Position numbers and translations under genes: made by a program. This document shows positions 1-64,000 of a stretch of 64,000 nt of DNA, in pieces. Location of the stretch: NCBI RefSeq assembly GCF_007922615.2, contig NZ_CP042301.2, positions 4,572,001-4,636,000 on the forward strand, in the 5' to 3' direction. How positions within the stretch are numbered: position 1 is the first letter of the stretch; each line of letters opens with the position of its first letter. The notes below the pieces were generated by a model. It saw only the letters and a program-made list of their open reading frames with translations, had not been told where the DNA came from and did no database searches. The DNA is from Nitratireductor mangrovi. Its GTDB lineage: Bacteria > Pseudomonadota > Alphaproteobacteria > Rhizobiales > Rhizobiaceae.

Positions 1-13
1 GAGGGGTAAACCC

Positions 14-1312
14 GTGGCACGTAAGAACTACCTTTTTACCAGTGAATCCGTTTCGGAAGGTCATCCCGACAAGGTGTGTGACCGCATCTCCGACGAAATC
101 GTCGATCTCGTCTACAAGGAAGCCAGGAAAGCCGGAATGGACCCCTGGAAGGTGCGTGTCGCCTGCGAGACGCTCGCCACGACCAACCGCGTGGTCATTG
201 CTGGCGAGGTCCGCGTGCCGGAAAGCCTGATCAAGAAGGACAAGACCGGCAAGGTCATGCAGGACTCCTTCGGCAATCCGCTTGTCAACCCGTCGAAGTT
301 CCGGTCGGCCGCCCGCAAGGCCATCCGCTCGATCGGCTACGAACAGGACGGTTTCCACTGGAAGACGGCCAAGATCGACGTGCTCCTGCACGGCCAGTCG
401 CCCGACATCGGTCAGGGTGTCGACAATTCTTCCGATAGGCAGGGCGAGGAAGGCGCGGGCGACCAGGGCATCATGTTCGGTTATGCCTGCCGCGAGACGC
501 CGGACCTCATGCCCGCGCCGATCTACTACTCGCATAAGATCCTCGAACTGCTCGCCGAGGCGCGCAAGTCGGGCGAGGGCGACGCCGCCAAGCTTGGCCC
601 GGACGCCAAGAGCCAGGTCACCGTGCGTTACATCGACGGCCGGCCGGCCGAGGTGACGCAGATCGTGCTCTCGACCCAGCACCTCGACGCCTCCTGGGAC
701 AACAAGAAGGTCCGCTCGGTCGTCGAGCCCTATATTCGCGAGGCGCTCTCGACCGGCGGCATCACCATCTCCGACGACTGCAACTGGTACATCAACCCGA
801 CCGGCAAGTTCGTCATCGGCGGTCCCGACGGTGATGCCGGCCTCACCGGCCGCAAGATCATCGTCGACACCTATGGCGGCGCGGCCGCCCATGGCGGCGG
901 CGCCTTTTCGGGCAAGGACACCACCAAGGTCGACCGCTCGGCCGCCTACGCGGCGCGCTACCTGGCAAAGAACGTGGTCGCCGCGAAGCTTGCCGAGCGC
1001 TGCTCGATCCAGCTTTCCTACGCGATCGGCGTCGCGCAGCCGCTGTCGGTCTATGTCGACATGCATGGCACCGGCAAGGTGGCCGAGGAAGTGGTGGAAA
1101 AGGCGATCCGCGAGGTCATGGACCTGTCGCCGGGCGGCATCCGCCGCCATCTCGACCTGAACAAGCCGATCTACGCCAAGACCGCGGCCTATGGCCACTT
1201 CGGCCGCAAGCCCGGCCGTGACGGTTCCTTCTCCTGGGAGAAGACCGACCTCGTCAAGGCGCTCAAGGAAGCCGTCGGCAACGAGGAAGCCAAGGCGCGT
1301 CTGGCCGCCTGA
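14..1312 (+). CDS. metK: S-adenosylmethionine synthetase
   Basis: Cytoplasmic enzyme that makes S-adenosylmethionine from ATP and methionine; the product feeds methyltransferases such as the downstream trmB. The 432-residue protein has the GHPDK motif near residues 16-20, the [15 protein letters not shown] signature at about 149-160 and the glycine-rich GGGAFSGKD loop near 294-302. It is somewhat longer than E. coli MetK. The start is GTG with a GAGGGG ribosome site at bases 1-6, so the whole gene is present. Its promoter, and any SAM riboswitch of the kind found before metK in this group, lie outside the window. Confidence 0.97.
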
Positions 1313-1324
1313 GCAGCATCAACG

Positions 1325-2020
1325 ATGGAGGGGGAGCGGGGGCGCCGGTCGACCGAAGCGTTTTTCGGCCGGCGCAAGGGCAAGACCATCAGGCCGCGCC
1401 AGGCCGCGCTCCTCGACCGCCTGCTGCCGGCGCTGCTGATCGATCTCGACGCCCCGCCGCCGCCGCTTGGCAACCTCTTCGGCCCCCAGGTGGCCGAGGT
1501 CAGGCTGGAGATCGGGTTCGGCGGCGGCGAGCACTTTCTCCATGAAAGCGGCCGCCATCCGGCGGTCGGCTTCATCGGCGTCGAGCCTTTCGTCAACGGC
1601 ATGGCCAAGTTCCTGGCCGCGTTCGACGAGGACCCGCGCTCGAACATCCGCCTTTACGACGACGATGCCACGCGGCTGCTCGACTGGCTGCCATCCGCCA
1701 GCATCGCCAGCATCGATCTTCTCTACCCCGACCCCTGGCCCAAGAAGCGGCACTGGAAGCGGCGTTTCGTCAACGATGCCAATCTCGACCGCTTCGCCCG
1801 CGTTCTGCAGCCCGGCGGCCGCTTCCGCTTCGCCTCCGACATCGACAGCTATGTCAACTGGACCCTGCATGCGTGCCGCCGTCATCCGCGCTTCGAGTGG
1901 CAGGCCGAAACCGCCGCCGACTGGCGCACCCCCTACGAAGGCTGGCCCGGCACCCGCTACGAGGCCAAGGCGATGCGCGAGGGCCGGACACCGGCCTATC
2001 TGACCTTTCTCAGAACCTAG
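1325..2020 (+). CDS. trmB: tRNA (guanine-N7-)-methyltransferase
   Basis: Makes m7G46 in the tRNA variable loop using SAM. The 231-residue protein has the SAM-binding motif EIGFGGGEH near residues 59-67 and the family signature [14 protein letters not shown] near 138-151, followed by a Rossmann-type C-terminal half. It starts 12 bases after the metK stop codon, so the two genes are probably co-transcribed: one supplies SAM and the other uses it. Length and motifs are normal for the family. Confidence 0.95.
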
Positions 2021-2117
2021 CCGAACCAGGGCCCAAGCGCTTTTGGGATCGGGCTGCCGCTTTGCAACTCCGCTCGCTGGTGCGATACTGCCGTTGGGCA
2101 TGGGGAGGGCCGGGGCC

Positions 2118-2972
2118 ATGCGAACCGTCGCACGCAACCTCGCTTTCTTGCTGATCGCGTTTCTGGTTTCCGCCTGCGTGACCGCAGCCGTGATTCCGCC
2201 GAGCCACGAGCGCGAGTGGGAACCGTCGGTCTCGCGACTCCCGACGGTTCGCTGGATCTCCGACGACGTCTTCGCGATGTCCAATATCCGCGACTGGCAG
2301 TGGGGCGAGGATGGTGCGACCCGCCGGCGCTGGCACCAGAGGCGCTATGACCTCCGCGACACGCGGGCGATCTGGTTCTTCGTGGAGCCGTTCCCCTACG
2401 GCCGTTCCCTGGCTCACACATTCATCACGTTCGAACTGGGGCGTGGTGCGCGGCGCGAGTTCCTCACCGTCTCGGTGGAGGCGCGCAAGGAGGTGGGCGA
2501 GACCTATTCGCCTGTTCGCGGGTTGTTTTCCGCGTACGAGTTGATCTTCGTTTGGTCGACGGAAAAGGACATCCTTACAGATACCATCATCCGCCTCGGT
2601 CATGAGGTTCGTGCCTACAAGGTGAACGTCACGCCCGACCAGGCGCGCATCATCCTGCGGGGCTTCCTTCGCAGGACCAATGAGATCGCGGCCTCGCCGG
2701 AATATTACGACACACTCGAAAACAACTGCACCAGCGAACTGGCTGCCGTTGTCAACCGCGAGTTCGACATGCCGATCCCGCGCCATTCCTCCTATGTGCT
2801 CACCGGCACGGCGGCGCGCTACCTGCACAGCCTGGGCTATATTGTCGATCCCTCTGAATCCTACGCCGAGGTCGATGCCCGGGCGGATATCGGCGGGCCG
2901 GTGCGCCGCTTCGGTCATCTCGGCGAGCGCCGCTTCTCGATCGCCTGGCGCCGTGTCGTCGAAGGGCGGTAA
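2118..2972 (+). CDS. DUF4105 (Lnb N-terminal domain) lipoprotein
   Basis: Predicted lipoprotein of 284 residues. I chose the ATG at 2118 because it follows a GGGGAGGG ribosome site and opens a short hydrophobic signal ending in the lipobox VSAC. The mature part matches the DUF4105 pattern: a SNIRDW segment, a WFFVEPF segment, AHTFITFE, SVEARKE, and a C-terminal ENNCTSELA motif whose Asn, Cys and Thr are typical of this putative periplasmic peptidase-like fold. No enzymatic activity is established for most members. The gene runs in the same direction as metK-trmB, 97 bases after trmB, and converges on the Lrp-type regulator. The family assignment is by motif only. Confidence 0.75.
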   Translation: MRTVARNLAFLLIAFLVSACVTAAVIPPSHEREWEPSVSRLPTVRWISDDVFAMSNIRDWQWGEDGATRRRWHQRRYDLRDTRAIWFFVEPFPYGRSLAHTFITFELGRGARREFLTVSVEARKEVGETYSPVRGLFSAYELIFVWSTEKDILTDTIIRLGHEVRAYKVNVTPDQARIILRGFLRRTNEIAASPEYYDTLENNCTSELAAVVNREFDMPIPRHSSYVLTGTAARYLHSLGYIVDPSESYAEVDARADIGGPVRRFGHLGERRFSIAWRRVVEGR

Positions 2973-2988
2973 ATGATGCAGGTCGGCG

Positions 2989-3435
2989 TCACAAACGCGC
3001 GCTGGTGCTGCGTGGCGTCGCCAGCAGCAGGCTCGTCTCGCTGCCGGTGATGCCTGGAATCAGCCGGATCTGACGCAAGACCGCGTCGAACTCGGTCAGT
3101 GAACCGGTGCTGAGTTCCACCACCAGATCCCAGCGGCCGTTGGTGGTGTGGATCGTCGCCACCTCGGCGAAGCCGCCCAGCGCGCGGATCACCCTGTCCG
3201 CGGCGTGACCCTCGATCTCGATCATCATGATGCCGCGCACCCGCTGCTCGACCGCGTCGGCGCGCAGTATGACCGTATAGCCGATGATGTCGCCGGCGCG
3301 TTCGAGGCGCTCCATGCGCGCCCGCACCGTGGCGCGCGAGGCGCCCAGTTCCTGTGCCAGATCGGAAACGCTGCGCCGCGCGTCATGGCGCAGCAGGGTG
3401 ACGAGTTTGCGGTCGAAATCGTCCATGGTGACCAT
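2989..3435 (-). CDS. Lrp/AsnC family transcriptional regulator
   Basis: 148-residue Lrp/AsnC-type regulator. The N-terminal winged helix (about residues 5-62) includes the DLAQELGASRATVRARM recognition region, and a C-terminal RAM-type ligand-binding domain follows (about 67-142). It is transcribed divergently from the arginase and ornithine cyclodeaminase genes, so it is probably their arginine- or ornithine-responsive regulator, as is known for Lrp-type activators of arginine catabolism in other alphaproteobacteria. The effector is inferred from context. The start could also be the internal ATG three codons downstream. Confidence 0.9.
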   Translation of the reverse strand: MVTMDDFDRKLVTLLRHDARRSVSDLAQELGASRATVRARMERLERAGDIIGYTVILRADAVEQRVRGIMMIEIEGHAADRVIRALGGFAEVATIHTTNGRWDLVVELSTGSLTEFDAVLRQIRLIPGITGSETSLLLATPRSTSARL

Positions 3436-3440
3436 TTTGA

Positions 3441-3496
3441 TAAAGTAATACGCGCAAACTGAAAACCGATTTCAATGATTTTGCCAAATTACCTTA
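3441..3496. promoter_or_regulatory. Imperfect inverted repeat, possible Lrp operator
   Basis: In the AT-rich divergent region between the Lrp-type gene and arginase, TAAAGTAAT (3441-3449) faces ATTACCTTA (3488-3496). This is a nine-base inverted repeat with one mismatch, with centres about 47 bases apart. The spacing and AT-richness fit a multi-site Lrp-type operator, but this is inference. Confidence 0.4.
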
Positions 3497-3559
3497 TTCA
3501 CTTCGCCATCGTCGGACGTCATTTTTTTGGCGAGACCATCATGGGGGCGTTGGACGGCC

Positions 3560-4480
3560 ATGCGTTGCAGGATCGTGGGAGCACCGGTTCAGGACGGCGC
3601 CGGCCGCATGGGGTGCGAGATGGGGCCGAGTGCGTTGCGCACCGCCGGCCTCGTCGGCGCCATCGCCGAACTCGGCCACGAGGTCGTCGACATGGGCACG
3701 GTCGAGCGCGCCATGGTGCGGCCGGCGGTGCACGGCAATCTCGCCCTCAAGGCGCTGCCCGAGATCGTCGCCTGGACCGAGGCACTGACCGATGCCGCCT
3801 ACCGGGCCAGCGCCGACGCCATGCCGATCTTTCTCGGCGGCGATCATTCCATCTCGGCCGGCACCCTGTCGGGCATTGCGCGCCGTGCGGCCGAGCTTGG
3901 TCGTCCGCTGTTCGTGCTGTGGCTCGACGCCCATCCGGATTTCCACACCCTCGACAGCACCACCAGCGGCAATTTGCACGGCGTGCCGCTCGCCTATGCC
4001 AGCGGCCAGCCGGGCTTTGACGGCCTTTTCCCCGACCTGCCGGTCCGCGTCGACCCGCGCCGCGTCTGCGCCTTCGGCCTGCGCAGCGTCGACCCCGCCG
4101 AGCGCCGCGCGCTGACGGCGGCAGGCGTCACCGTCCACGACATGCGCGTCATCGACGAGCATGGCGCCGCGCCGCTGATGCGGGACTTCATCGCCCGCGT
4201 CGCGGCCGAGGGCGGGCTCTTGCATGTCAGCCTCGATGTCGACTTCCTCGATCCGGCGATCGCGCCCGCCGTCGGCACGACGGTCCCCGGCGGCGCGACC
4301 TTCCGTGAGGCGCATCTGGTCATGGAGATGCTCTCCGACAGCGGCCTGGTGTCGAGCCTCGATCTTGTCGAGTTGAACCCCTTCCTCGACGAGCGCGGCC
4401 GCACCGCGACGCTCCTCGTCGATCTCGTCGCGAGCCTGATGGGCCGCCGCATCATGGACCGCCCCACGAGGAGTTTCTGA
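3560..4480 (+). CDS. Arginase
   Basis: Manganese-dependent ureohydrolase converting arginine to ornithine and urea. The 306-residue protein begins with CRIVGAPVQDGAGRMGC, the usual N-terminus of alphaproteobacterial arginases. That is why the ATG at 3560 is preferred over an upstream in-frame TTG at 3527. Metal ligands are visible: His96 in GGDHS, Asp123/His125/Asp127 in DAHPDFHT, and Asp226/Asp228 in SLDVDFLDP. The gene ends two bases before ornithine cyclodeaminase, giving a two-step catabolic operon. The divergent Lrp/AsnC gene is its probable regulator. Agmatinase or another ureohydrolase is possible, but the ornithine cyclodeaminase partner argues for arginase. Confidence 0.92.
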   Translation: MRCRIVGAPVQDGAGRMGCEMGPSALRTAGLVGAIAELGHEVVDMGTVERAMVRPAVHGNLALKALPEIVAWTEALTDAAYRASADAMPIFLGGDHSISAGTLSGIARRAAELGRPLFVLWLDAHPDFHTLDSTTSGNLHGVPLAYASGQPGFDGLFPDLPVRVDPRRVCAFGLRSVDPAERRALTAAGVTVHDMRVIDEHGAAPLMRDFIARVAAEGGLLHVSLDVDFLDPAIAPAVGTTVPGGATFREAHLVMEMLSDSGLVSSLDLVELNPFLDERGRTATLLVDLVASLMGRRIMDRPTRSF

Positions 4481-4482
4481 TC

Positions 4483-5541
4483 ATGGGCTACGCCCCTTCC
4501 GCGCTGGCACTTGTGCCCTTCATCAGCGTCGAGAACATGATGCGCGTCGTGCATGCCACCGGCATCGAGCGGTTTCTGGCCGAACTCGCCGACTACATCG
4601 AGCAGGACTTTCGCCGCTGGCAGCTGTTCGACAAGACGCCGCGCGTCGCCTCGCATTCGCGCGAGGGCGTGATCGAACTGATGCCGACCAGCGACGGCGA
4701 GGCTTACGGCTTCAAATATGTCAACGGCCATCCCAAGAACACCAAGGAGGGCCGCCAGACCGTCACCGCCTTTGGCGTCATGGCCGAGGTCGACACCGGC
4801 TATCCGGTGCTGATCACCGAGATGACCATCCTCACCGCGCTGCGCACCGCTGCGATGTCGGCGCTCGCGGCGCGCTATCTCGCCCCCGAAGGCTCGAGGA
4901 CCATGGCCGTTATCGGCAACGGCGCCCAGTCCGAGTTCCAGGCGCTCGCCTTCCGTTCGCTGGTCGGCATCGACCGGCTGCGGCTTTATGATATCGACCG
5001 TTCCGCCAGCGAGCGTTGCCGGCGCAACCTCGCCGGCCGCGGCTTCGACATCGTGGTTTGCGGCTCGCCGGAGGAGGCGGTCGAGGGTGCCGACATCGTC
5101 ACCACCGTCACCGCCGACAAGCAATATGCGACCATCCTCACCGACAACATGGTCGGCCCCGGCATCCACATCAACGCGGTCGGCGGCGACTGCCCGGGCA
5201 AGACCGAGCTCCACCGCGACATCCTGCTGCGTTCGTCGATCTTCGTCGAATACCCGCCGCAGACGCGCATCGAGGGCGAGATCCAGCAGCTTGCGGCCGA
5301 CCATCCCGTCACCGAGCTGTGGCAGGTCTTTACCGGCCAGGGGCCAGGCCGGACCGGCCGCGACCAGATCACGCTGTTCGATTCGGTCGGCTTCGCGGTG
5401 GAGGACTTTTCCGCCCTTCGCTACATGCGCGCCCTGATCGGCAAGCTGCCTTATTACGACCAACTCGACCTTCTCGCCGACCCCGACGATCCGCGCGACC
5501 TCTTCGGCATGCTGATGCGCGCCGAACCGCAGCCGGCATAA
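4483..5541 (+). CDS. Ornithine cyclodeaminase
   Basis: Converts L-ornithine to L-proline with loss of ammonia, using tightly bound NAD; it belongs to the OCD/mu-crystallin family. The 352-residue protein has the substrate-side segment GFKYVNGHPKNT (about 85-96), a Rossmann motif MAVIGNGAQSEFQ (about 140-152) and the conserved INAVGGDCPGKTEL segment (about 229-242), all typical of Agrobacterium-type ornithine cyclodeaminases. A GAGGAG ribosome site lies across the end of the arginase gene. Together with arginase it completes an arginine-to-proline route. Confidence 0.93.
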   Translation: MGYAPSALALVPFISVENMMRVVHATGIERFLAELADYIEQDFRRWQLFDKTPRVASHSREGVIELMPTSDGEAYGFKYVNGHPKNTKEGRQTVTAFGVMAEVDTGYPVLITEMTILTALRTAAMSALAARYLAPEGSRTMAVIGNGAQSEFQALAFRSLVGIDRLRLYDIDRSASERCRRNLAGRGFDIVVCGSPEEAVEGADIVTTVTADKQYATILTDNMVGPGIHINAVGGDCPGKTELHRDILLRSSIFVEYPPQTRIEGEIQQLAADHPVTELWQVFTGQGPGRTGRDQITLFDSVGFAVEDFSALRYMRALIGKLPYYDQLDLLADPDDPRDLFGMLMRAEPQPA

Positions 5542-5575
5542 TCGCCGGATCAGGGACGGGAGCGCGCGTTCCACC

Positions 5576-5604
5576 CTTGCAATATCGCCCGTCCGGCGCT
5601 ATAT
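5576..5604 (+). promoter_or_regulatory. Predicted sigma-70 promoter of the rimP-nusA-infB operon
   Basis: CTTGCA (5576-5581), a 17-base spacer and CTATAT (5599-5604) match the rhizobial housekeeping consensus CTTGAC-N17-CTATAT closely. Transcription would start near 5611, giving a leader of about 80 bases before rimP that includes the terminator hairpin at 5633-5664. Identified by eye; no transcript data. Confidence 0.65.
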
Positions 5605-5632
5605 CGGCGTCAAATTCTTGGTCGTGACGACG

Positions 5633-5664
5633 AAGAGTGGGTCCCACCGGTCCCGCTCTTTTTT
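5633..5664 (+). terminator. Intrinsic terminator inside the rimP leader
   Basis: AAGAGTGGG (5633-5641) pairs with CCCGCTCTT (5652-5660) through nine base pairs including one G-U. The loop is ten bases, and a run of six T ends at 5664. This is a complete Rho-independent terminator shape, 27 bases before the rimP start codon and downstream of the predicted promoter. It therefore looks like an attenuator rather than only the end of the ornithine cyclodeaminase transcript. Confidence 0.75.
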
Positions 5665-5691
5665 GTTAGCCGCGGCCCGGTCGGAGACTTC

Positions 5692-6318
5692 ATGACGGAA
5701 TTCGCCAGCGCAACGGCAAGCGATGATCGCCTGATCCGCGAAAGCGGCGTCGACGCGCGCGTGGCGACGCTGATCCAGCCGCTCTTGCGCTCCATGGGTT
5801 TCCGCCTGGTGCGGGTGCGGCTTTCGGGCCAGAACGGCCTGACGCTGCAGATCATGGCCGAGCGCGAGGACGGCACCATGACCGTCGAGGATTGCGAGGA
5901 GTTGAGCCGCGCGGTTTCGCCGGCGCTCGACGTCGAGGACGTCATCGACAGGGCCTACCACCTGGAAGTGTCGTCCCCCGGTATCGACAGGCCGCTGGTG
6001 CGCAAGTCGGATTTCGCACAGTGGGCCGGTCACCTCGCCAAGGTCGACACCTCGGTCATGGTGGCCGAGCGCAAACGCTTTCGCGGCCGCATCGTGGAGA
6101 GTGACGAGGAGGGTATCCTTCTCGAGCGCGACCAGGCGAGCTACGGCGACGAGCCGACGGTGCGCATTCCGTTCGACGCGATCGCCGATGCCAGGCTCGT
6201 GCTCACCGACGATCTCGTGCGCGACGCGATCAGGCAGGACAAGAAGGCGCGCCAGCAAGCAAAAAAGCGCCGCGGCGGCGATGCCGGCGGCGAAGACGGA
6301 TCACAACCAAGGGAATGA
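5692..6318 (+). CDS. rimP: Ribosome maturation factor RimP
   Basis: Factor for 30S subunit maturation. The 208-residue protein has the N-terminal RimP domain (about 25-105, with the typical LVRVRLSG and DVEDVID...[14 protein letters not shown] segments) followed by an SH3-like C-terminal domain, and a lysine/arginine-rich tail. It is the first gene of the rimP-nusA-ylxR-infB-rbfA-truB operon, the usual position in bacteria. A GGAGA ribosome site precedes the ATG. Confidence 0.95.
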
Positions 6319-6363
6319 CCGGTGACCGGCGCCGTGCGCCGGTCCGACTCAAGGGAGACAGAA

Positions 6364-7971
6364 ATGGCTGTCAGTGCAAACCGGCTCGAACTGCTGCAGA
6401 TCGCCGATGCGGTCGCACGCGAGAAGTCGATCGAAAAGGACATCGTGCTCCACGCGATGGCCGACGCCATCCAGAAGGCGGCGCGCTCGCGCTATGGCCA
6501 GGAGACCAACATCCGCGCCGACATCAATGCCCAGACCGGCGAGATGAAGTTGCAGCGCCTGATGGAGGTGGTCGAGCAGGTCGAGGAGCCGGCACGCGAG
6601 ATCGCGCTCGCCGAGGCCCGCGAACGCAATCCCGACGCCCAGCCCGGCGATTTCATCGCCGAGCAGCTGCCGCCGATGGATTTCGGGCGCATCGCCGCCC
6701 AGTCGGCCAAGCAGGTCATCGTGCAGAAGGTGCGCGAGGCCGAGCGCGACCGCCAGTACGACGAATACAAGGACCGCATCGGCGAGATCGTCAACGGCTC
6801 GGTGAAGCGGGTCGAATACGGCAACGTCATTGTCGATCTCGGCCGCGGCGAGGCGATCATCCGCCGCGACGAGATGATCCCGCGCGAGATGTTCAAATAT
6901 GGCGACCGCGTGCGCGCCTATGTCTACGACGTGCGCCGCGAGCAGCGCGGACCGCAGATTTTCCTGTCGCGCACCCACCCGCAGTTCATGGCCAAGCTGT
7001 TCACCATGGAAGTCCCGGAGATTTATGACGGCATTATCGAGATCAAGTCGGTGGCCCGCGACCCGGGCTCGCGCGCCAAGATCGCCGTGATCAGCCGCGA
7101 CTCCTCCATCGATCCCGTCGGCGCCTGCGTCGGCATGCGCGGCAGCCGCGTCCAGGCGGTCGTCGGCGAGTTGCAGGGCGAGAAGATCGACATCATCCCG
7201 TGGTCGCCCGACGCCGCATCCTTCATCGTCAACGCGCTGCAGCCGGCCGAGGTCGCCAAGGTGGTGCTCGACGAGGATGCCGAGCGCATCGAGGTGGTGG
7301 TGCCCGACGAGCAGCTGTCGCTGGCGATCGGCCGTCGCGGCCAGAACGTCCGCCTCGCCTCGCAATTGACCGGCTGGGACATCGACATCCTCACCGAGGA
7401 AGAGGAGTCTGCCCGCCGCCAGAAGGAATTCGTCGAGCGTTCCAGCCTGTTCATGGATGCGCTCAACGTCGACGAGATGGTCGGCCAGGTGCTGGCTTCG
7501 GAAGGCTTCACCTCGGTCGAGGAAGTGGCCTATGTCGATCAGGACGAGATTTCCTCGATCGACGGTTTTGACGAGGACACCGCGACCGAGATCCAGGCCC
7601 GCGCCCGCGAATATCTCGACCGCATCGAGGCGGAGAACGACGAGCAGCGCCGTGCGCTCGGCGTCGAGGACGAGCTTCGCGAGATTCCCGGCATCACCAC
7701 CGCAATGATGGTCAAGCTGGGCGAGGACGACGTCAAGACGATCGAGGACTTCGCCGGCTACGCCGTCGACGACCTTGTCGGCTGGAAGGAGCGCAAGGAC
7801 GGCGAGACGCAGATGTTTGCCGGCGTGTTCTCCGATTTCGACGTCTCGCGCGCCGACGCCGAGCAGATGGTGGTCGCCGCTCGCATGAAGATGGGCTGGA
7901 TCACTGAAGAGGACCTGCTTCCCGCAGCCGAAGACGAGGAAGCCGGCGAAGCCGAAACGGCCGGCGCCTGA
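6364..7971 (+). CDS. nusA: Transcription termination/antitermination factor NusA
   Basis: Binds RNA polymerase and nascent RNA, promoting pausing and intrinsic termination and taking part in rRNA antitermination. The 535-residue protein has an N-terminal polymerase-binding domain (1-130), an S1 domain (about 135-205), two KH domains (from about 230, including [14 protein letters not shown] and [13 protein letters not shown]) and two C-terminal helix-hairpin-helix repeats (about 365-505), with an acidic tail. The ATG at 6364 follows GGGAGA and starts with the family's usual [11 protein letters not shown]. NusA may act on the terminator in its own operon leader. Confidence 0.97.
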
Positions 7972-8007
7972 GCCGACCGATGAGGCCGGAGCGCGCGGGA
8001 GAGACTG

Positions 8008-8619
8008 TTGGACGCAATGGGCGAGCGCACATGCATCGTGACGCGGCGCGCTGCGGAACCGGACGAACTGATCCGCTTCGTGGCAGGCCCCGACATGACG
8101 GTCGTGCCCGACCTGAAGCGCAATCTCCCGGGCCGCGGCTGCTGGGTCAGCGCTGACCGCGTCCATGTCGACGAGGCGGCGCGCCGCAACATCTTCCGCA
8201 AGGCGCTGAAGGCGCCGGTGACCGTGGCGCCGGAACTCGGCGCCCAGGTCGACGCCTTGCTTTCCAGGTCCGTGCTTGGTGCGCTCGGGCTTGCGCGCAA
8301 GGCTTCCGCCGTGGCATTGGGATCGGCCAAGGTTGATGCCGCCATCCGTGGCGGGCGTGCGCTGGCCGTGCTTCACGCCCGCGAGGCCGCCGAGGACGGC
8401 GTCCGCAAGCTGACCCAGGCGCGTCGCGCGACGCTGCTGGTGGGCGGCCCCGACATCCCCGCATACGAACTCTTTTCGGAAGCCGAAATGAGTTTGGCAT
8501 TCGGGGGCGCAAATGTGATACATGCTGCCCTGCTCGATGCGGATGCGGGCAAGGCAGCCTATAGGCGCATGGTTGCGCTTGACCGGTACCGGGGCGGTTC
8601 CCCGGCCGCCGCAACATGA
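8008..8619 (+). CDS. YlxR-YlxQ fusion, RNA-binding protein
   Basis: 203-residue protein of the nusA-infB operon. The N-terminal half (about 5-80) is a YlxR/DUF448 domain with the RTCIVTRR motif and the GRGCWV segment. The C-terminal half (about 90-190, [20 protein letters not shown] and AAEDGVRKL) resembles the L7Ae-type RNA-binding YlxQ. Gram-positive bacteria encode these two as separate genes in the same operon; here they are one polypeptide, as is usual in alphaproteobacteria. The start may be the TTG at 8008, well spaced from GGGAGAG, or the ATG at 8017. Confidence 0.85.
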
Positions 8620-8662
8620 TCGACGGCGCGTCCTCGCGGACGGCGCCGAACAAGGATACGGA

Positions 8663-11218
8663 ATGACGGATACCAAATCTGGCGACGACAAGACGCTGAG
8701 CATGACCGGCAAGAAGACCCTGAGCCTGAAGCGGCCGGGCGTCGAGCAGGGCACAGTGCGTCAGAATTTCTCGCACGGGCGCAGCAAGTCCGTCGTCGTC
8801 GAGACCAAGAAGCGCAAGTTCACCATGCCGGGCGACAAGCACGAGACTGCCGCCCCGGTCACGCTCGCCCCGCGCCCGCAGCCGGCGCCCAAGCCGGTGG
8901 TCGCGAAGGAGCAGCCGAAGCCGGCGCCCGGCAGTTCGTCCGAGCGTTCAGGCCTCGTCCTCAACGAACTCTCGACCGAGGAGATGGAGGCGCGCCGGCG
9001 CGCGCTTCAGGACTCCAAGGTTCGCGAGGTCGAGGAGCGCAAGCGCGCCCAGGAGGACGCCAAGCGCCGCGCCGAGGAGGATGAGCGCCGCCGCCTCGAA
9101 CGCGAGGAGTCGGCCCGCCGCCAGGCGGACGAGGAAGCGCGTCTGGCCGCCGAGGCCGAGGCTCGCCGCCGCTCCGAGGAAGAAGCGCGGCGCCGCGCTC
9201 CGCAGCCTGAGCCGGAAGCCGAGGAAGAGGACCGCGACGCCAAGCGCAAGGCCAAGCCCGGCCTGCCGCCCAAGCGCATTGCCACGCCGGAGCCGGCCCG
9301 TCCGGCGCGCCCGCGCGGCGGTGATGACCGCCGTCGCGGCAAGCTGACGCTCAACAGCGCGCTCTCCGGCGAGGAGGGTCGCTCACGTTCGCTGTCGTCG
9401 ATGCGCCGTCGCCAGGAGAAGTTCAAGCGCGCCATGCACCAGGAGCCGCGCGAGAAGATCGCGCGCGAGGTGACCCTGCCCGAGACGATCACCATCCAGG
9501 AACTCGCCGGCCGCATGGCCGAGCGTGCCGTCGACGTGATCAAGTTCTTCATGAAGCAGGGCCAGATCCTGAAGCCGGGCGATGTCATCGACGCCGACAC
9601 GGCCGAACTGGTCGCTTCCGAGTTCGGCCACACCGTCAAGCGCGTCTCGGAGTCGGATGTCGAGGAAGGCCTCTTCAACATTCCCGACAAGCCCGAGAAC
9701 CAGCTCTCGCGCCCGCCGGTCGTCACCATCATGGGCCACGTCGACCACGGCAAGACGTCGCTGCTCGACGCGATCCGCCACGCCAATGTCGTGTCGGGCG
9801 AGGCCGGCGGCATCACTCAGCATATCGGCGCCTATCAGGTTGAGCAGGACGGTCAGAAGATCACCTTCATCGACACGCCCGGCCACGCCGCCTTCACCGC
9901 CATGCGCGCCCGTGGCGCCCAGGCGACCGACATCGCCATCCTCGTGGTGGCGGCCGATGACAGCGTCATGCCGCAGACGGTGGAATCCATCAATCACGCC
10001 AAGGCGGCAGGTGTGCCGATCATCGTGGCGATCAACAAGATCGACAAGCCGGAAGCCGACGCGCAGAAGGTGCGCACCGAGCTCCTGCAGCACGAGGTGT
10101 TCGTGGAATCGATGGGCGGCGAGGTGCTCGACGTCGAGGTTTCCGCGGTCAAGGGCACCAATCTCGACAAGCTGCTCGAGGCGATCCTGCTGCAGGCCGA
10201 ACTGCTCGACCTGAAGGCCGACCCGGAGCGTACTTCCGAGGGCGTCATCATCGAGGCCAAGCTCGACAAGGGCCGCGGCCCCGTCGCTACCGTGCTGGTG
10301 CAGACCGGCAAGCTCCTGCCGGGCGACATCATCGTCGCCGGCAACGAGTGGGGCAAGGTCCGCGCGCTGGTCGACGACCGCGGCGAGCAGGTTGCCGAGG
10401 CGGGTCCGTCCATGCCGGTCGAGGTTCTCGGTCTGCAGGGCACGCCGCAGGCGGGTGACCGCTTCGCCACCGTGGAGAATGAGGCCCGCGCCCGCGAGAT
10501 CAGCGAATACCGCCAGCGCAAGGCGCGCGAGATGGCCGTCGCCAAGCATGCCGGCCAGCGCGGTTCGCTCGAGCAGATGATGACGCAGCTCCAGGAAAGC
10601 GGCGTCAAGGAGTTCCCGCTGGTCATCAAGGGCGACGTGCAGGGTTCGATCGAGGCCATCGTGGCCGCGCTCGACAAGCTCGGCACCGACGAGGTGCGCG
10701 CCCGCATCGTGCATTCGGGTGCCGGCGGCATCACCGAAAGCGACGTCTCGCTCGCCGAGACATCGGAAGCGGCGATCATCGGCTTCAACGTGCGCGCCAA
10801 CAAGCAGGCGCGCGACGCGGCCGAACAGGCCGGCATCGAGATCCGCTACTACAACATCATCTACAACCTCGTGGATGACGTGAAGGCGGCGATGTCGGGC
10901 CTGCTGTCGCCGGAGCGTCGCGAGACCTTCCTCGGCAATGCGGAGATCCTCGAGGTCTTCAACATCACCAAGGTCGGCAAGGTCGCCGGCTGCCGTGTCA
11001 GCGAAGGCAAGGTCGAGCGTGGCGCCGGCGTGCGTCTGATCCGCGACGACGTCGTCATCCACGAAGGCACCTTGAAGACGCTGAAGCGCTTCAAGGACGA
11101 GGTCTCGGAGGTGCCGGCCGGTCAGGAATGCGGCATGGCCTTTGCCAACTACGAGGACATCCGTGCCGGCGACGTCATCGAGGCCTTCCGCGTCGAGATG
11201 GTGACGCGGACGCTCTAA
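8663..11218 (+). CDS. infB: Translation initiation factor IF-2
   Basis: GTPase that places initiator tRNA on the 30S subunit. The 851-residue protein has a long charged, alanine/glutamate/arginine-rich N-terminal region (about 110-230, probably helical), an IF-2 N2 domain, then the GTPase with GHVDHGKTS (G1), DTPGHAAF (G3) and NKIDK (G4) from about residue 353. The beta-barrel and C2 tRNA-binding domains follow. The ATG at 8663 follows AAGGATACGGA and gives the usual [13 protein letters not shown] start. Length is normal for Rhizobiales. Confidence 0.97.
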
Positions 11219-11325
11219 GGCGCCGCCGTCGCACGCGCTTTGCCGTCGGCGGTTCGTTTGAACCGTCGGCGGTCCGCACATTGGACGGCCGCGGTCCGAT
11301 CCCGCTGAGCCCATTGGTACGAACG

Positions 11326-11733
11326 ATGTCCAGATCACCGAACTCAGGCCCCTCCCAGCGCCAGCTTCGCGTCGGCGAGCAGGTGCGTCACGCGCTCTCC
11401 GACGTCCTGCAGCGCGGCGAGGTGCGCGACGAGCTGATCGAGAACACCGTCATCTCGATCTCCGAGGTCCGCATGTCGCCCGACCTCAAGATCGCCACCG
11501 CTTTCGTCGCCCCGCTCGGCGCCGCGGACGAGGATGCGGTGGTCAAGGCGCTGGCGCGCAACGCCAAGTTCATCCGCGGCCGCGTCTCGGGTGCGCTGCG
11601 CCAGCTCAAATACATGCCCGAATTCCGCTTCCGGCCTGACACCAGCTTCGACAACATGTCGCGCATCGACGAACTCCTGCGCTCGCCCGAGGTGGCCCGC
11701 GACCTCGACGGGGACGAGGGGGAAAGCGAATGA
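11326..11733 (+). CDS. rbfA: Ribosome-binding factor A
   Basis: 135-residue cold-shock and 30S maturation factor that binds near 16S helix 1. The body shows the RbfA KH-like fold sequence, including [43 protein letters not shown] and [10 protein letters not shown]. The ATG at 11326 was chosen because homologous sequence begins at [16 protein letters not shown]. It lies 107 bases after infB in the same direction and is part of the same operon. Confidence 0.95.
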
Positions 11734-11825
11734 GCGGTTTGCGTTCTCTTCACCGCCTCTGGCGGTCCGCGTCCCCCGCGTCGCAGGGGAGAATTGGCGT
11801 CGCGACCGGCCGCCGCCTTGATCCT

Positions 11826-11876
11826 CCCACGTTCACGGGGGAGGGGGACCATGCGAAGCATGGTGGAGGGGCGTCT
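11826..11876. repeat. Short palindromic element between rbfA and truB
   Basis: Contains CTCCCACG facing CGGGGGAG around a short loop, then ACCATGC-GAA-GCATGGT (a perfect 7-bp hairpin), then GTGGAGGGG. A purine-rich GGGAGGGGGACC...GGTGGAGGGG element of this kind is familiar from Mesorhizobium-type genomes as a dispersed intergenic repeat. That recollection is knowledge-based and was not checked by search. It lies just before the truB start codon. Confidence 0.55.
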
Positions 11877-11895
11877 CCAAGGGCCGGCTCCGCTG

Positions 11896-12879
11896 ATGGC
11901 GCGCCGCGGCAAGAAGAAGGGCCGTCCGGTCTCCGGCTGGCTGGTGCTCGACAAGCCGGTCGGCATGGGCTCGACCGAGGCCGTCTCCAAGGTCAAGTGG
12001 TTGTTCAAGGCCGACAAGGCCGGCCATGCCGGAACGCTCGACCCGCTCGCCTCCGGCATGCTGCCGATCGCGCTCGGCGAGGCGACCAAGACGGTGCCCT
12101 ACGTCATGGACGGCGCCAAGGTCTATCGCTTCACGGTTGCCTGGGGTGCCGAACGCACCACCGACGATCTCGAGGGCGAGGTGACCGCCACCTCCGACAA
12201 GCGGCCGACCGAGGCCGAGATACGCGCGCTGCTGCCGCGCTATACCGGCATCATCATGCAGGTGCCGCCGCAATTCTCCGCGGTCAAGATCGCCGGCGAG
12301 CGCGCCTACGACATCGCCCGCGACGGCGAGGCGGTGGTCATCCCGCCGCGCGAGGTCGAGATCGGACGGCTGGAACTGGTCGGGCGGCCGGATGACGCCA
12401 GCGCGGTCTTCGAGATCGAATGCGGCAAGGGCACCTATGTGCGCTCGCTCGCCCGCGACATGGGCCGCGACATCGGCTGCTACGGCCACATCGCCGATCT
12501 TCGCCGCGTCGAGGTCGATCCCTTCACCGCCGACGATCTGGTCACGCTGGCCGCGCTGGAACAGGCGGCGGCCGAGGCCGCGCCGCGCGGCGAGGCCGAC
12601 GCCGAAGGCCGCATCGTCGATCCGCGTCCAGACAAGGAGCGTTTCGCCGCGCTCGACGCGCTGCTGATCGACACCGGTGCCGCGCTCGATTGCCTGCCCG
12701 CCATCCCCGTCAGCGACGACGCGGCGCAGCGCATCCGGCTCGGCAACCCGGTCATCGTCCGCGGCCGCGACGCGCCGGTCGAGGCCCCGGAGGCCTATGC
12801 CACGGCGCGCGGCCGCCTGGTCGCCATCGGCGCCGTCGAGGCCGGCATGTTCAAGCCCAAGCGCGTCTTCGCCGGCTGA
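11896..12879 (+). CDS. truB: tRNA pseudouridine(55) synthase
   Basis: Makes pseudouridine 55 in the T-loop of tRNAs. The 327-residue protein begins [21 protein letters not shown]; the catalytic aspartate is Asp49 in [12 protein letters not shown]. The C-terminal region is longer than in E. coli. An in-frame upstream extension to 11794 exists, but it reads through the palindromic repeat and lacks family similarity, so the ATG at 11896 is preferred. It is the last gene of the rimP operon. Confidence 0.93.
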
Positions 12880-12901
12880 CACCTGCCGGGCGGCTTTCAC
12901 G

Positions 12902-12940
12902 CCGGCAGCCGATTTCCCCTTGCGGCGCCGGCGATTTTTT
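12902..12940 (+). terminator. Probable terminator after truB
   Basis: CCGGC-AG-CCG pairs with CGG-C-GCCGG across an 11-base loop, giving eight base pairs with small bulges. CGA and six T (12935-12940) follow. It sits between truB and the CorA gene and probably ends the rimP-truB transcript. Confidence 0.5.
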
Positions 12941-12955
12941 CGCCTACTCCCGGCC

Positions 12956-14041
12956 ATGAGCGGAAAGCACAGGGCCAAGCCGAAGTTCGTTTCCCGGCAC
13001 CGGGCGCCCGTCGGCGCGCCGCCCGGCACGCTCATTCCCGACGATCGCGCCTCGCCGACCGGCATCCGGCTGACCATCATCGCTGACGATCATGTCGAGG
13101 AGATCGCCAACGCCCCGCTCTCGCTGGTCGAGAAGGAGATGCAGGCGGGCAGGCGGCTCTGGGTCGACGTCACCGGGCTTGCCGATCTCGAACTGCTTGG
13201 GCGCGTCGGGTCGCTGTTCTCGATCCAGGAACTGGCGCTGGAGGACATCGCCAACACCAACCAGCGCCCCAAGGTCGATACCTACGAGACCCACGCGCTG
13301 ATCGTCGTTCACATGTTCGACGGCAAGGGTGTGGAATCGAAAGAGCAGTTCTCGATCCTGTTCGACGGCCAGCACGTGGTCACTTTCCAGGAGCGGCCGG
13401 GCGACTGCCTCGACCCGGTCCGCAAGCGCCTGCAGCAGCCGCAAGGGCGCATCCGCAAGCGCGGCGCGCCCTACCTCGTCTATGCAATCCTCGACACCAT
13501 CCTCGATGCCTATTTCCCGATGCTGGAAGTCATCGGTGACGAGCTCGAGGAGCTGGAGGACAAGATCACCAAGGACCCGCATCCCGAGGATGTCGGCCGC
13601 CTGCACGAACTGAAACGCGAACTGCTTGTGATCAAGCGCGCGCTGTGGCCGTCGCGCGAGATGCTGTCGGCGATGAGCCGCGAGGAACTCGGCCTGATCC
13701 CGCGCGATGTCGGCTATTTCCTGCGCGACACCTATGACCACGCGATCCAGCTGATCGACATCGTCGAGACATATCGCGAACTCGCCACCGGCCTGCTCGA
13801 CCTCTACCTCTCCAGCGTCTCGACCAGGATGAACGAGGTGATGAAGGTGCTGACCATCATCTCGACCATATTCATCCCGCTGTCCTTCCTGGCCGGCATC
13901 TGGGGAATGAACTTCGCGCCGGATTCGTCGTGGAACATGCCCGAGCTCAGATGGCGCTATGGCTATCCGGTGGCGCTGACCTTCATGGTGCTGATCGCGG
14001 TCGGGCTGCTCTACCTGTTCCGCCGCAAGCGCTGGCTCTGA
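12956..14041 (+). CDS. CorA family Mg2+/divalent cation transporter
   Basis: Inner-membrane divalent metal channel of 361 residues. The large cytoplasmic N-terminal domain is followed by a long helix (DELEELEDKITKDP region) and two C-terminal transmembrane helices; the first ends in the signature GIWGMNF (GMN at about 317). The C-terminus is basic (FRRKRWL), as in CorA. It starts 15 bases after the putative truB terminator. Substrate could be Mg2+, Co2+, Ni2+ or Zn2+; sequence alone does not decide. A plus-strand frame extending upstream into truB is a shadow. Confidence 0.9.
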   Translation: MSGKHRAKPKFVSRHRAPVGAPPGTLIPDDRASPTGIRLTIIADDHVEEIANAPLSLVEKEMQAGRRLWVDVTGLADLELLGRVGSLFSIQELALEDIANTNQRPKVDTYETHALIVVHMFDGKGVESKEQFSILFDGQHVVTFQERPGDCLDPVRKRLQQPQGRIRKRGAPYLVYAILDTILDAYFPMLEVIGDELEELEDKITKDPHPEDVGRLHELKRELLVIKRALWPSREMLSAMSREELGLIPRDVGYFLRDTYDHAIQLIDIVETYRELATGLLDLYLSSVSTRMNEVMKVLTIISTIFIPLSFLAGIWGMNFAPDSSWNMPELRWRYGYPVALTFMVLIAVGLLYLFRRKRWL

Positions 14042-14091
14042 CATGTCTTGCCGTCGGCGAGGGTGCCGCCCCGACGTTCTGGAGGAACCGC

Positions 14092-14610
14092 ATGCGCACG
14101 AAATTCGCCTGCCTTCTCGTCCCCTTGTTGATGTCCCCCGCCGCCGCGCTTGCTTGCGGCGGGCCGCCTGTCTGCACTGTCGTCGATCCCACCGGCACAC
14201 CGCTCAATGTGCGCGAGGGACCGAACGGGCCGATCCTGACCAGCCTCAAGCGCGGCGCTTTGGTCGAGATCGTCGAACACCGCGAACATGAAGGCAGCCG
14301 CTGGGCGCTGGTCGGCAGCTATGCCGAGGCTTGGGGCTGGGTTTTCGGCGCCTATCTTGTCTGCTCCGGCGAAGATGCCATGGGCCGCATCTGTACCGTG
14401 GCCGACCCGACGGGCACGCCGCTCAACGTCCGCGGGGAGCCCAACGGTCCGATCCTCGGCACCTGGGACAATGGCGTGCGCGTGCGCCCCTACGAGGAAA
14501 GGACGCACAACGGCAAGCTCTGGTACGCGGTGGAACGTCTGGCCGAGGACAACGCCATCGGCTGGGTCTACGATCCCTACCTGAAATGCGAGGAGGACGA
14601 GGCCCACTGA
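14092..14610 (+). CDS. Secreted protein with two tandem SH3b domains
   Basis: 172-residue exported protein. An N-terminal signal (about residues 1-22, ending ALA) is followed by two bacterial SH3 repeats. Each opens with nearly the same sequence, CTVVDPTGTPLNVREGP and CTVADPTGTPLNVRGEP, about 75 residues apart. Such domains usually bind peptidoglycan or peptides in the periplasm. GGAGGA lies six bases before the ATG. The internal duplication is plain. There is no catalytic domain, so it may be a targeting or scaffold protein. Exact role unknown. Confidence 0.8.
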   Translation: MRTKFACLLVPLLMSPAAALACGGPPVCTVVDPTGTPLNVREGPNGPILTSLKRGALVEIVEHREHEGSRWALVGSYAEAWGWVFGAYLVCSGEDAMGRICTVADPTGTPLNVRGEPNGPILGTWDNGVRVRPYEERTHNGKLWYAVERLAEDNAIGWVYDPYLKCEEDEAH

Positions 14611-14717
14611 GGTCTCGTCATCGGCATTGCTTGACTCTTGCACGGTGCAGGCCGACCTTTCCGCCTCGGGGAGGCGCGGACCGTGGCGGCGGTGCCGCTT
14701 GTCGGGAGGTTCTTGAG

Positions 14718-15098
14718 ATGAAACGCAACAACGTGACTGTCGCGCTGGCCGCTGCCATGGCGCTCGCGACGATCAGCGCGCCCGCGGCCGCCGGCCGCCT
14801 GCCGGACAGGGCGGCGCAGGCGCCAGGCCTGCCCGTGATCTCCGTTCAGGGCTGCGGCTGGTACGTCATCCTCGGCTGCTCGACCAGACATGCCGACGCT
14901 GTCGCCCTGCGTGACGAACTCGGCGGTCCCTATGCCGGCGGCGGCGCCGGGCTGAACGTGGTCCACACCGACGATTATCCAAACTTCCGCGACGGCTATT
15001 TCTGCGTTGCCGACGGCCCCTACGGGTCGAGCGGAGAGGCCGGCAGTATCGCCTGGACCGAGGCCGTGCCGGACGCCTATGTCAAGGACGCCTGCTGA
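14718..15098 (+). CDS. Small secreted hypothetical protein
   Basis: 126-residue protein with a clear signal peptide (MKRNNVTVALAAAMALATIS, cleavage after about residue 26). The mature part has four cysteines (GCGWYVILGC, GYFCVADG, VKDAC) that could form two disulfides. The pattern of a WYV strand, a spaced ADAVALRDEL helix and an NVVHTDDYPNF segment resembles a SPOR-like fold, but I do not recognise a named family. GGGAGG lies upstream of the ATG. It follows the SH3 protein by 107 bases in the same direction. Function unknown. Confidence 0.7.
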   Translation: MKRNNVTVALAAAMALATISAPAAAGRLPDRAAQAPGLPVISVQGCGWYVILGCSTRHADAVALRDELGGPYAGGGAGLNVVHTDDYPNFRDGYFCVADGPYGSSGEAGSIAWTEAVPDAYVKDAC

Positions 15099-15140
15099 CC
15101 TGAACTTTTCCGCAAGGCAGCCCTGCATGAAGCGGTGCGA

Positions 15141-15165
15141 CGCGAATTAGCGCTGGCAATTCGCG
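15141..15165. promoter_or_regulatory. Perfect 8-bp dyad overlapping the rpsO promoter
   Basis: CGCGAATT (15141-15148) and AATTCGCG (15158-15165) form a perfect inverted repeat around nine bases. It covers the -35 region of the predicted rpsO promoter. It could be an operator, or the stem of a weak terminator for the upstream secreted protein, since CGGTTTT follows. Confidence 0.5.
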
Positions 15166-15181
15166 CGGTTTTCCCCTATAT
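15153..15181 (+). promoter_or_regulatory. Predicted promoter of rpsO
   Basis: CTGGCA (15153-15158), a 17-base spacer and CTATAT (15176-15181). The -10 is the perfect rhizobial consensus and the -35 is partial. The predicted start near 15188 gives a leader of about 93 bases before rpsO. Confidence 0.6.
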
Positions 15182-15280
15182 GCGCCGCAGCATTGCGCTG
15201 GGCGCGTGCAAATGGCCCCCGCTGGACGACATCCCGGCCGTGGGCGACTTTTCCTTCACAAGAACAGAAAGGGATGATCG

Positions 15281-15550
15281 ATGTCGGTTACCGCCGTGCG
15301 CAAGCAGGAATTGCTCGCCGAATTCGCAACCGAGAAGGGCGACACCGGTTCTCCGGAAGTCCAGGTCGCGATCCTCACCGAGCGTATCAAGAACCTGACC
15401 GAGCATTTCAAGAGCCACGCCAAGGACAATCATTCCCGGCGCGGCCTGCTCAAGCTGGTCTCGCAGCGCCGCTCGCTCCTCGACTACCTGAAGAGGAAGG
15501 ACGAGAGCCGCTACCAGACCTTGATCGAGAAACTCGGTCTGCGTCGCTGA
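15281..15550 (+). CDS. rpsO: 30S ribosomal protein S15
   Basis: 89-residue S15, a primary binder of 16S rRNA helix 22. The sequence has the conserved [33 protein letters not shown] and [21 protein letters not shown] segments. It is immediately upstream of pnp, the arrangement conserved across proteobacteria. S15 commonly represses its own translation by binding its leader; about 93 bases of leader are present here, but no specific S15 site was recognised. Confidence 0.97.
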
Positions 15551-15558
15551 TGTTCGGC

Positions 15559-15584
15559 CGGCGGATCCCGAAAGGGATCCGCCG
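15559..15584 (+). other. 11-bp GAAA-loop hairpin after rpsO
   Basis: CGGCGGATCCC (15559-15569), loop GAAA, then GGGATCCGCCG (15574-15584), a perfect stem starting nine bases after the rpsO stop codon. No T-run follows. It may protect the rpsO 3' end, act as a partial terminator, or be an RNase III processing site. Confidence 0.75.
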
Positions 15585-15617
15585 TTCGGATATTGGGCCG
15601 GGACTTTCCGGCCCGCC

Positions 15618-15651
15618 CGGCTTCCGCTGGAAAGGAACGAGACGGAAGCCG
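15618..15651 (+). other. 9-bp hairpin in the rpsO-pnp leader
   Basis: CGGCTTCCG (15618-15626) pairs perfectly with CGGAAGCCG (15643-15651) around a 16-base purine-rich loop, GGAAAGGAACGAGA being its core. Part of a series of stems before pnp. Confidence 0.65.
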
Positions 15652-15670
15652 CCCATGGACAGGTCATGGG
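15652..15670 (+). other. 6-bp hairpin in the rpsO-pnp leader
   Basis: CCCATG (15652-15657) and CATGGG (15665-15670) around a seven-base loop, directly abutting the preceding stem. Confidence 0.5.
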
Positions 15671-15762
15671 GCAGGATTGCAGGACGCCCGGACGGCGCGC
15701 CAGACGCCGACATTCCGGACCTCCCGCTGTCTTGCCCATGGCTCGTCCGCAACGAAGCCAGT

Positions 15763-15804
15763 CGGAGGCGGCCCGCGCGCAACGCGCCGGGCTTGGTGCC
15801 TCCG
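15763..15804 (+). other. Long hairpin just before pnp start
   Basis: CGGAGGC (15763-15769) pairs with GCCTCCG (15798-15804); inside it GCCCG-CGCG pairs with CGCG-CGGGC with one bulge. It ends 17 bases before the pnp ATG, so it could limit access to the ribosome site GAGAGACAAG. Confidence 0.65.
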
Positions 15805-15821
15805 CATATGAGAGACAAGAC

Positions 15822-17972
15822 ATGTTCAATCACCACAAAGTGGAAATCGAATGGGGCGGTCGTCCGCTCATCCTCGAAACCGGCAAGGTCGCGCGCCAGG
15901 CCGACGGCGCCGTCATCGCCACCTATGGCGAGACCGTCGTGCTCGCCACTGTCGTTTCGGAAAAACAGCCCAAGCCGGGCTTCGACTTCTTCCCGCTGAC
16001 CGTCAACTACCAGGAAAAGACCTTCGCGGCCGGCAAGATCCCCGGCGGCTTCTTCAAGCGTGAAGGCCGTCCGAGCGAAAAGGAGACGCTAACCTCGCGT
16101 CTCATCGACCGGCCGATCCGTCCGCTCTTCGCCGAAGGCTACAAGAACGACACCCAGGTCGTGCTGACCGTGCTGCAGCATGACCTCGAAAACGATCCCG
16201 ACATCGTCGCCATGGTCGGCGCTTCCGCCGCGCTGACGCTGTCCGGCGTGCCCTTCATGGGCCCGATCGGCGCCGCTCGTGTCGGCTACATCAACGGCGA
16301 ATACGTGCTCAACCCGCATGTCGACGAGATGCCGGAATCCAAGCTCGACCTCGTCGTCGCCGGTACCGGCGATGCCGTTATGATGGTCGAATCGGAAGCG
16401 CATGAGCTTTCCGAGGAGGTCATGCTCGGCGCCGTCATGTTCGGCCACAAGGGCTTCCAGCCGGTGATCGACGCGATCATCAAGCTGGCCGAAGTGGCCG
16501 CCAGCGAACCGCGCGATCACCAGACCGCTGACCTGTCCGAGCTCGAATCGACCATGCTCGGCCTCGTCGAGGACGAGTTGCGCGCCGCCTACAAGATCAC
16601 CGACAAGCAGGACCGTTACGCCGCCGTCGACGCCGCCAAGGCCAAGGTCAAGGCGACGCTTCTGCCCGAGGGCGCTGAAGAGACCGTGTGGTCGTCCGAG
16701 CAGGTCAACGCGGTGTTCAAGGAACTGCAGGCCAAGATCGTCCGCTGGAACATCCTCGACACCGGCCTGCGCATTGACGGCCGCGACCTGAAGACGGTTC
16801 GCCCGATCGTGTCGGAAGTCGGCGTCCTGCCGCGCACCCACGGCTCGGCCGTCTTCACCCGTGGCGAGACCCAGGCCGTCGTGGTCGCCACGCTCGGCAC
16901 CGGCGAGGATGAGCAGTTCGTGGATGCCCTCACCGGCACCTACAAGGAAACCTTCATGCTGCACTACAACTTCCCGCCCTATTCGGTGGGCGAGACGGGC
17001 CGCATGGGTTCGCCGGGACGGCGCGAAATCGGCCACGGCAAGCTCGCCTGGCGCGCCATCCACCCGATGCTGCCGGGCGCCGAGCAGTTCCCCTACACGC
17101 TGCGCGTGGTCTCCGAGATCACCGAGTCCAACGGCTCGTCCTCGATGGCGACCGTCTGCGGCACCTCGCTGGCGTTGATGGATGCCGGTGTGCCGCTGGC
17201 CGCGCCGGTCGCCGGCATCGCCATGGGTCTCATCCTCGAGGGTGATCGCTACGCGGTGCTGTCCGATATCCTCGGTGACGAGGATCATCTCGGCGACATG
17301 GACTTCAAGGTCGCCGGCACCAGCGCCGGCATCACCTCGCTGCAGATGGACATCAAGATCGCCGGCATCACCGAGGAGATCATGAAGGTCGCGCTCGAGC
17401 AGGCCAAGGGCGGCCGCGAGCACATTCTCGGCGAGATGGCCAAGGCGATTTCCGAGGGCCGTTCGGAACTCGGCGAGTTCGCCCCGCGCATCGAGGTCAT
17501 GACCATCCCGACCGACAAGATCCGCGACGTTATCGGCTCCGGCGGCAAGGTCATTCGCGAGATCGTCGAGAAGACCGGCGCCAAGATCAACATCGAGGAC
17601 GACGGTACCGTCAAGATCGCCTCTTCCAACGCCAAGGAAATCGAGGCGGCCAAGAAGTGGATCCACACCATCGTGGCCGAGCCCGAGGTTGGCGAGATCT
17701 ACGAGGGCACGGTCGTCAAGACCGCCGATTTCGGGGCCTTCGTCAATTTCTTCGGTCCCAAGGACGGCCTCGTCCACATCTCGCAGCTGGCGGCGGAGCG
17801 CGTCGCCAAGACCACCGACGTGGTCAAGGAAGGCGACAAGGTCTACGTCAAGCTGATGGGCTTCGACGAGCGCGGCAAGGTCCGGCTTTCCATGAAGGTC
17901 GTCGATCAGGAGACCGGCAAGGAAATCGCCAGGGAAAGGAAGAAGGAAGAGGCGGAAGGCACCGACGCCTGA
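15822..17972 (+). CDS. pnp: Polyribonucleotide nucleotidyltransferase (PNPase)
   Basis: Trimeric 3'-5' phosphorolytic exoribonuclease of the RNA degradosome. The 716-residue protein has two RNase PH-like domains (about 10-230 and 310-550) separated by an all-helical linker, a KH domain (about 555-615, with [15 protein letters not shown]) and an S1 domain (about 620-692). The ATG at 15822 gives the expected [16 protein letters not shown] start; a longer in-frame reading upstream crosses the leader hairpins and is not homologous. In E. coli PNPase and RNase III control pnp through a leader stem, and the leader here is also rich in stems. Confidence 0.97.
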
Positions 17973-17997
17973 CGGCGGAGCCTTTCGACGGGACGGG

Positions 17998-18031
17998 CGG
18001 GCGCGCTTCGGGGGAAGCGCGCCCGTTTTCT
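17998..18031 (+). terminator. Strong terminator after pnp
   Basis: CGGGCGCGCTTC (17998-18009), loop GGGG, then GAAGCGCGCCCG (18014-18025), a perfect 12-bp stem followed by TTTTCTT. It ends the rpsO-pnp transcript. Confidence 0.9.
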
Positions 18032-18066
18032 TAGGTTTGGACCGCCAAGTGCGGTAATCCCCGGTG

Positions 18067-19086
18067 ATGAACGACAGCGCCCACCGTACATTGTTCCACC
18101 CCTTCGAGACCGGCGACATCGCGCCGCCGGCAAGCGGCGCGCGTGCGCTCTTCCTAGGGGCGGTTCCTGATTTCCGTCTGCCGGAAGGTTTTGCGGCCGA
18201 ACTGGCAGCGGTCCAGGGTTACCGTCCGCATTTTCTCGGCCTGCAGCGGCGCGGCATCCCCGCCACGCCGACCATCGAGGACAGCGGCTACGATCTCTCC
18301 TTGGTGCTTCTCGGCCGCCACAAGGGCGAGAACTTTCGCCGTCTCGCTGGTGCCCTTCGTGCAACCCGCGCGGGCGGTCTTGTGCTCGTGGCGGGCGGCA
18401 AGGCCGACGGCGTCGACAGTTTCCGCCGCAAGGTCGCCAAGGCGCTTCCGCTCGCCGGCAGCCTGTCGAAATATCATGGTGTCGCCTTCTGGCTCCAACG
18501 GCCGGATGACACCGGGCTCGCCGTCAGCGGCCTTGCAGACCCGCCGGCGCCGTCGCTGGTGGACGGGCGTTTTGCGACCGCTCCCGGCATGTTCTCCCAT
18601 GACCGCATCGACGCGGGCTCACGGCTGCTGGTCGATAACCTGCCGAAACTGAAGGGCCATGTCGCCGATTTCGGCGCCGGCTGGGGGTATCTGTCGGCGG
18701 AGCTCTTGCGGCGCGGCGACGAGTTGGCCGCGCTTGATCTCTACGAGGCCGATTTCCCTTCGCTCGAGGCGGCGAAGCAGAACCTTTCCGCATGGGCGGG
18801 CGGGGTTCCGCTCGCCTTCCACTGGCGGGATTTGCGCTCGGAGCCGGTGCCCCGGCGCCACGATGCCGTCGTCATGAACCCGCCATTCCACGAAGGCAGG
18901 GCGGCCGAGCCGGCGATCGGCGCCGATTTCGTGCGTGCGGCGTCGCAGGCGCTGAAGCCCGGGGGCCGGCTCTACCTCGTCGCCAATCGTGGCCTGCCCT
19001 ATGATAAGGTGCTGGAGGCGGGTTTTGCTGCTTCCGGCGAGACGTGCCGCGACGCCCGCTTCAAGGTGCTGTGGGCGCGACGCTGA
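18067..19086 (+). CDS. RsmC-like class I SAM-dependent methyltransferase
   Basis: 339-residue two-part protein like RsmC (16S rRNA m2G1207 methyltransferase). A degenerate N-terminal methyltransferase-like half (about 1-165) is followed by a catalytic C-terminal half with the SAM motif VADFGAGWGYLS (about 198-209) and the guanine-N2 signature VVMNPPFHEG (about 270-279). An annotation as rRNA or generic small-molecule methyltransferase would fit; RsmC function is inferred from NPPFH and the duplicated fold. The start may be ATG at 18067 or the adjacent GTG at 18064. It is monocistronic and converges on the EAL gene. Confidence 0.8.
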   Translation: MNDSAHRTLFHPFETGDIAPPASGARALFLGAVPDFRLPEGFAAELAAVQGYRPHFLGLQRRGIPATPTIEDSGYDLSLVLLGRHKGENFRRLAGALRATRAGGLVLVAGGKADGVDSFRRKVAKALPLAGSLSKYHGVAFWLQRPDDTGLAVSGLADPPAPSLVDGRFATAPGMFSHDRIDAGSRLLVDNLPKLKGHVADFGAGWGYLSAELLRRGDELAALDLYEADFPSLEAAKQNLSAWAGGVPLAFHWRDLRSEPVPRRHDAVVMNPPFHEGRAAEPAIGADFVRAASQALKPGGRLYLVANRGLPYDKVLEAGFAASGETCRDARFKVLWARR

Positions 19087-19104
19087 CCCGACAGCCCTGC
19101 TGCC

Positions 19105-20637
19105 TCAATGCACGGCGTGGCTGAGTTCGACCTCGACCGCTTCGCCGCCACGCACCACCAGCGGCGCCGGCTTGCCGAACAGATAGCCCTGGAAGACCTC
19201 GCAGCCGGCGGCGCGCAACAGCGTCGCCTGGTCCTCGGTCTCGACGCCCTCGGCGATCGTGTGGACGCCCAGCGCCCGCGACAGGCCGACGATGGTCGAC
19301 ACCACCGCGCCGCCATTGTCGCGGTCGATACGCGACACGAAGGAGCGGTCGATCTTGAGCTTCTGGAACGGGAAGTCGATCAGGTAGGAAAGGTTGGAGT
19401 AGCCGGTGCCGAAATCGTCCACGGCCACCGACAGTCCGAGCCCGGCCAGATCTCTCAGGATCTCGGCGGCGCGCGCACGGTCCTGCATCATCGCCGTCTC
19501 CGTGACCTCCAGCTCGAGCCGCGCCGGCTTGAGGTCGGTGTCGGACAACACGTTGCGGACCAGATTGACGAAATCCTTGGTCATGAACTGGACCGGCGAG
19601 ATGTTGACCGCCACGAAGCAGTCGTCCGGCAGCGCGTGGGCGTCGGTGCAGGCCTTGCGCAGCACCCATTCGCCGATCGGCGCGATCATGCCGGTTTCCT
19701 CGGCGATGGGGATGAATTCCGCCGGGGAGATCATGCCGCGCACCGGGTGTTTCCACCGGATCAGCGCCTCGTAACCGACGACGCGGTTCTTCAGATGGTC
19801 GAACTGCGGCTGGTAGTGCAGGTCGAAATCGCCGCGCTCGAAGGCGGTGCTGAGCTCGGCCTCGATCCATTGCCGGTAGTCGGCGACCTCGCCCATATTG
19901 GGCTGAAACACCGCCCAGCTGCCGAGCCCGCTGGCGCGGGCATGCTGCAGCGCCAGGTTGGAACGGCGCAGAAGCACGATCGGATCGTCGCCATCCTTGG
20001 GTACCGCAACCATGCCGACCGACAGGCTCACGGTCTGGAGGTGGGAGGGCAACTGGTAGGGCTCGACCAGCTTGTCGATCAGCCCTTCCACGTAAAGGTC
20101 GATCCGGCCGTCGACCAGGCGGTCGGGCAACAAAACGGCGAACTCGCCGGCGCCGATGCGGCCGATCTCGGCGCCCTTCGGCAGCGCCTTCTTCAGCCGC
20201 TGCGCGATGGCGCGAATAAGCTGGTCGCCCTGGCTGTAGCCGATGGCGTCGTTGATCTGCTTGAAGCGGTCGATGTCGATGTCGACCAGGAACACCGGCT
20301 CGCCGGTGCGTGTGCTGGCCGCCACCGCCTCGGCGGTCTTGCCGATCAGCGCGTTGCGCGACAGGAAGCCGGACAGCTTGTCGATCTGCGTCTCGCGGAA
20401 GACGTAGCCCGCCGATTCGTCGACGCCTGCGAAGAAGGACAATGCCGAGCCGGCGGCCGCGAGAGCGCAAAGCGCCGCGACGACCGCACCGACGACCGAC
20501 GGTGGCAGGCCGCCAAGGCTTTCGCCTATGCCGTATTTCAGCGCCCACAGGCCGAGAATGAAGCTGCCGAGCCCGGAGCTGGCAATCGTGATCAGCCGGA
20601 AGACTGGCGACCTGTTCGGGTTGGATGCGTCGTGCAT
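19105..20637 (-). CDS. Membrane GGDEF-EAL protein, probable c-di-GMP phosphodiesterase
   Basis: 510-residue protein with two N-terminal transmembrane segments (about 14-34 and 45-66), a GGDEF domain (about 85-245) and an EAL domain (about 260-505). The GGDEF active-site motif is replaced by GAGEF, so cyclase activity is unlikely. The EAL domain keeps YEALIRW, VNISPVQF, LEVTET, DDFGTGYS and KIDRSF, which suggests active hydrolysis of cyclic di-GMP. The GGDEF half may bind GTP as a sensor. It lies downstream of fabI in the same direction with a 95-base gap, so it is probably separate from fatty-acid synthesis. Confidence 0.88.
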   Translation of the reverse strand: MHDASNPNRSPVFRLITIASSGLGSFILGLWALKYGIGESLGGLPPSVVGAVVAALCALAAAGSALSFFAGVDESAGYVFRETQIDKLSGFLSRNALIGKTAEAVAASTRTGEPVFLVDIDIDRFKQINDAIGYSQGDQLIRAIAQRLKKALPKGAEIGRIGAGEFAVLLPDRLVDGRIDLYVEGLIDKLVEPYQLPSHLQTVSLSVGMVAVPKDGDDPIVLLRRSNLALQHARASGLGSWAVFQPNMGEVADYRQWIEAELSTAFERGDFDLHYQPQFDHLKNRVVGYEALIRWKHPVRGMISPAEFIPIAEETGMIAPIGEWVLRKACTDAHALPDDCFVAVNISPVQFMTKDFVNLVRNVLSDTDLKPARLELEVTETAMMQDRARAAEILRDLAGLGLSVAVDDFGTGYSNLSYLIDFPFQKLKIDRSFVSRIDRDNGGAVVSTIVGLSRALGVHTIAEGVETEDQATLLRAAGCEVFQGYLFGKPAPLVVRGGEAVEVELSHAVH

Positions 20638-20732
20638 GGACAAGGCCCCTCGCTGAGCCAACCAAAGCACATGCGCATTAAGGTTTGCTGGGCCGCATCG
20701 TTCGAATTTTAACGATCGCCGGTTTCGCGCCG

Positions 20733-21542
20733 TCAGCCGGCCGTATCGGTTCTCTTGAGCTCGTCCAGGGTCGGCATCGACACCACATGATAGCCGGAAT
20801 CGACATAGTGGACTTCGCCGGTGACGCCGGAAGAGAGGTCCGAGAGCATATAGAGCGCCGAGCCGCCGATCTCGTCGATGTTGACGGTGCGCCGCAGCGG
20901 TGCGTTGCGCTGCTGGAACGAGAACATGTGCCGTGCGTCGGAGATGCCGGCGCCGGCGAGCGTGCGCACCGGCCCGGCCGAAAGTGCGTTGACGCGGATG
21001 CCGCGCGGGCCGAAATCGTTGGCGAGATAGCGCACGCTGGCCTCGAGTCCGGCCTTGGCCACGCCCATCACGTTGTAGTTCGGCATCACCCGAGTGGAGC
21101 CGGCATAGGTCAGCGTCAGCATCGAGCCGGCTCCTTCCATCATCGCCGCCGCGCGCCGCGCGATCTCGGTGAAGGAAAAGCAGGAGATGACCATGGTCCG
21201 CACGAAATTCGCCCGCGTCGTGTCGGCGTAAAGACCCTTGAGTTCGCTCTTGTCCGAAAATCCGATGGCGTGGACGATGAAGTCGAGGCTGCCCCATTCC
21301 GACTTCAGGCTCTCGAACACACCGTCGACGGAGGCTTCGTCCTCGACGTCGCACGGCAGCACCAGCTTGACCCCGGCCTGCTCGGCGAGCGGCTTGACGC
21401 GCCGGCCGAACGCCTCGCCCTGGTAGGTGAAGGCCATCTCGGCGCCGTGTTCGTAGGCTTTCTTGGCGATGCCCCAGGCGATCGAATGATCGTTGGCGAC
21501 GCCCATCACGAGGCCGCGCTTGCCCTTCATCAAACCTTCCAT
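20733..21542 (-). CDS. fabI: Enoyl-ACP reductase (NADH)
   Basis: Last step of each fatty-acid elongation cycle. The 269-residue short-chain dehydrogenase starts MEGLMKGKRGLVMGVAN and has the FabI catalytic pair Tyr156 and Lys163 (YNVMGVAK), with Tyr146 also conserved. Longer in-frame reading to 21671 overlaps fabB and is not homologous. It starts 13 bases after the fabB stop, forming fabA-fabB-fabI. FabI is the target of triclosan-type inhibitors. Confidence 0.95.
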   Translation of the reverse strand: MEGLMKGKRGLVMGVANDHSIAWGIAKKAYEHGAEMAFTYQGEAFGRRVKPLAEQAGVKLVLPCDVEDEASVDGVFESLKSEWGSLDFIVHAIGFSDKSELKGLYADTTRANFVRTMVISCFSFTEIARRAAAMMEGAGSMLTLTYAGSTRVMPNYNVMGVAKAGLEASVRYLANDFGPRGIRVNALSAGPVRTLAGAGISDARHMFSFQQRNAPLRRTVNIDEIGGSALYMLSDLSSGVTGEVHYVDSGYHVVSMPTLDELKRTDTAG

Positions 21543-21555
21543 CTGCGGGCCGGCC

Positions 21556-22776
21556 CTATGCTGAGTGACGCTGGAAAACGAGTGTGGAGTTGGTGCCGCC
21601 GAAGCCGAAGGAATTCGAAAGCACGGTGTCGATCTTGGCGTCGTCGATGCGCTTGCGCACGATCGGCGCACCCTCGAATTCCGGATCGAGCGTGCCGATA
21701 TGGGCGCTTTCGCCGATGAAGCCGGCCTGCATCATCAGGATCGAGTAGATCGATTCCTGGACGCCGGCGGCGCCGAGCGAATGCCCGGTCAGCGACTTGG
21801 TCGACGCGATGTGTGGGATCTTGTTGCCAAACACCTCGCGGATCGCGCCGATCTCGCGCGAATCGCCCACCGGCGTCGAGGTGCCGTGCGTGTTGATGTA
21901 GTCGACGCTGCCGTCAACCGTGGCGAGGGCCTGGCGCATGCAGCGCACCGCGCCCTCGCCGGACGGGGCGACCATGTCGTAGCCGTCCGAGGTGGCGCCG
22001 TAGCCGGTGATCTCGGCATAGATCTTGGCGCCGCGCGCCTTGGCGTGTTCGAGTTCTTCCAGCACCAGTACGCCGGCGCCGCCGGCGATCACGAAGCCGT
22101 CTCGGTCGACGTCGTAGGCGCGCGAGGCCGACGATGCCTTGTCGTTGAACTTGGTCGACATGGCGCCCATGGCGTCGAAAAGGTTCGACATCGTCCAGTC
22201 GAGGTCCTCATGGCCGCCGGCGAAGATGATGTCCTGCTTGCCGAGCTGGATCAGTTCGTAGGCGTTGCCGATGCAATGCGCCGAGGTCGAGCAGGCCGAC
22301 GAGATCGAGTAGTTCACACCGTGGATCTTGAACCAGGTGGCAAGCGTCGCCGACGCGGTCGACGACATCGCCTTCGGCACGGCGAACGGGCCGATGCGCT
22401 TCGGGCTCGCGTTCTTTTCGGTGATTGCCGCGGCCTCGACGATCGTGCGTGTCGAGGGCCCGCCCGAACCCATGATGATGCCGGTGCGCTCATTGGTGAC
22501 GTCGCCGTCTTCCAGCCCGGAATCGGCGATCGCCTGTTGCATCGCGACATGGTTCCAGGCCCCGCCCTTCGACAGGAAGCGCATGGCGCGGCGGTCGACC
22601 AGATCGGTCGGATCGAGCGTCGGCGCGCCCCACACCTGGCAGCGGAACCCGTGCTCCGCGAACTCCTCAGAAAAGCTGATCCCGGATTTCGCCTCGCGCA
22701 GGGAGGCTTCTACCTCGCCGGCATTGTTGCCGATCGACGAAACGATCCCGAGGCCGGTAACGACTACGCGTCTCAT
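21556..22776 (-). CDS. fabB: Beta-ketoacyl-ACP synthase I
   Basis: Condensing enzyme needed to elongate unsaturated acyl chains made by FabA. The 406-residue protein has the catalytic Cys162 in [10 protein letters not shown], and the two histidines in [11 protein letters not shown] (about 297) and TGHSLGAAG (about 333). That is the FabB/FabF Cys-His-His triad; the fabA partner points to FabB. It starts 46 bases after the fabA stop. Confidence 0.96.
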
Positions 22777-22822
22777 TTGGCTCTCCCTGGGGGTTGGCGC
22801 TTGCGGGCCTTGCCGCCCGGCG

Positions 22823-23335
22823 TCACGCGTCCTGCTTGGCCAGCCCGACCCTCAGGTCGGTCGCCTTGTAGATAGGCTCGCCATCGGCCTTGAGCCAGCC
22901 ATCGGCGATCCCGAGCACCAGCCGCCCGCGCATCACGCGCTTGAAATCGACGCCGTACTCGACCTTCTTGTTTTCGGGGCGCACCATGCCCTTGAACTTC
23001 ACCTCGCCGGTGGAGAGTGCCATGCCCTTGCCGGGCTCGCCGAGCCAGCCGAGAAAGAAGCCGGTCATCTGCCACATGGCGTCGAGGCCGAGACAGCCGG
23101 GCATGACCGGGTTGCCGATGAAGTGGCACGGGAAAAACCAGAGGTCGGGCCGCAGGTCCAGTTCCGCGCGGACATAACCCTTGCCGAACTCGCCGCCGTC
23201 TTCGCTGATCTCCGTGATCCGGTCGAACATCAGCATCGGCGGCGCCGGCAACTGCGCATTGCCGGGGCCGAACAGTTCGCCCCTGGCGCAGGCCAGCAGA
23301 TCCTCGTAGCCGTAGCTGGACTTCCTCTCCGCCAT
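22823..23335 (-). CDS. fabA: 3-hydroxydecanoyl-ACP dehydratase/isomerase
   Basis: Introduces the double bond of unsaturated fatty acids at the C10 stage. The 170-residue hot-dog protein has the catalytic pair His71 ([13 protein letters not shown]) and Asp85 ([10 protein letters not shown]). First gene of fabA-fabB-fabI and divergent from irr, an arrangement known in Sinorhizobium. Confidence 0.97.
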
Positions 23336-23576
23336 ATGACCTTCCCGCTGCTAGGTGACGCTTCTGCGCCGACCACTCGCTGGCGTGGCCCGTCCGGCCT
23401 GCCGCGATTTGATACGCCTGCGCTTATCGCGATGCGGGGCACGGGTCAATGTGCCGCTATTGATCTCCAAATTGCGAAAAGTTATATGCTGAAAGGTGAT
23501 ATCGGCCCGCGACGGGCCAGCGGAACAAGCTCGGGCTAGGCACTTTCCGATTGCCGCATCCCGTTCATGAGGATTG

Positions 23577-23993
23577 ATGCAGGACACTGCTTCACAGGCG
23601 ACACGCAAGGTCCGCGCCGCGGGGCTGCGCCCGACGCGACAGCGCGTGGCCTTGGCTGGCCTGCTGTTCGCCAAGGGCGACAGGCACCTGTCCGCCGAGG
23701 AACTGCACGAGGAGGCGGTCGACGCCGGCGTGCCGGTGTCGCTCGCAACCGTCTACAACACGCTGCATCAGTTCACCGAGGCGGGAATGCTCCGCATCCT
23801 CGCCGTTGAGGGGTCCAAGACCTATTTCGACACCAACACGTCGGATCATCACCACTATTTCATCGAGGGTGAAAACACCGTCGTCGACATTCCGTCGGGA
23901 CCGGTGACCGTCCATAACCTTCCCGAACCGCCGGAAGGCATGGAGATCGCCAATGTCGACATCGTGGTGAGGCTGCGCCCGAAGCGCCGCTGA
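23577..23993 (+). CDS. irr: Iron response regulator Irr (Fur family)
   Basis: 138-residue Fur-superfamily regulator, probably Irr, which controls haem and iron genes in Rhizobiales in response to haem status. A winged helix (about 15-75, with RPTRQRVALAGLL and VPVSLATVYNTLHQF) precedes the haem-binding histidine run His91-93 in SDHHHYF. The protein has no cysteine: it lacks the N-terminal haem regulatory motif of Bradyrhizobium Irr and the CxxC pairs of classical Fur. That fits the Rhizobium-type Irr. Location next to fabA is the conserved rhizobial position. Start is the ATG at 23577, with GAGGA just upstream. Confidence 0.88.
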   Translation: MQDTASQATRKVRAAGLRPTRQRVALAGLLFAKGDRHLSAEELHEEAVDAGVPVSLATVYNTLHQFTEAGMLRILAVEGSKTYFDTNTSDHHHYFIEGENTVVDIPSGPVTVHNLPEPPEGMEIANVDIVVRLRPKRR

Positions 23994-24026
23994 CGCTCTC
24001 CGCTGCATCGCTGACCAATGGGATGA

Positions 24027-24977
24027 CTAGGCTCGTTCGAAACGGCGAACGAGACCGAAGCGGTTCCTGTATTCTCCCGGTGAAACGCCTGTTGCCTCGC
24101 GGAAGACGCGGCCGAATGCCGACGCGTCCCGGTAGCCGACGCTCCAGCCGATTTCACCGACCGGCATCAGCGTCCTTTCCAGCAGGCCGCGCGCCTTCTC
24201 CACGCGCAGGTTTTGCACGTAATCGTTGGGCGTGAGGCCGGTCGCCTGCCGGAAGCGGCGCAACAGCGTTCTGGGAGATATCATCGCCTTCTCCGCCATC
24301 GTCGCCACCGAGACCGCATTTTCCGCGTTGGCCTCCAGCCAGTGCTGGAGCGCAGCGATCGCCCGGTCGCCATGCTGCATATGGGGGCGGAAGCTGCGGT
24401 AGGTCCGCTGCTCGCGGCCGGCGGTGTCGATCAGCAGATGCCGTGCCGTTAGCGACATGACGCCGGCGCCGAGCCAGCGCTCGACCACGAACAGCCCCAT
24501 GTCGAGCCAGGCCATCACGCCGCCGGCGGTAACGACGTCGTTGTCGTCGATCAGCATTTCACCGGCATCGAGCCTGACGGCGGGAAACTGCGTCCGGAAC
24601 TCGGCTTCGAGCGCCCAGTGCGTGGTCGCCGGCCGCCCGTCGAGAAGCCCCGCGTTCGCCAGCCAGAACGCACCTGCGCAGACGGAACACATGGTCGCCC
24701 CGGCGGCATGCTGCGCCGCTAGCCAGGCGAGAAGTGGCCTGCTCTCGGTTCCGCGCGAGCCCGAAAGGCTGGGCGGCAGGACGACGGCGTCGAAGACCTC
24801 TTCCGGACCGCGCTCGGACGGAACCGCCCGCAAGGCGGTCGCGTCCAGCCGCCGCCCGCCCTGTGCCGTGCTCGTGCTGCTGGCCACGGAAAACAGGTCG
24901 CCCAGCCCCAGGACGGCTGATTCCAGGGCGCCGGGATAGGCGACGATGGCGATGCTGATGGCGCGCTCTTGTGTCAT
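24027..24977 (-). CDS. GlxA-type AraC family transcriptional regulator
   Basis: 316-residue regulator. The N-terminal DJ-1/PfpI-like amidotransferase fold (about 8-190, with a CSVCAGAFWLANAG nucleophile-elbow-like segment) precedes an AraC-type double helix-turn-helix (about 215-315, MISPRTLLRRFRQATGLTPNDYV and VGYRDASAFGRVF). Divergent from the cysteine hydrolase gene with 93 bases between them; regulator-hydrolase pairs of this kind are common, and the hydrolase is its likely target. An extension to a TTG at 24998 is possible. Effector unknown. Confidence 0.88.
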   Translation of the reverse strand: MTQERAISIAIVAYPGALESAVLGLGDLFSVASSTSTAQGGRRLDATALRAVPSERGPEEVFDAVVLPPSLSGSRGTESRPLLAWLAAQHAAGATMCSVCAGAFWLANAGLLDGRPATTHWALEAEFRTQFPAVRLDAGEMLIDDNDVVTAGGVMAWLDMGLFVVERWLGAGVMSLTARHLLIDTAGREQRTYRSFRPHMQHGDRAIAALQHWLEANAENAVSVATMAEKAMISPRTLLRRFRQATGLTPNDYVQNLRVEKARGLLERTLMPVGEIGWSVGYRDASAFGRVFREATGVSPGEYRNRFGLVRRFERA

Positions 24978-25070
24978 TGTTTGGCGTTTATGGCACAAAG
25001 AATGTCATTTGCGCCACTCGGGCCTGCCACGCCGCGCTGCCAGAACGGAAGCAACGAAAAGGAGAGGCAA

Positions 25071-25625
25071 ATGGCAGCCAAGGCTCTGGTTCTGGTGGAC
25101 ATTCAGAACGACTATTTCGCGGATGGCCGCTGGCCCGTCGACCGGATGGAAGAAGCCGCGGCCAATGCCGCCCGCCTCCTGGCGCATGCGCGGCAGGCCG
25201 GGGATCTGGTCGTCCATGTCCGGCACGAGATGCCGTCCGACAGCGCGCCGTTCTTCCGTCCCGGCAGCTTCGGTGCCGAGATTCATGCCTCGGTGGCGCC
25301 TGCCGCCGACGAGAAGGTGATCGCCAAGCGTCGCCCGAACAGCTTCCAGGGAACCCGGCTGCGCGAGGAACTCGAGGCCGCCGGCATCACCGACGTCGTG
25401 GTTTGCGGAGCGATGACCCAGATGTGCATCGACGCCACGGCGCGCGCCGCCGCCGATTTCGGCTTTGCCGTGACGGTTATCGAGGACGCCTGTGGCGCGA
25501 AGGAGCAAAGCTTTGCCGGGCAGACCGTGTCGGCGCCGCTCGTTCACGCCGCCATCATGGCGCCTTTGGCTATGAGTTATGGCCGGGTCATGACGACCGA
25601 CGAGCATCTCGCCGCGACGTCCTAG
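25071..25625 (+). CDS. Isochorismatase-family cysteine hydrolase
   Basis: 184-residue cysteine hydrolase with the catalytic triad Asp10 (LVDIQNDYF), Lys86 (AKRRPNSF) and Cys119 (MTQMCIDATARAAAD). Members act on amide bonds (nicotinamidase, N-carbamoylsarcosine amidase) or on isochorismate; the substrate cannot be told from sequence. A GGAGAGG ribosome site precedes the ATG. The divergent GlxA-type gene probably regulates it. A rhizobial palindromic repeat begins at its stop codon. Confidence 0.87.
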   Translation: MAAKALVLVDIQNDYFADGRWPVDRMEEAAANAARLLAHARQAGDLVVHVRHEMPSDSAPFFRPGSFGAEIHASVAPAADEKVIAKRRPNSFQGTRLREELEAAGITDVVVCGAMTQMCIDATARAAADFGFAVTVIEDACGAKEQSFAGQTVSAPLVHAAIMAPLAMSYGRVMTTDEHLAATS

Positions 25626-25700
25626 AGCAATTCCAGGGAAAGTCGAAACCGGTTGTCCGTCCGGAATTGCCGAGAAACAAGCGGTTGGAGCTGTTCGAGT
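25623..25700. repeat. Rhizobial-type dispersed palindromic repeat
   Basis: Starts at the TAG stop of the cysteine hydrolase. GCAATTCC (25627-25634) faces GGAATTGC (25663-25670), and the inside has an AAACCGGTTGTCCGTC core and a downstream GGAGCTGTTCGA tail. An element of the form TAGAGCAATTCC...TTTTCCGTCCGGAATTGC is recalled as abundant in Mesorhizobium and relatives; this copy has diverged. Not checked by search. Confidence 0.7.
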
Positions 25701-25788
25701 GAACGATGAACGGCTCCAGGCAATCAATCCCGATGCAGGCTCGGCCGGCGTGCTTGGCCTAGTCAGCGCCGTCGCGAGGTGATCCGTT

Positions 25789-26370
25789 TCAGTCCTCGAT
25801 CGTTTCGCCGGGATAGACGCCCCATACCTGCTGCTGGCTGATCCAGCCGCGGTGGCCGCTGAACGTCATCCGGCACCAGTCGCCATTGCAAAGGTTGATC
25901 TCGCCCAGCGCGCCGGGCTCGATCAGCGCCACGGCGCGCGCATCCTCGTAGGGCTCGGTACGCAGCGCGATCTCAGCCGCCTTGCCACGCTGCCACGGGG
26001 CGGCGATCCCGGTGCGGCGGCCCGACAAGAGCGAGCCGTTGATCCAGCCCTCCACGCCTTCCGAATCGCGCACCCGGCGCCAGTTGTCATATTCCTGGAT
26101 GATCTCCATCGGCAGCCCGTCGCGCAGATAGAGCCAGTCGACCGCGTAGGTGCGTCCTGGGCCGATGCGCAAATTGACGCGGCTCGCCTTGAGGCTGACG
26201 AAACGTGGCAGCGGCAGGCCGCTCGGGCCGCGCGCCACCGACTGGGCGCCGCCGCCGTCTGGCGCGGCGTACATGATGTTGGTGGCAAGGAGCGAGCTGG
26301 CGAGGAAGACGGCACTGAAGGCCAGGCGAAGCGACACCAAACGCGACACGGACAAATCCCTGACTTGCAC
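25789..26370 (-). CDS. Exported SH3-domain protein
   Basis: 193-residue protein with a hydrophobic N-terminal signal or anchor (about 12-35). Two SH3-like regions follow: ASRVNLRIGPGRTYAVDWLY (about 62-81) and the later RTEPYEDARAVALIEPG region (about 137-153). The typical alphaproteobacterial DUF1058/SH3-like exported protein is often found divergent from a 2-hydroxyacid dehydrogenase, exactly as here. Probably periplasmic and peptide- or wall-binding; no catalytic residues. Function unknown. Confidence 0.8.
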   Translation of the reverse strand: MQVRDLSVSRLVSLRLAFSAVFLASSLLATNIMYAAPDGGGAQSVARGPSGLPLPRFVSLKASRVNLRIGPGRTYAVDWLYLRDGLPMEIIQEYDNWRRVRDSEGVEGWINGSLLSGRRTGIAAPWQRGKAAEIALRTEPYEDARAVALIEPGALGEINLCNGDWCRMTFSGHRGWISQQQVWGVYPGETIED

Positions 26371-26521
26371 TGAAAGCGACCGCCGGCGGGCGGCCGGGCT
26401 TCCTTGGATTTTCTTTGTCTTCGGCAGGTCCGATGTTACACAGAACCAGCGGCCGATAGCGCTTTGGAGTATCGCCCGTCTTGGTTAAAGAGGTCTCAAC
26501 AGGACCCGGAACGAGGAAGCG

Positions 26522-27523
26522 ATGGCGGGCAGGAAGAAACCTCTCGTGGTGATCACGCGCAAGCTGCCGGACCCGGTGGAGACGCGCATGCGGGAACTCT
26601 TCGACGCGCGGCTGAACGTCGAGGACCGGCCGATGACGCAGCCCGAACTGGTGGCCGCCGTCCGCGAGGCCGACGTGCTCGTGCCCACCATCACAGACCG
26701 CATCGACGCGGCGCTGATTGCGCAGGCCGGCGACAATCTCAAGCTGATCGCCAATTTCGGCAATGGCGTCGACCACATCGATGTCGAAGCGGCGGCGCGG
26801 CGCCAGGTCACGGTCACCAACACGCCGAATGTCCTGACCGAAGACACCGCCGACATGACCATGGGGCTGATCCTCACCGTGCCGCGGCGGCTGGTCGAAG
26901 GGGCCGGCGTGCTCAAGGGCGACGGCAAATGGGAAGGCTGGTCGCCGACCTGGATGCTCGGCCACCGCATCTGGGGCAAGCGTCTCGGCATTGTCGGCAT
27001 GGGCCGCATCGGCACCGCGGTGGCGCGCCGCGCCAAGGCCTTCGGCCTGTCGATCCACTATCACAACCGCCACCGCGTGGCGCCCGCCATCGAGGACGAG
27101 CTTGAGGCGACCTATTGGGAAAGTCTCGACCAGATGCTGGCCCGCATGGACATCATCTCGGTCAACTGCCCGTCGACGCCAGCGACCTTCCACCTGCTTT
27201 CGGCGCGCCGGCTGGCGCTGATGCAGCCCGCCTCCTACATCGTCAACACCGCTCGCGGCGAGATCATCGACGAGGCCGCCCTGATCGAGATGATCCGCGA
27301 AGGCCGGCTCGCCGGCGCCGGGCTCGACGTTTTCGAACACGAGCCGGCGGTGAATCCCAAGCTGGTGAAGCTTGCCGAAAAGGGCAAGGTGGTGTTGCTG
27401 CCGCATATGGGTTCGGCCACCATCGAAGGCCGCATCGACATGGGCGACAAGGTGATCATCAACATCCGCACCCTGTTCGACGGCCATCGGCCGCCCGACC
27501 GCGTGTTGCCGGCGCGGGCCTGA
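26522..27523 (+). CDS. D-2-hydroxyacid dehydrogenase (glyoxylate reductase-like)
   Basis: 333-residue NAD(P)H-dependent 2-hydroxyacid dehydrogenase. The split catalytic domain surrounds a Rossmann domain with LGIVGMGRIGTAVARRA (about 156-172), the catalytic arginine in NTARGE (about 241-246) and the histidine in LLPHMGSAT (about 297-305). It resembles GyaR/GhrB-type glyoxylate or hydroxypyruvate reductases; lactate or other 2-oxoacids are possible. A second, different reductase of this superfamily (GhrA type) lies at 54981-55931. Confidence 0.88.
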   Translation: MAGRKKPLVVITRKLPDPVETRMRELFDARLNVEDRPMTQPELVAAVREADVLVPTITDRIDAALIAQAGDNLKLIANFGNGVDHIDVEAAARRQVTVTNTPNVLTEDTADMTMGLILTVPRRLVEGAGVLKGDGKWEGWSPTWMLGHRIWGKRLGIVGMGRIGTAVARRAKAFGLSIHYHNRHRVAPAIEDELEATYWESLDQMLARMDIISVNCPSTPATFHLLSARRLALMQPASYIVNTARGEIIDEAALIEMIREGRLAGAGLDVFEHEPAVNPKLVKLAEKGKVVLLPHMGSATIEGRIDMGDKVIINIRTLFDGHRPPDRVLPARA

Positions 27524-27551
27524 AGACGCGGGCGCTGGGCGCGCCGTCTTC
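27522..27551. terminator. Possible bidirectional hairpin between convergent genes
   Basis: GAAGACG (27522-27528) and CGTCTTC (27545-27551) with GC-rich complementary interior. It overlaps the dehydrogenase stop codon and lies just beyond the end of the converging acnX small subunit. No T-run in either direction, so termination is uncertain. Confidence 0.45.
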
Positions 27552-27555
27552 CGCC

Positions 27556-27975
27556 TCACGCAACGATAGCGACCGTACCGTCCTGCGAGACCGTGATCTG
27601 GCGGCCGCGAAAATGTTCGTGGTTGTCCCGCACGAGGCGCACCGCCACCGGTGTCGCCCATCCCATCTCCTTCGCCACCACCAGCCCGAGTAGCAGGATC
27701 GCGTCGGGCTCGTGCAGCACCATCGCCGATGGCGCGTGGCCGCCCCGGACGAGTTCCAGCAGTACCGAAGACGCCGACGACGAGCCGATCGTGCCGGGCA
27801 GGAACAGCACGGTTCCCGCCACCGAGGCGCCGTGTTGCGGGTGGCGGACGTCGACGATGCGGCCCGTTTTCGGGTCGACCCCGCCCCAGAAGCTGATCGG
27901 CGCGTCGAGAACCAGTGCCGGCCCGTCGCCGGCGCGGCCGCCGACGAGGATCTCTCCCTCGAGCGTGCCGCTCAC
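27556..27975 (-). CDS. Aconitase X small (swivel) subunit, DUF126
   Basis: 139-residue swivelling domain protein of the aconitase X family. Conserved features are LVLDAPISFWGGVDPKTG near residue 24, the DVRHPQHGASVAGTVLFLPGTIGSS region and the LLLGLVVAKEMG segment. The GTG start overlaps the large-subunit stop as GTGA, so translation is coupled. A longer in-frame reading upstream overlaps the large subunit and is a shadow. With the large subunit it probably forms cis-3-hydroxy-L-proline dehydratase; archaeal relatives instead dehydrate phosphomevalonate. Confidence 0.82.
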   Translation of the reverse strand: MSGTLEGEILVGGRAGDGPALVLDAPISFWGGVDPKTGRIVDVRHPQHGASVAGTVLFLPGTIGSSSASSVLLELVRGGHAPSAMVLHEPDAILLLGLVVAKEMGWATPVAVRLVRDNHEHFRGRQITVSQDGTVAIVA

Positions 27976-29225
27976 GACACCGTGTCCCGGATGATCGGCC
28001 GGCCGGCGACAGCGCTCGCCACGCAGTCGGCGAGCGAGGCATAAAGCACGCGGTAGCCGGTGTTGCCGGGCGCGTAATGGGCGAACTTGCCGGAATTCGT
28101 CATCAGCACGCCGCCGGCAAGCTCGGCCATGACCGGCGTCACCACGACGCAGGTATCGGCAACGATGGTGACGCCGGCATTTTCGAGCGCTTGCCGCTTG
28201 CCGCTTTTCTCCAGAACATCGAGCACATGGCGGCCGGTGCAGGCATAGAGGGGAACCTTCAGGCCGCGGCCGGCCAGATGTCTTTCCAGCGCCGCGAATT
28301 CGTCGAGCGAGAAATGCGGGCTGCCGAGCGCCACCGCGTCGAGCCTGTCGCTGCCTTCGGCTGTCGACAGCCGCCGCAGGCTGTCCGCGACCATTTCCGC
28401 CGTGGCCGCGATCGTCTCGGCCGGCGCCATGCCGCCGGTCGCCGTCGCGATGTCCGGCGCTTCCGGCGTCACGCCGACGATATGGAACAGCCCGACCGCG
28501 CCGGAGGAGGCGGCGGCCGCGCCGAAGGCCTTGAGCGCGTCTTCGCCCGGGTGGCGTTCGATGCCGGTGACGGCACCGACCGCATCGCCTGCAAGACGTC
28601 CGTAAAGGCTGCCGAGCACCGGCCAGGCGATTTCCGAGTTCAGGAACGAGGCTGGCAGGGCGGAGACGTCGACGATGATGCGCGCGCGGCGGTTCTCGGT
28701 GCGGTGCAGCCCGCAATCCGGCGCCCTGCCGGCAATCGCGCAGGCGATGTCGAGGAAGTCACCATAACGGTTGGTGCGCGCGCCCAAGACCGAGTTGCAG
28801 AACGCGACCGCGTTCGACTCCCCCCACGCCACATCCTCGCCCTCTCGCGGCCTGTGGCCGGCCTGGTAGGGCGCGCAGGTCCAGGTCGGCTCGCAGCCAA
28901 GCGCCCGGTAGGCGCGCATCATGCGGCGTGCCATGGCGCGCTCGTGCTCGGCGAGCCGCACCCGGCAGGAGCCGGTCAGGTCGAGCGCGCCCACATTGAG
29001 CGTGGCGCGCACTGCGACCTTGGCACTTCCTTCGACCAGCCGTTCGGCGAACAGCGTGCCGGAATCGCCATGATAGAGCGCGCCGTCGATATGCGCCGAC
29101 GCGATCGGGATCAGCCGCTCCGCGCCGAGCAGGCGTCCGCTCTCGGCGACGATGCGCATCGCCATCGCCGCGCCGTCGCTGCCCGCCGCGATCCGCCGCT
29201 CGTCCTCGCTCAGTGTCAGCGTCAC
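27972..29225 (-). CDS. Aconitase X large (catalytic) subunit, DUF521
   Basis: 417-residue catalytic subunit of aconitase X. Seen in sequence: the N-terminal IASAHIDGALYHGDSG segment, CNSVLGARTNRYGDFLD (about 142-158) and the C-terminal DTCVVVTPV and TNSGKFAHYAPG (about 353-395) motifs with conserved cysteines. Bacterial members studied so far are cis-3-hydroxy-L-proline dehydratases; proline-related catabolism (arginase, ornithine cyclodeaminase) is also present elsewhere in this window. The GTG start overlaps the moeB-like stop as GTGA. Exact substrate is inferred. Confidence 0.8.
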   Translation of the reverse strand: MTLTLSEDERRIAAGSDGAAMAMRIVAESGRLLGAERLIPIASAHIDGALYHGDSGTLFAERLVEGSAKVAVRATLNVGALDLTGSCRVRLAEHERAMARRMMRAYRALGCEPTWTCAPYQAGHRPREGEDVAWGESNAVAFCNSVLGARTNRYGDFLDIACAIAGRAPDCGLHRTENRRARIIVDVSALPASFLNSEIAWPVLGSLYGRLAGDAVGAVTGIERHPGEDALKAFGAAAASSGAVGLFHIVGVTPEAPDIATATGGMAPAETIAATAEMVADSLRRLSTAEGSDRLDAVALGSPHFSLDEFAALERHLAGRGLKVPLYACTGRHVLDVLEKSGKRQALENAGVTIVADTCVVVTPVMAELAGGVLMTNSGKFAHYAPGNTGYRVLYASLADCVASAVAGRPIIRDTVS

Positions 29226-29992
29226 CCTTCGGCCCTGCGATAGCGCATGACGTCGAAGCGCGCGCCCAGCCCGTCATAGAGCAACAGCCGCCCGACCAGC
29301 GGCTCGCCGACGCCGGTGACGAGCTTGATCACCTCCATCGCCTGCAGAGTGCCGATGACGCCGGGCAGCGCGCCGAGGATGCCGGCCTCGGCACAGGAGG
29401 GCACGAGGCCCGGCGGCGGCGCTTCCGGGAAGAGGTCGCGGTAGCCGGGCAGCGGTTTGCCGTCGGCGTCCGTGTCGAACGGCTTCAGCACGGTCAGCGA
29501 CCCGTCGAAACGGCCGACCGCCCCGGTGACGAGCGGCTTTCCCGCCGCCGCGCAGCTGTCGGCAACCAGGTAGCGCGTGCCGAAATTGTCCGATCCGTCG
29601 ACGACGATGTCATAGCCGTCGACCAGTTCGCGCACATTGGCCTCGGTCAGCCGCAGCCGGTGCCTTTCCACGACGACATGCGGGTTGATCCCGGCGATCG
29701 TATCGGCGGCGCTGTCGACCTTCGCCTCGCCGACGGACGCCGTGTCGTGGATCACCTGCCGCTGCAGGTTCGACAGCGACACCGTGTCGTCGTCGACGAT
29801 GCCGAGCGTGCCGATCCCGGCGGCGGCGAGGTAGCAAAGCGCCGGCGCTCCCAGCCCGCCGGCGCCGACGACCAGCACGCGCGCGCGCTTCAGCTTCTGC
29901 TGCCCCGCGCCGCCGATTTCCGGCAGCACGATGTGGCGCGCATAACGTTCGAGTTCGGCGTCGGAGAGCGGAGGCGTCGTTTGGTGATCCAT
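29222..29992 (-). CDS. moeB: HesA/MoeB/ThiF family adenylyltransferase
   Basis: 256-residue E1-like enzyme that adenylates the C-terminus of a sulfur-carrier protein (MoaD or ThiS). Visible: the ATP loop VVGAGGLGAP (about 40-49), SLSNLQRQVIHD (about 72-83), GSDNFGTRYL (about 131-140) and the catalytic-cysteine region VPSCAEAGILGALPG (about 201-215). The two CxxC zinc pairs of E. coli MoeB are absent and the C-terminus is short. It sits 67 bases beyond recF, a rhizobial neighbourhood, and its stop overlaps the acnX large-subunit start. MoeB versus ThiF cannot be settled from sequence. Confidence 0.85.
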   Translation of the reverse strand: MDHQTTPPLSDAELERYARHIVLPEIGGAGQQKLKRARVLVVGAGGLGAPALCYLAAAGIGTLGIVDDDTVSLSNLQRQVIHDTASVGEAKVDSAADTIAGINPHVVVERHRLRLTEANVRELVDGYDIVVDGSDNFGTRYLVADSCAAAGKPLVTGAVGRFDGSLTVLKPFDTDADGKPLPGYRDLFPEAPPPGLVPSCAEAGILGALPGVIGTLQAMEVIKLVTGVGEPLVGRLLLYDGLGARFDVMRYRRAEG

Positions 29993-30059
29993 GCCGCGGG
30001 ATCATAGGGACGGCCGCGACGCTTGTCAGCGGCCCACCTGCCCGTGCTGTGCTTCCGCT

Positions 30060-31250
30060 TCAGCCGGTCGCGCGCACGGCGCCATCGGCGACGGTCAGGA
30101 ACTGGGCGCGGTTGTCGATCGCGGCAAACAGGTCGGCCTCCGTGCCGGTCATGAACACCTGGCCGTTGAGGTCGTCGAGAATGTCGAAAAGTGCGGCCCG
30201 CCTGAGATGGTCGAAATGCGCGGCGATTTCGTCGAGCAGCAGGATCGGCGCCATGCCGGCCAGTTCCCCGGTCAGCCGTGCATGCGAAAGCACGATGCCG
30301 ACCAGCAGTGCCTTCTGCTCCCCAGTCGAGGAGAGTGCGGCCGGCATCGCCTTCGGCCTGTGGCGCACGATCAGGTCGGAGCGGTGCGGCCCGTCGAGCG
30401 TGCGGCCGGCGCTGCGGTCGCGCTCGCGCTCGCGCTCCAGCCTTTCGCGGAAACTCTCCTCGGCCTCCACCGCAGGGCGCTCGGCGAGGATGCCTTCGAG
30501 ATAACCTTCGATCGCCAGGTCGGCGCGCGGAAAGGCGCCGTCCTCCGGGGTCTTTTCAACCATTGCCGCCAGCAGGCGCACCATCTCGACCCGCGCGGCG
30601 GCGATCGCCGCTCCCGTCTCCGCCATCTGCGCCTCGATCGCCGCGAACCAGGTCTCGTCGCGCTGGTTGTCGGCCAGCAGCCGGTTGCGGCCCCGCATCG
30701 CCTTCTCGTAGTCGAGCGCGCGCTGGCCGTGCGCCGGGTCGATCGTCAGGACAAGCCGGTCGAGGAAGCGCCGCCGGTCCGAGGCCGGCCCGGTGAAGAG
30801 CCCGTCCATCGCCGGCGTCAGCCACATCACCCGCAGCCATTCGAGCATCTCGTCGGCCGAGCGCGCCGGCGCGCCGTTGATACGCACCTTGCGGCCGCCC
30901 TCGCTTTCGCCATTTGGCGGTCCGCCCGCTCCGGTGCCGATCTCGACCGCGCCGTCGGGGCCGTCGATGGAGGCATGGACGGCAAAGCCACCCCCCGCAC
31001 CTTCGCGCACCGCGTCGGCATAGGCGGCCCGCCGCAGCCCGCGCCCGGGCGTCAGCAACGAAATCGCTTCGAGGAGGTTGGTCTTGCCGGCCCCGTTCTC
31101 GCCGGTCAGCACCACCGCGCCGCCATCGAAGCTTACCGAAAGCTCGCGGTAGCTGCGGAAATCTGTAAGCTTGAGCTTACCTATCGAAACCCTTGGCGGC
31201 TTCTGGGCCACGGTGGCGTCCTGTCGCGGCGCGCCGCCCGGATCAGACAC
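30060..31250 (-). CDS. recF: DNA replication and repair protein RecF
   Basis: 396-residue SMC-like ATPase that loads RecA at single-strand gaps. Walker A GENGAGKTN (about 49-57), an ABC-type signature region ALSSTGEQKALLVG, and Walker B ILLLDEIAAHFD near the C-terminus. The GTG start lies within the end of dnaN (GTGTCTGA shared, 8-base overlap), so dnaN and recF are translationally coupled. Confidence 0.96.
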   Translation of the reverse strand: MSDPGGAPRQDATVAQKPPRVSIGKLKLTDFRSYRELSVSFDGGAVVLTGENGAGKTNLLEAISLLTPGRGLRRAAYADAVREGAGGGFAVHASIDGPDGAVEIGTGAGGPPNGESEGGRKVRINGAPARSADEMLEWLRVMWLTPAMDGLFTGPASDRRRFLDRLVLTIDPAHGQRALDYEKAMRGRNRLLADNQRDETWFAAIEAQMAETGAAIAAARVEMVRLLAAMVEKTPEDGAFPRADLAIEGYLEGILAERPAVEAEESFRERLERERERDRSAGRTLDGPHRSDLIVRHRPKAMPAALSSTGEQKALLVGIVLSHARLTGELAGMAPILLLDEIAAHFDHLRRAALFDILDDLNGQVFMTGTEADLFAAIDNRAQFLTVADGAVRATG

Positions 31251-32361
31251 GCATCGGCATCAGCACGTAAAGCGCCTGCTCGTCGGCCATGTCGTGAATC
31301 AGCGTGGGCGAGCCGGCGTCGGCGAGCATGAATTTCGCCTCGCTGCCGGTCAGCTGCCCGGCCACGTCGAGCAGGTAGCGCGCGTTGAAGCCGATCTCGA
31401 TCGGGTCGGCGTCGTAATCCGCCGGTATCTCCTCGACCGCGCTGCCGGAGTCGGGATTGTTCACGGTAAGCGTAACCTGACCATCGGCGATGGCGAGCTT
31501 CACCGCGCGGCCGCGCTCGGAGGAGATCGTCGAGACGCGGTCCACCGCCTGGGCGAAACTCTGCCGGTCGATGACCAGCTTCTTGTTGTTGCCGGACGGG
31601 ATGACGCGCTGGTAATCCGGAAACGTGCCGTCGATCAGCTTGGAGGTCAGGATCACGCTGCCGATGGTGAAGCGGATCTTGGTGTCCGACAGTTCCACGG
31701 CGACCTTGACGTCCGGCGCGTCGACCAGCTTCTGCAACTCGCTCACGGTCTTGCGCGGAACGATGATGCCCGGCATGCCTTCGGAGCCGGCCGGCGCCTC
31801 GATCTCGGCCCGGGCCAGGCGGTGGCCGTCGGTAGCGACCGCGCGCAACACCAGCGCGCTGCCGCTTTCCAGCGTGTGCAGGTAGATGCCGTTGAGGTAG
31901 TAACGCGTCTCCTCGGTCGAGATCGCAAACTGCGTCTTGTCGATCAGCCCCTTGAGCGCCGTCGATTCGATCCTGAAGATGTGCGAGAAGCTGCCGGCCG
32001 AAAGTTCGGGGAAGTCCGATTGCGGCAGGCATTGCAGGCGGAAGTTGGAGCGCCCGGCGATCACCGACATCGACCGTCCGTCCTCGTCGGTCTTCAGCAT
32101 CACTTCCGCTCCCTCGGGCAATTTGCGCACGATGTCGTAGAGCAGATGCGCCGGCACCGTCGTTGCGCCACCCTGTTCCACTTGCGCCGCCGTCGCCTCG
32201 GTCACCTCGATGTCGAGGTCGGTCGCCTTCATTTCGAGCACGGCGCCGTCGGCCTTGAGCAGGACGTTCGACAGGATCGGAATCGTGTTGCGGCGCTCGA
32301 CGACGCGGTGCACGTGATTGAGCGACTTCAGGAGATTCGAACGTTCAAGTGTAACGCGCAT
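31243..32361 (-). CDS. dnaN: DNA polymerase III beta subunit (sliding clamp)
   Basis: 372-residue clamp with three repeats of about 120 residues. Typical segments are LVKSLNHVHRVVERRNTIPILSN-like start, YYLNGIYLH, ATDGHRLA and the C-terminal YVLMPMRV ending. It dimerises around DNA and tethers polymerase III and other partners. It lies 190 bases downstream of dnaA on the same strand and is coupled to recF. Confidence 0.97.
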   Translation of the reverse strand: MRVTLERSNLLKSLNHVHRVVERRNTIPILSNVLLKADGAVLEMKATDLDIEVTEATAAQVEQGGATTVPAHLLYDIVRKLPEGAEVMLKTDEDGRSMSVIAGRSNFRLQCLPQSDFPELSAGSFSHIFRIESTALKGLIDKTQFAISTEETRYYLNGIYLHTLESGSALVLRAVATDGHRLARAEIEAPAGSEGMPGIIVPRKTVSELQKLVDAPDVKVAVELSDTKIRFTIGSVILTSKLIDGTFPDYQRVIPSGNNKKLVIDRQSFAQAVDRVSTISSERGRAVKLAIADGQVTLTVNNPDSGSAVEEIPADYDADPIEIGFNARYLLDVAGQLTGSEAKFMLADAGSPTLIHDMADEQALYVLMPMRV

Positions 32362-32402
32362 CGATGGTCTCGTACCGAGGAGAGCTTCGCCCGGGAAGCA
32401 GA

Positions 32403-32427
32403 GAAAAGAACGGCCCGAGACGGGCCG
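32403..32427 (-). terminator. Probable terminator after dnaA
   Basis: On the minus strand CGGCCCG-TCT-CGGGCCG (32427-32411) is followed by TTCTTTTCTC. It lies between dnaA and dnaN, so dnaN may have its own promoter or be reached by read-through. The stem is about 40 bases before the dnaN start codon. Confidence 0.6.
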
Positions 32428-32551
32428 GAATCAAGCCAAAATGACAGGAAAAGCCCCGCGAAGGCAAGCCCGCGCGGCGCTTTGGCGCGCGCCGTGCGGG
32501 CATTGGCAGGGGATAAGCTGCGGCGCGTGCGGCGGCGCCGCGGCGGGCAGA

Positions 32552-34084
32552 TCAGGCCTGGTCGCTGATCAGCCTGCGCAGCAGTTCCAGTTCCTGCGCC
32601 AGCGTCTGGTCGGCGCCCGACAGTTCCTCGATCTTGCGCACCGCGTGAAGCACCGTCGTATGATCGCGACCGCCGAAGCGGCGGCCGATTTCGGGCAGCG
32701 AGCGCGGCGTCATGATCTTGGACAGATACATGGCCACCTGGCGCGGCTTGACGATCGTGCGCGTGCGCCGGTTCGACAGAAGCTCGGTCTTCGACACGTT
32801 GTAGTGCCGTGCGACGATCCTCTGGATGTCCTCGATGCGCACCCGCTTCGGGTCGCCGGGCCGGAACATGTGGCCGAGCAGTTCATCGATGCGCTCGATG
32901 CTCAGCTGCGGCTCGAAGGAACGGCGGAACAGCAGCTGGTTGAACGCGCCCTCGAGTTCGCGCCCGCTGCCGGTGACCGCCCGCGCGACATGCTCCAGGA
33001 CATTTGCCGGAATGTCGAGCGACTGGTCTTCCACGCGCGCCGATGCCAGCCGCTGCTGCAGCATGCGCAGCCGCATATCCATGTCGGGCGACGACATTTC
33101 CAGCGACACGCCGCCATGCAGGCGCGAGCGCACCCGGGGCTCCAGCGATTCAAGCTCGGCGGCTGGCCGGTCGGCCGCGACGACAACCTGGCGCGCGCTG
33201 TCGAGCAGCATGTTGATGAGATGGCAGAACTCGTGCTGGATCGACTTGCCCTGCAGGAACTGCATGTCGTCGATGATCAGCAGGTCGATGTCGCGCAACT
33301 GCTCCTTCAGCGTCAGTGCGTTGTTGTCGCGGATTGCGGTTGCGAAGCGCCACATGAAGTATTCCGCGGTCAGGTAGACCACGCGCATCTGCGGATTGCG
33401 CTTCAAGGCCTCCGCGGCGATCGCCTGCAGGAGGTGGGTCTTGCCCAGCCCGACGGAGGCGTGGACGAAGAGCGGGTTGAAGCGCAGCGACGCGCTCGGG
33501 CTCTCGGCCACGGTACGGGCCGCGGCGAAGGCGACGCGGTTCGGCGGACCCTCGACGAAGGAATCGAACGTATAACGCGAATCCAGCGGCGAACCGAGCA
33601 CGCTCTGGTTTTTCGCCGCGTCCGCCGAAGTCGGCTTCGTCGGGGTCGCTTTGGTGCTGACGGCGGTTCCGCTCGCCAGCGTTGCCTGCGACGACCGTGT
33701 GATGTTGCGGGCTGGCGCCGGCTCGGTTTCCGGCGTGCTGCGCGTGCTGCGGGTGGCGCTGCGCACGACGATCTCGAGCCGCATGAGGGCGGGATCTTCG
33801 CGCTTCCAGAGATCCGTGATCAGCTCCAGGTAGTGGCTGTTGATCCAGGAACGCAAAAAGGCAGTCGGTACCGACAGGCGGACCAGCCCCCGCGCGGCTT
33901 CGGCAAGCTTCATGCGGCCGAACCAGCTCGAATAGACCTCCAGGCCCAGCTGCGCGCGCAGTTGCACCCTGACGCGCTCGAATTGCTCGTGCGCCCCGGC
34001 GCCCCCGCTCACCTCATCGTCTCCCTTTCTGAATTGAACAAAGGGGAGCGCCGCCGCTCTCCCCATTTCCAAGCCGCCTTGCAT
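32552..34084 (-). CDS. dnaA: Chromosomal replication initiator DnaA
   Basis: AAA+ initiator that binds DnaA boxes and opens oriC. The 510-residue protein has domain I (about 30-100, with [10 protein letters not shown] and SWINSHY), a variable Thr/Ser/Pro-rich domain II, the AAA+ domain III with [10 protein letters not shown] and [12 protein letters not shown], and domain IV with the DNA-binding signature [17 protein letters not shown] chose the ATG at 34084 ([15 protein letters not shown]), with AAGGG suitably upstream; further in-frame ATGs upstream reach 34144. Confidence 0.96.
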
Positions 34085-34861
34085 CCCGTTTTCCCTTTTC
34101 ATTTGGCAATGTATTCCCGTCATGCGCGGCGCAACGCCGCGCATGTCCTCGTTCAGACGACCGGGCCAAACGGCCCGAGCGCCACCTCACTCGAATACAA
34201 CCGACCGCATCGTGGTCAGCCCGTCCCCGTTTTCCCCCGGCGCGCGGACGCGTCGAAGTGCCTGCCGATGGTCAAAAAGTTCCCCTGGCCGGCGCTGCCG
34301 CCGGACCGATCCTCGTCACTCTTCAACCAGATTCACGCCCGCGAACCGGCGCGTCGAAAGGGCACGACCTTCCCGCTCGCGGGAAACGCCCCCGCGTCGC
34401 AAGCGGCAATTTTTCTGGGTATTGAGGCCTGACGGCCCTGTCCCTTCCGATGGACCGACATTACAAAATGTGGCGGTTGAAGAGCAAGGGCGGCGGTAAG
34501 GGTTTTTTAATCTCTTGGACGCCTCTGGCGGCTCCGGCGTGTTCGCCCGGCAAGGCAGGCAACGCATAAACTGTTATGAATCAATCCCTTTGTCCGAAGC
34601 CTCTTCTTCGGTCGTCGGCTATCTAAAAATACATTATTTTTTTGCTTGACATGTCGAGGTCGCCGCCGGTCCTCCGAGCTCGGACGCGGCCCGTCGAATA
34701 CCTCTGGCAAGCTCTTGGTTTTGTTGTCTTTTTGATGCGCCGAGCGCATGTGTGTCCGGCTCGCTGTCACCCTGTGTCAGCATGCGAAACGGCGATGCCG
34801 GCAAATGAACGCGTTGCCCCTTTTTCGCCCACTTCGACATGTCCGGCAAGTGTCTGTCGGC
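34085..34861. other. Large gene-free region between dnaA and rpsT
   Basis: About 780 bases without a convincing gene. The part near 34480-34660 is notably AT-rich compared with its surroundings. It holds a small hairpin CCGAAG-CCTCTT-CTTCGG (near 34597-34614), and two copies of CGACATGTC/TTGACATGTCGAG-type palindromes near 34645 and 34834. It presumably contains the dnaA promoter. I found no clear DnaA box (TTATCCACA) by eye. Confidence 0.6.
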
Positions 34862-34893
34862 AAAAGAAAAAAGCCCGGCTGGGTTGCCGGGCT
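34862..34893 (-). terminator. Terminator after rpsT
   Basis: On the minus strand AGCCCGGC (34893-34886) and GCCGGGCT (34879-34872) form an 8-bp stem with a six-base loop. TTTTTTCTTTTG follows. A strong Rho-independent terminator 45 bases after the rpsT stop. Confidence 0.92.
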
Positions 34894-34937
34894 GGTCAAT
34901 CGTTTCGCGTTTGGCGTGCCCTGTTCGGGCGGGTCCG

Positions 34938-35204
34938 CTAGGCCTGCAGGGCCTTCACGCGCTGTGCCAGGCGCGATACCTTGCGCGAGGCCGTGTTGCG
35001 GTGCATGACACCCTTGGTGGCCGCACGCATCAGTTCCGGCTGGACGGCGTCGAACGCGGCCGTGGCCGCGGCCTTGTCGCCTGCCGCCAAAGCTTCCTCG
35101 ACCTTGCGCACATAGCTGCGCACGCGCGAACGGCGGTTCTTGTTGATCGCGGTCCGGCGCGCCATCTTGCGCGTCGCCTTCTTGGCCGAAGTGGTGTTGG
35201 CCAT
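34938..35204 (-). CDS. rpsT: 30S ribosomal protein S20
   Basis: 88-residue highly basic S20 with [19 protein letters not shown] at the start and [17 protein letters not shown] at the end. Ribosome site GAGAGAGG just upstream. Transcribed alone, with its own promoter (35304-35332) and terminator (34862-34893), directly upstream of dnaA as in other Rhizobiales. Confidence 0.97.
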
Positions 35205-35303
35205 GATGCCTCTCTCGTTGTTCTGGCGTTCTGGTGCCAGTCCGGCGTTCCGGCAGGCACGAATACAAACGGGCGGCCGCTGGGCCGCCTCGATTGCGGC
35301 GGC

Positions 35304-35332
35304 TTATAGTTCAGCTTGCGGCCTGCGTCAAC
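35304..35332 (-). promoter_or_regulatory. Predicted promoter of rpsT
   Basis: On the minus strand GTTGAC (35332-35327), a 17-base spacer and CTATAA (35309-35304), a near-consensus rhizobial sigma-70 promoter. The leader would be about 93 bases. Confidence 0.75.
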
Positions 35333-35360
35333 GCCTGTCGCCGCCCGAAAAACCGCCTGC

Positions 35361-36134
35361 TCAGCGGTTGCGGAAATTCGGCGTCCGCTTCTCCACAAAG
35401 GCCGACATGCCCTCCGTCTGGTCGTCCAGGGCGAACATCGAGTGGAACACCCGGCGTTCGAAGCGCAGGCCCTCCGAAAGGGTCGTCTCGTAGGAGCGGT
35501 TGACCGCCTCCTTGGCCATCATAACCGCCGGCAGCGAGAACGAGGCGATCTTTGTTGCCGCGGCAAGCGCCTCCTCGATCAGTTCGCCGGCCGGCACCAC
35601 CCGCGACACCAGGCCCGAGCGTTCCGCCTCCTCGGCGTCCATCATCCGTCCGGTCAGACACATGTCCATCGCCTTGGACTTGCCGACGAAGCGCGTCAGC
35701 CGCTGTGAGCCGCCCATGCCGGGCATCACCCCGAGCGTGATCTCGGGCTGGCCGAACTTGGCGTTGTCGGCCGCTATGATGAAGTCGCACATCATCGCCA
35801 GTTCGCAGCCGCCGCCGAGCGCGTAGCCGGCCACGGCCGCGATCACCGGCTTGCGGATGCGCGACAGCGCCTCCCAGCCCGCGAAGAAGTCGGCCATGAA
35901 GGCGTCGACATAACTCATCGACTGCATCTGCTTGATGTCGGCCCCGGCCGCGAACGCCTTTTCCGATCCCGTGATCACGATCGCGCCGACGCCGGCATCC
36001 GCCTCGAACGCCTCCAGGGCGGCCATCACCTCCGCCAGCACGGTGGTGTTGAGCGCGTTAAGCGCCTTGGGCCGGTTCAGCGTGATCAGGCCGACCCGCG
36101 CACGCGTTTCGACTAGGATCGTTTCATAGGCCAT
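35361..36134 (-). CDS. Enoyl-CoA hydratase
   Basis: Crotonase-family hydratase of fatty-acid beta-oxidation, similar to mitochondrial short-chain enoyl-CoA hydratase. The 257-residue protein has both catalytic glutamates, in [14 protein letters not shown] (about 103-116) and [19 protein letters not shown] (about 129-147), and the AAGADIKQM oxyanion-hole segment. Start ATG at 36134; a longer in-frame reading upstream runs into mutM and is a shadow. It commonly neighbours rpsT and mutM in this order. Confidence 0.92.
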
Positions 36135-36249
36135 GTTGGGAAACTCCTCCGGGGCGATTGCGTCGAGATGATCAAGCGTAGCGGTTCGGGCCCGGCATTG
36201 GCATCCCATTTGTTCTGCCGGACTGCAATTGTAGGAGCGAAGCGAAGCA

Positions 36250-37143
36250 TCAGCGCTGGCAAGACACACAATGGAAGGTTGAGCGTCCGGACTGCACCGT
36301 GCGCATGACGGTGCCCCGGCAGCCCGGGTGACGGCAGGCCTCGCCCTCGCGATCGTAGACGGAGAAGCTGTGCTGGAAATAGCCGAGTTCGCCGTCGGCC
36401 TGGCGATAGTCGCGCAGCGAAGATCCGCCGGCCGCGATCGCATCGGCGATCACCTCGCGAACGGCGGTCGCCAGCCGCTCGCTGGCCGCGCCGGCACGGC
36501 CGCTTTTGGGCACGATGCTGCCCGCCGCCCGCAGCGGTGACAACTTGGCCCGCCACAGCGCCTCGCAGACATAGATATTGCCCAGCCCGGCGATCAGCCG
36601 CTGGTCGAGGAGCGCTGCCTTGAGCGGCGCGCGCCGGTCGCGGAAAAGCCGGGCCAGCAGGGCGCCGTCCAGCGTATTGCCGGTAGGCTCCACCCCGAGC
36701 CCCGCCATCAGCGGATGTTCGCCGAGTTTCCCCGGTTCGGCGAACAGCATGAAGCCGAAACGGCGCGGGTCATTGAAGATGACACGGGCCGGGCCGCCGG
36801 CCGTCGGCTCCAGACGGAGAACCACGTGGTCATGCGGACGCGCCGTCGAACGCTCGTGGTGGAAGCGTCCTGGCAGTTCGGAGCCGCCATCGCGCTCGAT
36901 GCGCCACGAGCCCGACATGCCGAGATGACTGATCAGGGTCAGGCCGTCGTCGAGATGGGCAAGCAGGTATTTCGCCCGCCGCGCCAGCCCGCCGATGGTG
37001 CGCCCTTGCAGGCGTTCGCCGAAGCGTGGCGGAAACGGGAAGCGCAGGTCCGGCCTGCGCTGCTCGACCGAGACGATCCTTGCGCCTTCCATCACCTTGG
37101 CCAGACCGCGGCGCACGGTCTCGACCTCCGGCAATTCAGGCAT
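36250..37143 (-). CDS. mutM: Formamidopyrimidine-DNA glycosylase
   Basis: Base-excision repair enzyme removing 8-oxoguanine and ring-opened purines. The 297-residue protein begins with the catalytic [14 protein letters not shown] (Pro2, Glu3), has the [17 protein letters not shown] loop region, and ends with a C4 zinc finger (CRHPGC...CVSCQR). Start ATG at 37143, which lies inside the deoB 3' end (8-base overlap), so the two are co-translated. Confidence 0.96.
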
Positions 37144-38374
37144 CGGGGCGGATCGTGTCGAGGAAGGAGGTGCCGTGGTGGCCACGCGCCAGGCCGAGAT
37201 GGGCCGCCACGGTCTCGCCGATATCGGCGAAGGTCGGGCGGATGCCGAGGGCAGCCGGCGCCAGGCCGGGTCCAGTGCCGATCACCGGCACGCGCTCGCG
37301 TGTATGGTCGGTCCCGCGCCAGGTCGGATCGCAGCCATGGTCGGCGGTCAGGATCAAGAGGTCGCCTGGTTGCAGCCGCGCCAGCGCCTCCGGCAGCCGG
37401 GCGTCAAATGCCTCGAGCGCGGCGGCGTAGCCCGCCACGTCGCGCCGGTGGCCGAAAAGCGTGTCGAAATCGACGAAATTGGCGAAAACCAGATCGCCGT
37501 CGCGGCTGTCTTCGATGGCGCCGAGCGCCTTGTCGAACAGCGCCATGTTGCCGGCCGCCTTGCGCACTTCCGAGATGGCGCGGTGCGCAAAGATATCGCC
37601 GATCTTGCCGACGCCGATCACCTTGCCGTCGGCCTCGGTGATGCGGTCCAGTACCGTCGGCTCGGTGGGCGGAACGGCGTAGTCGCGGCGGTTGGTGGTG
37701 CGCTCGAAATCGGCGGCCGACGCGCCCACGAAGGGCCGCGCGATGACCCGGCCGATATTGAGCGGGTCGACCAGCCGGCGCACGATCTGGCACAGTTCGT
37801 AAAGCCTTTCGAGCCCGAAATGCTCCTCATGCGCGGCGATCTGGTAGACAGAGTCCGCCGAGGTGTAGCAGATCGGCTTTCCGGTCCGCACATGCTCCTC
37901 GCCGAGCTTGGCGATGATCTCGGTGCCGGAGGCATGGCAGTCGCCGAGGATGCCCGGCAGCTTCGCCTCGCGGATCACCGCCTCGGTGAGTTCTGCGGGA
38001 AAGGTCGGCACGGTTTCGGGGAAATAGCCCCAGTCGAACGGCACCGGCAGGCCGGCGATTTCCCAGTGACCGGACGGCGTGTCCTTGCCTTTCGAGACCT
38101 CTTCGGCGGCTCCGAAGAAACCTTCCGGGATCGGCCGCTCCACGCCCGCCGGCATCTGGCCGCTGGCAGCAAATGCCGCTTCGGCCAGTCCCAGCTTGAG
38201 CATATTGGGCAGGCGCAGCGGCCCCTGGCGCAACCCGTCTCGGTCGGCCTGGCCGCGTGCGGCGGCCGCAGCGATATGGCCGAACGTGTTGGCGCCGGCG
38301 TCGCCGAACTGCTCGGCGTCGGAGGCGCCGCCGACGCCGAAGGAATCGAGCACGAACAGGAAGGCGCGCGGCAT
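37136..38374 (-). CDS. deoB: Phosphopentomutase
   Basis: Interconverts ribose/deoxyribose 1- and 5-phosphates in nucleoside salvage. The 412-residue alkaline-phosphatase-superfamily enzyme has the metal site motifs [14 protein letters not shown] at the N-terminus, and [11 protein letters not shown] and [18 protein letters not shown] near the C-terminus. The ATG at 38374 (MPRAFLF) fits the family; a TTG four codons upstream is also possible. It overlaps mutM and is divergent from the PhnD-like gene. Confidence 0.95.
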
Positions 38375-38502
38375 TTCGAAGGACAATCCTCAGGGTCTGC
38401 GTCGTCCACGACACTTAGTTGGGCGGTGGCCAATTGGCAAACCGGAAACCAAACGGCAAGGTCGCGCTGTCAGATTCGCGAATCGGACCAGGGCGGACGG
38501 AC

Positions 38503-39432
38503 ATGAACCGGGTGGGATCGCAGATGCGGAGGCAGGTCGCGGCGGCATGCGCGGCCGCATTGCTTTTGCTCGGCTCTCCCGTAGCCCATGCCGGGTGGAA
38601 GGACGAGGTCGGCACGCTGCGGATCGGCATGCTGGCGAGGCCCGGATCCGGCGCCGTCGTGCCGGGCGCGTCGGCGATCGAGCGCGCCTATGCCAATGCC
38701 CTCGGCATTCCCGTCGATATCTTCGTCGCCCGCGATTTCGCCGCGCTTATCGACGCCCAGGCGAGCGGCCGCATCCAGTATGCGATTTTTTCGGCAACGG
38801 CCTATGCGGCCGCCTGGCGTCGCTGCGGCTGCGTCGAGCCGCTGGCCGCGCCGATCTCCGAAGACGGCACGTCCGGCCTCCGCGCCGTGCTGATCGTGGC
38901 GAAGGCGGATGCAGGCGGCGAAGGCCGGCGCATCGCCGCCGTTCCGCAAAGCGTGGTCGCCGACCTCCTGCCGGGCCTCGCCGGCCCCCAGGCCAGGCCG
39001 GCCGGTGCTAGGCCCGACGACGAGATCGTTCGCGTCGGTTCGATGTCGGTGGCCGAGCGCATGTTCGCGGAAGGCGAGATCGACGGGCTTTACGGCTGGG
39101 CGCCGGAGCGTGTCGGCGGGCCTGACGCCGGCACGCTTGCGCGTCTGGCGGCAATGGGCGTGGCGCCCGGAGACATGGAAATCGTCTGGACCTCGCAGTC
39201 GGTGCGTTTCGGCCCGCATGCGGTGCGCGCCGATCTGCCGCCGGAGGCCAAGGATATCCTGAAGAGGTTCCTGACCGGGCTCAAGCTCGCCGATCCGGAC
39301 GTCTACGACCTCCTGGAGGAAGAGCGCCAGGGCGGCTTCCTCAGGGCCGGCCACGACGACTACGAGGCCGCCGTCGAGGCGCTGGGCGGCTGGCTCCCCG
39401 CCCCGGCGCAGCCCTCGCCCGAGGGCGAATGA
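38503..39432 (+). CDS. PhnD-like periplasmic substrate-binding protein
   Basis: 309-residue exported protein. The signal peptide (hydrophobic segment about 12-27, ending AHA) precedes a type-2 periplasmic binding fold with LRIGMLARPG, the ARDFAALIDAQASGRIQYAIFSATAYA segment and QSVRFGPHAVRADLP, typical of the PhnD/SsuA phosphate-phosphonate-like family. No ABC permease or ATPase is nearby, so it may act alone, perhaps in signalling or in the adjacent pilus region. Substrate unknown. It converges on the TadE genes. Confidence 0.75.
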   Translation: MNRVGSQMRRQVAAACAAALLLLGSPVAHAGWKDEVGTLRIGMLARPGSGAVVPGASAIERAYANALGIPVDIFVARDFAALIDAQASGRIQYAIFSATAYAAAWRRCGCVEPLAAPISEDGTSGLRAVLIVAKADAGGEGRRIAAVPQSVVADLLPGLAGPQARPAGARPDDEIVRVGSMSVAERMFAEGEIDGLYGWAPERVGGPDAGTLARLAAMGVAPGDMEIVWTSQSVRFGPHAVRADLPPEAKDILKRFLTGLKLADPDVYDLLEEERQGGFLRAGHDDYEAAVEALGGWLPAPAQPSPEGE

Positions 39433-39468
39433 GCCGTTCGACTGTAAAAACGATGAACAGCACTGGCG

Positions 39469-40092
39469 TCAGCAGTCGATGCAGGTGACCTTCTGGCTCA
39501 TGCGCGGCCGCAGGTAATAATCCTCGCCCATCGAGATGCTGTCGAAGGCAGCGGCCAGGCCGAGCGAGGTCTTCTGTTGCGCGCTCCAGGTGATCACCGG
39601 CTTGTAGTCCAGATCGGCCTCGCCGCGGATCAGGAACGTGCCCTTGATCTTCAGCTTCTCGGGCACCGTCGTCGTCGAACCGATCGTGAGATGGTTCGAC
39701 GCGGTGCCGTTCACCAGCTTGCGCGACCATGCCACCTTCACCTTCGGCGTATCCTCGTCGGTGATCTCGATCGCCGTCAGGTAGATCGTCGGCTTGGTGC
39801 GGTTATAGGGCTGGATCACCGAGCCGCCGATCTTCATGATCGCGTCGATCTCGGCCTTGGTGATCTGCTGCTGCTGGGTTACCAGGTCGGCGACCATGCT
39901 GGCGATGCGTCCTGTCTTCTTGTTGGCTTCTATCGCCTGCGAGGTCTCCATTGTCATGAAGTAGAGCCCGAGCAGCACCGGCGCGATGAACGCGAACTCG
40001 ATCGCGGCCGCCGCCCGGCGGTCGCGCCACAGCGCGGCGAGAAGCTCCGTCGCGGCCTTGTGCCAGCGGGTTCCGGCCTGTTGCCCCAACAT
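39469..40092 (-). CDS. TadE-like pilus assembly protein (distal)
   Basis: 207-residue minor pseudopilin of the Tad/Flp system. Basic N-terminus, then a processing-type site and hydrophobic segment, RRAAAAIEFAFIAPVLLGLYF (about 25-45). The AAIEFAFIAP motif is the TadE signature, with Glu at +5. The periplasmic remainder has cysteines only at the C-terminus (CIDC). Second of two TadE-like genes in a minus-strand group downstream of the pilus secretin-N gene. Confidence 0.87.
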   Translation of the reverse strand: MLGQQAGTRWHKAATELLAALWRDRRAAAAIEFAFIAPVLLGLYFMTMETSQAIEANKKTGRIASMVADLVTQQQQITKAEIDAIMKIGGSVIQPYNRTKPTIYLTAIEITDEDTPKVKVAWSRKLVNGTASNHLTIGSTTTVPEKLKIKGTFLIRGEADLDYKPVITWSAQQKTSLGLAAAFDSISMGEDYYLRPRMSQKVTCIDC

Positions 40093-40134
40093 ATCCAGTC
40101 CCTTTCCCTGTCGCTTGTTTCGGGTCGTTGCCGG

Positions 40135-40713
40135 CTAGTCGTCGAACGGTTCGTTCTGCCAGGTCGCCGTGGCGAAATGCAGCGTCTTGCCGTCCTTCAG
40201 GTTCGAAACCGATTTGCGCATGAAGTCCGTCATCACCGGCCAGCGGTAGAAGACGCGCAGCATGTTCTTGCTGAGCGAGGGGCCGGGATCGACGTCGAAG
40301 TCGCTGGTATCGATGTCCTTGTCCGCGGTCAGCTTGACGCGCTCCTTGGCTGCATCCTCGAAGGTCGCATATTCGCGCAGGTCGACCTCCAGCCCCGGGC
40401 AGCCGGCGGCCACGATGATTTCGAGCTGGTCGCAGATCGCTGCCTTCAGCGACGATTCGGTGACGGTCGCGGCCTTGATCTGGCCGGTGCGAAGCTGGCG
40501 CGCGACGCGATCGGTCGCCGTCGTCAGCACCTGCTGCGCCGCGAACGAGATGCAGCTTTCAAGGATGGCGAACACCAGGAGCGAGAACGGGATCGCCAGC
40601 GCCACGAACTCGATGGCCACCGCGCCGTCGCGGTTGCGCGCGAAACGGCCGAACAGGCCGCGGCGCTTCCTGCGGTCTTCCCCCTTGCGAGAGGCGTTGC
40701 TGCTCTCTTTCAT
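40135..40713 (-). CDS. TadE-like pilus assembly protein (proximal)
   Basis: 192-residue pseudopilin. Basic N-terminus, then GAVAIEFVALAIPFSLLVFAILESCISF (about 30-57) with the AIEF motif. It is related to but different from the neighbouring TadE-like protein, and the two genes are 42 bases apart in the same direction. Together with TadE, Flp and TadF-type proteins such pairs prime pilus assembly. Confidence 0.87.
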   Translation of the reverse strand: MKESSNASRKGEDRRKRRGLFGRFARNRDGAVAIEFVALAIPFSLLVFAILESCISFAAQQVLTTATDRVARQLRTGQIKAATVTESSLKAAICDQLEIIVAAGCPGLEVDLREYATFEDAAKERVKLTADKDIDTSDFDVDPGPSLSKNMLRVFYRWPVMTDFMRKSVSNLKDGKTLHFATATWQNEPFDD

Positions 40714-40855
40714 GGCCCGATTCCTGCCAACCCCATTGCAGTCTCGCGGCGAACATAAACGAGGGCGGTTGAATTCCCGTTTTGACGACGATGAAAATTG
40801 GCGCGGCGGCGTTTGCCGCGCGTTAACGCTGCCGCCCGCCCTGAGCCGGATGGCG

Positions 40856-41296
40856 CTACTGGCTGGCGCTCATCTCGCTTTCGGAAAGCCGCTCCGCGTC
40901 GCTCTTGTAGGAGCTCTCGCAATAAGGCGTGCATGAAAGCGTCTGCACGTCGGCGCGGCGATAGACCCGCACCGAGCTTGCGTCCTGCCGAGACACGAAG
41001 ATCTGCTCGTCCACGATCGGCGCGCCGTCCACGTCGAGGACGACCAGGTTGGTCACGCCGAAACCGCGCCCGGTGAGCACGATCGTCGTGGCGTCCTGTA
41101 CCGAGGCGTCGGCGATCTGCGGATTGCCGACCACGATCGTGTCGGCCGGTCGCGCCAGCTTCACGATCTTGGCTTCGTTCATCAGGATCGAGATGCCGCC
41201 CTCGGCAATGGCCTGGCCGACGCCGAGCGCCAGCAATCCCGCCGCCAGGACGCTTGTCAGGCCGTATCGGCCACGGAATGTCGCGTTGCGCGCCAT
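40856..41296 (-). CDS. Secretin/pilus N-terminal domain protein (stand-alone)
   Basis: 146-residue exported protein. After a signal peptide (about 14-32, ending AIA) come about 75 residues matching the N-terminal pilus/type II-III secretion domain found in CpaC: KIVKLARPADTIVVGNPQIADASVQD and FGVTNLVVLDVDG. It has no secretin barrel. A cysteine-containing tail follows. It starts the minus-strand TadE group and is divergent from flp, so it probably assists the CpaC channel. Role inferred. Confidence 0.78.
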   Translation of the reverse strand: MARNATFRGRYGLTSVLAAGLLALGVGQAIAEGGISILMNEAKIVKLARPADTIVVGNPQIADASVQDATTIVLTGRGFGVTNLVVLDVDGAPIVDEQIFVSRQDASSVRVYRRADVQTLSCTPYCESSYKSDAERLSESEMSASQ

Positions 41297-41687
41297 GAGG
41301 TCTCTCCACCTGCGTACTTTCCGAAAGATGAAGCGGATTGGTGAATCTTCGGTTAAGCGGCCACGGGGCGTGGGCGGACTCGGCGAAAACCGCAGGGGAG
41401 CGGCGGTGGCCGCCGGATCCAGCGCGGCAAAGTGTTTAAGGCTGTTGCCGGAAATCGAGTATACCCTCGCGCGCGTGCTGTCTTACACGCGTGGGCAGGA
41501 GAAGAAAATTTTGCTTCGCCGCTTATGCCATCATTAACCACAGATGACCGAGGCACAGGTTAGGAAATCGGTAAGTCTGTTTTTTAAGCCGATCGAAAGA
41601 GCTTCCCCGTAGTGTTCGTGCATCCGATCAACGCAGAAAAAATTGTTGACGGGCTGTGCTGTAAACACGTGGAGTAGGAGCTCTCGA
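41297..41687. other. Divergent intergenic region before flp
   Basis: About 390 bases with no gene. The left part is GC-rich and includes CGCGTG-CTGTCTTA-CACGCG (near 41474-41494). The right part is AT-richer (41500-41660) and should hold the flp promoter; I could not fit a sigma-70 consensus confidently. Isolated TTAAC words occur, but no full CtrA box TTAA-N7-TTAA was seen. Confidence 0.6.
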
Positions 41688-41864
41688 ATGTCCAAGCTTT
41701 TTGCACGTTTCGTGAAAGACGAATCCGGCGCGACCGCCATCGAATATGGCCTGATCGCCGCTCTCATCGCCGTTGCTATCATGACCGGCGCCGGCCTGCT
41801 CGGCACCGCGCTCGACACGCAGTTCACCGAGATCGCCAAGGACCTGGACTACAAGTCCGAGTAA
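41688..41864 (+). CDS. Flp-type major pilin
   Basis: 58-residue type IVb prepilin. A short leader MSKLFARFVKDESG precedes the processing site (Gly14), and the mature part begins ATAIEYGLIAALIAVAIMTG with the invariant Glu5 of the processed pilin. The whole mature protein is essentially one hydrophobic helix plus a short tail, typical of Flp. GTAGGAG lies upstream. First gene of the pilus operon, and it has its own terminator, as expected for the most abundant product. Confidence 0.95.
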   Translation: MSKLFARFVKDESGATAIEYGLIAALIAVAIMTGAGLLGTALDTQFTEIAKDLDYKSE

Positions 41865-41892
41865 TCTCGCAGCGTTGGCCAGCGATGGCCTG

Positions 41893-41929
41893 AAAGGGAC
41901 CGCCCCACCGGGCGGTCCCTTTTCTTTTT
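41893..41929 (+). terminator. Terminator after flp
   Basis: AAAGGGACCGCCC (41893-41905), loop CACC, then GGGCGGTCCCTTT (41910-41922), a perfect 13-bp stem merging into a TTTTCTTTTT tail. It would separate high-level pilin transcription from the assembly genes. Confidence 0.93.
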
Positions 41930-42004
41930 GTTAACCCGCCGGCCGCTTTTCACCATTGCTTAAGCGGGTCCGCACTAGGATTTCGCGTTTGAACCGCCGA
42001 GGCC

Positions 42005-42529
42005 ATGATGATCGAAGCCGCCATCTTCGTCGTTTTTCCGTTCTGCATGGCCTTTGCGGCGGTCTCCGACATGATGTCGATGACGATCGCCAACCGCGTC
42101 TCGCTTCTGCTCGTGGCGGCATTCGCGGTGCTTGCCCCGCTGACGGGCATGAGCTGGGCGGAATACGGGCTGCATTTTGCCGCCATGGCGGCGGTGCTGG
42201 CGGTTACCTTCGGGCTTTTCGCCATCGGCGGCATGGGCGGCGGCGACGCCAAGCTGATGGCGGCCACCGCGCTGTGGATGGGGCTGGAGCCGACCCTGGT
42301 CGTCTACCTGGTCATGTCCGCCGTCTTTGGCGGGGGGCTGACCCTGCTGATCCTGCTCTACCGCTCTTCGCCGTTCGCCGACATCACGGTCAACAATGTG
42401 ATGCTGCGCCATTTTGCCGACCGCAAGGTGGGCATTCCCTATGGCATCGCGCTGGGACTGGGCGGCCTCACCGCCTATATGCAGTCGCCGCTGATGCTGT
42501 GGGCGCTTGGCCGCCTTTCCGGAAGCTGA
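42005..42529 (+). CDS. cpaA: A24 prepilin peptidase (CpaA/TadV)
   Basis: 174-residue inner-membrane aspartyl protease that removes the leader of Flp and the TadE pseudopilins. About five transmembrane helices. The two catalytic aspartates are in SDMMSMTIANR (about 21-31) and GGMGGGDAKLM (about 76-86, the GxGD motif). It lacks the methyltransferase domain of PilD, as usual for CpaA. Start at 42005 or the adjacent ATG at 42008. Confidence 0.93.
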   Translation: MMIEAAIFVVFPFCMAFAAVSDMMSMTIANRVSLLLVAAFAVLAPLTGMSWAEYGLHFAAMAAVLAVTFGLFAIGGMGGGDAKLMAATALWMGLEPTLVVYLVMSAVFGGGLTLLILLYRSSPFADITVNNVMLRHFADRKVGIPYGIALGLGGLTAYMQSPLMLWALGRLSGS

Positions 42530-42678
42530 TCTGAGGGGCGGGATGCCGGCCCGCCCGCCGGCAATGCATAAACCTTAAATTAAGTACGATCGTAAGCATT
42601 GCATTAACCCTAATTTGACGATTGCGCCCCCATTGTCGGGTCCGGTGAATGCAAATCGCCGGGTAAAGGTGCGGGTCG

Positions 42679-43491
42679 ATGAACACTTCACGCTTGATCA
42701 TTCTCGGGGTCGCGGTCGTCGCAGCCGGCGTCGCCGGCTACATCGCCAAGAACCTCGCAACGGCGCCGGCGCCGATCGTGGTTGCCGATGCCGGGCCGCG
42801 CCAGCCGGCCATTCCCCTGACCGAGGTCCTGGTTCTTTCCGAAGACCTTCCGGTCGGACAGCCCATCGAAAAGCAGCTGCGCTGGCAGGACTGGCCGCGC
42901 GACGCGGTGGCCGAAGGCTTCATTACGCGCGACGCCGAAGCCAACGCCGAAGAAGAACTCAAGGGCGCCATCGCCCGGTTGCCGATGTATGCCGGCGAGC
43001 CGGTGCGGCGTTCCAAGCTGATCGGCGCCGGCCAGAGCTTCATGTCGGCGATCCTGCCGTCGGGCAAGCGCGCCATCGCCACCCAGATTTCGGCCGACAC
43101 CTCGGCCGGCGGCTTCATTCTTCCCAACGATTATGTCGATGTCATCATGACCCGGCGCGCCGAAAGCGGCGGCACCCAGGGCTTCGTGACGGAGACCATC
43201 CTCAAGAACATCCGCGTGCTCGCGATCGACCAGACCATTCGCGAGGACGAGGAGGGCAACAAGGTCAAGGTCGGCGAGACGGCGACGCTGGAGCTGACGC
43301 CGCAGCAGGCCGAGATCATCACCGTCGCCCAGCAGCTTGCCGACCGCCTGACGCTGTCCCTGCGCTCGATCAAGGACGCGCAGGAAAAGCAGGAAACCGA
43401 GGCCGACTACCTGGTCTCCGGCAACGGCCGCAAGGGCACGGTCAGGCTCATCAAATCCGGCGAAGTTTCTGAAGTGGGAGCGCGCAAATGA
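42679..43491 (+). CDS. cpaB: Flp pilus assembly protein CpaB/RcpC
   Basis: 270-residue periplasmic protein with an N-terminal membrane anchor (about 5-25) and an SAF-like domain (about 45-115). The CpaB core GKRAIATQISADTSAGGFILPNDYVDVI follows at about 128-155. It is thought to stabilise or position the outer-membrane secretin. It overlaps cpaC by four bases (ATGA) and opens the coupled cpaB-cpaC-cpaD set. Confidence 0.92.
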   Translation: MNTSRLIILGVAVVAAGVAGYIAKNLATAPAPIVVADAGPRQPAIPLTEVLVLSEDLPVGQPIEKQLRWQDWPRDAVAEGFITRDAEANAEEELKGAIARLPMYAGEPVRRSKLIGAGQSFMSAILPSGKRAIATQISADTSAGGFILPNDYVDVIMTRRAESGGTQGFVTETILKNIRVLAIDQTIREDEEGNKVKVGETATLELTPQQAEIITVAQQLADRLTLSLRSIKDAQEKQETEADYLVSGNGRKGTVRLIKSGEVSEVGARK

Positions 43492-45056
43492 CGTCGCACA
43501 ACAACACGCTGCCCGGACGGTCGCCCGTGCGCCGCACCGTGGGCAGGCTCGCTGCGTCGCTGATCGCGATCACGGCCGTTTCACTGGCGAGCCCGGCGCT
43601 GCTTGGCTCCGTCGCGGTCCACGCCGAAGGCGTAAAGGTCCGCTCGACATCGTCGGCCAGCCAGCGCATCAAGCTCGGCCTCAACAAGTCGATCGTCATC
43701 GACCTGCCGCAGGATGCCTACGACATCCTGGTCGCCAATCCGACGGTCGCTGACGCCGTGACCCGCACCGCGCGCCGCATCTACCTTTTCGGCAAGCAGG
43801 TCGGTGAGACCAACATCTATGTCTTCGGCGCCAATGGCGAGCAGATCGCAAGCCTCGATCTGGCCATCGAGCGCGATGTCGCCGGCCTTGAGGAATATCT
43901 GCAGCGCTTCATTCCCAACTCGGACATCACGGTCGAACTCCTCAACGACAACGTGGTCCTGACCGGCACCGTCGAAACGCCGCTCGACGCGGCGCGCGCG
44001 GCACGGCTGGCCGAGATCTTCGTTACCGGTGGTGAGGCAACCACCGGCCAGTATTCGCAGACGGCAGCCGCGCCCACCGACGGCGGCGGCGTCGACATCA
44101 ACAACCCGGACCAGGAGCGCCGGGTCAGCCAGATCGTCAACCTGATCAAGATCATCGGCGAGGACCAGGTGACCCTCAAGGTCACGGTCGCCGAGGTCAG
44201 CCGCGTGGTGATGAAGCAGCTCGGCGTCAACATCCTGGGTTCCGGCACGTCCGACGGCATCACCTGGGGGTCGATCAGCGAAAACATCTCCGGTCTCGGC
44301 AAGCAGCTGACCGGGTCGCAGTTCAATCTCGGCACGGCGTTCGGCTCGGGCACGCTTTCGGCCTACCTCAACGCGATGGAACAGGCCGGCGTGATGAAGA
44401 CGCTCGCCGAGCCGACGCTCACGGCCATTTCCGGCGAGAAGGCGCTGTTCCGCGTCGGCGGCGAGTTCAATCTGATCTCCGGCCAGGAAGTCGACGCCGA
44501 AAACGGCCAGATCACCTACGACATCGAGAAGCTCGAATATGGCATCGGGCTCGAATTCCTGCCGGTCGTGCTCTCGCCGGGCCGCATCAGCCTCAAGGTG
44601 CGCACCTCGGTCTCCGAGCCGACCACGGAAGGCTCGGTGGCCCTGGGCTCCGGCGGCCGCAACAACGCCACCAACCTTCTGTCGATCCGCAAGCGCCTCG
44701 CCGACACCACGGTCGAACTGCCGTCCGGCGGCTCGATGATGATCGCCGGGCTGGTGCGCGACGACATCCGCCAGGTGTCCTCGGGTATGCCGGGGCTGTC
44801 CAAGCTGCCGGTGCTCGGCACGCTGTTCCGCAGCCGCGACTTCATCCGAAACGAATCCGAACTCGTCATCATCGTGACGCCCTATCTCTCCCGCCCGGTC
44901 GCCCGCCAGCAGCTGGCCCGGCCCGACGACAACTTCAACGCCGCCAGCGACGGCGCCGGCATGTTCCTCGGCCGCGTGAACCGTGTCTACGGCACGATGA
45001 AGACCGATCTGCCCAAGGGCCGCTACCACGGCGTGGTCGGCTACATCTACAAGTGA
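43488..45056 (+). CDS. cpaC: Flp pilus secretin CpaC/RcpA
   Basis: 522-residue outer-membrane secretin. Signal peptide (about 25-45), N-terminal pilus domain (about 60-130, KSIVIDLPQDAYDILVANPTVAD), a BON-like segment (SDITVELLNDNVVLTG), and the secretin barrel domain with VTVAEVSRVVMKQLGV, EPTLTAISGEKALFRVGGE and the closing GMPGLSKLPVLGTLFRS signature. The extruded Flp fibre passes through this channel. Confidence 0.95.
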   Translation: MTSHNNTLPGRSPVRRTVGRLAASLIAITAVSLASPALLGSVAVHAEGVKVRSTSSASQRIKLGLNKSIVIDLPQDAYDILVANPTVADAVTRTARRIYLFGKQVGETNIYVFGANGEQIASLDLAIERDVAGLEEYLQRFIPNSDITVELLNDNVVLTGTVETPLDAARAARLAEIFVTGGEATTGQYSQTAAAPTDGGGVDINNPDQERRVSQIVNLIKIIGEDQVTLKVTVAEVSRVVMKQLGVNILGSGTSDGITWGSISENISGLGKQLTGSQFNLGTAFGSGTLSAYLNAMEQAGVMKTLAEPTLTAISGEKALFRVGGEFNLISGQEVDAENGQITYDIEKLEYGIGLEFLPVVLSPGRISLKVRTSVSEPTTEGSVALGSGGRNNATNLLSIRKRLADTTVELPSGGSMMIAGLVRDDIRQVSSGMPGLSKLPVLGTLFRSRDFIRNESELVIIVTPYLSRPVARQQLARPDDNFNAASDGAGMFLGRVNRVYGTMKTDLPKGRYHGVVGYIYK

Positions 45057-45073
45057 TCGCGAAGGATCGTCTC

Positions 45074-45784
45074 ATGCGCAGAGCCACCCTCTACTACTCC
45101 GCCGGCGCAAGACGGAGCACCCGCATCACCGGCAACATCGCCGTCATGGTGGCCGCGGCCGCCCTGCTCGGCGGATGCGCCTGGAAGCGCGACTCGATCA
45201 CGGTAGGCTCGGTGCCGGATGACTACCGCACCAACCACCCGATCATCGTGTCCGAACAGGACGAGGTTCTCGACCTGCCGGTCGGTGTCTCCGAACATGG
45301 CATGACGCGCGTGCAGCGTGTCGCCGTCGACGGCTACGTCTCCAACTACGACCACGACGGCGGCGCCGTCATCAGCATCATGGTGCCGGCCAACGCGGCC
45401 AATTCGGCCGCCGCCAGCTCCGCCGCCTACGAGATCGCCCAGCACATGTACCGCAAGGGCGTGCCGTCGGGCCGCGTCATCACGGTGCCCTACGATGCAG
45501 GCGCGCCCGAGCAGCCGGCGCCGATCAGGCTCATCTACGGTCGCATGAAGGCCCATGTCGGCCAGTGCGGGCGCTGGCCCGAGGACATGCTGCGCACGCG
45601 CGAAAACAAGCACTACGCGAATTTCGGCTGTGCCTACCAGAACAACCTGGCCGCGCAGCTTGCCAACCCGTCCGACCTGCTCGGCCCGCGCGAGCAGACC
45701 GAGATCGACGCCGCCAACCGTGGTGTTGCGATCGACGACTACCAGGCGCGTCAGACCGAGTGGGACCCGGTCGTCCAGTTCTGA
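45074..45784 (+). CDS. cpaD: Flp pilus lipoprotein CpaD
   Basis: 236-residue lipoprotein with a hydrophobic signal ending in the lipobox LLGGC (Cys about 36), and the CpaD core: DDYRTNHPIIVSEQDEVLDLPVG and the later ENKHYANFGCAYQNNLAAQLANPSDLLGPR region. The ATG at 45074 has GAAGGA eight bases upstream; a GTG at 45053 overlapping the cpaC stop is also in frame. It probably supports the secretin in the outer membrane. Confidence 0.92.
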   Translation: MRRATLYYSAGARRSTRITGNIAVMVAAAALLGGCAWKRDSITVGSVPDDYRTNHPIIVSEQDEVLDLPVGVSEHGMTRVQRVAVDGYVSNYDHDGGAVISIMVPANAANSAAASSAAYEIAQHMYRKGVPSGRVITVPYDAGAPEQPAPIRLIYGRMKAHVGQCGRWPEDMLRTRENKHYANFGCAYQNNLAAQLANPSDLLGPREQTEIDAANRGVAIDDYQARQTEWDPVVQF

Positions 45785-45805
45785 GGCGGCCCTTGAGAGG
45801 CGAGA

Positions 45806-47092
45806 ATGATGAACAACCTTGCGTATGAAAGCGAAGGCGAGCCGGAAGCCGACATCACCGACGGCGAAATCTCGCAACTGAACGCCCTGCGCCCCATTCC
45901 GCGCATCTCGATCCAGGCGTTCTGCGAGACCGAGAGCGTCGCCAAGCCGATCGAGCGCGCGGCCGACGACCGTCGCATGGCCAAGACCCACCTCAAGGTG
46001 CACATGGGCGGGCTCGACGCCGCGCTCGACTATTATACCTCGGCGCCGACGCCGAACCTGATCGTGCTGGAATCGCGCGCCGAGCCCAAGGAGATGCTGG
46101 AGTCCCTGCAGCGCCTTGCCGATGTCTGCGACCCGTCCACCAAGGTCATCATCATCGGCCACTACAACGACGTCTGGCTTTACCGCGAACTGATCCGCGC
46201 CGGCGTTTCCGAATATGTGGTCGCGCCGGTGTCGCTGGCCGACATCGTGGCGATCATCTCGCAGATCTTCGTCGACCCCGAGGCCGAGCCGCTGGGCAAG
46301 TCGATCGCCTTCGTCGGCGCCAAGGGCGGCGTCGGCTCCTCGACGATCGCCCACAATGTCGGATGGATGATGTCGTCGGCCTTCAGCTCCGACGTCGTTG
46401 TGGCCGATCTCGACCTGCCTTTCGGCACCGCCAACATCAATTTCGACCAGGACCCCGCCCAGGGCATCGCCGAGGCGGTGTTCTCGCCCGAGCGCATCGA
46501 CGAGGTCTATCTCGACCGCCTTCTGGCGCAGTGTTCCGAACATCTGTCGCTGCTGGCCGCACCCTCGACGCTCGACCGCGTCTACGATTTCGACGCCGAA
46601 GCCTTCTCGCAGATCATCGACATTGCCCAGCGGTCGGCTCCGCTGCTCGTGCTCGACGTGCCGCATGTGTGGAACGCCTGGACGCGCAGCACGCTGACCC
46701 AGGCCGACGAGGTGGTGATCACGGCGACGCCCGAGCTCGCCAACCTGCGCAACACCAAGAACATCGTCGACACGCTCAAGAAGCTCCGGCCCAACGACAA
46801 GCCGCCGCACCTGATCATCAATCAGGCCGGCGTGCCGAAGCGGCCCGAGATCTCCGCCGACGATTTCGCCGAACCGCTCGAGCTGACGCCGATGGCGATC
46901 ATCCCGTTCGACGCGCAGCTGTTCGGCAACGCCTCCAACAACGGCCGCATGCTTGGCGAGATGGATGCCCAGCACGCGATCGTGAAGTCGATCTCCGACA
47001 TCGCCCATGTCCTCACCGGGCGCAGCGAGATCAAGCCGAAAGCGAAGTCGGGGCTGGCCGGCGTGCTCGCGAAGCTGCGCGCGAAGAAATAG
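45806..47092 (+). CDS. cpaE: Pilus assembly ATPase CpaE/TadZ (ParA-like)
   Basis: 428-residue polar-localisation protein. A receiver-like N-terminal domain (about 45-160), which seems to lack a full phospho-acceptor set, precedes a ParA/MinD ATPase domain (from about 165) with the deviant Walker A KGGVGSSTIAHN (about 172-183) and VVADLDLPFGTANINFDQD. TadZ/CpaE proteins mark the cell pole for pilus assembly. It sits in order between cpaD and cpaF. Confidence 0.94.
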   Translation: MMNNLAYESEGEPEADITDGEISQLNALRPIPRISIQAFCETESVAKPIERAADDRRMAKTHLKVHMGGLDAALDYYTSAPTPNLIVLESRAEPKEMLESLQRLADVCDPSTKVIIIGHYNDVWLYRELIRAGVSEYVVAPVSLADIVAIISQIFVDPEAEPLGKSIAFVGAKGGVGSSTIAHNVGWMMSSAFSSDVVVADLDLPFGTANINFDQDPAQGIAEAVFSPERIDEVYLDRLLAQCSEHLSLLAAPSTLDRVYDFDAEAFSQIIDIAQRSAPLLVLDVPHVWNAWTRSTLTQADEVVITATPELANLRNTKNIVDTLKKLRPNDKPPHLIINQAGVPKRPEISADDFAEPLELTPMAIIPFDAQLFGNASNNGRMLGEMDAQHAIVKSISDIAHVLTGRSEIKPKAKSGLAGVLAKLRAKK

Positions 47093-47122
47093 CCGCGATC
47101 CTGCGAAACGGGTGCTTGGGAC

Positions 47123-48622
47123 ATGTTTGGACGAAGAGGTAGTGAAGGGCCAGGGAGTGTCGAGCCGCCACGTTCGGCGTCGTCGTCGGCCGTAGCCGAG
47201 GCGCCCGAACGTCCCAAGGCGCCTGCCGAGCCGAAGCCGAGCCAGGCCGCGCCTGCGCCCAGGCCGCAGGCGTCGCAGCCGCGCCGCGCGGAGCCGCCGT
47301 CCACGGTCAGCGCCGCCAGCCGTCCGCAGCGCGAAAAGAGCGAAGGCTATTACGACACCAAGAGCCAGGTCTTCTCGGCGCTGATCGACACCATCGACCT
47401 GTCGCAGCTTGCCAAGCTCGAGCCGGAGACGGCGCGCGAGGAAATCCGCGATATCGTCAACGACATCATCGCGATCAAGAATTTCGCCATGTCGATCTCC
47501 GAGCAGGAGGAACTGCTCGAAGACATCTGCAACGACGTCCTCGGCTACGGCCCGCTTGAGCCGCTTCTGGCGCGCGACGAGATCGCCGACATCATGGTCA
47601 ATGGCGCCAAGCGGGTCTACATCGAGGTCGACGGCAAGGTCGAGGAAACGCCGGTGCGTTTCCGCGACAACCAGCAGCTTCTCAACATCTGCCAGCGCAT
47701 CGTCAGCCAGGTCGGCCGCCGCGTCGACGAGGCGAGCCCGATCTGCGACGCGCGCCTGCCCGACGGCTCGCGTGTCAACGTCATCGCGCCTCCGCTCGCG
47801 ATCGACGGCACCGCGCTCACCATCCGCAAGTTCAAGAAGGACAAGCTGACCCTCGATCAGCTGGTCAAGTTCGGCGCCATTTCGCCGGAAGGCGCCGAGG
47901 TTCTGAAGATCATCGGCCGGGTGCGCTGCAACGTCGTCATCTCCGGCGGTACCGGCTCGGGCAAGACGACGCTGCTCAACTGCCTGACCCAGTATATCGA
48001 CCGCGAGGAACGCATCATCACCTGCGAGGACTCGGCCGAGCTCCAGCTGCAGCAGCCGCATGTGGTGCGGCTCGAGACGCGGCCGCCCAACCTCGAGGGC
48101 GAGGGCGAGATCACCATGCGCGACCTCGTCAAGAACTGCCTGCGCATGCGGCCCGAGCGCATCATCGTCGGCGAGGTGCGCGGCCCGGAGGTGTTCGACC
48201 TCCTGCAGGCCATGAACACCGGCCATGACGGCTCCATGGGCACCATCCACTCCAACTCGCCGCGCGAATGCCTCAACCGTATCGAATCGATGATCGCCAT
48301 GGGCGGCTTCACGCTGCCGCAGCGCACCGTGCGCGAGATCATCGTCGGCTCGGTCGACGTCATCATCCAGGCGCAGCGCCTGCGCGACGGTTCGCGCCGC
48401 ATCACCCACATCACCGAGGTGATCGGCATGGAGGGCGACGTGATCGTGACCCAGGATCTCGTCCTCTACAACATCAATGGCGAGGACCAGAACGGCCGCA
48501 TTCTCGGCAACCACGTCTCGACCGGCGTCGGTCGCCCGGCATTCTGGGACCGCGCCCGCTACTACGGCGAGGAGGCGCGGCTGGCGAACTCGCTCGAGGC
48601 GATGGAAAAGCAGGTCGGATGA
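47123..48622 (+). CDS. cpaF: Pilus assembly/retraction ATPase CpaF/TadA
   Basis: 499-residue type II/IV secretion ATPase driving pilus extension (and, in this family, retraction). The Pro/Ala-rich N-terminus (1-75) is variable. The core has Walker [10 protein letters not shown] (about 274-282), an Asp box, Walker B-like [16 protein letters not shown] and a His box [16 protein letters not shown]. Hexameric cytoplasmic motor acting on the TadB-TadC platform. Confidence 0.96.
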
Positions 48623-48643
48623 TCGGCGTGGGGAGCTGAATCG

Positions 48644-49657
48644 ATGTTCGGACTGGACACGACGGTGATCGCGATCATCCTGCTCGCCGGCCTCAGCGCC
48701 GGCGCGGTCGCCTATGCCTTCATGTTCAACACCATCGCCAACGAGCGCAAGGCCGGCCGCCGCCTCGACGAGGTCAAGAAGGCCGAGACCGACGCCAATG
48801 TCGTCAAGGCCTCGCGCGACCGGCTTGCCGAGGCGGCCAAGCGCCGGAAGTCGGTGCAGGATTCGCTGAAGGAGCTCGACGAGCGCCAGAAGGCCAAGGA
48901 CACCCGCATGCGCAAGCCCCCGCTGAAGGGGCAGATCAAGCAGGCCGGGCTCAGCATGTCGGTGCAGACCTTCTACATCTATTCGGCCATCGCCGGCCTT
49001 TTCCTGGCCATCGCCACCTTCTTCGCCGGCGCCCCGATCTGGGCCGTGCCGGGGGCGCTCATCGCCGGCGCCATCGGCTTGCCGCGCTGGGTGCTGGCCT
49101 ATTTCCGCAGCCGCCGGGTGAAGGCGTTCCTCGACGAGCTTCCCAACGCACTCGACATCATCGTGCGCTCCGTGAAATCCGGCCTTCCCATCAATGACGG
49201 CGTCAGGCTGATCGCCAACGAGGCCCAGGAGCCGGTACGCGGCGAGTTCCGCCGCATCGTCGAGGCCCAGCAGCTTGGCCTGTCCCTGCCCGAAGCCACC
49301 TTGCGCATGCCCGAGACCATGCCGTGCCCGGAGGCCGGCTTTTTCGGCATCGTCATCCAGATCCAGAGCCAGGCCGGCGGCAACCTTTCCGAGGCGCTCG
49401 GCAACCTGTCGCGCGTGCTTCGCGACCGCAAGCGCATGAAGGCCAAGATCGGCGCGCTGTCGATGGAGGCCAAGGCATCCGCCGCCATCATCGGCGCGCT
49501 GCCCTTCATCGTCGCTTTCCTCGTCTACCTGACGAGCCCGAACTACATCATGCCGCTTTTCGTCACGAGCACCGGCCACATGGTCCTCGGCATCTCGCTC
49601 CTGTGGATGTCGGTCGGCATCTTCGTGATGAAGAAGATGATGAACTTCGACATATGA
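48644..49657 (+). CDS. tadB: Flp pilus inner-membrane platform protein TadB
   Basis: 337-residue GspF-type membrane protein. N-terminal helix (about 6-26), a charged cytoplasmic linker, two helices near 105-145, then the GspF domain with FLDELPNALDIIVRSVKSGLP and QIQSQAGGNLSEALGNLSRVLRDR, and two C-terminal helices. It pairs with TadC and receives force from CpaF. Confidence 0.93.
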   Translation: MFGLDTTVIAIILLAGLSAGAVAYAFMFNTIANERKAGRRLDEVKKAETDANVVKASRDRLAEAAKRRKSVQDSLKELDERQKAKDTRMRKPPLKGQIKQAGLSMSVQTFYIYSAIAGLFLAIATFFAGAPIWAVPGALIAGAIGLPRWVLAYFRSRRVKAFLDELPNALDIIVRSVKSGLPINDGVRLIANEAQEPVRGEFRRIVEAQQLGLSLPEATLRMPETMPCPEAGFFGIVIQIQSQAGGNLSEALGNLSRVLRDRKRMKAKIGALSMEAKASAAIIGALPFIVAFLVYLTSPNYIMPLFVTSTGHMVLGISLLWMSVGIFVMKKMMNFDI

Positions 49658-49685
49658 CCGAAGAGCCGAACGCAAGGGCCGCCCG

Positions 49686-50705
49686 ATGACCGACCAGATC
49701 GTCAAAGCGATACTCGAACCGTCCTTCCTGATCGGGCTGCTGGTCGCCATTGCCGTGTTCGCCACCGTCTTCACCGCCATGCCGGCGCTGGGCGGCAACG
49801 AACTCAAGGCTCGCATGAAGTCGGTTGCGCTCGAGCGCGACGAACTGCGCGCCAAGCAGCGTGCCCGCCTCGCAGCCGAGTCCGATCGCAAGCGCAAGGG
49901 CCTGCGCGAGCAGCAGGGCGGCGGCATGCGCGACGTCGTCGAGCGCCTCGACCTCAAGCGCGCGCTGGTCGACCAGGCCACGCTTGCCAAGCTGAAGGTC
50001 GCCGGCTTCCGCGGCGAAAACCCGCTGACCCGCTTCCTGTTCTTCAGGCTGGTGCTGCCTTTTGTCGGGCTGGTTCTCGGCCTGCTCTACGTCTTCGTTC
50101 TGGGCGGCCTGGCCGAGCAGCCGCTGCTGATCAAGATCTTCTTTGTGATCATCTGCGCCTATGGCGGGTTCTACGCGCCGATCATCTACATCAACAACCG
50201 CGCCACCAAGCGCAAGCAGTCGATCCAGACGGCCTGGCCGGACGCCCTCGACCTGATGCTGATCTGCGTGGAATCGGGTATGTCGATCGAGGCGGCCTTC
50301 CGCCGCGTCGCCGAGGAGATCGGCATCCAGTCGGTCGAACTGGCCGAGGAGCTGGTGCTCACCAATGCCGAGCTTTCCTTTCTGCAGGAACGCCGCCAGG
50401 CTTACGAGAACCTGTCGAGCCGCACCGGGCTGGAATCGGTGAAGAGCGTCAGCCAGGCGCTGATCCAGGCGGAGCGCTACGGCACGCCGATCGCCCATGC
50501 CTTGCGTGTGCTCGCGCAGGAAAGCCGCGAGATGCGCATGAATGCGGCCGAGAAGAAGGCCGCGGCGCTGCCGCCGAAGCTGACCGTCCCGATGATCCTG
50601 TTCTTCCTGCCGGTTCTGTTCGCCGTCATTCTCGGCCCCGCGATCATGCAGTTCTCCCAGCAGGGCGTTTTCGGCGAGGCCAGCCAGTCCTCCGGCGACC
50701 AGTAG
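49686..50705 (+). CDS. tadC: Flp pilus inner-membrane platform protein TadC
   Basis: 339-residue GspF-type protein. N-terminal helix (about 8-30), two central helices (about 115-165), the conserved AWPDALDLMLICVESGMSIEAAF segment and a C-terminal helix PMILFFLPVLFAVILGPAIM. Last plus-strand gene of the pilus operon; a terminator follows. Confidence 0.93.
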   Translation: MTDQIVKAILEPSFLIGLLVAIAVFATVFTAMPALGGNELKARMKSVALERDELRAKQRARLAAESDRKRKGLREQQGGGMRDVVERLDLKRALVDQATLAKLKVAGFRGENPLTRFLFFRLVLPFVGLVLGLLYVFVLGGLAEQPLLIKIFFVIICAYGGFYAPIIYINNRATKRKQSIQTAWPDALDLMLICVESGMSIEAAFRRVAEEIGIQSVELAEELVLTNAELSFLQERRQAYENLSSRTGLESVKSVSQALIQAERYGTPIAHALRVLAQESREMRMNAAEKKAAALPPKLTVPMILFFLPVLFAVILGPAIMQFSQQGVFGEASQSSGDQ

Positions 50706-50724
50706 GCACACCGGCCCCACGAAT

Positions 50725-50760
50725 AAGCGCCCGGCGGGCCACCGCGGGGCGCTTTCTTTC
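50725..50760 (+). terminator. Terminator after tadC
   Basis: AAGCGCCC (50725-50732) and GGGCGCTT (50747-50754), an 8-bp stem around a GC-rich loop, running into TTTCTTTC. Confidence 0.75.
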
Positions 50761-50779
50761 CTGAAGGTGTGGCGGTCGC

Positions 50780-51247
50780 TCAGCGATCGATGGCGATATA
50801 GCCCATATGTGTGCCCATGCCGGTATTGGCCCGCCGCAGCACCGGGCCTTCGCGGTAGCTGGGGCGCACCCGCACCGGCTTCGGCGCCTTGGGCGGGCTT
50901 TCCTTGATGCCCCACATCTTTTTGAAGCCCTTCCACGCCTTCTTCGACATGTCGCCCGGCTTGTAGCCGGTGTCGACGCCGAAGCACCAGGCGATGCAGG
51001 TAACGACCGTGGTCGAGACCTCGCCGACCGCCGTGCCGGCCGCCAGGCCGACCGAGGAGATGATCTTGGCGCGGGTCCGCGCTGGCGTGCCGATGACCTT
51101 CAGTTCGCGGCCCAGCTTCTGCACGCCGTCATTGGTTTCGCGGTTGAGGTTGGCGCCGTCGCGCGCGGCGGCGGGCGCCGCCATGGCCGTGGCAAGGCCG
51201 ATCGCCAGCGTGATGGCGGTGAAAATCGAAAGCAGGTTCCTGAACAT
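50780..51247 (-). CDS. Exported hypothetical protein
   Basis: 155-residue protein with a signal peptide (MFRNLLSIFTAITLAIGL, ending AAA near residue 27). A hydrophobic, cysteine-containing central stretch follows (SSVGLAAGTAVGEVSTTVVTCIAWCFGVD, about 66-94), and then a basic C-terminal part rich in Lys and Pro. ATG at 51247 has AAGGAAGGG upstream. I do not recognise a family. Located between tadC and tadD but on its own transcript with tadD behind it; may be a pilus accessory protein. Function unknown. Confidence 0.65.
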   Translation of the reverse strand: MFRNLLSIFTAITLAIGLATAMAAPAAARDGANLNRETNDGVQKLGRELKVIGTPARTRAKIISSVGLAAGTAVGEVSTTVVTCIAWCFGVDTGYKPGDMSKKAWKGFKKMWGIKESPPKAPKPVRVRPSYREGPVLRRANTGMGTHMGYIAIDR

Positions 51248-51367
51248 CTCGTATCCCTTCCTTGGTTGCGAACAAGCGTTGCAGTCACTTGGTCGCTGCA
51301 AGGGACGAAAAGGTTCAGATCTTTTTCGGCGTGGATTTCAACAGGGGCGGGAAGGGGAACACGGCGC

Positions 51368-52189
51368 TCAGTTCGCCGCCTTTTTCTTCCCTTCCTCGTC
51401 CTTCAGCTGGTTCCAGGCATTCTGCTGCGCCAGCATGGACCTCAGATAGGCGACGTTGGCTTCGGCCTGCGTCGTCGAAAGCTCTTGCCGCGCCAGCTTT
51501 TCCGCCTCCTCGAAGCGGCCTTGCAGGCCGACGACGAGGGCAAGGTTCTGCCGCACCCGGCTGTCCGCGTTGCGCTGCGCCACGGCCTTGCGAAGATAGG
51601 TTTCCGCCGTCCTGAGGTCGCCCTCCAGCACATAGGACATGCCGAGATTGGAAAGCACCGACGGCTCGTCCGGCTTCAGGTCGAGCGCCTTGCGGTAGAG
51701 CGTGCGGGCCTCGTTGGAATTGCCGAGCTGGTCGAGGATGGCGGCTTCCGCCGAAAACAGCTTCCAGTCCGGATATTCCGGTGTCTGGGCGCGGCGAATG
51801 GCATCGAGGGCCGTCTCGAACTCGCCGGCGGCGGCCAGCGACTTGCCGTAGGCGGCCAATACCGAACGTTCCTTGGGATGGGCGATGGCGAGCTTGCGCA
51901 TCACCGCCAGCGACTGATCGGTCTTGCCGATCATCTGCAGGACGCTTGCATAGCGGGTCGCGATCGCCTTGTCGGTCGGCGCCTTGGCATAGGCGTCGCC
52001 CAGCGACACGGCGGCCCGTTCGAGCTCCTGTGCCGACATGTGTTCGACGGCGCGTCCGGAATCGCGGTTGATCGAGCCGGTCGTCATGCGCGAGTTGGCG
52101 CATCCGGCGAGGCTTGCGGCCAGCACCACCGCCAGTGCGGTCCCCAGCCAGCGCTTGCCGGTTGCGTTCGCATCGCGTTTGGTGAACAT
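51368..52189 (-). CDS. tadD: TPR lipoprotein TadD
   Basis: 273-residue lipoprotein with the lipobox SLAGC (Cys about 30) and about four tetratricopeptide repeats (about 65-255; for example DEPSVLSNLGMSYVLEGDLRTAE). TadD-type pilotins help TadA secretin assembly in the outer membrane. It is on the strand opposite the main pilus genes, 120 bases before the hypothetical exported gene in the direction of transcription. Confidence 0.87.
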   Translation of the reverse strand: MFTKRDANATGKRWLGTALAVVLAASLAGCANSRMTTGSINRDSGRAVEHMSAQELERAAVSLGDAYAKAPTDKAIATRYASVLQMIGKTDQSLAVMRKLAIAHPKERSVLAAYGKSLAAAGEFETALDAIRRAQTPEYPDWKLFSAEAAILDQLGNSNEARTLYRKALDLKPDEPSVLSNLGMSYVLEGDLRTAETYLRKAVAQRNADSRVRQNLALVVGLQGRFEEAEKLARQELSTTQAEANVAYLRSMLAQQNAWNQLKDEEGKKKAAN

Positions 52190-52316
52190 GCCTTGACTCC
52201 GTCTCGCGCGCCGGCTTCCAGGCCGGGCCGGCTAGCTCGAAGAAGTATTCCGTTAACCCTAACGGACGGTTAAGAAACGCCCGCTGCGAGGCCTTCGCGG
52301 CAACAGGAAAAAGCGC

Positions 52317-53693
52317 ATGCCCGTCGAACTGATCTCCCGCAAGACCGCCAGCGCGCGGCCGGTCCATCTGGTGCGAAAAGGCGAGCTTGAGGCGGCAAGC
52401 CTCGACCCGCGGGTCCTCGAATGGGCCGGCGCGAACGGCTATTCGGCCGACGGCGGCAAGGTGCTGCTCTATCCCGACGACAAGGGCGGCGTGGCCGGCG
52501 CGCTGTTCGGCGTTCCGGAGGGCAGGGGCGGGTTTTCGTCGCTGGCGACCGGCCGGCTTGCCCGCGACCTGCCGGCCGGCGACTGGTATTTCGCCAACCC
52601 GCCACAGGACCCCGGCAGCGCGCTGACCGGCCTGCTGCTCGGCGCCTATCGCTTCACCGATTATGGCGGCAAGCCCGGGGCCGCGCTGCGCTTCGTGGTC
52701 CCCGCTGGCGCCGACCGGGCCCGCGTCGAGCGAGTCGTTGAGGGCGTCGCGCTGGCCCGCGACCTCGTCAACACGCCCGCCAACGACCTTGGCCCCGACG
52801 CGCTCGAAAAGGCGTTTCGCGATCTGGCTCGCCGCCACAAGGCAGCCGTGTCGGTCACCAAAGGCGACGCGCTCCTGAAGGCCGATTTCCCGATGATCCA
52901 TGCGGTCGGCCGCGCGTCGTCCGAGGCGCCGCGCCTGCTCGACATGCGCTGGGGTCCGAAATCCGCACCGAAGGTCACGCTGGTCGGCAAGGGCGTTTGC
53001 TTCGACACCGGCGGCCTCGACATCAAGCCGGCCAGCGGTATGCGCAACATGAAGAAGGACATGGGCGGCGCCGCCAACGTCATGGGCCTTGCGTCCATGA
53101 TCATGGCGGCTGGGCTGAAGCTGCGCCTGCGCGTTCTGGTCCCGGCTGTGGAAAACGCCATTGCCGGCAACGCCTTCCGTCCCGGCGACGTGCTGCCGAG
53201 CCGCAAGGGGCTCACGGTCGAGATCGGCAACACCGACGCAGAGGGGCGCCTTGTGCTTGCCGACGCGCTGGCGCTCGCCGACGAGGAGGCGCCGGAACTG
53301 CTGATCGACATGGCGACGCTGACCGGCGCGGCGCGCGTCGCGCTCGGCCCGGATCTGCCGCCCTTCTACGCCGACGACGACGCGCTGGCCGCCGGCATCG
53401 CGACCGCCGCTGACGCTGCCGATGACCCGCTCTGGCGCATGCCGCTCTGGGCGCCTTACGATGCCAACTTGTCCTCCAGGGTTGCCGATCTCTGCAACGT
53501 CACCACCGACGGCTTTGCGGGGTCGATTACTGCGGCGCTATTTCTGAAGCGTTTTGTCGAACGCGCCGCCGCCTGGGCCCATTTCGACATCTTTGCCTGG
53601 AACCCCTCCGACCGTCCGCACGGCCCGGCGGGCGGCGAGGCGCAGGGCATCCGCGCCCTGGAACGGCTTTTGTCCGAGCGTTACACCGGCTGA
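52317..53693 (+). CDS. M17 leucyl aminopeptidase family protein
   Basis: 458-residue cytosolic metallo-aminopeptidase with the M17 catalytic domain. The active-site Lys lies in GKGVCFDTGGLDIKP (about 228-242), metal ligands in the signature NTDAEGRL (about 305-312), and RNMKKDMGGAANV between them. The N-terminal domain is shorter and divergent from E. coli PepA, as in the alphaproteobacterial PepA-like branch. Upstream of the winged-helix/NlpC pair in the same direction. Confidence 0.92.
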   Translation: MPVELISRKTASARPVHLVRKGELEAASLDPRVLEWAGANGYSADGGKVLLYPDDKGGVAGALFGVPEGRGGFSSLATGRLARDLPAGDWYFANPPQDPGSALTGLLLGAYRFTDYGGKPGAALRFVVPAGADRARVERVVEGVALARDLVNTPANDLGPDALEKAFRDLARRHKAAVSVTKGDALLKADFPMIHAVGRASSEAPRLLDMRWGPKSAPKVTLVGKGVCFDTGGLDIKPASGMRNMKKDMGGAANVMGLASMIMAAGLKLRLRVLVPAVENAIAGNAFRPGDVLPSRKGLTVEIGNTDAEGRLVLADALALADEEAPELLIDMATLTGAARVALGPDLPPFYADDDALAAGIATAADAADDPLWRMPLWAPYDANLSSRVADLCNVTTDGFAGSITAALFLKRFVERAAAWAHFDIFAWNPSDRPHGPAGGEAQGIRALERLLSERYTG

Positions 53694-53702
53694 GCACTTG
53701 CC

Positions 53703-53726
53703 ATTCAGCCGGTTTCGCGGTTGAAT
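53703..53726 (+). other. Hairpin after the aminopeptidase gene
   Basis: ATTCAGCCG (53703-53711), loop GTTTCG, and CGGTTGAAT (53718-53726), nine pairs with one G-U. No T-run. It lies 40 bases before the start of the winged-helix gene. Confidence 0.55.
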
Positions 53727-53765
53727 GATACGGAACCGTAACAAACCTTGCGAGGCAAGGCGAAA

Positions 53766-54116
53766 GTGTCTGTCGTCATGCGTCCGAGCCAGGCATTGCG
53801 GCTCTGGCAGCAGGTTGCGCTCGCCGAGGTGCGGGACGAGCAGCCCGATCTCAGCGTGCGCCAGACCGCGATCCTCCTGACCATCTATCTCGACCCGCCG
53901 CCGCACACCGTGCGCGGTCTGGCCGCCAAGCTTGCCGTCACCAAGCCGGTCATCACCCGCGCGCTCGATTCGATGGGGGCGCTGAAGCTGGTCAGCCGCC
54001 ATCGCGACGAGGCCGACAAGCGCAACGTGCTGGTCAAACGCACGGTGGAAGGCGCTCTCTATGTCGAGCGGTTGGGCGACGTGATCATTGAAGCCGGACG
54101 GGAGTTGCCGCTGTGA
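53766..54116 (+). CDS. MarR-like winged-helix protein
   Basis: 116-residue winged-helix protein: QPDLSVRQTAILLTIYL, TVRGLAAKLAVTKPVITRALDSM (recognition helix region) and DKRNVLVKRTVEG wing. GTG at 53766 is preferred because AAGG lies five bases upstream; ATG at 53778 is an alternative. Its stop overlaps the start of the NlpC/P60 gene (GTGA), so the two are translationally coupled. Target unknown. Confidence 0.8.
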   Translation: MSVVMRPSQALRLWQQVALAEVRDEQPDLSVRQTAILLTIYLDPPPHTVRGLAAKLAVTKPVITRALDSMGALKLVSRHRDEADKRNVLVKRTVEGALYVERLGDVIIEAGRELPL

Positions 54117-54973
54117 GTGCGCTCGATCGCCGCCTGCACGCCTATCGGCCGGACCTCGCCGACGCCCGTCTTGAGGGCCGGGTCGAGGCCGCCCGCTTCG
54201 TCGCCGGCACGCCGATGCGCATTGGCGCGCCCGTCGCCGACATGCTCGCCCGCCCAGATCCTTCGTCGGGCGTCGAATCGCAGCTGCTTTTCGGTCTCGA
54301 CGTCTCCGTCTTCGACCGAGGCGACGGTTTCGCCTGGGTCCAGGCGGCTGACGACGGTTATGTCGGTTACATCGATCAGCCCGCGCTTGCCACGCCGGCC
54401 GCAGACCCGACGCACCATGTCGTCGTCCCGCGCACCTTCGTCTATGGCGAGCCCGACATGAAGCGCCCGCGCCGCGTGGCGCTGTCGATGGGATCGCGGG
54501 TCGCGGTCATCGGCGAGGCGGAAACCCGTGGCACACGTTTCGCGCTCCTGTCCGACGGGGGCGCGATCGTCGCCTCTCACCTCGCGCCCCTAGATGTTTT
54601 CGAGGATGACTACGTTGCCGTAGCCGAGCGTTTCGCGACCACACCTTATCTGTGGGGCGGCACCTCGGCCTTCGGTTTCGACTGTTCCGGCCTTGTCCAG
54701 CTTGCCTTGCGCATGACCGGCCGTATCGTTCTGCGCGACACCGACATGCAGGCCGACACCATCGGCGAACGCATCGATCCGGGCCCGGAGATGGCGAATG
54801 TCCGGCGCGGCGACCTCGTTTTCTGGAAGGGCCACGTCGCCATCGTCGACGGCCCCGACTCCATCGTCCACGCCAGCGGCCATGCCATGGCCGTCACCCG
54901 CGAAAGCCTTTCCGCCGCGGTCGAGCGCATCGGCTATCTCTACGGCCGGCCGACTTGCGTTCGCCGTCCGTAG
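54113..54973 (+). CDS. NlpC/P60 family cell-wall peptidase with SH3 domains
   Basis: 286-residue protein. Two SH3-like regions (about 45-110 and 115-155) precede an NlpC/P60 domain with the catalytic cysteine in FDCSGLVQLALRMTG (Cys about 191) and histidine in GHVAIVDGPDSIVHASG (about 239-255). It resembles gamma-D-glutamyl-L-diamino-acid endopeptidases that trim peptidoglycan peptides. There is no obvious signal peptide, so it may act on recycled muropeptides in the cytoplasm. Cotranscribed with the winged-helix gene. Confidence 0.87.
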   Translation: MSALDRRLHAYRPDLADARLEGRVEAARFVAGTPMRIGAPVADMLARPDPSSGVESQLLFGLDVSVFDRGDGFAWVQAADDGYVGYIDQPALATPAADPTHHVVVPRTFVYGEPDMKRPRRVALSMGSRVAVIGEAETRGTRFALLSDGGAIVASHLAPLDVFEDDYVAVAERFATTPYLWGGTSAFGFDCSGLVQLALRMTGRIVLRDTDMQADTIGERIDPGPEMANVRRGDLVFWKGHVAIVDGPDSIVHASGHAMAVTRESLSAAVERIGYLYGRPTCVRRP

Positions 54974-54980
54974 CGCGCGA

Positions 54981-55931
54981 TCAGTAGCCCGCCTCGCGAT
55001 CGACGAGATGCCTGAGCGGCTCGCCGCGGTCGCAGGCGTCCATCTGGTCGAGCATCGGCCCGGCCAGATGCGCCGCATCGGACGTCGCCGCCGCGTGCGG
55101 CGTGACGAATACCCGTTCATGACCCCAAAGCGGGCTCGGCTCCGGCAGCGGTTCGGTCTCGAACACGTCGAGGCTCGCTTCTTTCAGCGTGCCGTCGTCG
55201 AGCGCGCGCAGGATGTCGGCATCCTTCTGCAGGCCGCCGCGCCCGGCATTAATCAGCACCGCACCGCCGAGCGGGTTGTCGCGCCTGAGCTTCGTAAGCA
55301 GCCGGTGGTCGATGATGCCGCGCGTCGCCGGCGTCAGCGGCAAAATCACGACCAGAATGTCGGTCGCGGCCAGGAAGCCGTCGAGCCCGTCCTGCCCCCT
55401 GAACGTCGTCACGCCATCCATGCGGGTGCCCGAACGGCTCCAGCCGTTGACATGGAAGCCGAGCGCCAGCAGCGCCGTTGCCGCGGCCCTGCCCAGTTCG
55501 CCGAGCCCCATGATGCCGACGCTCACCGCGTCTGCCGCCGGCTGCGGCGCCTCGTGCCAGACCTTGCGCTTCTGCTGCGAGCGGTAGAGCGCGCCCTGGC
55601 GGTGATGGTCGAGCACCCTCCAGACGACATATTCGGTCATGTACTGGGTGAGGTTGTCGGCAACCACCCTGACGATCGGCACGTCGGGCAGGCCCGGATC
55701 GGCGAAGAGATGGTCGACGCCGGCGCCGATCGAGAAGATCGCCTTCAGGTTGGGCAGCGTCGCCAGCACGTTGGGGCGCTGTTTCCACACCACCGCGTAG
55801 TGGATCGTCGGGTCGGCGGCACCCTCCGGCTCCAGCACCACCGGCCGGCGCACGGCGAAAAGCTCGTACCAGCGGCGCGGGTCGAACCCGGTCACCGAAA
55901 GCAGGATGCGGCCCTTGTCGGTATCAGGCAT
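54981..55931 (-). CDS. ghrA: Glyoxylate/hydroxypyruvate reductase A
   Basis: 316-residue 2-hydroxyacid dehydrogenase of the GhrA branch. SIGAGVDHL (about 66-74), DNLTQYMTEYVVW, the Rossmann motif VGIMGLGELGRAAA (about 137-150), the catalytic Arg in NAGRGGL and His in FVTPHAAATS. Reduces glyoxylate or hydroxypyruvate with NAD(P)H. Downstream of yejF in the same direction (32-base gap), so it may be read from the yej operon. Confidence 0.88.
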   Translation of the reverse strand: MPDTDKGRILLSVTGFDPRRWYELFAVRRPVVLEPEGAADPTIHYAVVWKQRPNVLATLPNLKAIFSIGAGVDHLFADPGLPDVPIVRVVADNLTQYMTEYVVWRVLDHHRQGALYRSQQKRKVWHEAPQPAADAVSVGIMGLGELGRAAATALLALGFHVNGWSRSGTRMDGVTTFRGQDGLDGFLAATDILVVILPLTPATRGIIDHRLLTKLRRDNPLGGAVLINAGRGGLQKDADILRALDDGTLKEASLDVFETEPLPEPSPLWGHERVFVTPHAAATSDAAHLAGPMLDQMDACDRGEPLRHLVDREAGY

Positions 55932-55963
55932 GAGGCGGATGTGTCCGTTTGCGTGGGGTCCGG

Positions 55964-57598
55964 CTATTCGCTGACCACGCCGCTCGGTGCGGTGGCGATG
56001 TCGAATGCGGCGGCGATCAGGGCCTTGGTATAGTCGGTCCGCGGCCGCTCGAAAATCGCCTCGGCCGGCCCGGCCTCGACGATCTTGCCGTTGCGCATCA
56101 CGATCACCTCGTTGGCGAGCGCCCGGATCACCTTCAGGTCGTGGCTGATGAACAGATAGGCGAGGTCGTAGCGTTTCTGCAGGTCGCGCAGCAGGTCGAC
56201 CACCTGCGCCTGCACGCTCATGTCCAGCGCCGAGGTTGGCTCGTCCAGCATGACGAATTTCGGCTTCAGCACCATGGCCCGGGCGATCGCGATACGCTGG
56301 CGCTGGCCGCCGGAAAATTCGTGCGGGTAGCGGAAGCGCGTTTCCGGATCGAGCCCGACCTCGCGCAGCACGTCGACGACGCGTTCGTCGCGCTCCTCCG
56401 CCGACAGCCCCTTCTCGTGGATCGCCAGCCCTTCCTCGATGATTTCGGCGACCGACATGCGCGGGCTGAGCGACCCGTAGGGATCCTGGAACACGATCTG
56501 CATCTCGCGCCGCAGCGGGCGCATGTCCTTGAACGACAGCGCGTCGATGTCGCGCCCGCTGAAGCTGATCTTGCCTTCCGACGAGATCAGCCGGCTGAGC
56601 GCCAGACCCAGCGTCGTCTTGCCCGAGCCGGACTCGCCGACCACGCCGACGGTCTCGCCGGCGCGCACGGTGATGTCGATCCCGTCGACCGCCTTCACAT
56701 GGTCGACCGTGCGGCGCAGGAACCCCTGCTTGATCGGGAACCAGACCTTCACGTCCTGCCCGCGCATCACCGCGTCCGAGGTGGTGTCGATCGCCGGCGG
56801 GTTGCCCTTGGGTTCCGCCGCCAGCAGATGCCTGGTGTAGTCGTGCTTGGGCGCCTCGAAGATCGCCCTGGTCGGGCCTTCCTCGACGATCTTGCCCTTG
56901 GTCATTACGCAGACCCGGTCGGCGATGCGGCGCACGATGCCGAGGTCGTGGGTGATGAACAGCATCGACATGCCGTTCTTCCTCTTCAGCCGGTCGAGCA
57001 GTTCGAGGATCTGCGCCTGCACGGTGACGTCGAGCGCCGTCGTCGGCTCGTCGGCGATCAACAGCTTCGGCTCGTTGGCCAGCGCCATGGCGATCATCAC
57101 GCGTTGGCGCTGGCCGCCGGAAAGCTGGTGCGGATAGGCGCCGAGGCGCTTTTCCGGCTCCCTGATCCCGACCTCGTTCAGCAGTTCCAGCGTGCGGGTC
57201 CGGCCGGCTTTGTCGCGCATGCCCTGATGCAGCGACAGAACCTCGCCGATCTGCTGCTCGATCGTGTGCAGCGGGTTGAGCGAGGTCATCGGCTCCTGGA
57301 AGATCATGGTGATGCTGCTGCCGCGGATCTTGCGCAGTTGCTTCTCGCCGGTCGACAGCAGGTCGGCGCCCTCGAACATGATCTGGCCGGAGGGGTGGCT
57401 GGCGGCGGGGTAGGGCAGGAGCTTCAGGACCGACAGCGCCGTCACCGACTTGCCGGAGCCGGATTCGCCGACCAGCGCCACGGTCTCGCCCGGCCCGATG
57501 TCGAACGAGACATGGTCCACGGCAAGGTTCTCGCGCTCGTCCTGCGCGAAGGCGACCGAGAGGTCGCGCACCGAGATCAGGGGCGCTTTCTCCGTCAA
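55964..57598 (-). CDS. yejF: Peptide ABC transporter ATPase (YejF type, duplicated)
   Basis: 544-residue protein with two complete ABC ATPase units. The first (about 8-260) has Walker [13 protein letters not shown] and signature [12 protein letters not shown]. The second (about 285-535) has [14 protein letters not shown] and [12 protein letters not shown]. Both keep Walker B (LLIADEP and VMLDEP). It powers the YejBE permease for peptide or microcin C-like uptake. The TTG start overlaps the vapC stop as TTGA with GAGG upstream, so its translation may depend on vapC. Confidence 0.92.
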
Positions 57599-57978
57599 AG
57601 TGCGGCCTCGACGTCGGTCTTGCGGAAGTCGTCGCCCTTGAACAGCAGCGGCTCGCCGCGCGCCTTGGCGAGTGCATAGGCGAAGCAGTCGCCGAGATTG
57701 AGCCTCGCTTCGTGGTTGCCCTTGCCGAAACGCGCGTAGGCCTGGCGCGCGAGATAGGTCTGGTCGGCGGTGACATCAGCGAGCCTGATGTTCGAGAGCG
57801 CCATGAGCTCGTCGACGGAAGCGACATCCTCGTCGCGCTTCATCAGTCTCATGCATGCTTCCAGGTAGTTCACGGGCGATATGGAATGTTCGCTTTCAGC
57901 GGCAAAGGCACGCATGAAGTCGGTCGCTTCCGGTTCCCGCACGAGGACCGCAAGGACGGCTGAAGCGTCGACGATCAT
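57595..57978 (-). CDS. vapC: VapC-type PIN-domain ribonuclease toxin
   Basis: 127-residue PIN-domain toxin with the acidic site Asp4 (MIVDASAV), Glu40 (NYLEACM), Asp97 (NLGDCFAYALA) and Asp116/117. All are present, so the nuclease appears intact. VapC enzymes cleave tRNA or rRNA. It is preceded by vapB with an ATGA overlap and its end overlaps the yejF start. A typical toxin-antitoxin pair inserted in an otherwise ordinary transporter operon. Confidence 0.92.
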   Translation of the reverse strand: MIVDASAVLAVLVREPEATDFMRAFAAESEHSISPVNYLEACMRLMKRDEDVASVDELMALSNIRLADVTADQTYLARQAYARFGKGNHEARLNLGDCFAYALAKARGEPLLFKGDDFRKTDVEAAL

Positions 57979-58223
57979 ATCGGCAGACCGCGATCGTCGT
58001 AGAGATCGGAGTGATCGCTGGTCAGCCCGGGCGGAGGCGCCGGCAAGGCATCGACGAACCGCTTGATCCGCTGGAACTTTGCTTCGACGTCCATGGAACG
58101 CTCAAGGCGAGCCAGCTTCTCCTCGAGTGCCACTTCCACGGCCGCCGTGACGGTCGTCCCGGTCTGCCGCGCAAGCCGCTTCGCCATCCGATGCGCTCGC
58201 TCGCTTTTTATGTTCATTCCCAT
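57975..58223 (-). CDS. vapB: VapB-type antitoxin (Rv0623-like)
   Basis: 82-residue antitoxin. The N-terminal AHRMAKRLARQTGTTVTAAVEVALEEKL (about 11-38) is the ribbon-helix-helix-like DNA-binding region of the Rv0623/VapB family; the acidic C-terminus (DHSDLYDDRGLPI) would bind and block VapC. GAGG lies five bases before the ATG at 58223; the ATG two codons later (58217) is also plausible. Autorepression of the pair is likely by family. Confidence 0.88.
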   Translation of the reverse strand: MGMNIKSERAHRMAKRLARQTGTTVTAAVEVALEEKLARLERSMDVEAKFQRIKRFVDALPAPPPGLTSDHSDLYDDRGLPI

Positions 58224-58271
58224 TGCGGCCTCAGAGGTAGAGAAACGACATTTTATGCCACGGTCCAGACC

Positions 58272-59423
58272 TCACTTGAATGTCTTTCTCGGATCGAAGG
58301 CGTCGCGCGTCGCTTCCCCGATGAAGATCAGCAGCGACAGCATCAGCGAGATCACCACGAAGCCCGACATGCCGAGCCACGGCGCGGTGAGGTTCTGCTG
58401 GCCCTGGCGCAGCAATTCGCCCAGCGATGCCGAACCGGGCGGCAGGCCGAAGCCGAGGAAGTCGAGCGAGGTCAGCGTGGTGATCGAACCGTTGAGGATG
58501 AAGGGCAGGAAGGTCAGCGTCGCCACCATCGCATTGGGCAGGAGGTGGCGGAACATGATGGTGCGGTTGGGCACGCCGAGCGCCCGCGCCGCGTTGACAT
58601 ATTCGAAGTTGCGCGCGCGCAGGAACTCCGCCCGCACCACGCCCACGAAGCCCACCCATGAAAAGAGCAGCATGATGCCGAGCAGGATGAAGAAGCCCGG
58701 CGGCAGCACGGCGGCGATGATCAGGATCAGGTAGAGCACCGGGATCGACGCCCAGATCTCGATGAAGCGCTGGAACAGGAGGTCGGTCCAGCCGCCGAAA
58801 TAGCCCTGCACGGCGCCCGCCGACACGCCGATGATCGCCGAGCAGAAGGTCAGCGCCAGCCCGAACAGCACCGATATGCGGAACCCGTAGATGACGCGCG
58901 CCAAAACGTCTCGGGTCTGGTCGTCGGTGCCCAGCCAGTTCCAGTTGCCGAGCGTGCAGCTCTGGTCCTCAGCCCCGTCGGGATAGCGCGCGCAGCGCGT
59001 CTCGCGGTCGTAGAGCCAGGACGGCTTGGCCGGCGCGGCTTCCGGAATCTCGTTGTTGACCGTGCGGTAGGAATAGCGGATCGGCGGCCAGATCAGCCAG
59101 CCATTGGCCTCGATCTCCTCGAAGATCACCGGGTCGCGGTAGTCGGTGACGGCCAGGAAGCCGCCGAATTTTTCCTCCGGATAGTCGATCAGCACCGGCA
59201 GCAGGATTTCGCCCTTGTAGGAGGCGATGATCGGCTTGTCGTTGGCGATGAACTCGGCAAGCAGCGACAGCACGAACAGCACCAGGAAGATCCACAGCGA
59301 CCAGTAGCCGCGCCGGTTGGCCTTGAAGTTCTGCCAGCGGCGCTGGTTGAGCGGCGACAGCCAGCCACCCCGCCGGCCGGGCGGAATGGCGCGAGCCTCG
59401 GGCGAGGTGACGGCGCGTTGCAT
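58272..59423 (-). CDS. yejE: Peptide ABC transporter permease (YejE type)
   Basis: 383-residue inner-membrane permease. N-terminal helix (about 40-60), then a long periplasmic insertion with the YejE-typical EKFGGFLAVTDYRDP and FEEIEANGWLIWPPIRYSY segments, and a C-terminal BPD domain with five helices and an ARALGVPNRTIMFRHLLPNA EAA-like loop. ATG at 59423 overlaps the yejB stop as TGATG; a GTG one codon earlier is also possible. Confidence 0.93.
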   Translation of the reverse strand: MQRAVTSPEARAIPPGRRGGWLSPLNQRRWQNFKANRRGYWSLWIFLVLFVLSLLAEFIANDKPIIASYKGEILLPVLIDYPEEKFGGFLAVTDYRDPVIFEEIEANGWLIWPPIRYSYRTVNNEIPEAAPAKPSWLYDRETRCARYPDGAEDQSCTLGNWNWLGTDDQTRDVLARVIYGFRISVLFGLALTFCSAIIGVSAGAVQGYFGGWTDLLFQRFIEIWASIPVLYLILIIAAVLPPGFFILLGIMLLFSWVGFVGVVRAEFLRARNFEYVNAARALGVPNRTIMFRHLLPNAMVATLTFLPFILNGSITTLTSLDFLGFGLPPGSASLGELLRQGQQNLTAPWLGMSGFVVISLMLSLLIFIGEATRDAFDPRKTFK

Positions 59424-60520
59424 CACACGTCCCTCCGCTCGAAGTCGATGCGCGGATCGATCCAGGTGTAGACGAGGTCGGAAATGAGGCTGACGAACAG
59501 TCCGATCAGCGAGAAGATGTAGAGGTTGGCGAACACCACCGGGTAGTCGCGGTCAAGCACCGAGCGGAAGCCGAGCAGGCCGAGCCCGTCGAGCGAGAAG
59601 ATGTTCTCGATCAGCAGCGAGCCGGTGAAGAAGGCCGAGATGAAGGCGGCCGGAAAGCCGGCGATGATGATCAGCATCGCGTTGCGGAAGACGTGGCCGT
59701 AAAGCACCTGGCGCTCCGTCAGCCCCTTGGCGCGCGCCGTGATCACATATTGCTTTCGGATCTCGTCCAGGAACGAGTTCTTGGTCAGGAGCGTGTTGGT
59801 CGCGAACGCCGACAGCACCATCGCCGTCAGCGGCAATGTCAGGTGCCAGAAATAGTCGAGAATGCGTTCCGGCCACGAGAGTTCATGCCAGTTGTCGGAA
59901 ACGAGCCCGCGCAGCGGGAACCAGTCGTAGAACGATCCTCCGGCAAAAAGCACCATCAGCAGGATGGCGAACAGGAAGCCCGGAATGGCGTAGCCGATGA
60001 TGACGATGCCGCTGGTCCAGATGTCGAAGGTGGACCCGTCCTTGACCGCCTTGCGGATGCCGAGCGGGATCGAGATCAGGTAGGAGATCAGCGTGATCCA
60101 CAGCCCGAGCGACACCGAGACCGGCATCTTTTCCAGGATCAGGTCGAGCACCGAGATGTCGCGGAAGAAGCTCTCGCCGAAATCGAAGCGCGCATAGTCC
60201 CACAGCATCTTGAAGAAGCGCTCCAGCGGTGGCTTGTCGAAGCCGAACTGCACTTCCAGTTGCTTGATGAACTCCGGGTCCAGCCCCTGCGCGCCGCGAT
60301 ATTTCGACGAGAACTCGCCGCCGGCATCGAAGTCCTGATTGCCTGAATCTGCGCCGCCGCCCGAAATGCGGTCGGTCGCGTCGCCCTGGCCGGTGATGCG
60401 CGCGATCACCTGTTCGACCGGGCCGCCCGGTGCGAACTGGATCACGGTGAAGGAGACCGCCATGATGCCGAACAGCGTCGGGATCATCAGGAGCAGGCGT
60501 CTGAGGATATAGGCGCCCAT
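59423..60520 (-). CDS. yejB: Peptide ABC transporter permease (YejB type)
   Basis: 365-residue permease. N-terminal helix with [19 protein letters not shown], then a YejB-type periplasmic loop ([13 protein letters not shown]), and the BPD domain with the [20 protein letters not shown] coupling helix region. It ends in ERRDV. Overlaps yejE; 45 bases downstream of the second binding-protein gene. Confidence 0.93.
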
Positions 60521-60565
60521 TAGCCGCGGATCCCCACTGGCGGCATCGATCGCGCACAGTTTCGT

Positions 60566-62431
60566 CTATTCAATCGCCTTCGCCTTGTCAGGGTCGACCC
60601 ACCACAATGTCTCGACCGGAAAGCCGTAATCGGGCTTCGGCTCCTTGAAGCCGAACATGTCCCAATAGGCGGCCCGGTGATTCGCCGCATGCCAATTTGG
60701 AATCCAGTCGCGCCGCGCGCGCAAGACCCGGTCGAGCGCCCGCATCGCCACGGTGAAGGATTGCCGGTCGGCGGCCCGTTCCGCGATGCCGATCAGAGCG
60801 TCGACGGCCGGGTCCGCCGTTCCCGGCAGGTTGCGCGAGCCGCTGAGGCCGGCCGAGCGCGAATGGAAATAATGCATCAGTTCGTCGCCGGTCGGCGTCG
60901 CGCTGAAGGAGGCGGCCAGCGCAATCATGTCGAAATCGAAATCGATCTGCCGCGCCTGGTATTGCGTCGCGTCGACCAGCCGCACCGACGCGTCGATGCC
61001 GATGGCGCGCATGTTGTCCACGAATGGCGAGTTCACGCGGACGAAGGACTGATCCCGCACCAGCATCTCGAGCGGCAGGCTCTGCCCGCTCGCATTGCGC
61101 ACCAGTCCGCCCTCGCGTTTCCATCCCGCCTCGGCAAGCAGCTTGGCGGCGCGGCCGAGCAGCTTGCGGTCGCGGCCGCTGCCGTCGGAAACCGGCGCCG
61201 TCACCGCCTCGCCGAAAGCCTCGTCCGGGATCTGTCCGCGCAGCGGCTCCAGCAGCGCCAGTTCCTCAGCCGATGGCAGGCCGTCTGCCTTGTAGTCGGA
61301 CCGCTCGAAGGTGGAGTCGGATCGCTCGTAGGAGCCATAGAAAAGGTTGCGTCTGGTCCATTCGAAGTCGAAACACAGGCCGACCGCCTCGCGCACCCGC
61401 GGGTCGCGGAAACGCTCGCGCCGCTGGTTGAGCGCCCAGGCCTGCATGGACGGCCTCAGTTCGGACGAAAACTCGCGCTTGATCACCTTGCCTTCGTTGA
61501 GCGCCGGGAAATCGTAGCCGGTCGCCCACACCCGCGATGTGAATTCCTGCCTATAGCGCACTTCTCCCTTCTTGAAGGCCTCGAAGGCGGCCTGCCGCTG
61601 CATGTAGAACTCGATACGGATGCGGCCGAAATGGCCGAGCCCGCGATTGACCGGCAGGTCGCGGCCCCAATAATCCTCCACCCGCTCATACTCGATCCAG
61701 CGGCCGGGCTCGAAGCGTCCCACCTTGTAGGCGCCCGAGCCCAGTGGCGGCCTCAGTTCGGAGCTGTCGAACGGGTTGGCCTCGTAGAAGGCCTTGGAGA
61801 GAATGGGGAAGACGGAAGTCGACAGGATCGTGCGGTCCGACTGTTCGCCGGAAAAGCCGAGCCGGAAGGTGTGGTCGTCCAGCGCCACCGCTTCCGTCAT
61901 GTGGGTGAGCGGCAGTTGCAGGCTCGGATGGCCCTTGTCCTTGAATAGATTGTAGGTGAACGCGACGTCGTGCGCCGTCAGCTTCGTGTCGTCGTGGAAG
62001 CGCGCCTCGGGCCGCAGCGCGAAGATGAAGCTGTTGCGATCCTCCGATATCGTCACGCCTTCCGCGACAAGTCCGTAGATCGCGTCCGGCTCGTCGAGCG
62101 CCCGCGTCATCAGCGCATCGAAGCAGAGCTCCATGCGCGGCGGCGCGTCGCCGCGCGCCACGAAGCTGTTCAGCGTGTTGAAGGTGAGGACGTTCTGGTT
62201 GAAGCCCCAGTTCGGCGGCGCGAAATTGAAGGTGCCGCCGGTCGGGGCGTCCGGGGTCGCATAGTCGAAATGCGAAAAGCCCGCCGCGTATTTGAGCTCG
62301 CCGAAAGCGGAAAGTCCGTGCAGCGCCTGGCCGGTCGGGTTCTCCGCCAGGGCCGGCCCGGGCAGCAGCGGTGCCACCAGCCCGGCGCCGGCGAGCGTCA
62401 GGAATTCCCGGCGTTCGAGGGGCGCTGCCAT
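60566..62431 (-). CDS. Extracellular peptide-binding protein, YejA-like (second copy)
   Basis: 621-residue family 5 solute-binding protein of the YejA branch. The N-terminus has a twin-arginine motif ERREFLTLAG followed by a hydrophobic stretch ending ALA, so export by the Tat system is likely. Body segments PPLGSGAYKVGRFEPGRWIEYERVEDYWG and YFHSRSAGLSGSRNL are typical. Start ATG at 62431 lies one base after the stop of the upstream binding-protein gene. Confidence 0.9.
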   Translation of the reverse strand: MAAPLERREFLTLAGAGLVAPLLPGPALAENPTGQALHGLSAFGELKYAAGFSHFDYATPDAPTGGTFNFAPPNWGFNQNVLTFNTLNSFVARGDAPPRMELCFDALMTRALDEPDAIYGLVAEGVTISEDRNSFIFALRPEARFHDDTKLTAHDVAFTYNLFKDKGHPSLQLPLTHMTEAVALDDHTFRLGFSGEQSDRTILSTSVFPILSKAFYEANPFDSSELRPPLGSGAYKVGRFEPGRWIEYERVEDYWGRDLPVNRGLGHFGRIRIEFYMQRQAAFEAFKKGEVRYRQEFTSRVWATGYDFPALNEGKVIKREFSSELRPSMQAWALNQRRERFRDPRVREAVGLCFDFEWTRRNLFYGSYERSDSTFERSDYKADGLPSAEELALLEPLRGQIPDEAFGEAVTAPVSDGSGRDRKLLGRAAKLLAEAGWKREGGLVRNASGQSLPLEMLVRDQSFVRVNSPFVDNMRAIGIDASVRLVDATQYQARQIDFDFDMIALAASFSATPTGDELMHYFHSRSAGLSGSRNLPGTADPAVDALIGIAERAADRQSFTVAMRALDRVLRARRDWIPNWHAANHRAAYWDMFGFKEPKPDYGFPVETLWWVDPDKAKAIE

Positions 62432-62432
62432 G

Positions 62433-64000
62433 TCAGTTCTGGCTCGAATATTTCTTGGCCAGCACCGCTTCCTTTTCCGGGTCGATCCACCAGGAATCGA
62501 TGTCGGCGCCGAGATAACCCGGCTGCTCGTCCGGAATGCCGAACTTGTTCCAGTAGGCAAGCCACAGCACCGGGCGATGCCATTGCGGCACGACATAGAA
62601 GTTCCACAACAGCACACGGTCGAGCGCGTGCGTGGCCGCGATCAGTTCCTCGCGGTCCCTGGCGTAGATCACCTTCTCGACCAGCGCGTCGACCACCGGG
62701 TTCTCGATCCCGGCGAGGTTCCGCGAGCCCGGCTGGTCAGCCGCCACCGAACCCCAGAATTCACGCTGCTCGTTGCCCGGCGACAGCGACTGCGCGAACT
62801 GCCCGGTCACCGAATCGAACTCGTAGCCGCGCACGCGGTTGATGTATTGCGTCGGATCGACGATGCGCAGCGAGGCGTCGATGCCGAGCTTGCGCAGCGT
62901 CGCCACATAGCTGCCGGTGATGATCTCGTCGGTCGGGCTGCGGCCCAGGAACTCGATGCTGAACTGCTCTCCGGTCTTCTCGCTGACCAGCTTGCCGCCC
63001 TTGATGACCCAGCCGGCCTCCGCGAACAGCTTCACGGCCTGGCGCAGGTGCTGGCGCTCGGCCTGCGGCGAATCGTAGACCGGCAGCTTGAATTCTTCCG
63101 TGAACACTTCCGGCGGCAGCTGGTCGCGGAACTCTTCCAGAATCTCCAGTTCTCGGCCTTGCGGCAGGCCGGACGAGGCCAGTTCGCCGCCCTCGAAATA
63201 GCTGTCGGTGCGGGTGTTCTTTCCGTAGAACAGGTTGCGGTTCATGCTTTCGAAATCGAGGGCGATGGTCAGCGCCTGCCGCACCTTGCGGTCCTGGAAC
63301 TGCGGCCGCCTGAGATTGAGCACGAAGCCCTGCATCGGCTCGCCGCGCTCGGTCGGAAACTCGCGCTTGATCACGTCGCCGGCCTCGAAGGCGGGAAAGT
63401 TGTATTCCACCGACCAGCGCCGCGAACTGCTTTCCGGCCGCAGGTCTTCGAGCCCGCCCTTGGTGAAGGCCTGCCATTCGGCGTTCTGGTCCTGGATGTA
63501 GACGTAGCGCCGCCGGTCGAAATTGTTGCGCCCGACATTCACCGGGTGCTCGGCGGCCCAGTAATCCTCGACCCGCTCCCAGATGATCTCCGCGCCGGGG
63601 CGGAAGCTCTCGATCTTGTAGGCGCCCGAGCCGAGCGGCGGCTCCAGCGTCGGCTGGGTCACGTCGCGCGCCTTGCCCTTGGCGTCGGTGCCCTGCCACC
63701 AGTGCTTCGGCAGCACCGGCATGTCGCCGAGGATGTGCGGCAGCTCGCGGTTGCCGGTCTGGTCGAAGGTGAACAGGATTTCGCGCTCAGAGACCGCTTC
63801 GGCCTTTTCCACGCTGGAGAAATAGCGGTTGAAGTTGGGGCTGTGCTCCTTCAGCACGCCGAAGCTCCACACCACGTCTTCCGCCGTGATCGGCTCGCCG
63901 TCATGCCATCTGGCGCGCGGGTCGAGCCTGTAGGTCGCCGACGAATAGTCTTCCGGATATTTGTAGGCCTCCGCGATCAGCGGGTGGCTGACACCCGGCT
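62433..64000 (-). CDS. Extracellular peptide-binding protein, YejA-like (first copy, 5' end off window)
   Basis: Partial gene: the reading frame continues past base 64000, so the N-terminus and signal are missing. The visible part (about 520 residues) includes WHDGEPITAEDVVWSFG, PPLGSGAYKIESFRPG, NLFYGKNTRTDSYFEGG and an ending YSSQN. It is closely related in design to the next gene (NLFYG, GSRNLAG, DALDRVL segments), showing a tandem duplication of the YejA binding protein in this operon. Confidence 0.9.
   Translation of the reverse strand, partial: PGVSHPLIAEAYKYPEDYSSATYRLDPRARWHDGEPITAEDVVWSFGVLKEHSPNFNRYFSSVEKAEAVSEREILFTFDQTGNRELPHILGDMPVLPKHWWQGTDAKGKARDVTQPTLEPPLGSGAYKIESFRPGAEIIWERVEDYWAAEHPVNVGRNNFDRRRYVYIQDQNAEWQAFTKGGLEDLRPESSSRRWSVEYNFPAFEAGDVIKREFPTERGEPMQGFVLNLRRPQFQDRKVRQALTIALDFESMNRNLFYGKNTRTDSYFEGGELASSGLPQGRELEILEEFRDQLPPEVFTEEFKLPVYDSPQAERQHLRQAVKLFAEAGWVIKGGKLVSEKTGEQFSIEFLGRSPTDEIITGSYVATLRKLGIDASLRIVDPTQYINRVRGYEFDSVTGQFAQSLSPGNEQREFWGSVAADQPGSRNLAGIENPVVDALVEKVIYARDREELIAATHALDRVLLWNFYVVPQWHRPVLWLAYWNKFGIPDEQPGYLGADIDSWWIDPEKEAVLAKKYSSQN

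Follow-up and report, generated by a model that had tools for sequence, protein, structure and literature searches.

A conserved leader terminator before rimP-nusA-infB in Nitratireductor mangrovi and its relatives, a candidate for NusA feedback

The leader and its place before rimP

The rimP-nusA-infB operon sets the supply of NusA and IF-2. In the window, the whole 64,000-nucleotide stretch of Nitratireductor mangrovi DNA analysed here, this operon is preceded by a short putative leader that brings together a promoter-like sequence, a hairpin and a run of Ts (Table 1). The identities of RimP, NusA and IF-2 were confirmed with curated models. The terminator stem (AAGAGTGGG/CCCGCTCTT) has nine pairs, one of them U-G, and is followed by six Ts; 27 bases separate the T run from the ATG of rimP at 5692. 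The original prediction had described such a promoter, a nine-pair hairpin with a six-T tail and a 27-base gap to rimP, and all of these can be read directly in the sequence. The predicted transcription start is near 5610-5612. The gene 5' of the leader, directed the same way as rimP, belongs to the ornithine cyclodeaminase family (PF02423, here ocd). Positions 2043-5541 hold four frames between trmB and rimP, including an Lrp-like regulator (recognised by eye), an arginase and the ornithine cyclodeaminase.

Table 1. Features of the rimP leader and the genes that follow it (window coordinates)
Feature	Position	Strand	Details
Putative promoter, sigma-70-type, CTTGCA-N17-CTATAT	5576..5604	+	CTTGCA 5576-5581, 17 bases, CTATAT 5599-5604
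Predicted leader RNA, ~54 nt, inferred start site (5610-5612) to end of T run	5611..5664	+	Predicted ends; conservation
P1, 5' hairpin	5616..5636	+	TCTT 5616-5619 with AAGA 5633-5636; GTC 5621-5623 with GAC 5629-5631; one G-G mismatch
Intrinsic-terminator hairpin	5633..5664	+	AAGAGTGGG 5633-5641 / CCCGCTCTT 5652-5660; T run 5659-5664
Terminator hairpin, upper part		+	U5642-U5651 mismatch; CC 5643-5644 / GG 5649-5650
CGCGGCC, possible 3' strand of P3 (long-range helix with 5620-5626 in read-through RNA)	5671..5677	+	Tentative
rimP	5692..6318	+	NCBIfam NF000932, 286.5 bits
nusA	6364..7971	+	TIGR01953, 462.6 bits
infB	8663..11218	+	TIGR00487, 788.3 bits

Taken alone, the promoter does not stand out from chance, with 5 matches of at least 10/12 on both strands of the 64-kb window against 3.4 in shuffles, and the claim of a real promoter and leader therefore rests on conservation. 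CTTGCA-N17-CTATAT was also not among the sites of a standard promoter scan of positions 4000-14000. In a strict terminator scan of both strands of the window, the leader hairpin was the strongest of 5 matches (-18.2 kcal/mol), and the RNA from 5611 to 5664 folds with a z of -3.3, none of 200 shuffles being equally stable. In a standard scan of 4000-14000 the hairpin was picked up with no more than 5 pairs, among 4 terminator-like sites against 4.7 in shuffles.

Conservation was followed in a near-relative set made up of the best 80 of 198 RimP matches and the window's own genus (84 loci scanned, with L001 excluded as a duplicate of the window). The set covers the own genus, Mesorhizobium, Nitratireductor, Aminobacter, Aquibium and others, and is mostly Mesorhizobium. 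The leader is present in all 84 loci, in L004 on the reversed strand. Across 81 distinct leaders, the window included, CTTG of the -35 element is invariant, TATAT of the -10 element is kept in 90-100%, the spacer between the two drifts, and conservation is at least 80% at each base from about 5610 as far as the T run. The same level holds for some ten bases 3' of the T run (TTACCTGCCG), with drift beyond. All 11 pairs of the terminator stem are 100% kept in an alignment of 31 non-redundant near-relative leaders (alignment A1). Further afield, the promoter 6-mers are enriched de novo 5' of the hairpin in both the order Rhizobiales and the class; in the order, CTATAT occurs in 18 of 68 against 1.2 expected, and CTTGCA in 13 of 68 against 1.0.

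In nine near-relative loci (L031, L034, L051, L059, L064, L066, L073, L076 and L082) the hairpin and the RimP match are 85-140 nt apart with the leader intact; in the other near-relative loci measured this distance is at most 60 nt. Palindromic-looking blocks (e.g. GCATCGGACCGAAAAGTGCGAAGCGGTTTTCGG), resembling mobile repeat elements, recur in several of the inserts.

Beyond the near relatives, an order sample of 118 genomes with a RimP_N match (of 120 searched) was compared with a class sample from outside the order, made up of 61, mostly the best-scoring, of 125 further class genomes with a RimP_N match. A terminator (hairpin plus T run) stands 25-330 bases 5' of the RimP domain in 92 of the 118 order loci, against 8 on the reverse strand, and in 56 of the 61 class loci, against 5; these matches include a few non-canonical hairpins. 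The exact pattern GAGTGGGN4-14CCCGCTCTTTTT was found in 110 of 249 order genomes, as a single copy in each, with 0 matches to its backward control, and wherever rimP could be located in these genomes (44 of 44) the pattern lies 75-362 nt 5' of the RimP domain. Its TCCGC variant occurs in 22 of the 249, with 1 match in the backward control.

It had been predicted that the terminator lies inside the transcript bound for nusA; near relatives keep this arrangement along with the promoter, and the hairpin is also kept throughout the order and class. Two outcomes had been named as contrary to this idea, namely a hairpin and T run lacking conservation, and a transcription start downstream of 5664. 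In sequence terms neither outcome appeared: the leader comparison found both hairpin and T run kept in most relatives examined, and no more than 27 bases separate the hairpin from rimP.

The alternative offered with the prediction, that the hairpin solely terminates the upstream ocd transcript while the promoter of rimP lies elsewhere, draws on the fact that the hairpin is indeed downstream of ocd and in the same direction. However, while ocd precedes the leader in the window, L006, L011 and L015, the same leader occurs behind other genes: taking the nearest of four query proteins (trmB, ocd, metK and arginase) at 80 near-relative loci gives trmB in 59, ocd in 3 and neither in 18. Among the matches listed, trmB is 406-1877 bases away. 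A TctA gene forms the long upstream frame in L008, L027 and L035, and the upstream gene is divergent in two cases, LysE in L151 of the order (with trmB located beyond it) and GGDEF in L234 of the class, the hairpin lying between each of these and rimP. Because the same leader stands behind different, even divergent, upstream genes, the hairpin is not merely the end of ocd; with a conserved promoter preceding it and 27 bases left to rimP, this alternative fails and is, in our judgement, exceedingly improbable. On the sequence comparisons, the hairpin belongs to the promoter and to rimP. In L006, L011 and L015 both ocd and an arginase gene precede the leader; most other near-relative loci have trmB.

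Structure of the terminator stem and of the RNA at its foot

Stem pairs were tabulated for the 83 of 92 order matches that fit GTGGG or GCGGG...YCCRC, a selection that itself sets most letters of the 5' arm and the CC in the 3' arm, with positions counted from the core base towards the loop. The nine matches left out comprise five with A-U at position 5 and C-G at position 6 (L204, L205, L208, L209 and L212) and four that do not fit (L216, L219, L228 and L232). Position 2 is U-G in 81 of the 83 leaders. Position 5 is G-C in 64 and G-U in 19. At position 6, 30 leaders have a Watson-Crick pair, 15 have U-G and 38 have a mismatch (C-A 24, U-U 5, G-A 4, U-C 4, A-A 1); the window has U-U. The two positions vary together, since G-U at 5 is joined with a Watson-Crick pair at 6 in 19 leaders and G-C at 5 with a weak pair at 6 in 53, while 11 are Watson-Crick at both and 0 are weak at both (Fisher 2e-11). 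By family majorities the counts are 10, 24, 6 and 0 (9e-6). One weak pair at positions 5/6 is thus found in 72 of the 83 order leaders.

Exceptions are of two kinds: the 11 leaders and the five A-U leaders that are Watson-Crick at both positions, and three of the 22 TCCGC matches, all from family f30, with G-U at 5 and U-G at 6. Including the five A-U leaders and the three f30 exceptions brings the test to 2e-7 for leaders and 1e-4 for families. In 40 of 43 from outside the order, position 6 holds a Watson-Crick or U-G pair. The simplest reading of the weak pair would be selection for an intermediate stem strength within the order; another is a kink required by a protein.

A second structure may compete with this stem. 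The 3' strand of the 5' hairpin P1 is also the foot of the terminator stem, and because both need this strand, P1 and the full-length terminator are mutually exclusive on paper. In near relatives, TCTTGGTC near the 5' end could pair with GACGAAGA, whose AAGA is the terminator foot; other leaders of the order mostly have TCTC/GAGA at this place, and L102 and L146 have TCTA/TAGA. In A1, 97.7% of the P1 cells are paired, with one double change (L149, where an inner P1 pair goes from G-C to A-U), a level matched by 21 of 500 shuffles.

Structure tests used 108 non-redundant leaders of the 137 canonical cores among the 148 matches, 106 of them with a -10-like call, and L216, which carries a tandem array, was retained in the P1 test. 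The RNA was folded from the inferred start to the foot, and for comparison the upstream part was shuffled and the foot kept. Three or more of the last five foot bases are paired in 56 of 64 non-redundant order leaders, against 38.5 expected (sd 3.4); none of 200,000 simulations reached 56, and the mean fold z was -1.46. Replacing the start call by a fixed 40-nt segment gave 53 against 37.5 expected, with a mean z of -1.17. Fold z was negative in 36 of 39 families (mean -1.44, SE 0.17). At foot position -4, the 56 leaders have C-G in 34, U-A in 6, A-U in 5, U-G in 5 and G-C in 1, with 5 unpaired.

Other measures of P1 gave a less uniform picture. Compared with shuffles, the duplex energy gave a weak signal (order mean z -0.36, 5 of 92 at p<=0.05). 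In the order the foot-swap test reached significance (p 0.0002-0.003), but its mock-foot control came close to it there (p 0.06) and reached it in the class (p 0.006). For exact-complement swaps, again in the order, p was 0.005 with 4-mers, 0.09 with 5-mers and 0.26 with 6-mers. Foot sharing outside the order was not clearly above chance (19 of 42 against 13.8). Excluding the foot from the terminator costs a median of 1.9 kcal/mol, with 38 of 64 leaders within 2 either way and 13 gaining; the constraint permitted an unpaired foot and so did not force P1. The evidence for P1 is statistical, and suggests that it may be a competing fold with the terminator. Judging from the structure, P1 would lower termination, and the core hairpin plus UCUUUUUU could yet terminate with P1 formed.

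In the 118 order loci, the hairpin is followed by at least five Ts in 90 and by three or four in 10; 10 have the hairpin without a T run, and the pattern is absent from 8, among which L104 (a long-loop hairpin with no T run) was counted. One of the ten T-less loci, L180, was scored on another hairpin, and its leader still shows GGAGTGGGGCCGGCCCGCTTCAG without a T run. The T-less loci fall in families f2, f13, f15, f16, f31, f42 and f48, and members with a T run also occur in f2, f13, f15, f16 and f42 (L173, L148, L160, L089 and L110). An upstream -10-like box with 5/6 matches is found in 8 of the ten. Genus g33 (family f31) gave hairpin matches in 8 of its 13 genomes; three of these eight are already among the 118 loci, and all eight leaders keep the -10 box, the 5' part and GTGGGTCC...GGNCCCGCTC, which is directly followed by CAAA, CCAAA or CACG, not by Ts. 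Since hairpins are kept without a T run in about ten order loci and in g33, plain intrinsic termination does not account for everything. Such conservation suggests that something reads the hairpin itself; decay is possible as well.

The 5' part of the leader in genus g33 (L189, L211, L227 and L265-L272), ACATCGTCGA.TGGCT, is nearly invariant despite the missing U-tract.

Known leaders and a proposed mechanism

The rimP-leader was described by Naville and Gautheret in 2010, and headed their list of the gene families most often under attenuation, with NusA named as the best candidate (PMC2965389). The parts of that paper concerned with it give a motif GGGc(...)gCCC and a terminator 4-130 nt before the gene, mention no larger conserved element, and place an antiterminator solely in several Gammaproteobacteria (PMC2965389). 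The words Rhizobi- and Alphaproteobacteria are absent from its main text (PMC2965389). By sequence criteria the window element is this rimP-leader. It occupies the 5' region of rimP-nusA-infB, whose genes follow in order; it has G-rich and C-rich arms (GGG 5639-5641 / CCC 5652-5654), a U-stretch after the hairpin (T6, 5659-5664) and a distance of 27 nt to the gene, within 4-130. The lower-case c/g of the motif is U-U in the window and varies in the order, being C-G in 24 of 83. Place, GGG...CCC hairpin and U-tract are thus shared, whereas the 5' hairpin overlapping the terminator foot sets the window apart. The core idea of a leader terminator with NusA as the suspect has been in print since 2010; the P1 overlap, the weak pair at 5/6 and the hairpins without a U-tract, all read from sequence, were not met in the literature searched and appear to be new. 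No paper on an alphaproteobacterial rimP leader was recognised among the matches listed from the open-licence literature.

Related leaders have been described in several other bacteria, here as given in the relevant parts of each source. In Streptococcus agalactiae, RNA-seq revealed a short RNA that ends 31 nt after its start before gbs0413 (rimP-nusA), and NusA feedback was proposed (PMC4448216); the window leader resembles it in being short, in sharing its start with the operon mRNA and in its very close spacing, although that of S. agalactiae comes from RNA-seq and that of the window is predicted. According to a 2025 review, NusA of Bacillus subtilis is autoregulated via NusA-stimulated termination in its own leader (PMC12288461), and B. 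subtilis NusA is stated to assist suboptimal hairpins and U-tracts (PMC8060035). As there, a terminator leads the operon before nusA, in the window between the promoter inferred from sequence and the first gene; NusA dependence is stated for B. subtilis, whereas the window leader is known as sequence. A similar mechanism was proposed from mutations for the Escherichia coli operon (PMC4448216), in which terminators t1 and t2 precede rimP, along with metY and several promoters (PMC6511841). The gammaproteobacterial two-terminator rimP-leader and the E. coli metY-rimP-nusA-infB leader are like the window in having more than one hairpin or terminator before rimP (PMC2965389, PMC6511841), but in those leaders the upstream element also terminates, whereas P1 lacks a U-tract. 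UpsM of Rhodobacter sphaeroides, a 206-nt leader terminator RNA before mraZ with a proposed function in trans (PMC5089854), is likewise an alphaproteobacterial leader terminator, there yielding a small RNA, and differs in its operon, its length and its proposed trans role.

The reading we consider rather likely is that of a tuned terminator acting prematurely, probably under feedback by NusA, with the P1 fold competing against it. A premature intrinsic terminator would start about 20-50 bases past the inferred start site of rimP-nusA-infB, and RNA polymerase would either stop near 5664, giving a leader RNA of about 54 nt, or read into the operon. As the RNA emerges, P1 would fold first and hold the terminator foot (AAGA here, GAGA in most of the order), which the terminator would have to regain for its full length; P1 would in this way slow or weaken termination. 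The weak pair at 5/6 and the fixed U-G at 2 may together confer an intermediate stem strength that leaves room for a tipping factor. NusA promotes hairpin formation and intrinsic termination, and would for this reason be the likeliest such factor. By analogy with B. subtilis, high NusA would lead to more stops and less expression of the operon, and NusA is probably the sensor of this leader.

Some of the same observations could be accommodated in other ways. The hairpin might mainly serve in the nascent RNA as a site of pausing or of binding by a protein such as NusA or RimP, the T run being an optional addition that makes it a terminator in most lineages. The fixed letters fitted by 83 of the 92 order matches, the single occurrence of the pattern per genome at rimP and the T-less hairpins (8 of 10 with a -10-like box, and 8 of 8 in g33) would all agree with this, but a T run of at least five in 90 of 118 order loci speaks for termination, and T-less hairpins could be terminators in decay or ones that need no Us; we regard this explanation as unlikely. 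A constitutive, calibrated roadblock, in which a fixed read-through fraction balances the supply of RimP, NusA and IF-2 with no regulator, would account for the one weak pair usually kept at 5/6 with compensation between the positions, and for the small energy cost of freeing the foot. It fits poorly with the NusA autoregulation via an equivalent leader stated for B. subtilis (PMC12288461) and with the similar NusA mechanism proposed from mutations for E. coli (PMC4448216), and appears to us quite unlikely. A trans-acting small RNA like UpsM has an alphaproteobacterial precedent (PMC5089854), and nearly all bases of the 54-nt leader, those of single-stranded parts included, are conserved in near relatives; yet beyond these the non-stem bases differ between leaders (by eye) and no Rfam family reached its gathering score, which makes such a role very unlikely.

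Termination and binding could also be combined. The alphaproteobacterial rimP-leader might be a two-state RNA switch, in which a protein, most likely NusA, binds the GUGGG/CCCGC hairpin and thereby picks P1 or the terminator, and lineages of the g33 type would have dropped the U-tract and would still regulate by pausing or by U-tract-free termination. With the hairpin as the receptor, the U-tract would be dispensable in g33. We consider this extension unlikely. The competing hairpin, the compensated weak pair and the natural losses of the U-tract supply concrete mutations and variants that could separate NusA-driven termination from hairpin binding.

Weaker candidates and variant terminators

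Several further elements were considered and given up or held as tentative. An upstream open reading frame in the leader was rejected, because neither the window nor L009 nor L015 has the ATG found in most Mesorhizobium leaders (GTATGACG). Some leaders have a 5' strand, CTCA(A)TAG, that resembles an 11-mer which may be the RNA bound by Mycobacterium tuberculosis NusA. CATAG shows no enrichment in the order (5 of 68, shuffle mean 3.0) and a weak one outside it (7 of 53, mean 1.8, maximum 6 over 100 shuffles); CTCA exceeds shuffles in the order (37 of 68, mean 20.2, maximum 28) and does not outside (7 of 53, mean 7.5). A NusA-binding box of this kind is at most a weak candidate.

The long-range helix P3 is tentative. 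The order shows more complementarity between the leader and the 30 nt after the T run than shuffles do (mean z -0.45, p 0.005), with 13 of 64 leaders at p<=0.05 against 2 and 4 of 64 in controls. Swap tests were positive, yet so was a promoter-region control (z -3.46); a GC-matched version was not significant (p 0.07), and fixed-column counting among near relatives gave no support. An SSU search of the own genome for a comparison with the 16S leader returned no match, probably a search miss. In the window, Rfam gave 0 matches at gathering score; sub-threshold matches at 5560-5720 include sbrA at 16.8 bits (45 needed) and Atu_C9 at 14.9 on the other strand (40 needed).

Two kinds of variant were seen before rimP. 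L216 (genome G104) has tandem terminator-like units (AAAGAGAGCGGGCC...ACCGCTCTTTTTGTTTGC) about 200-300 bases 5' of the RimP domain, and the same genome also has one canonical hairpin upstream of the array. In L201, L229, L230 and L232, from family f4 with AT-rich genomes of 1.3-1.4 Mb, a different short terminator replaces the GTGGG hairpin: AGGCTTTCTCGA...GCC with about nine Ts in three of them, and GGGCTCC...AGCCC with seven Ts in L201.
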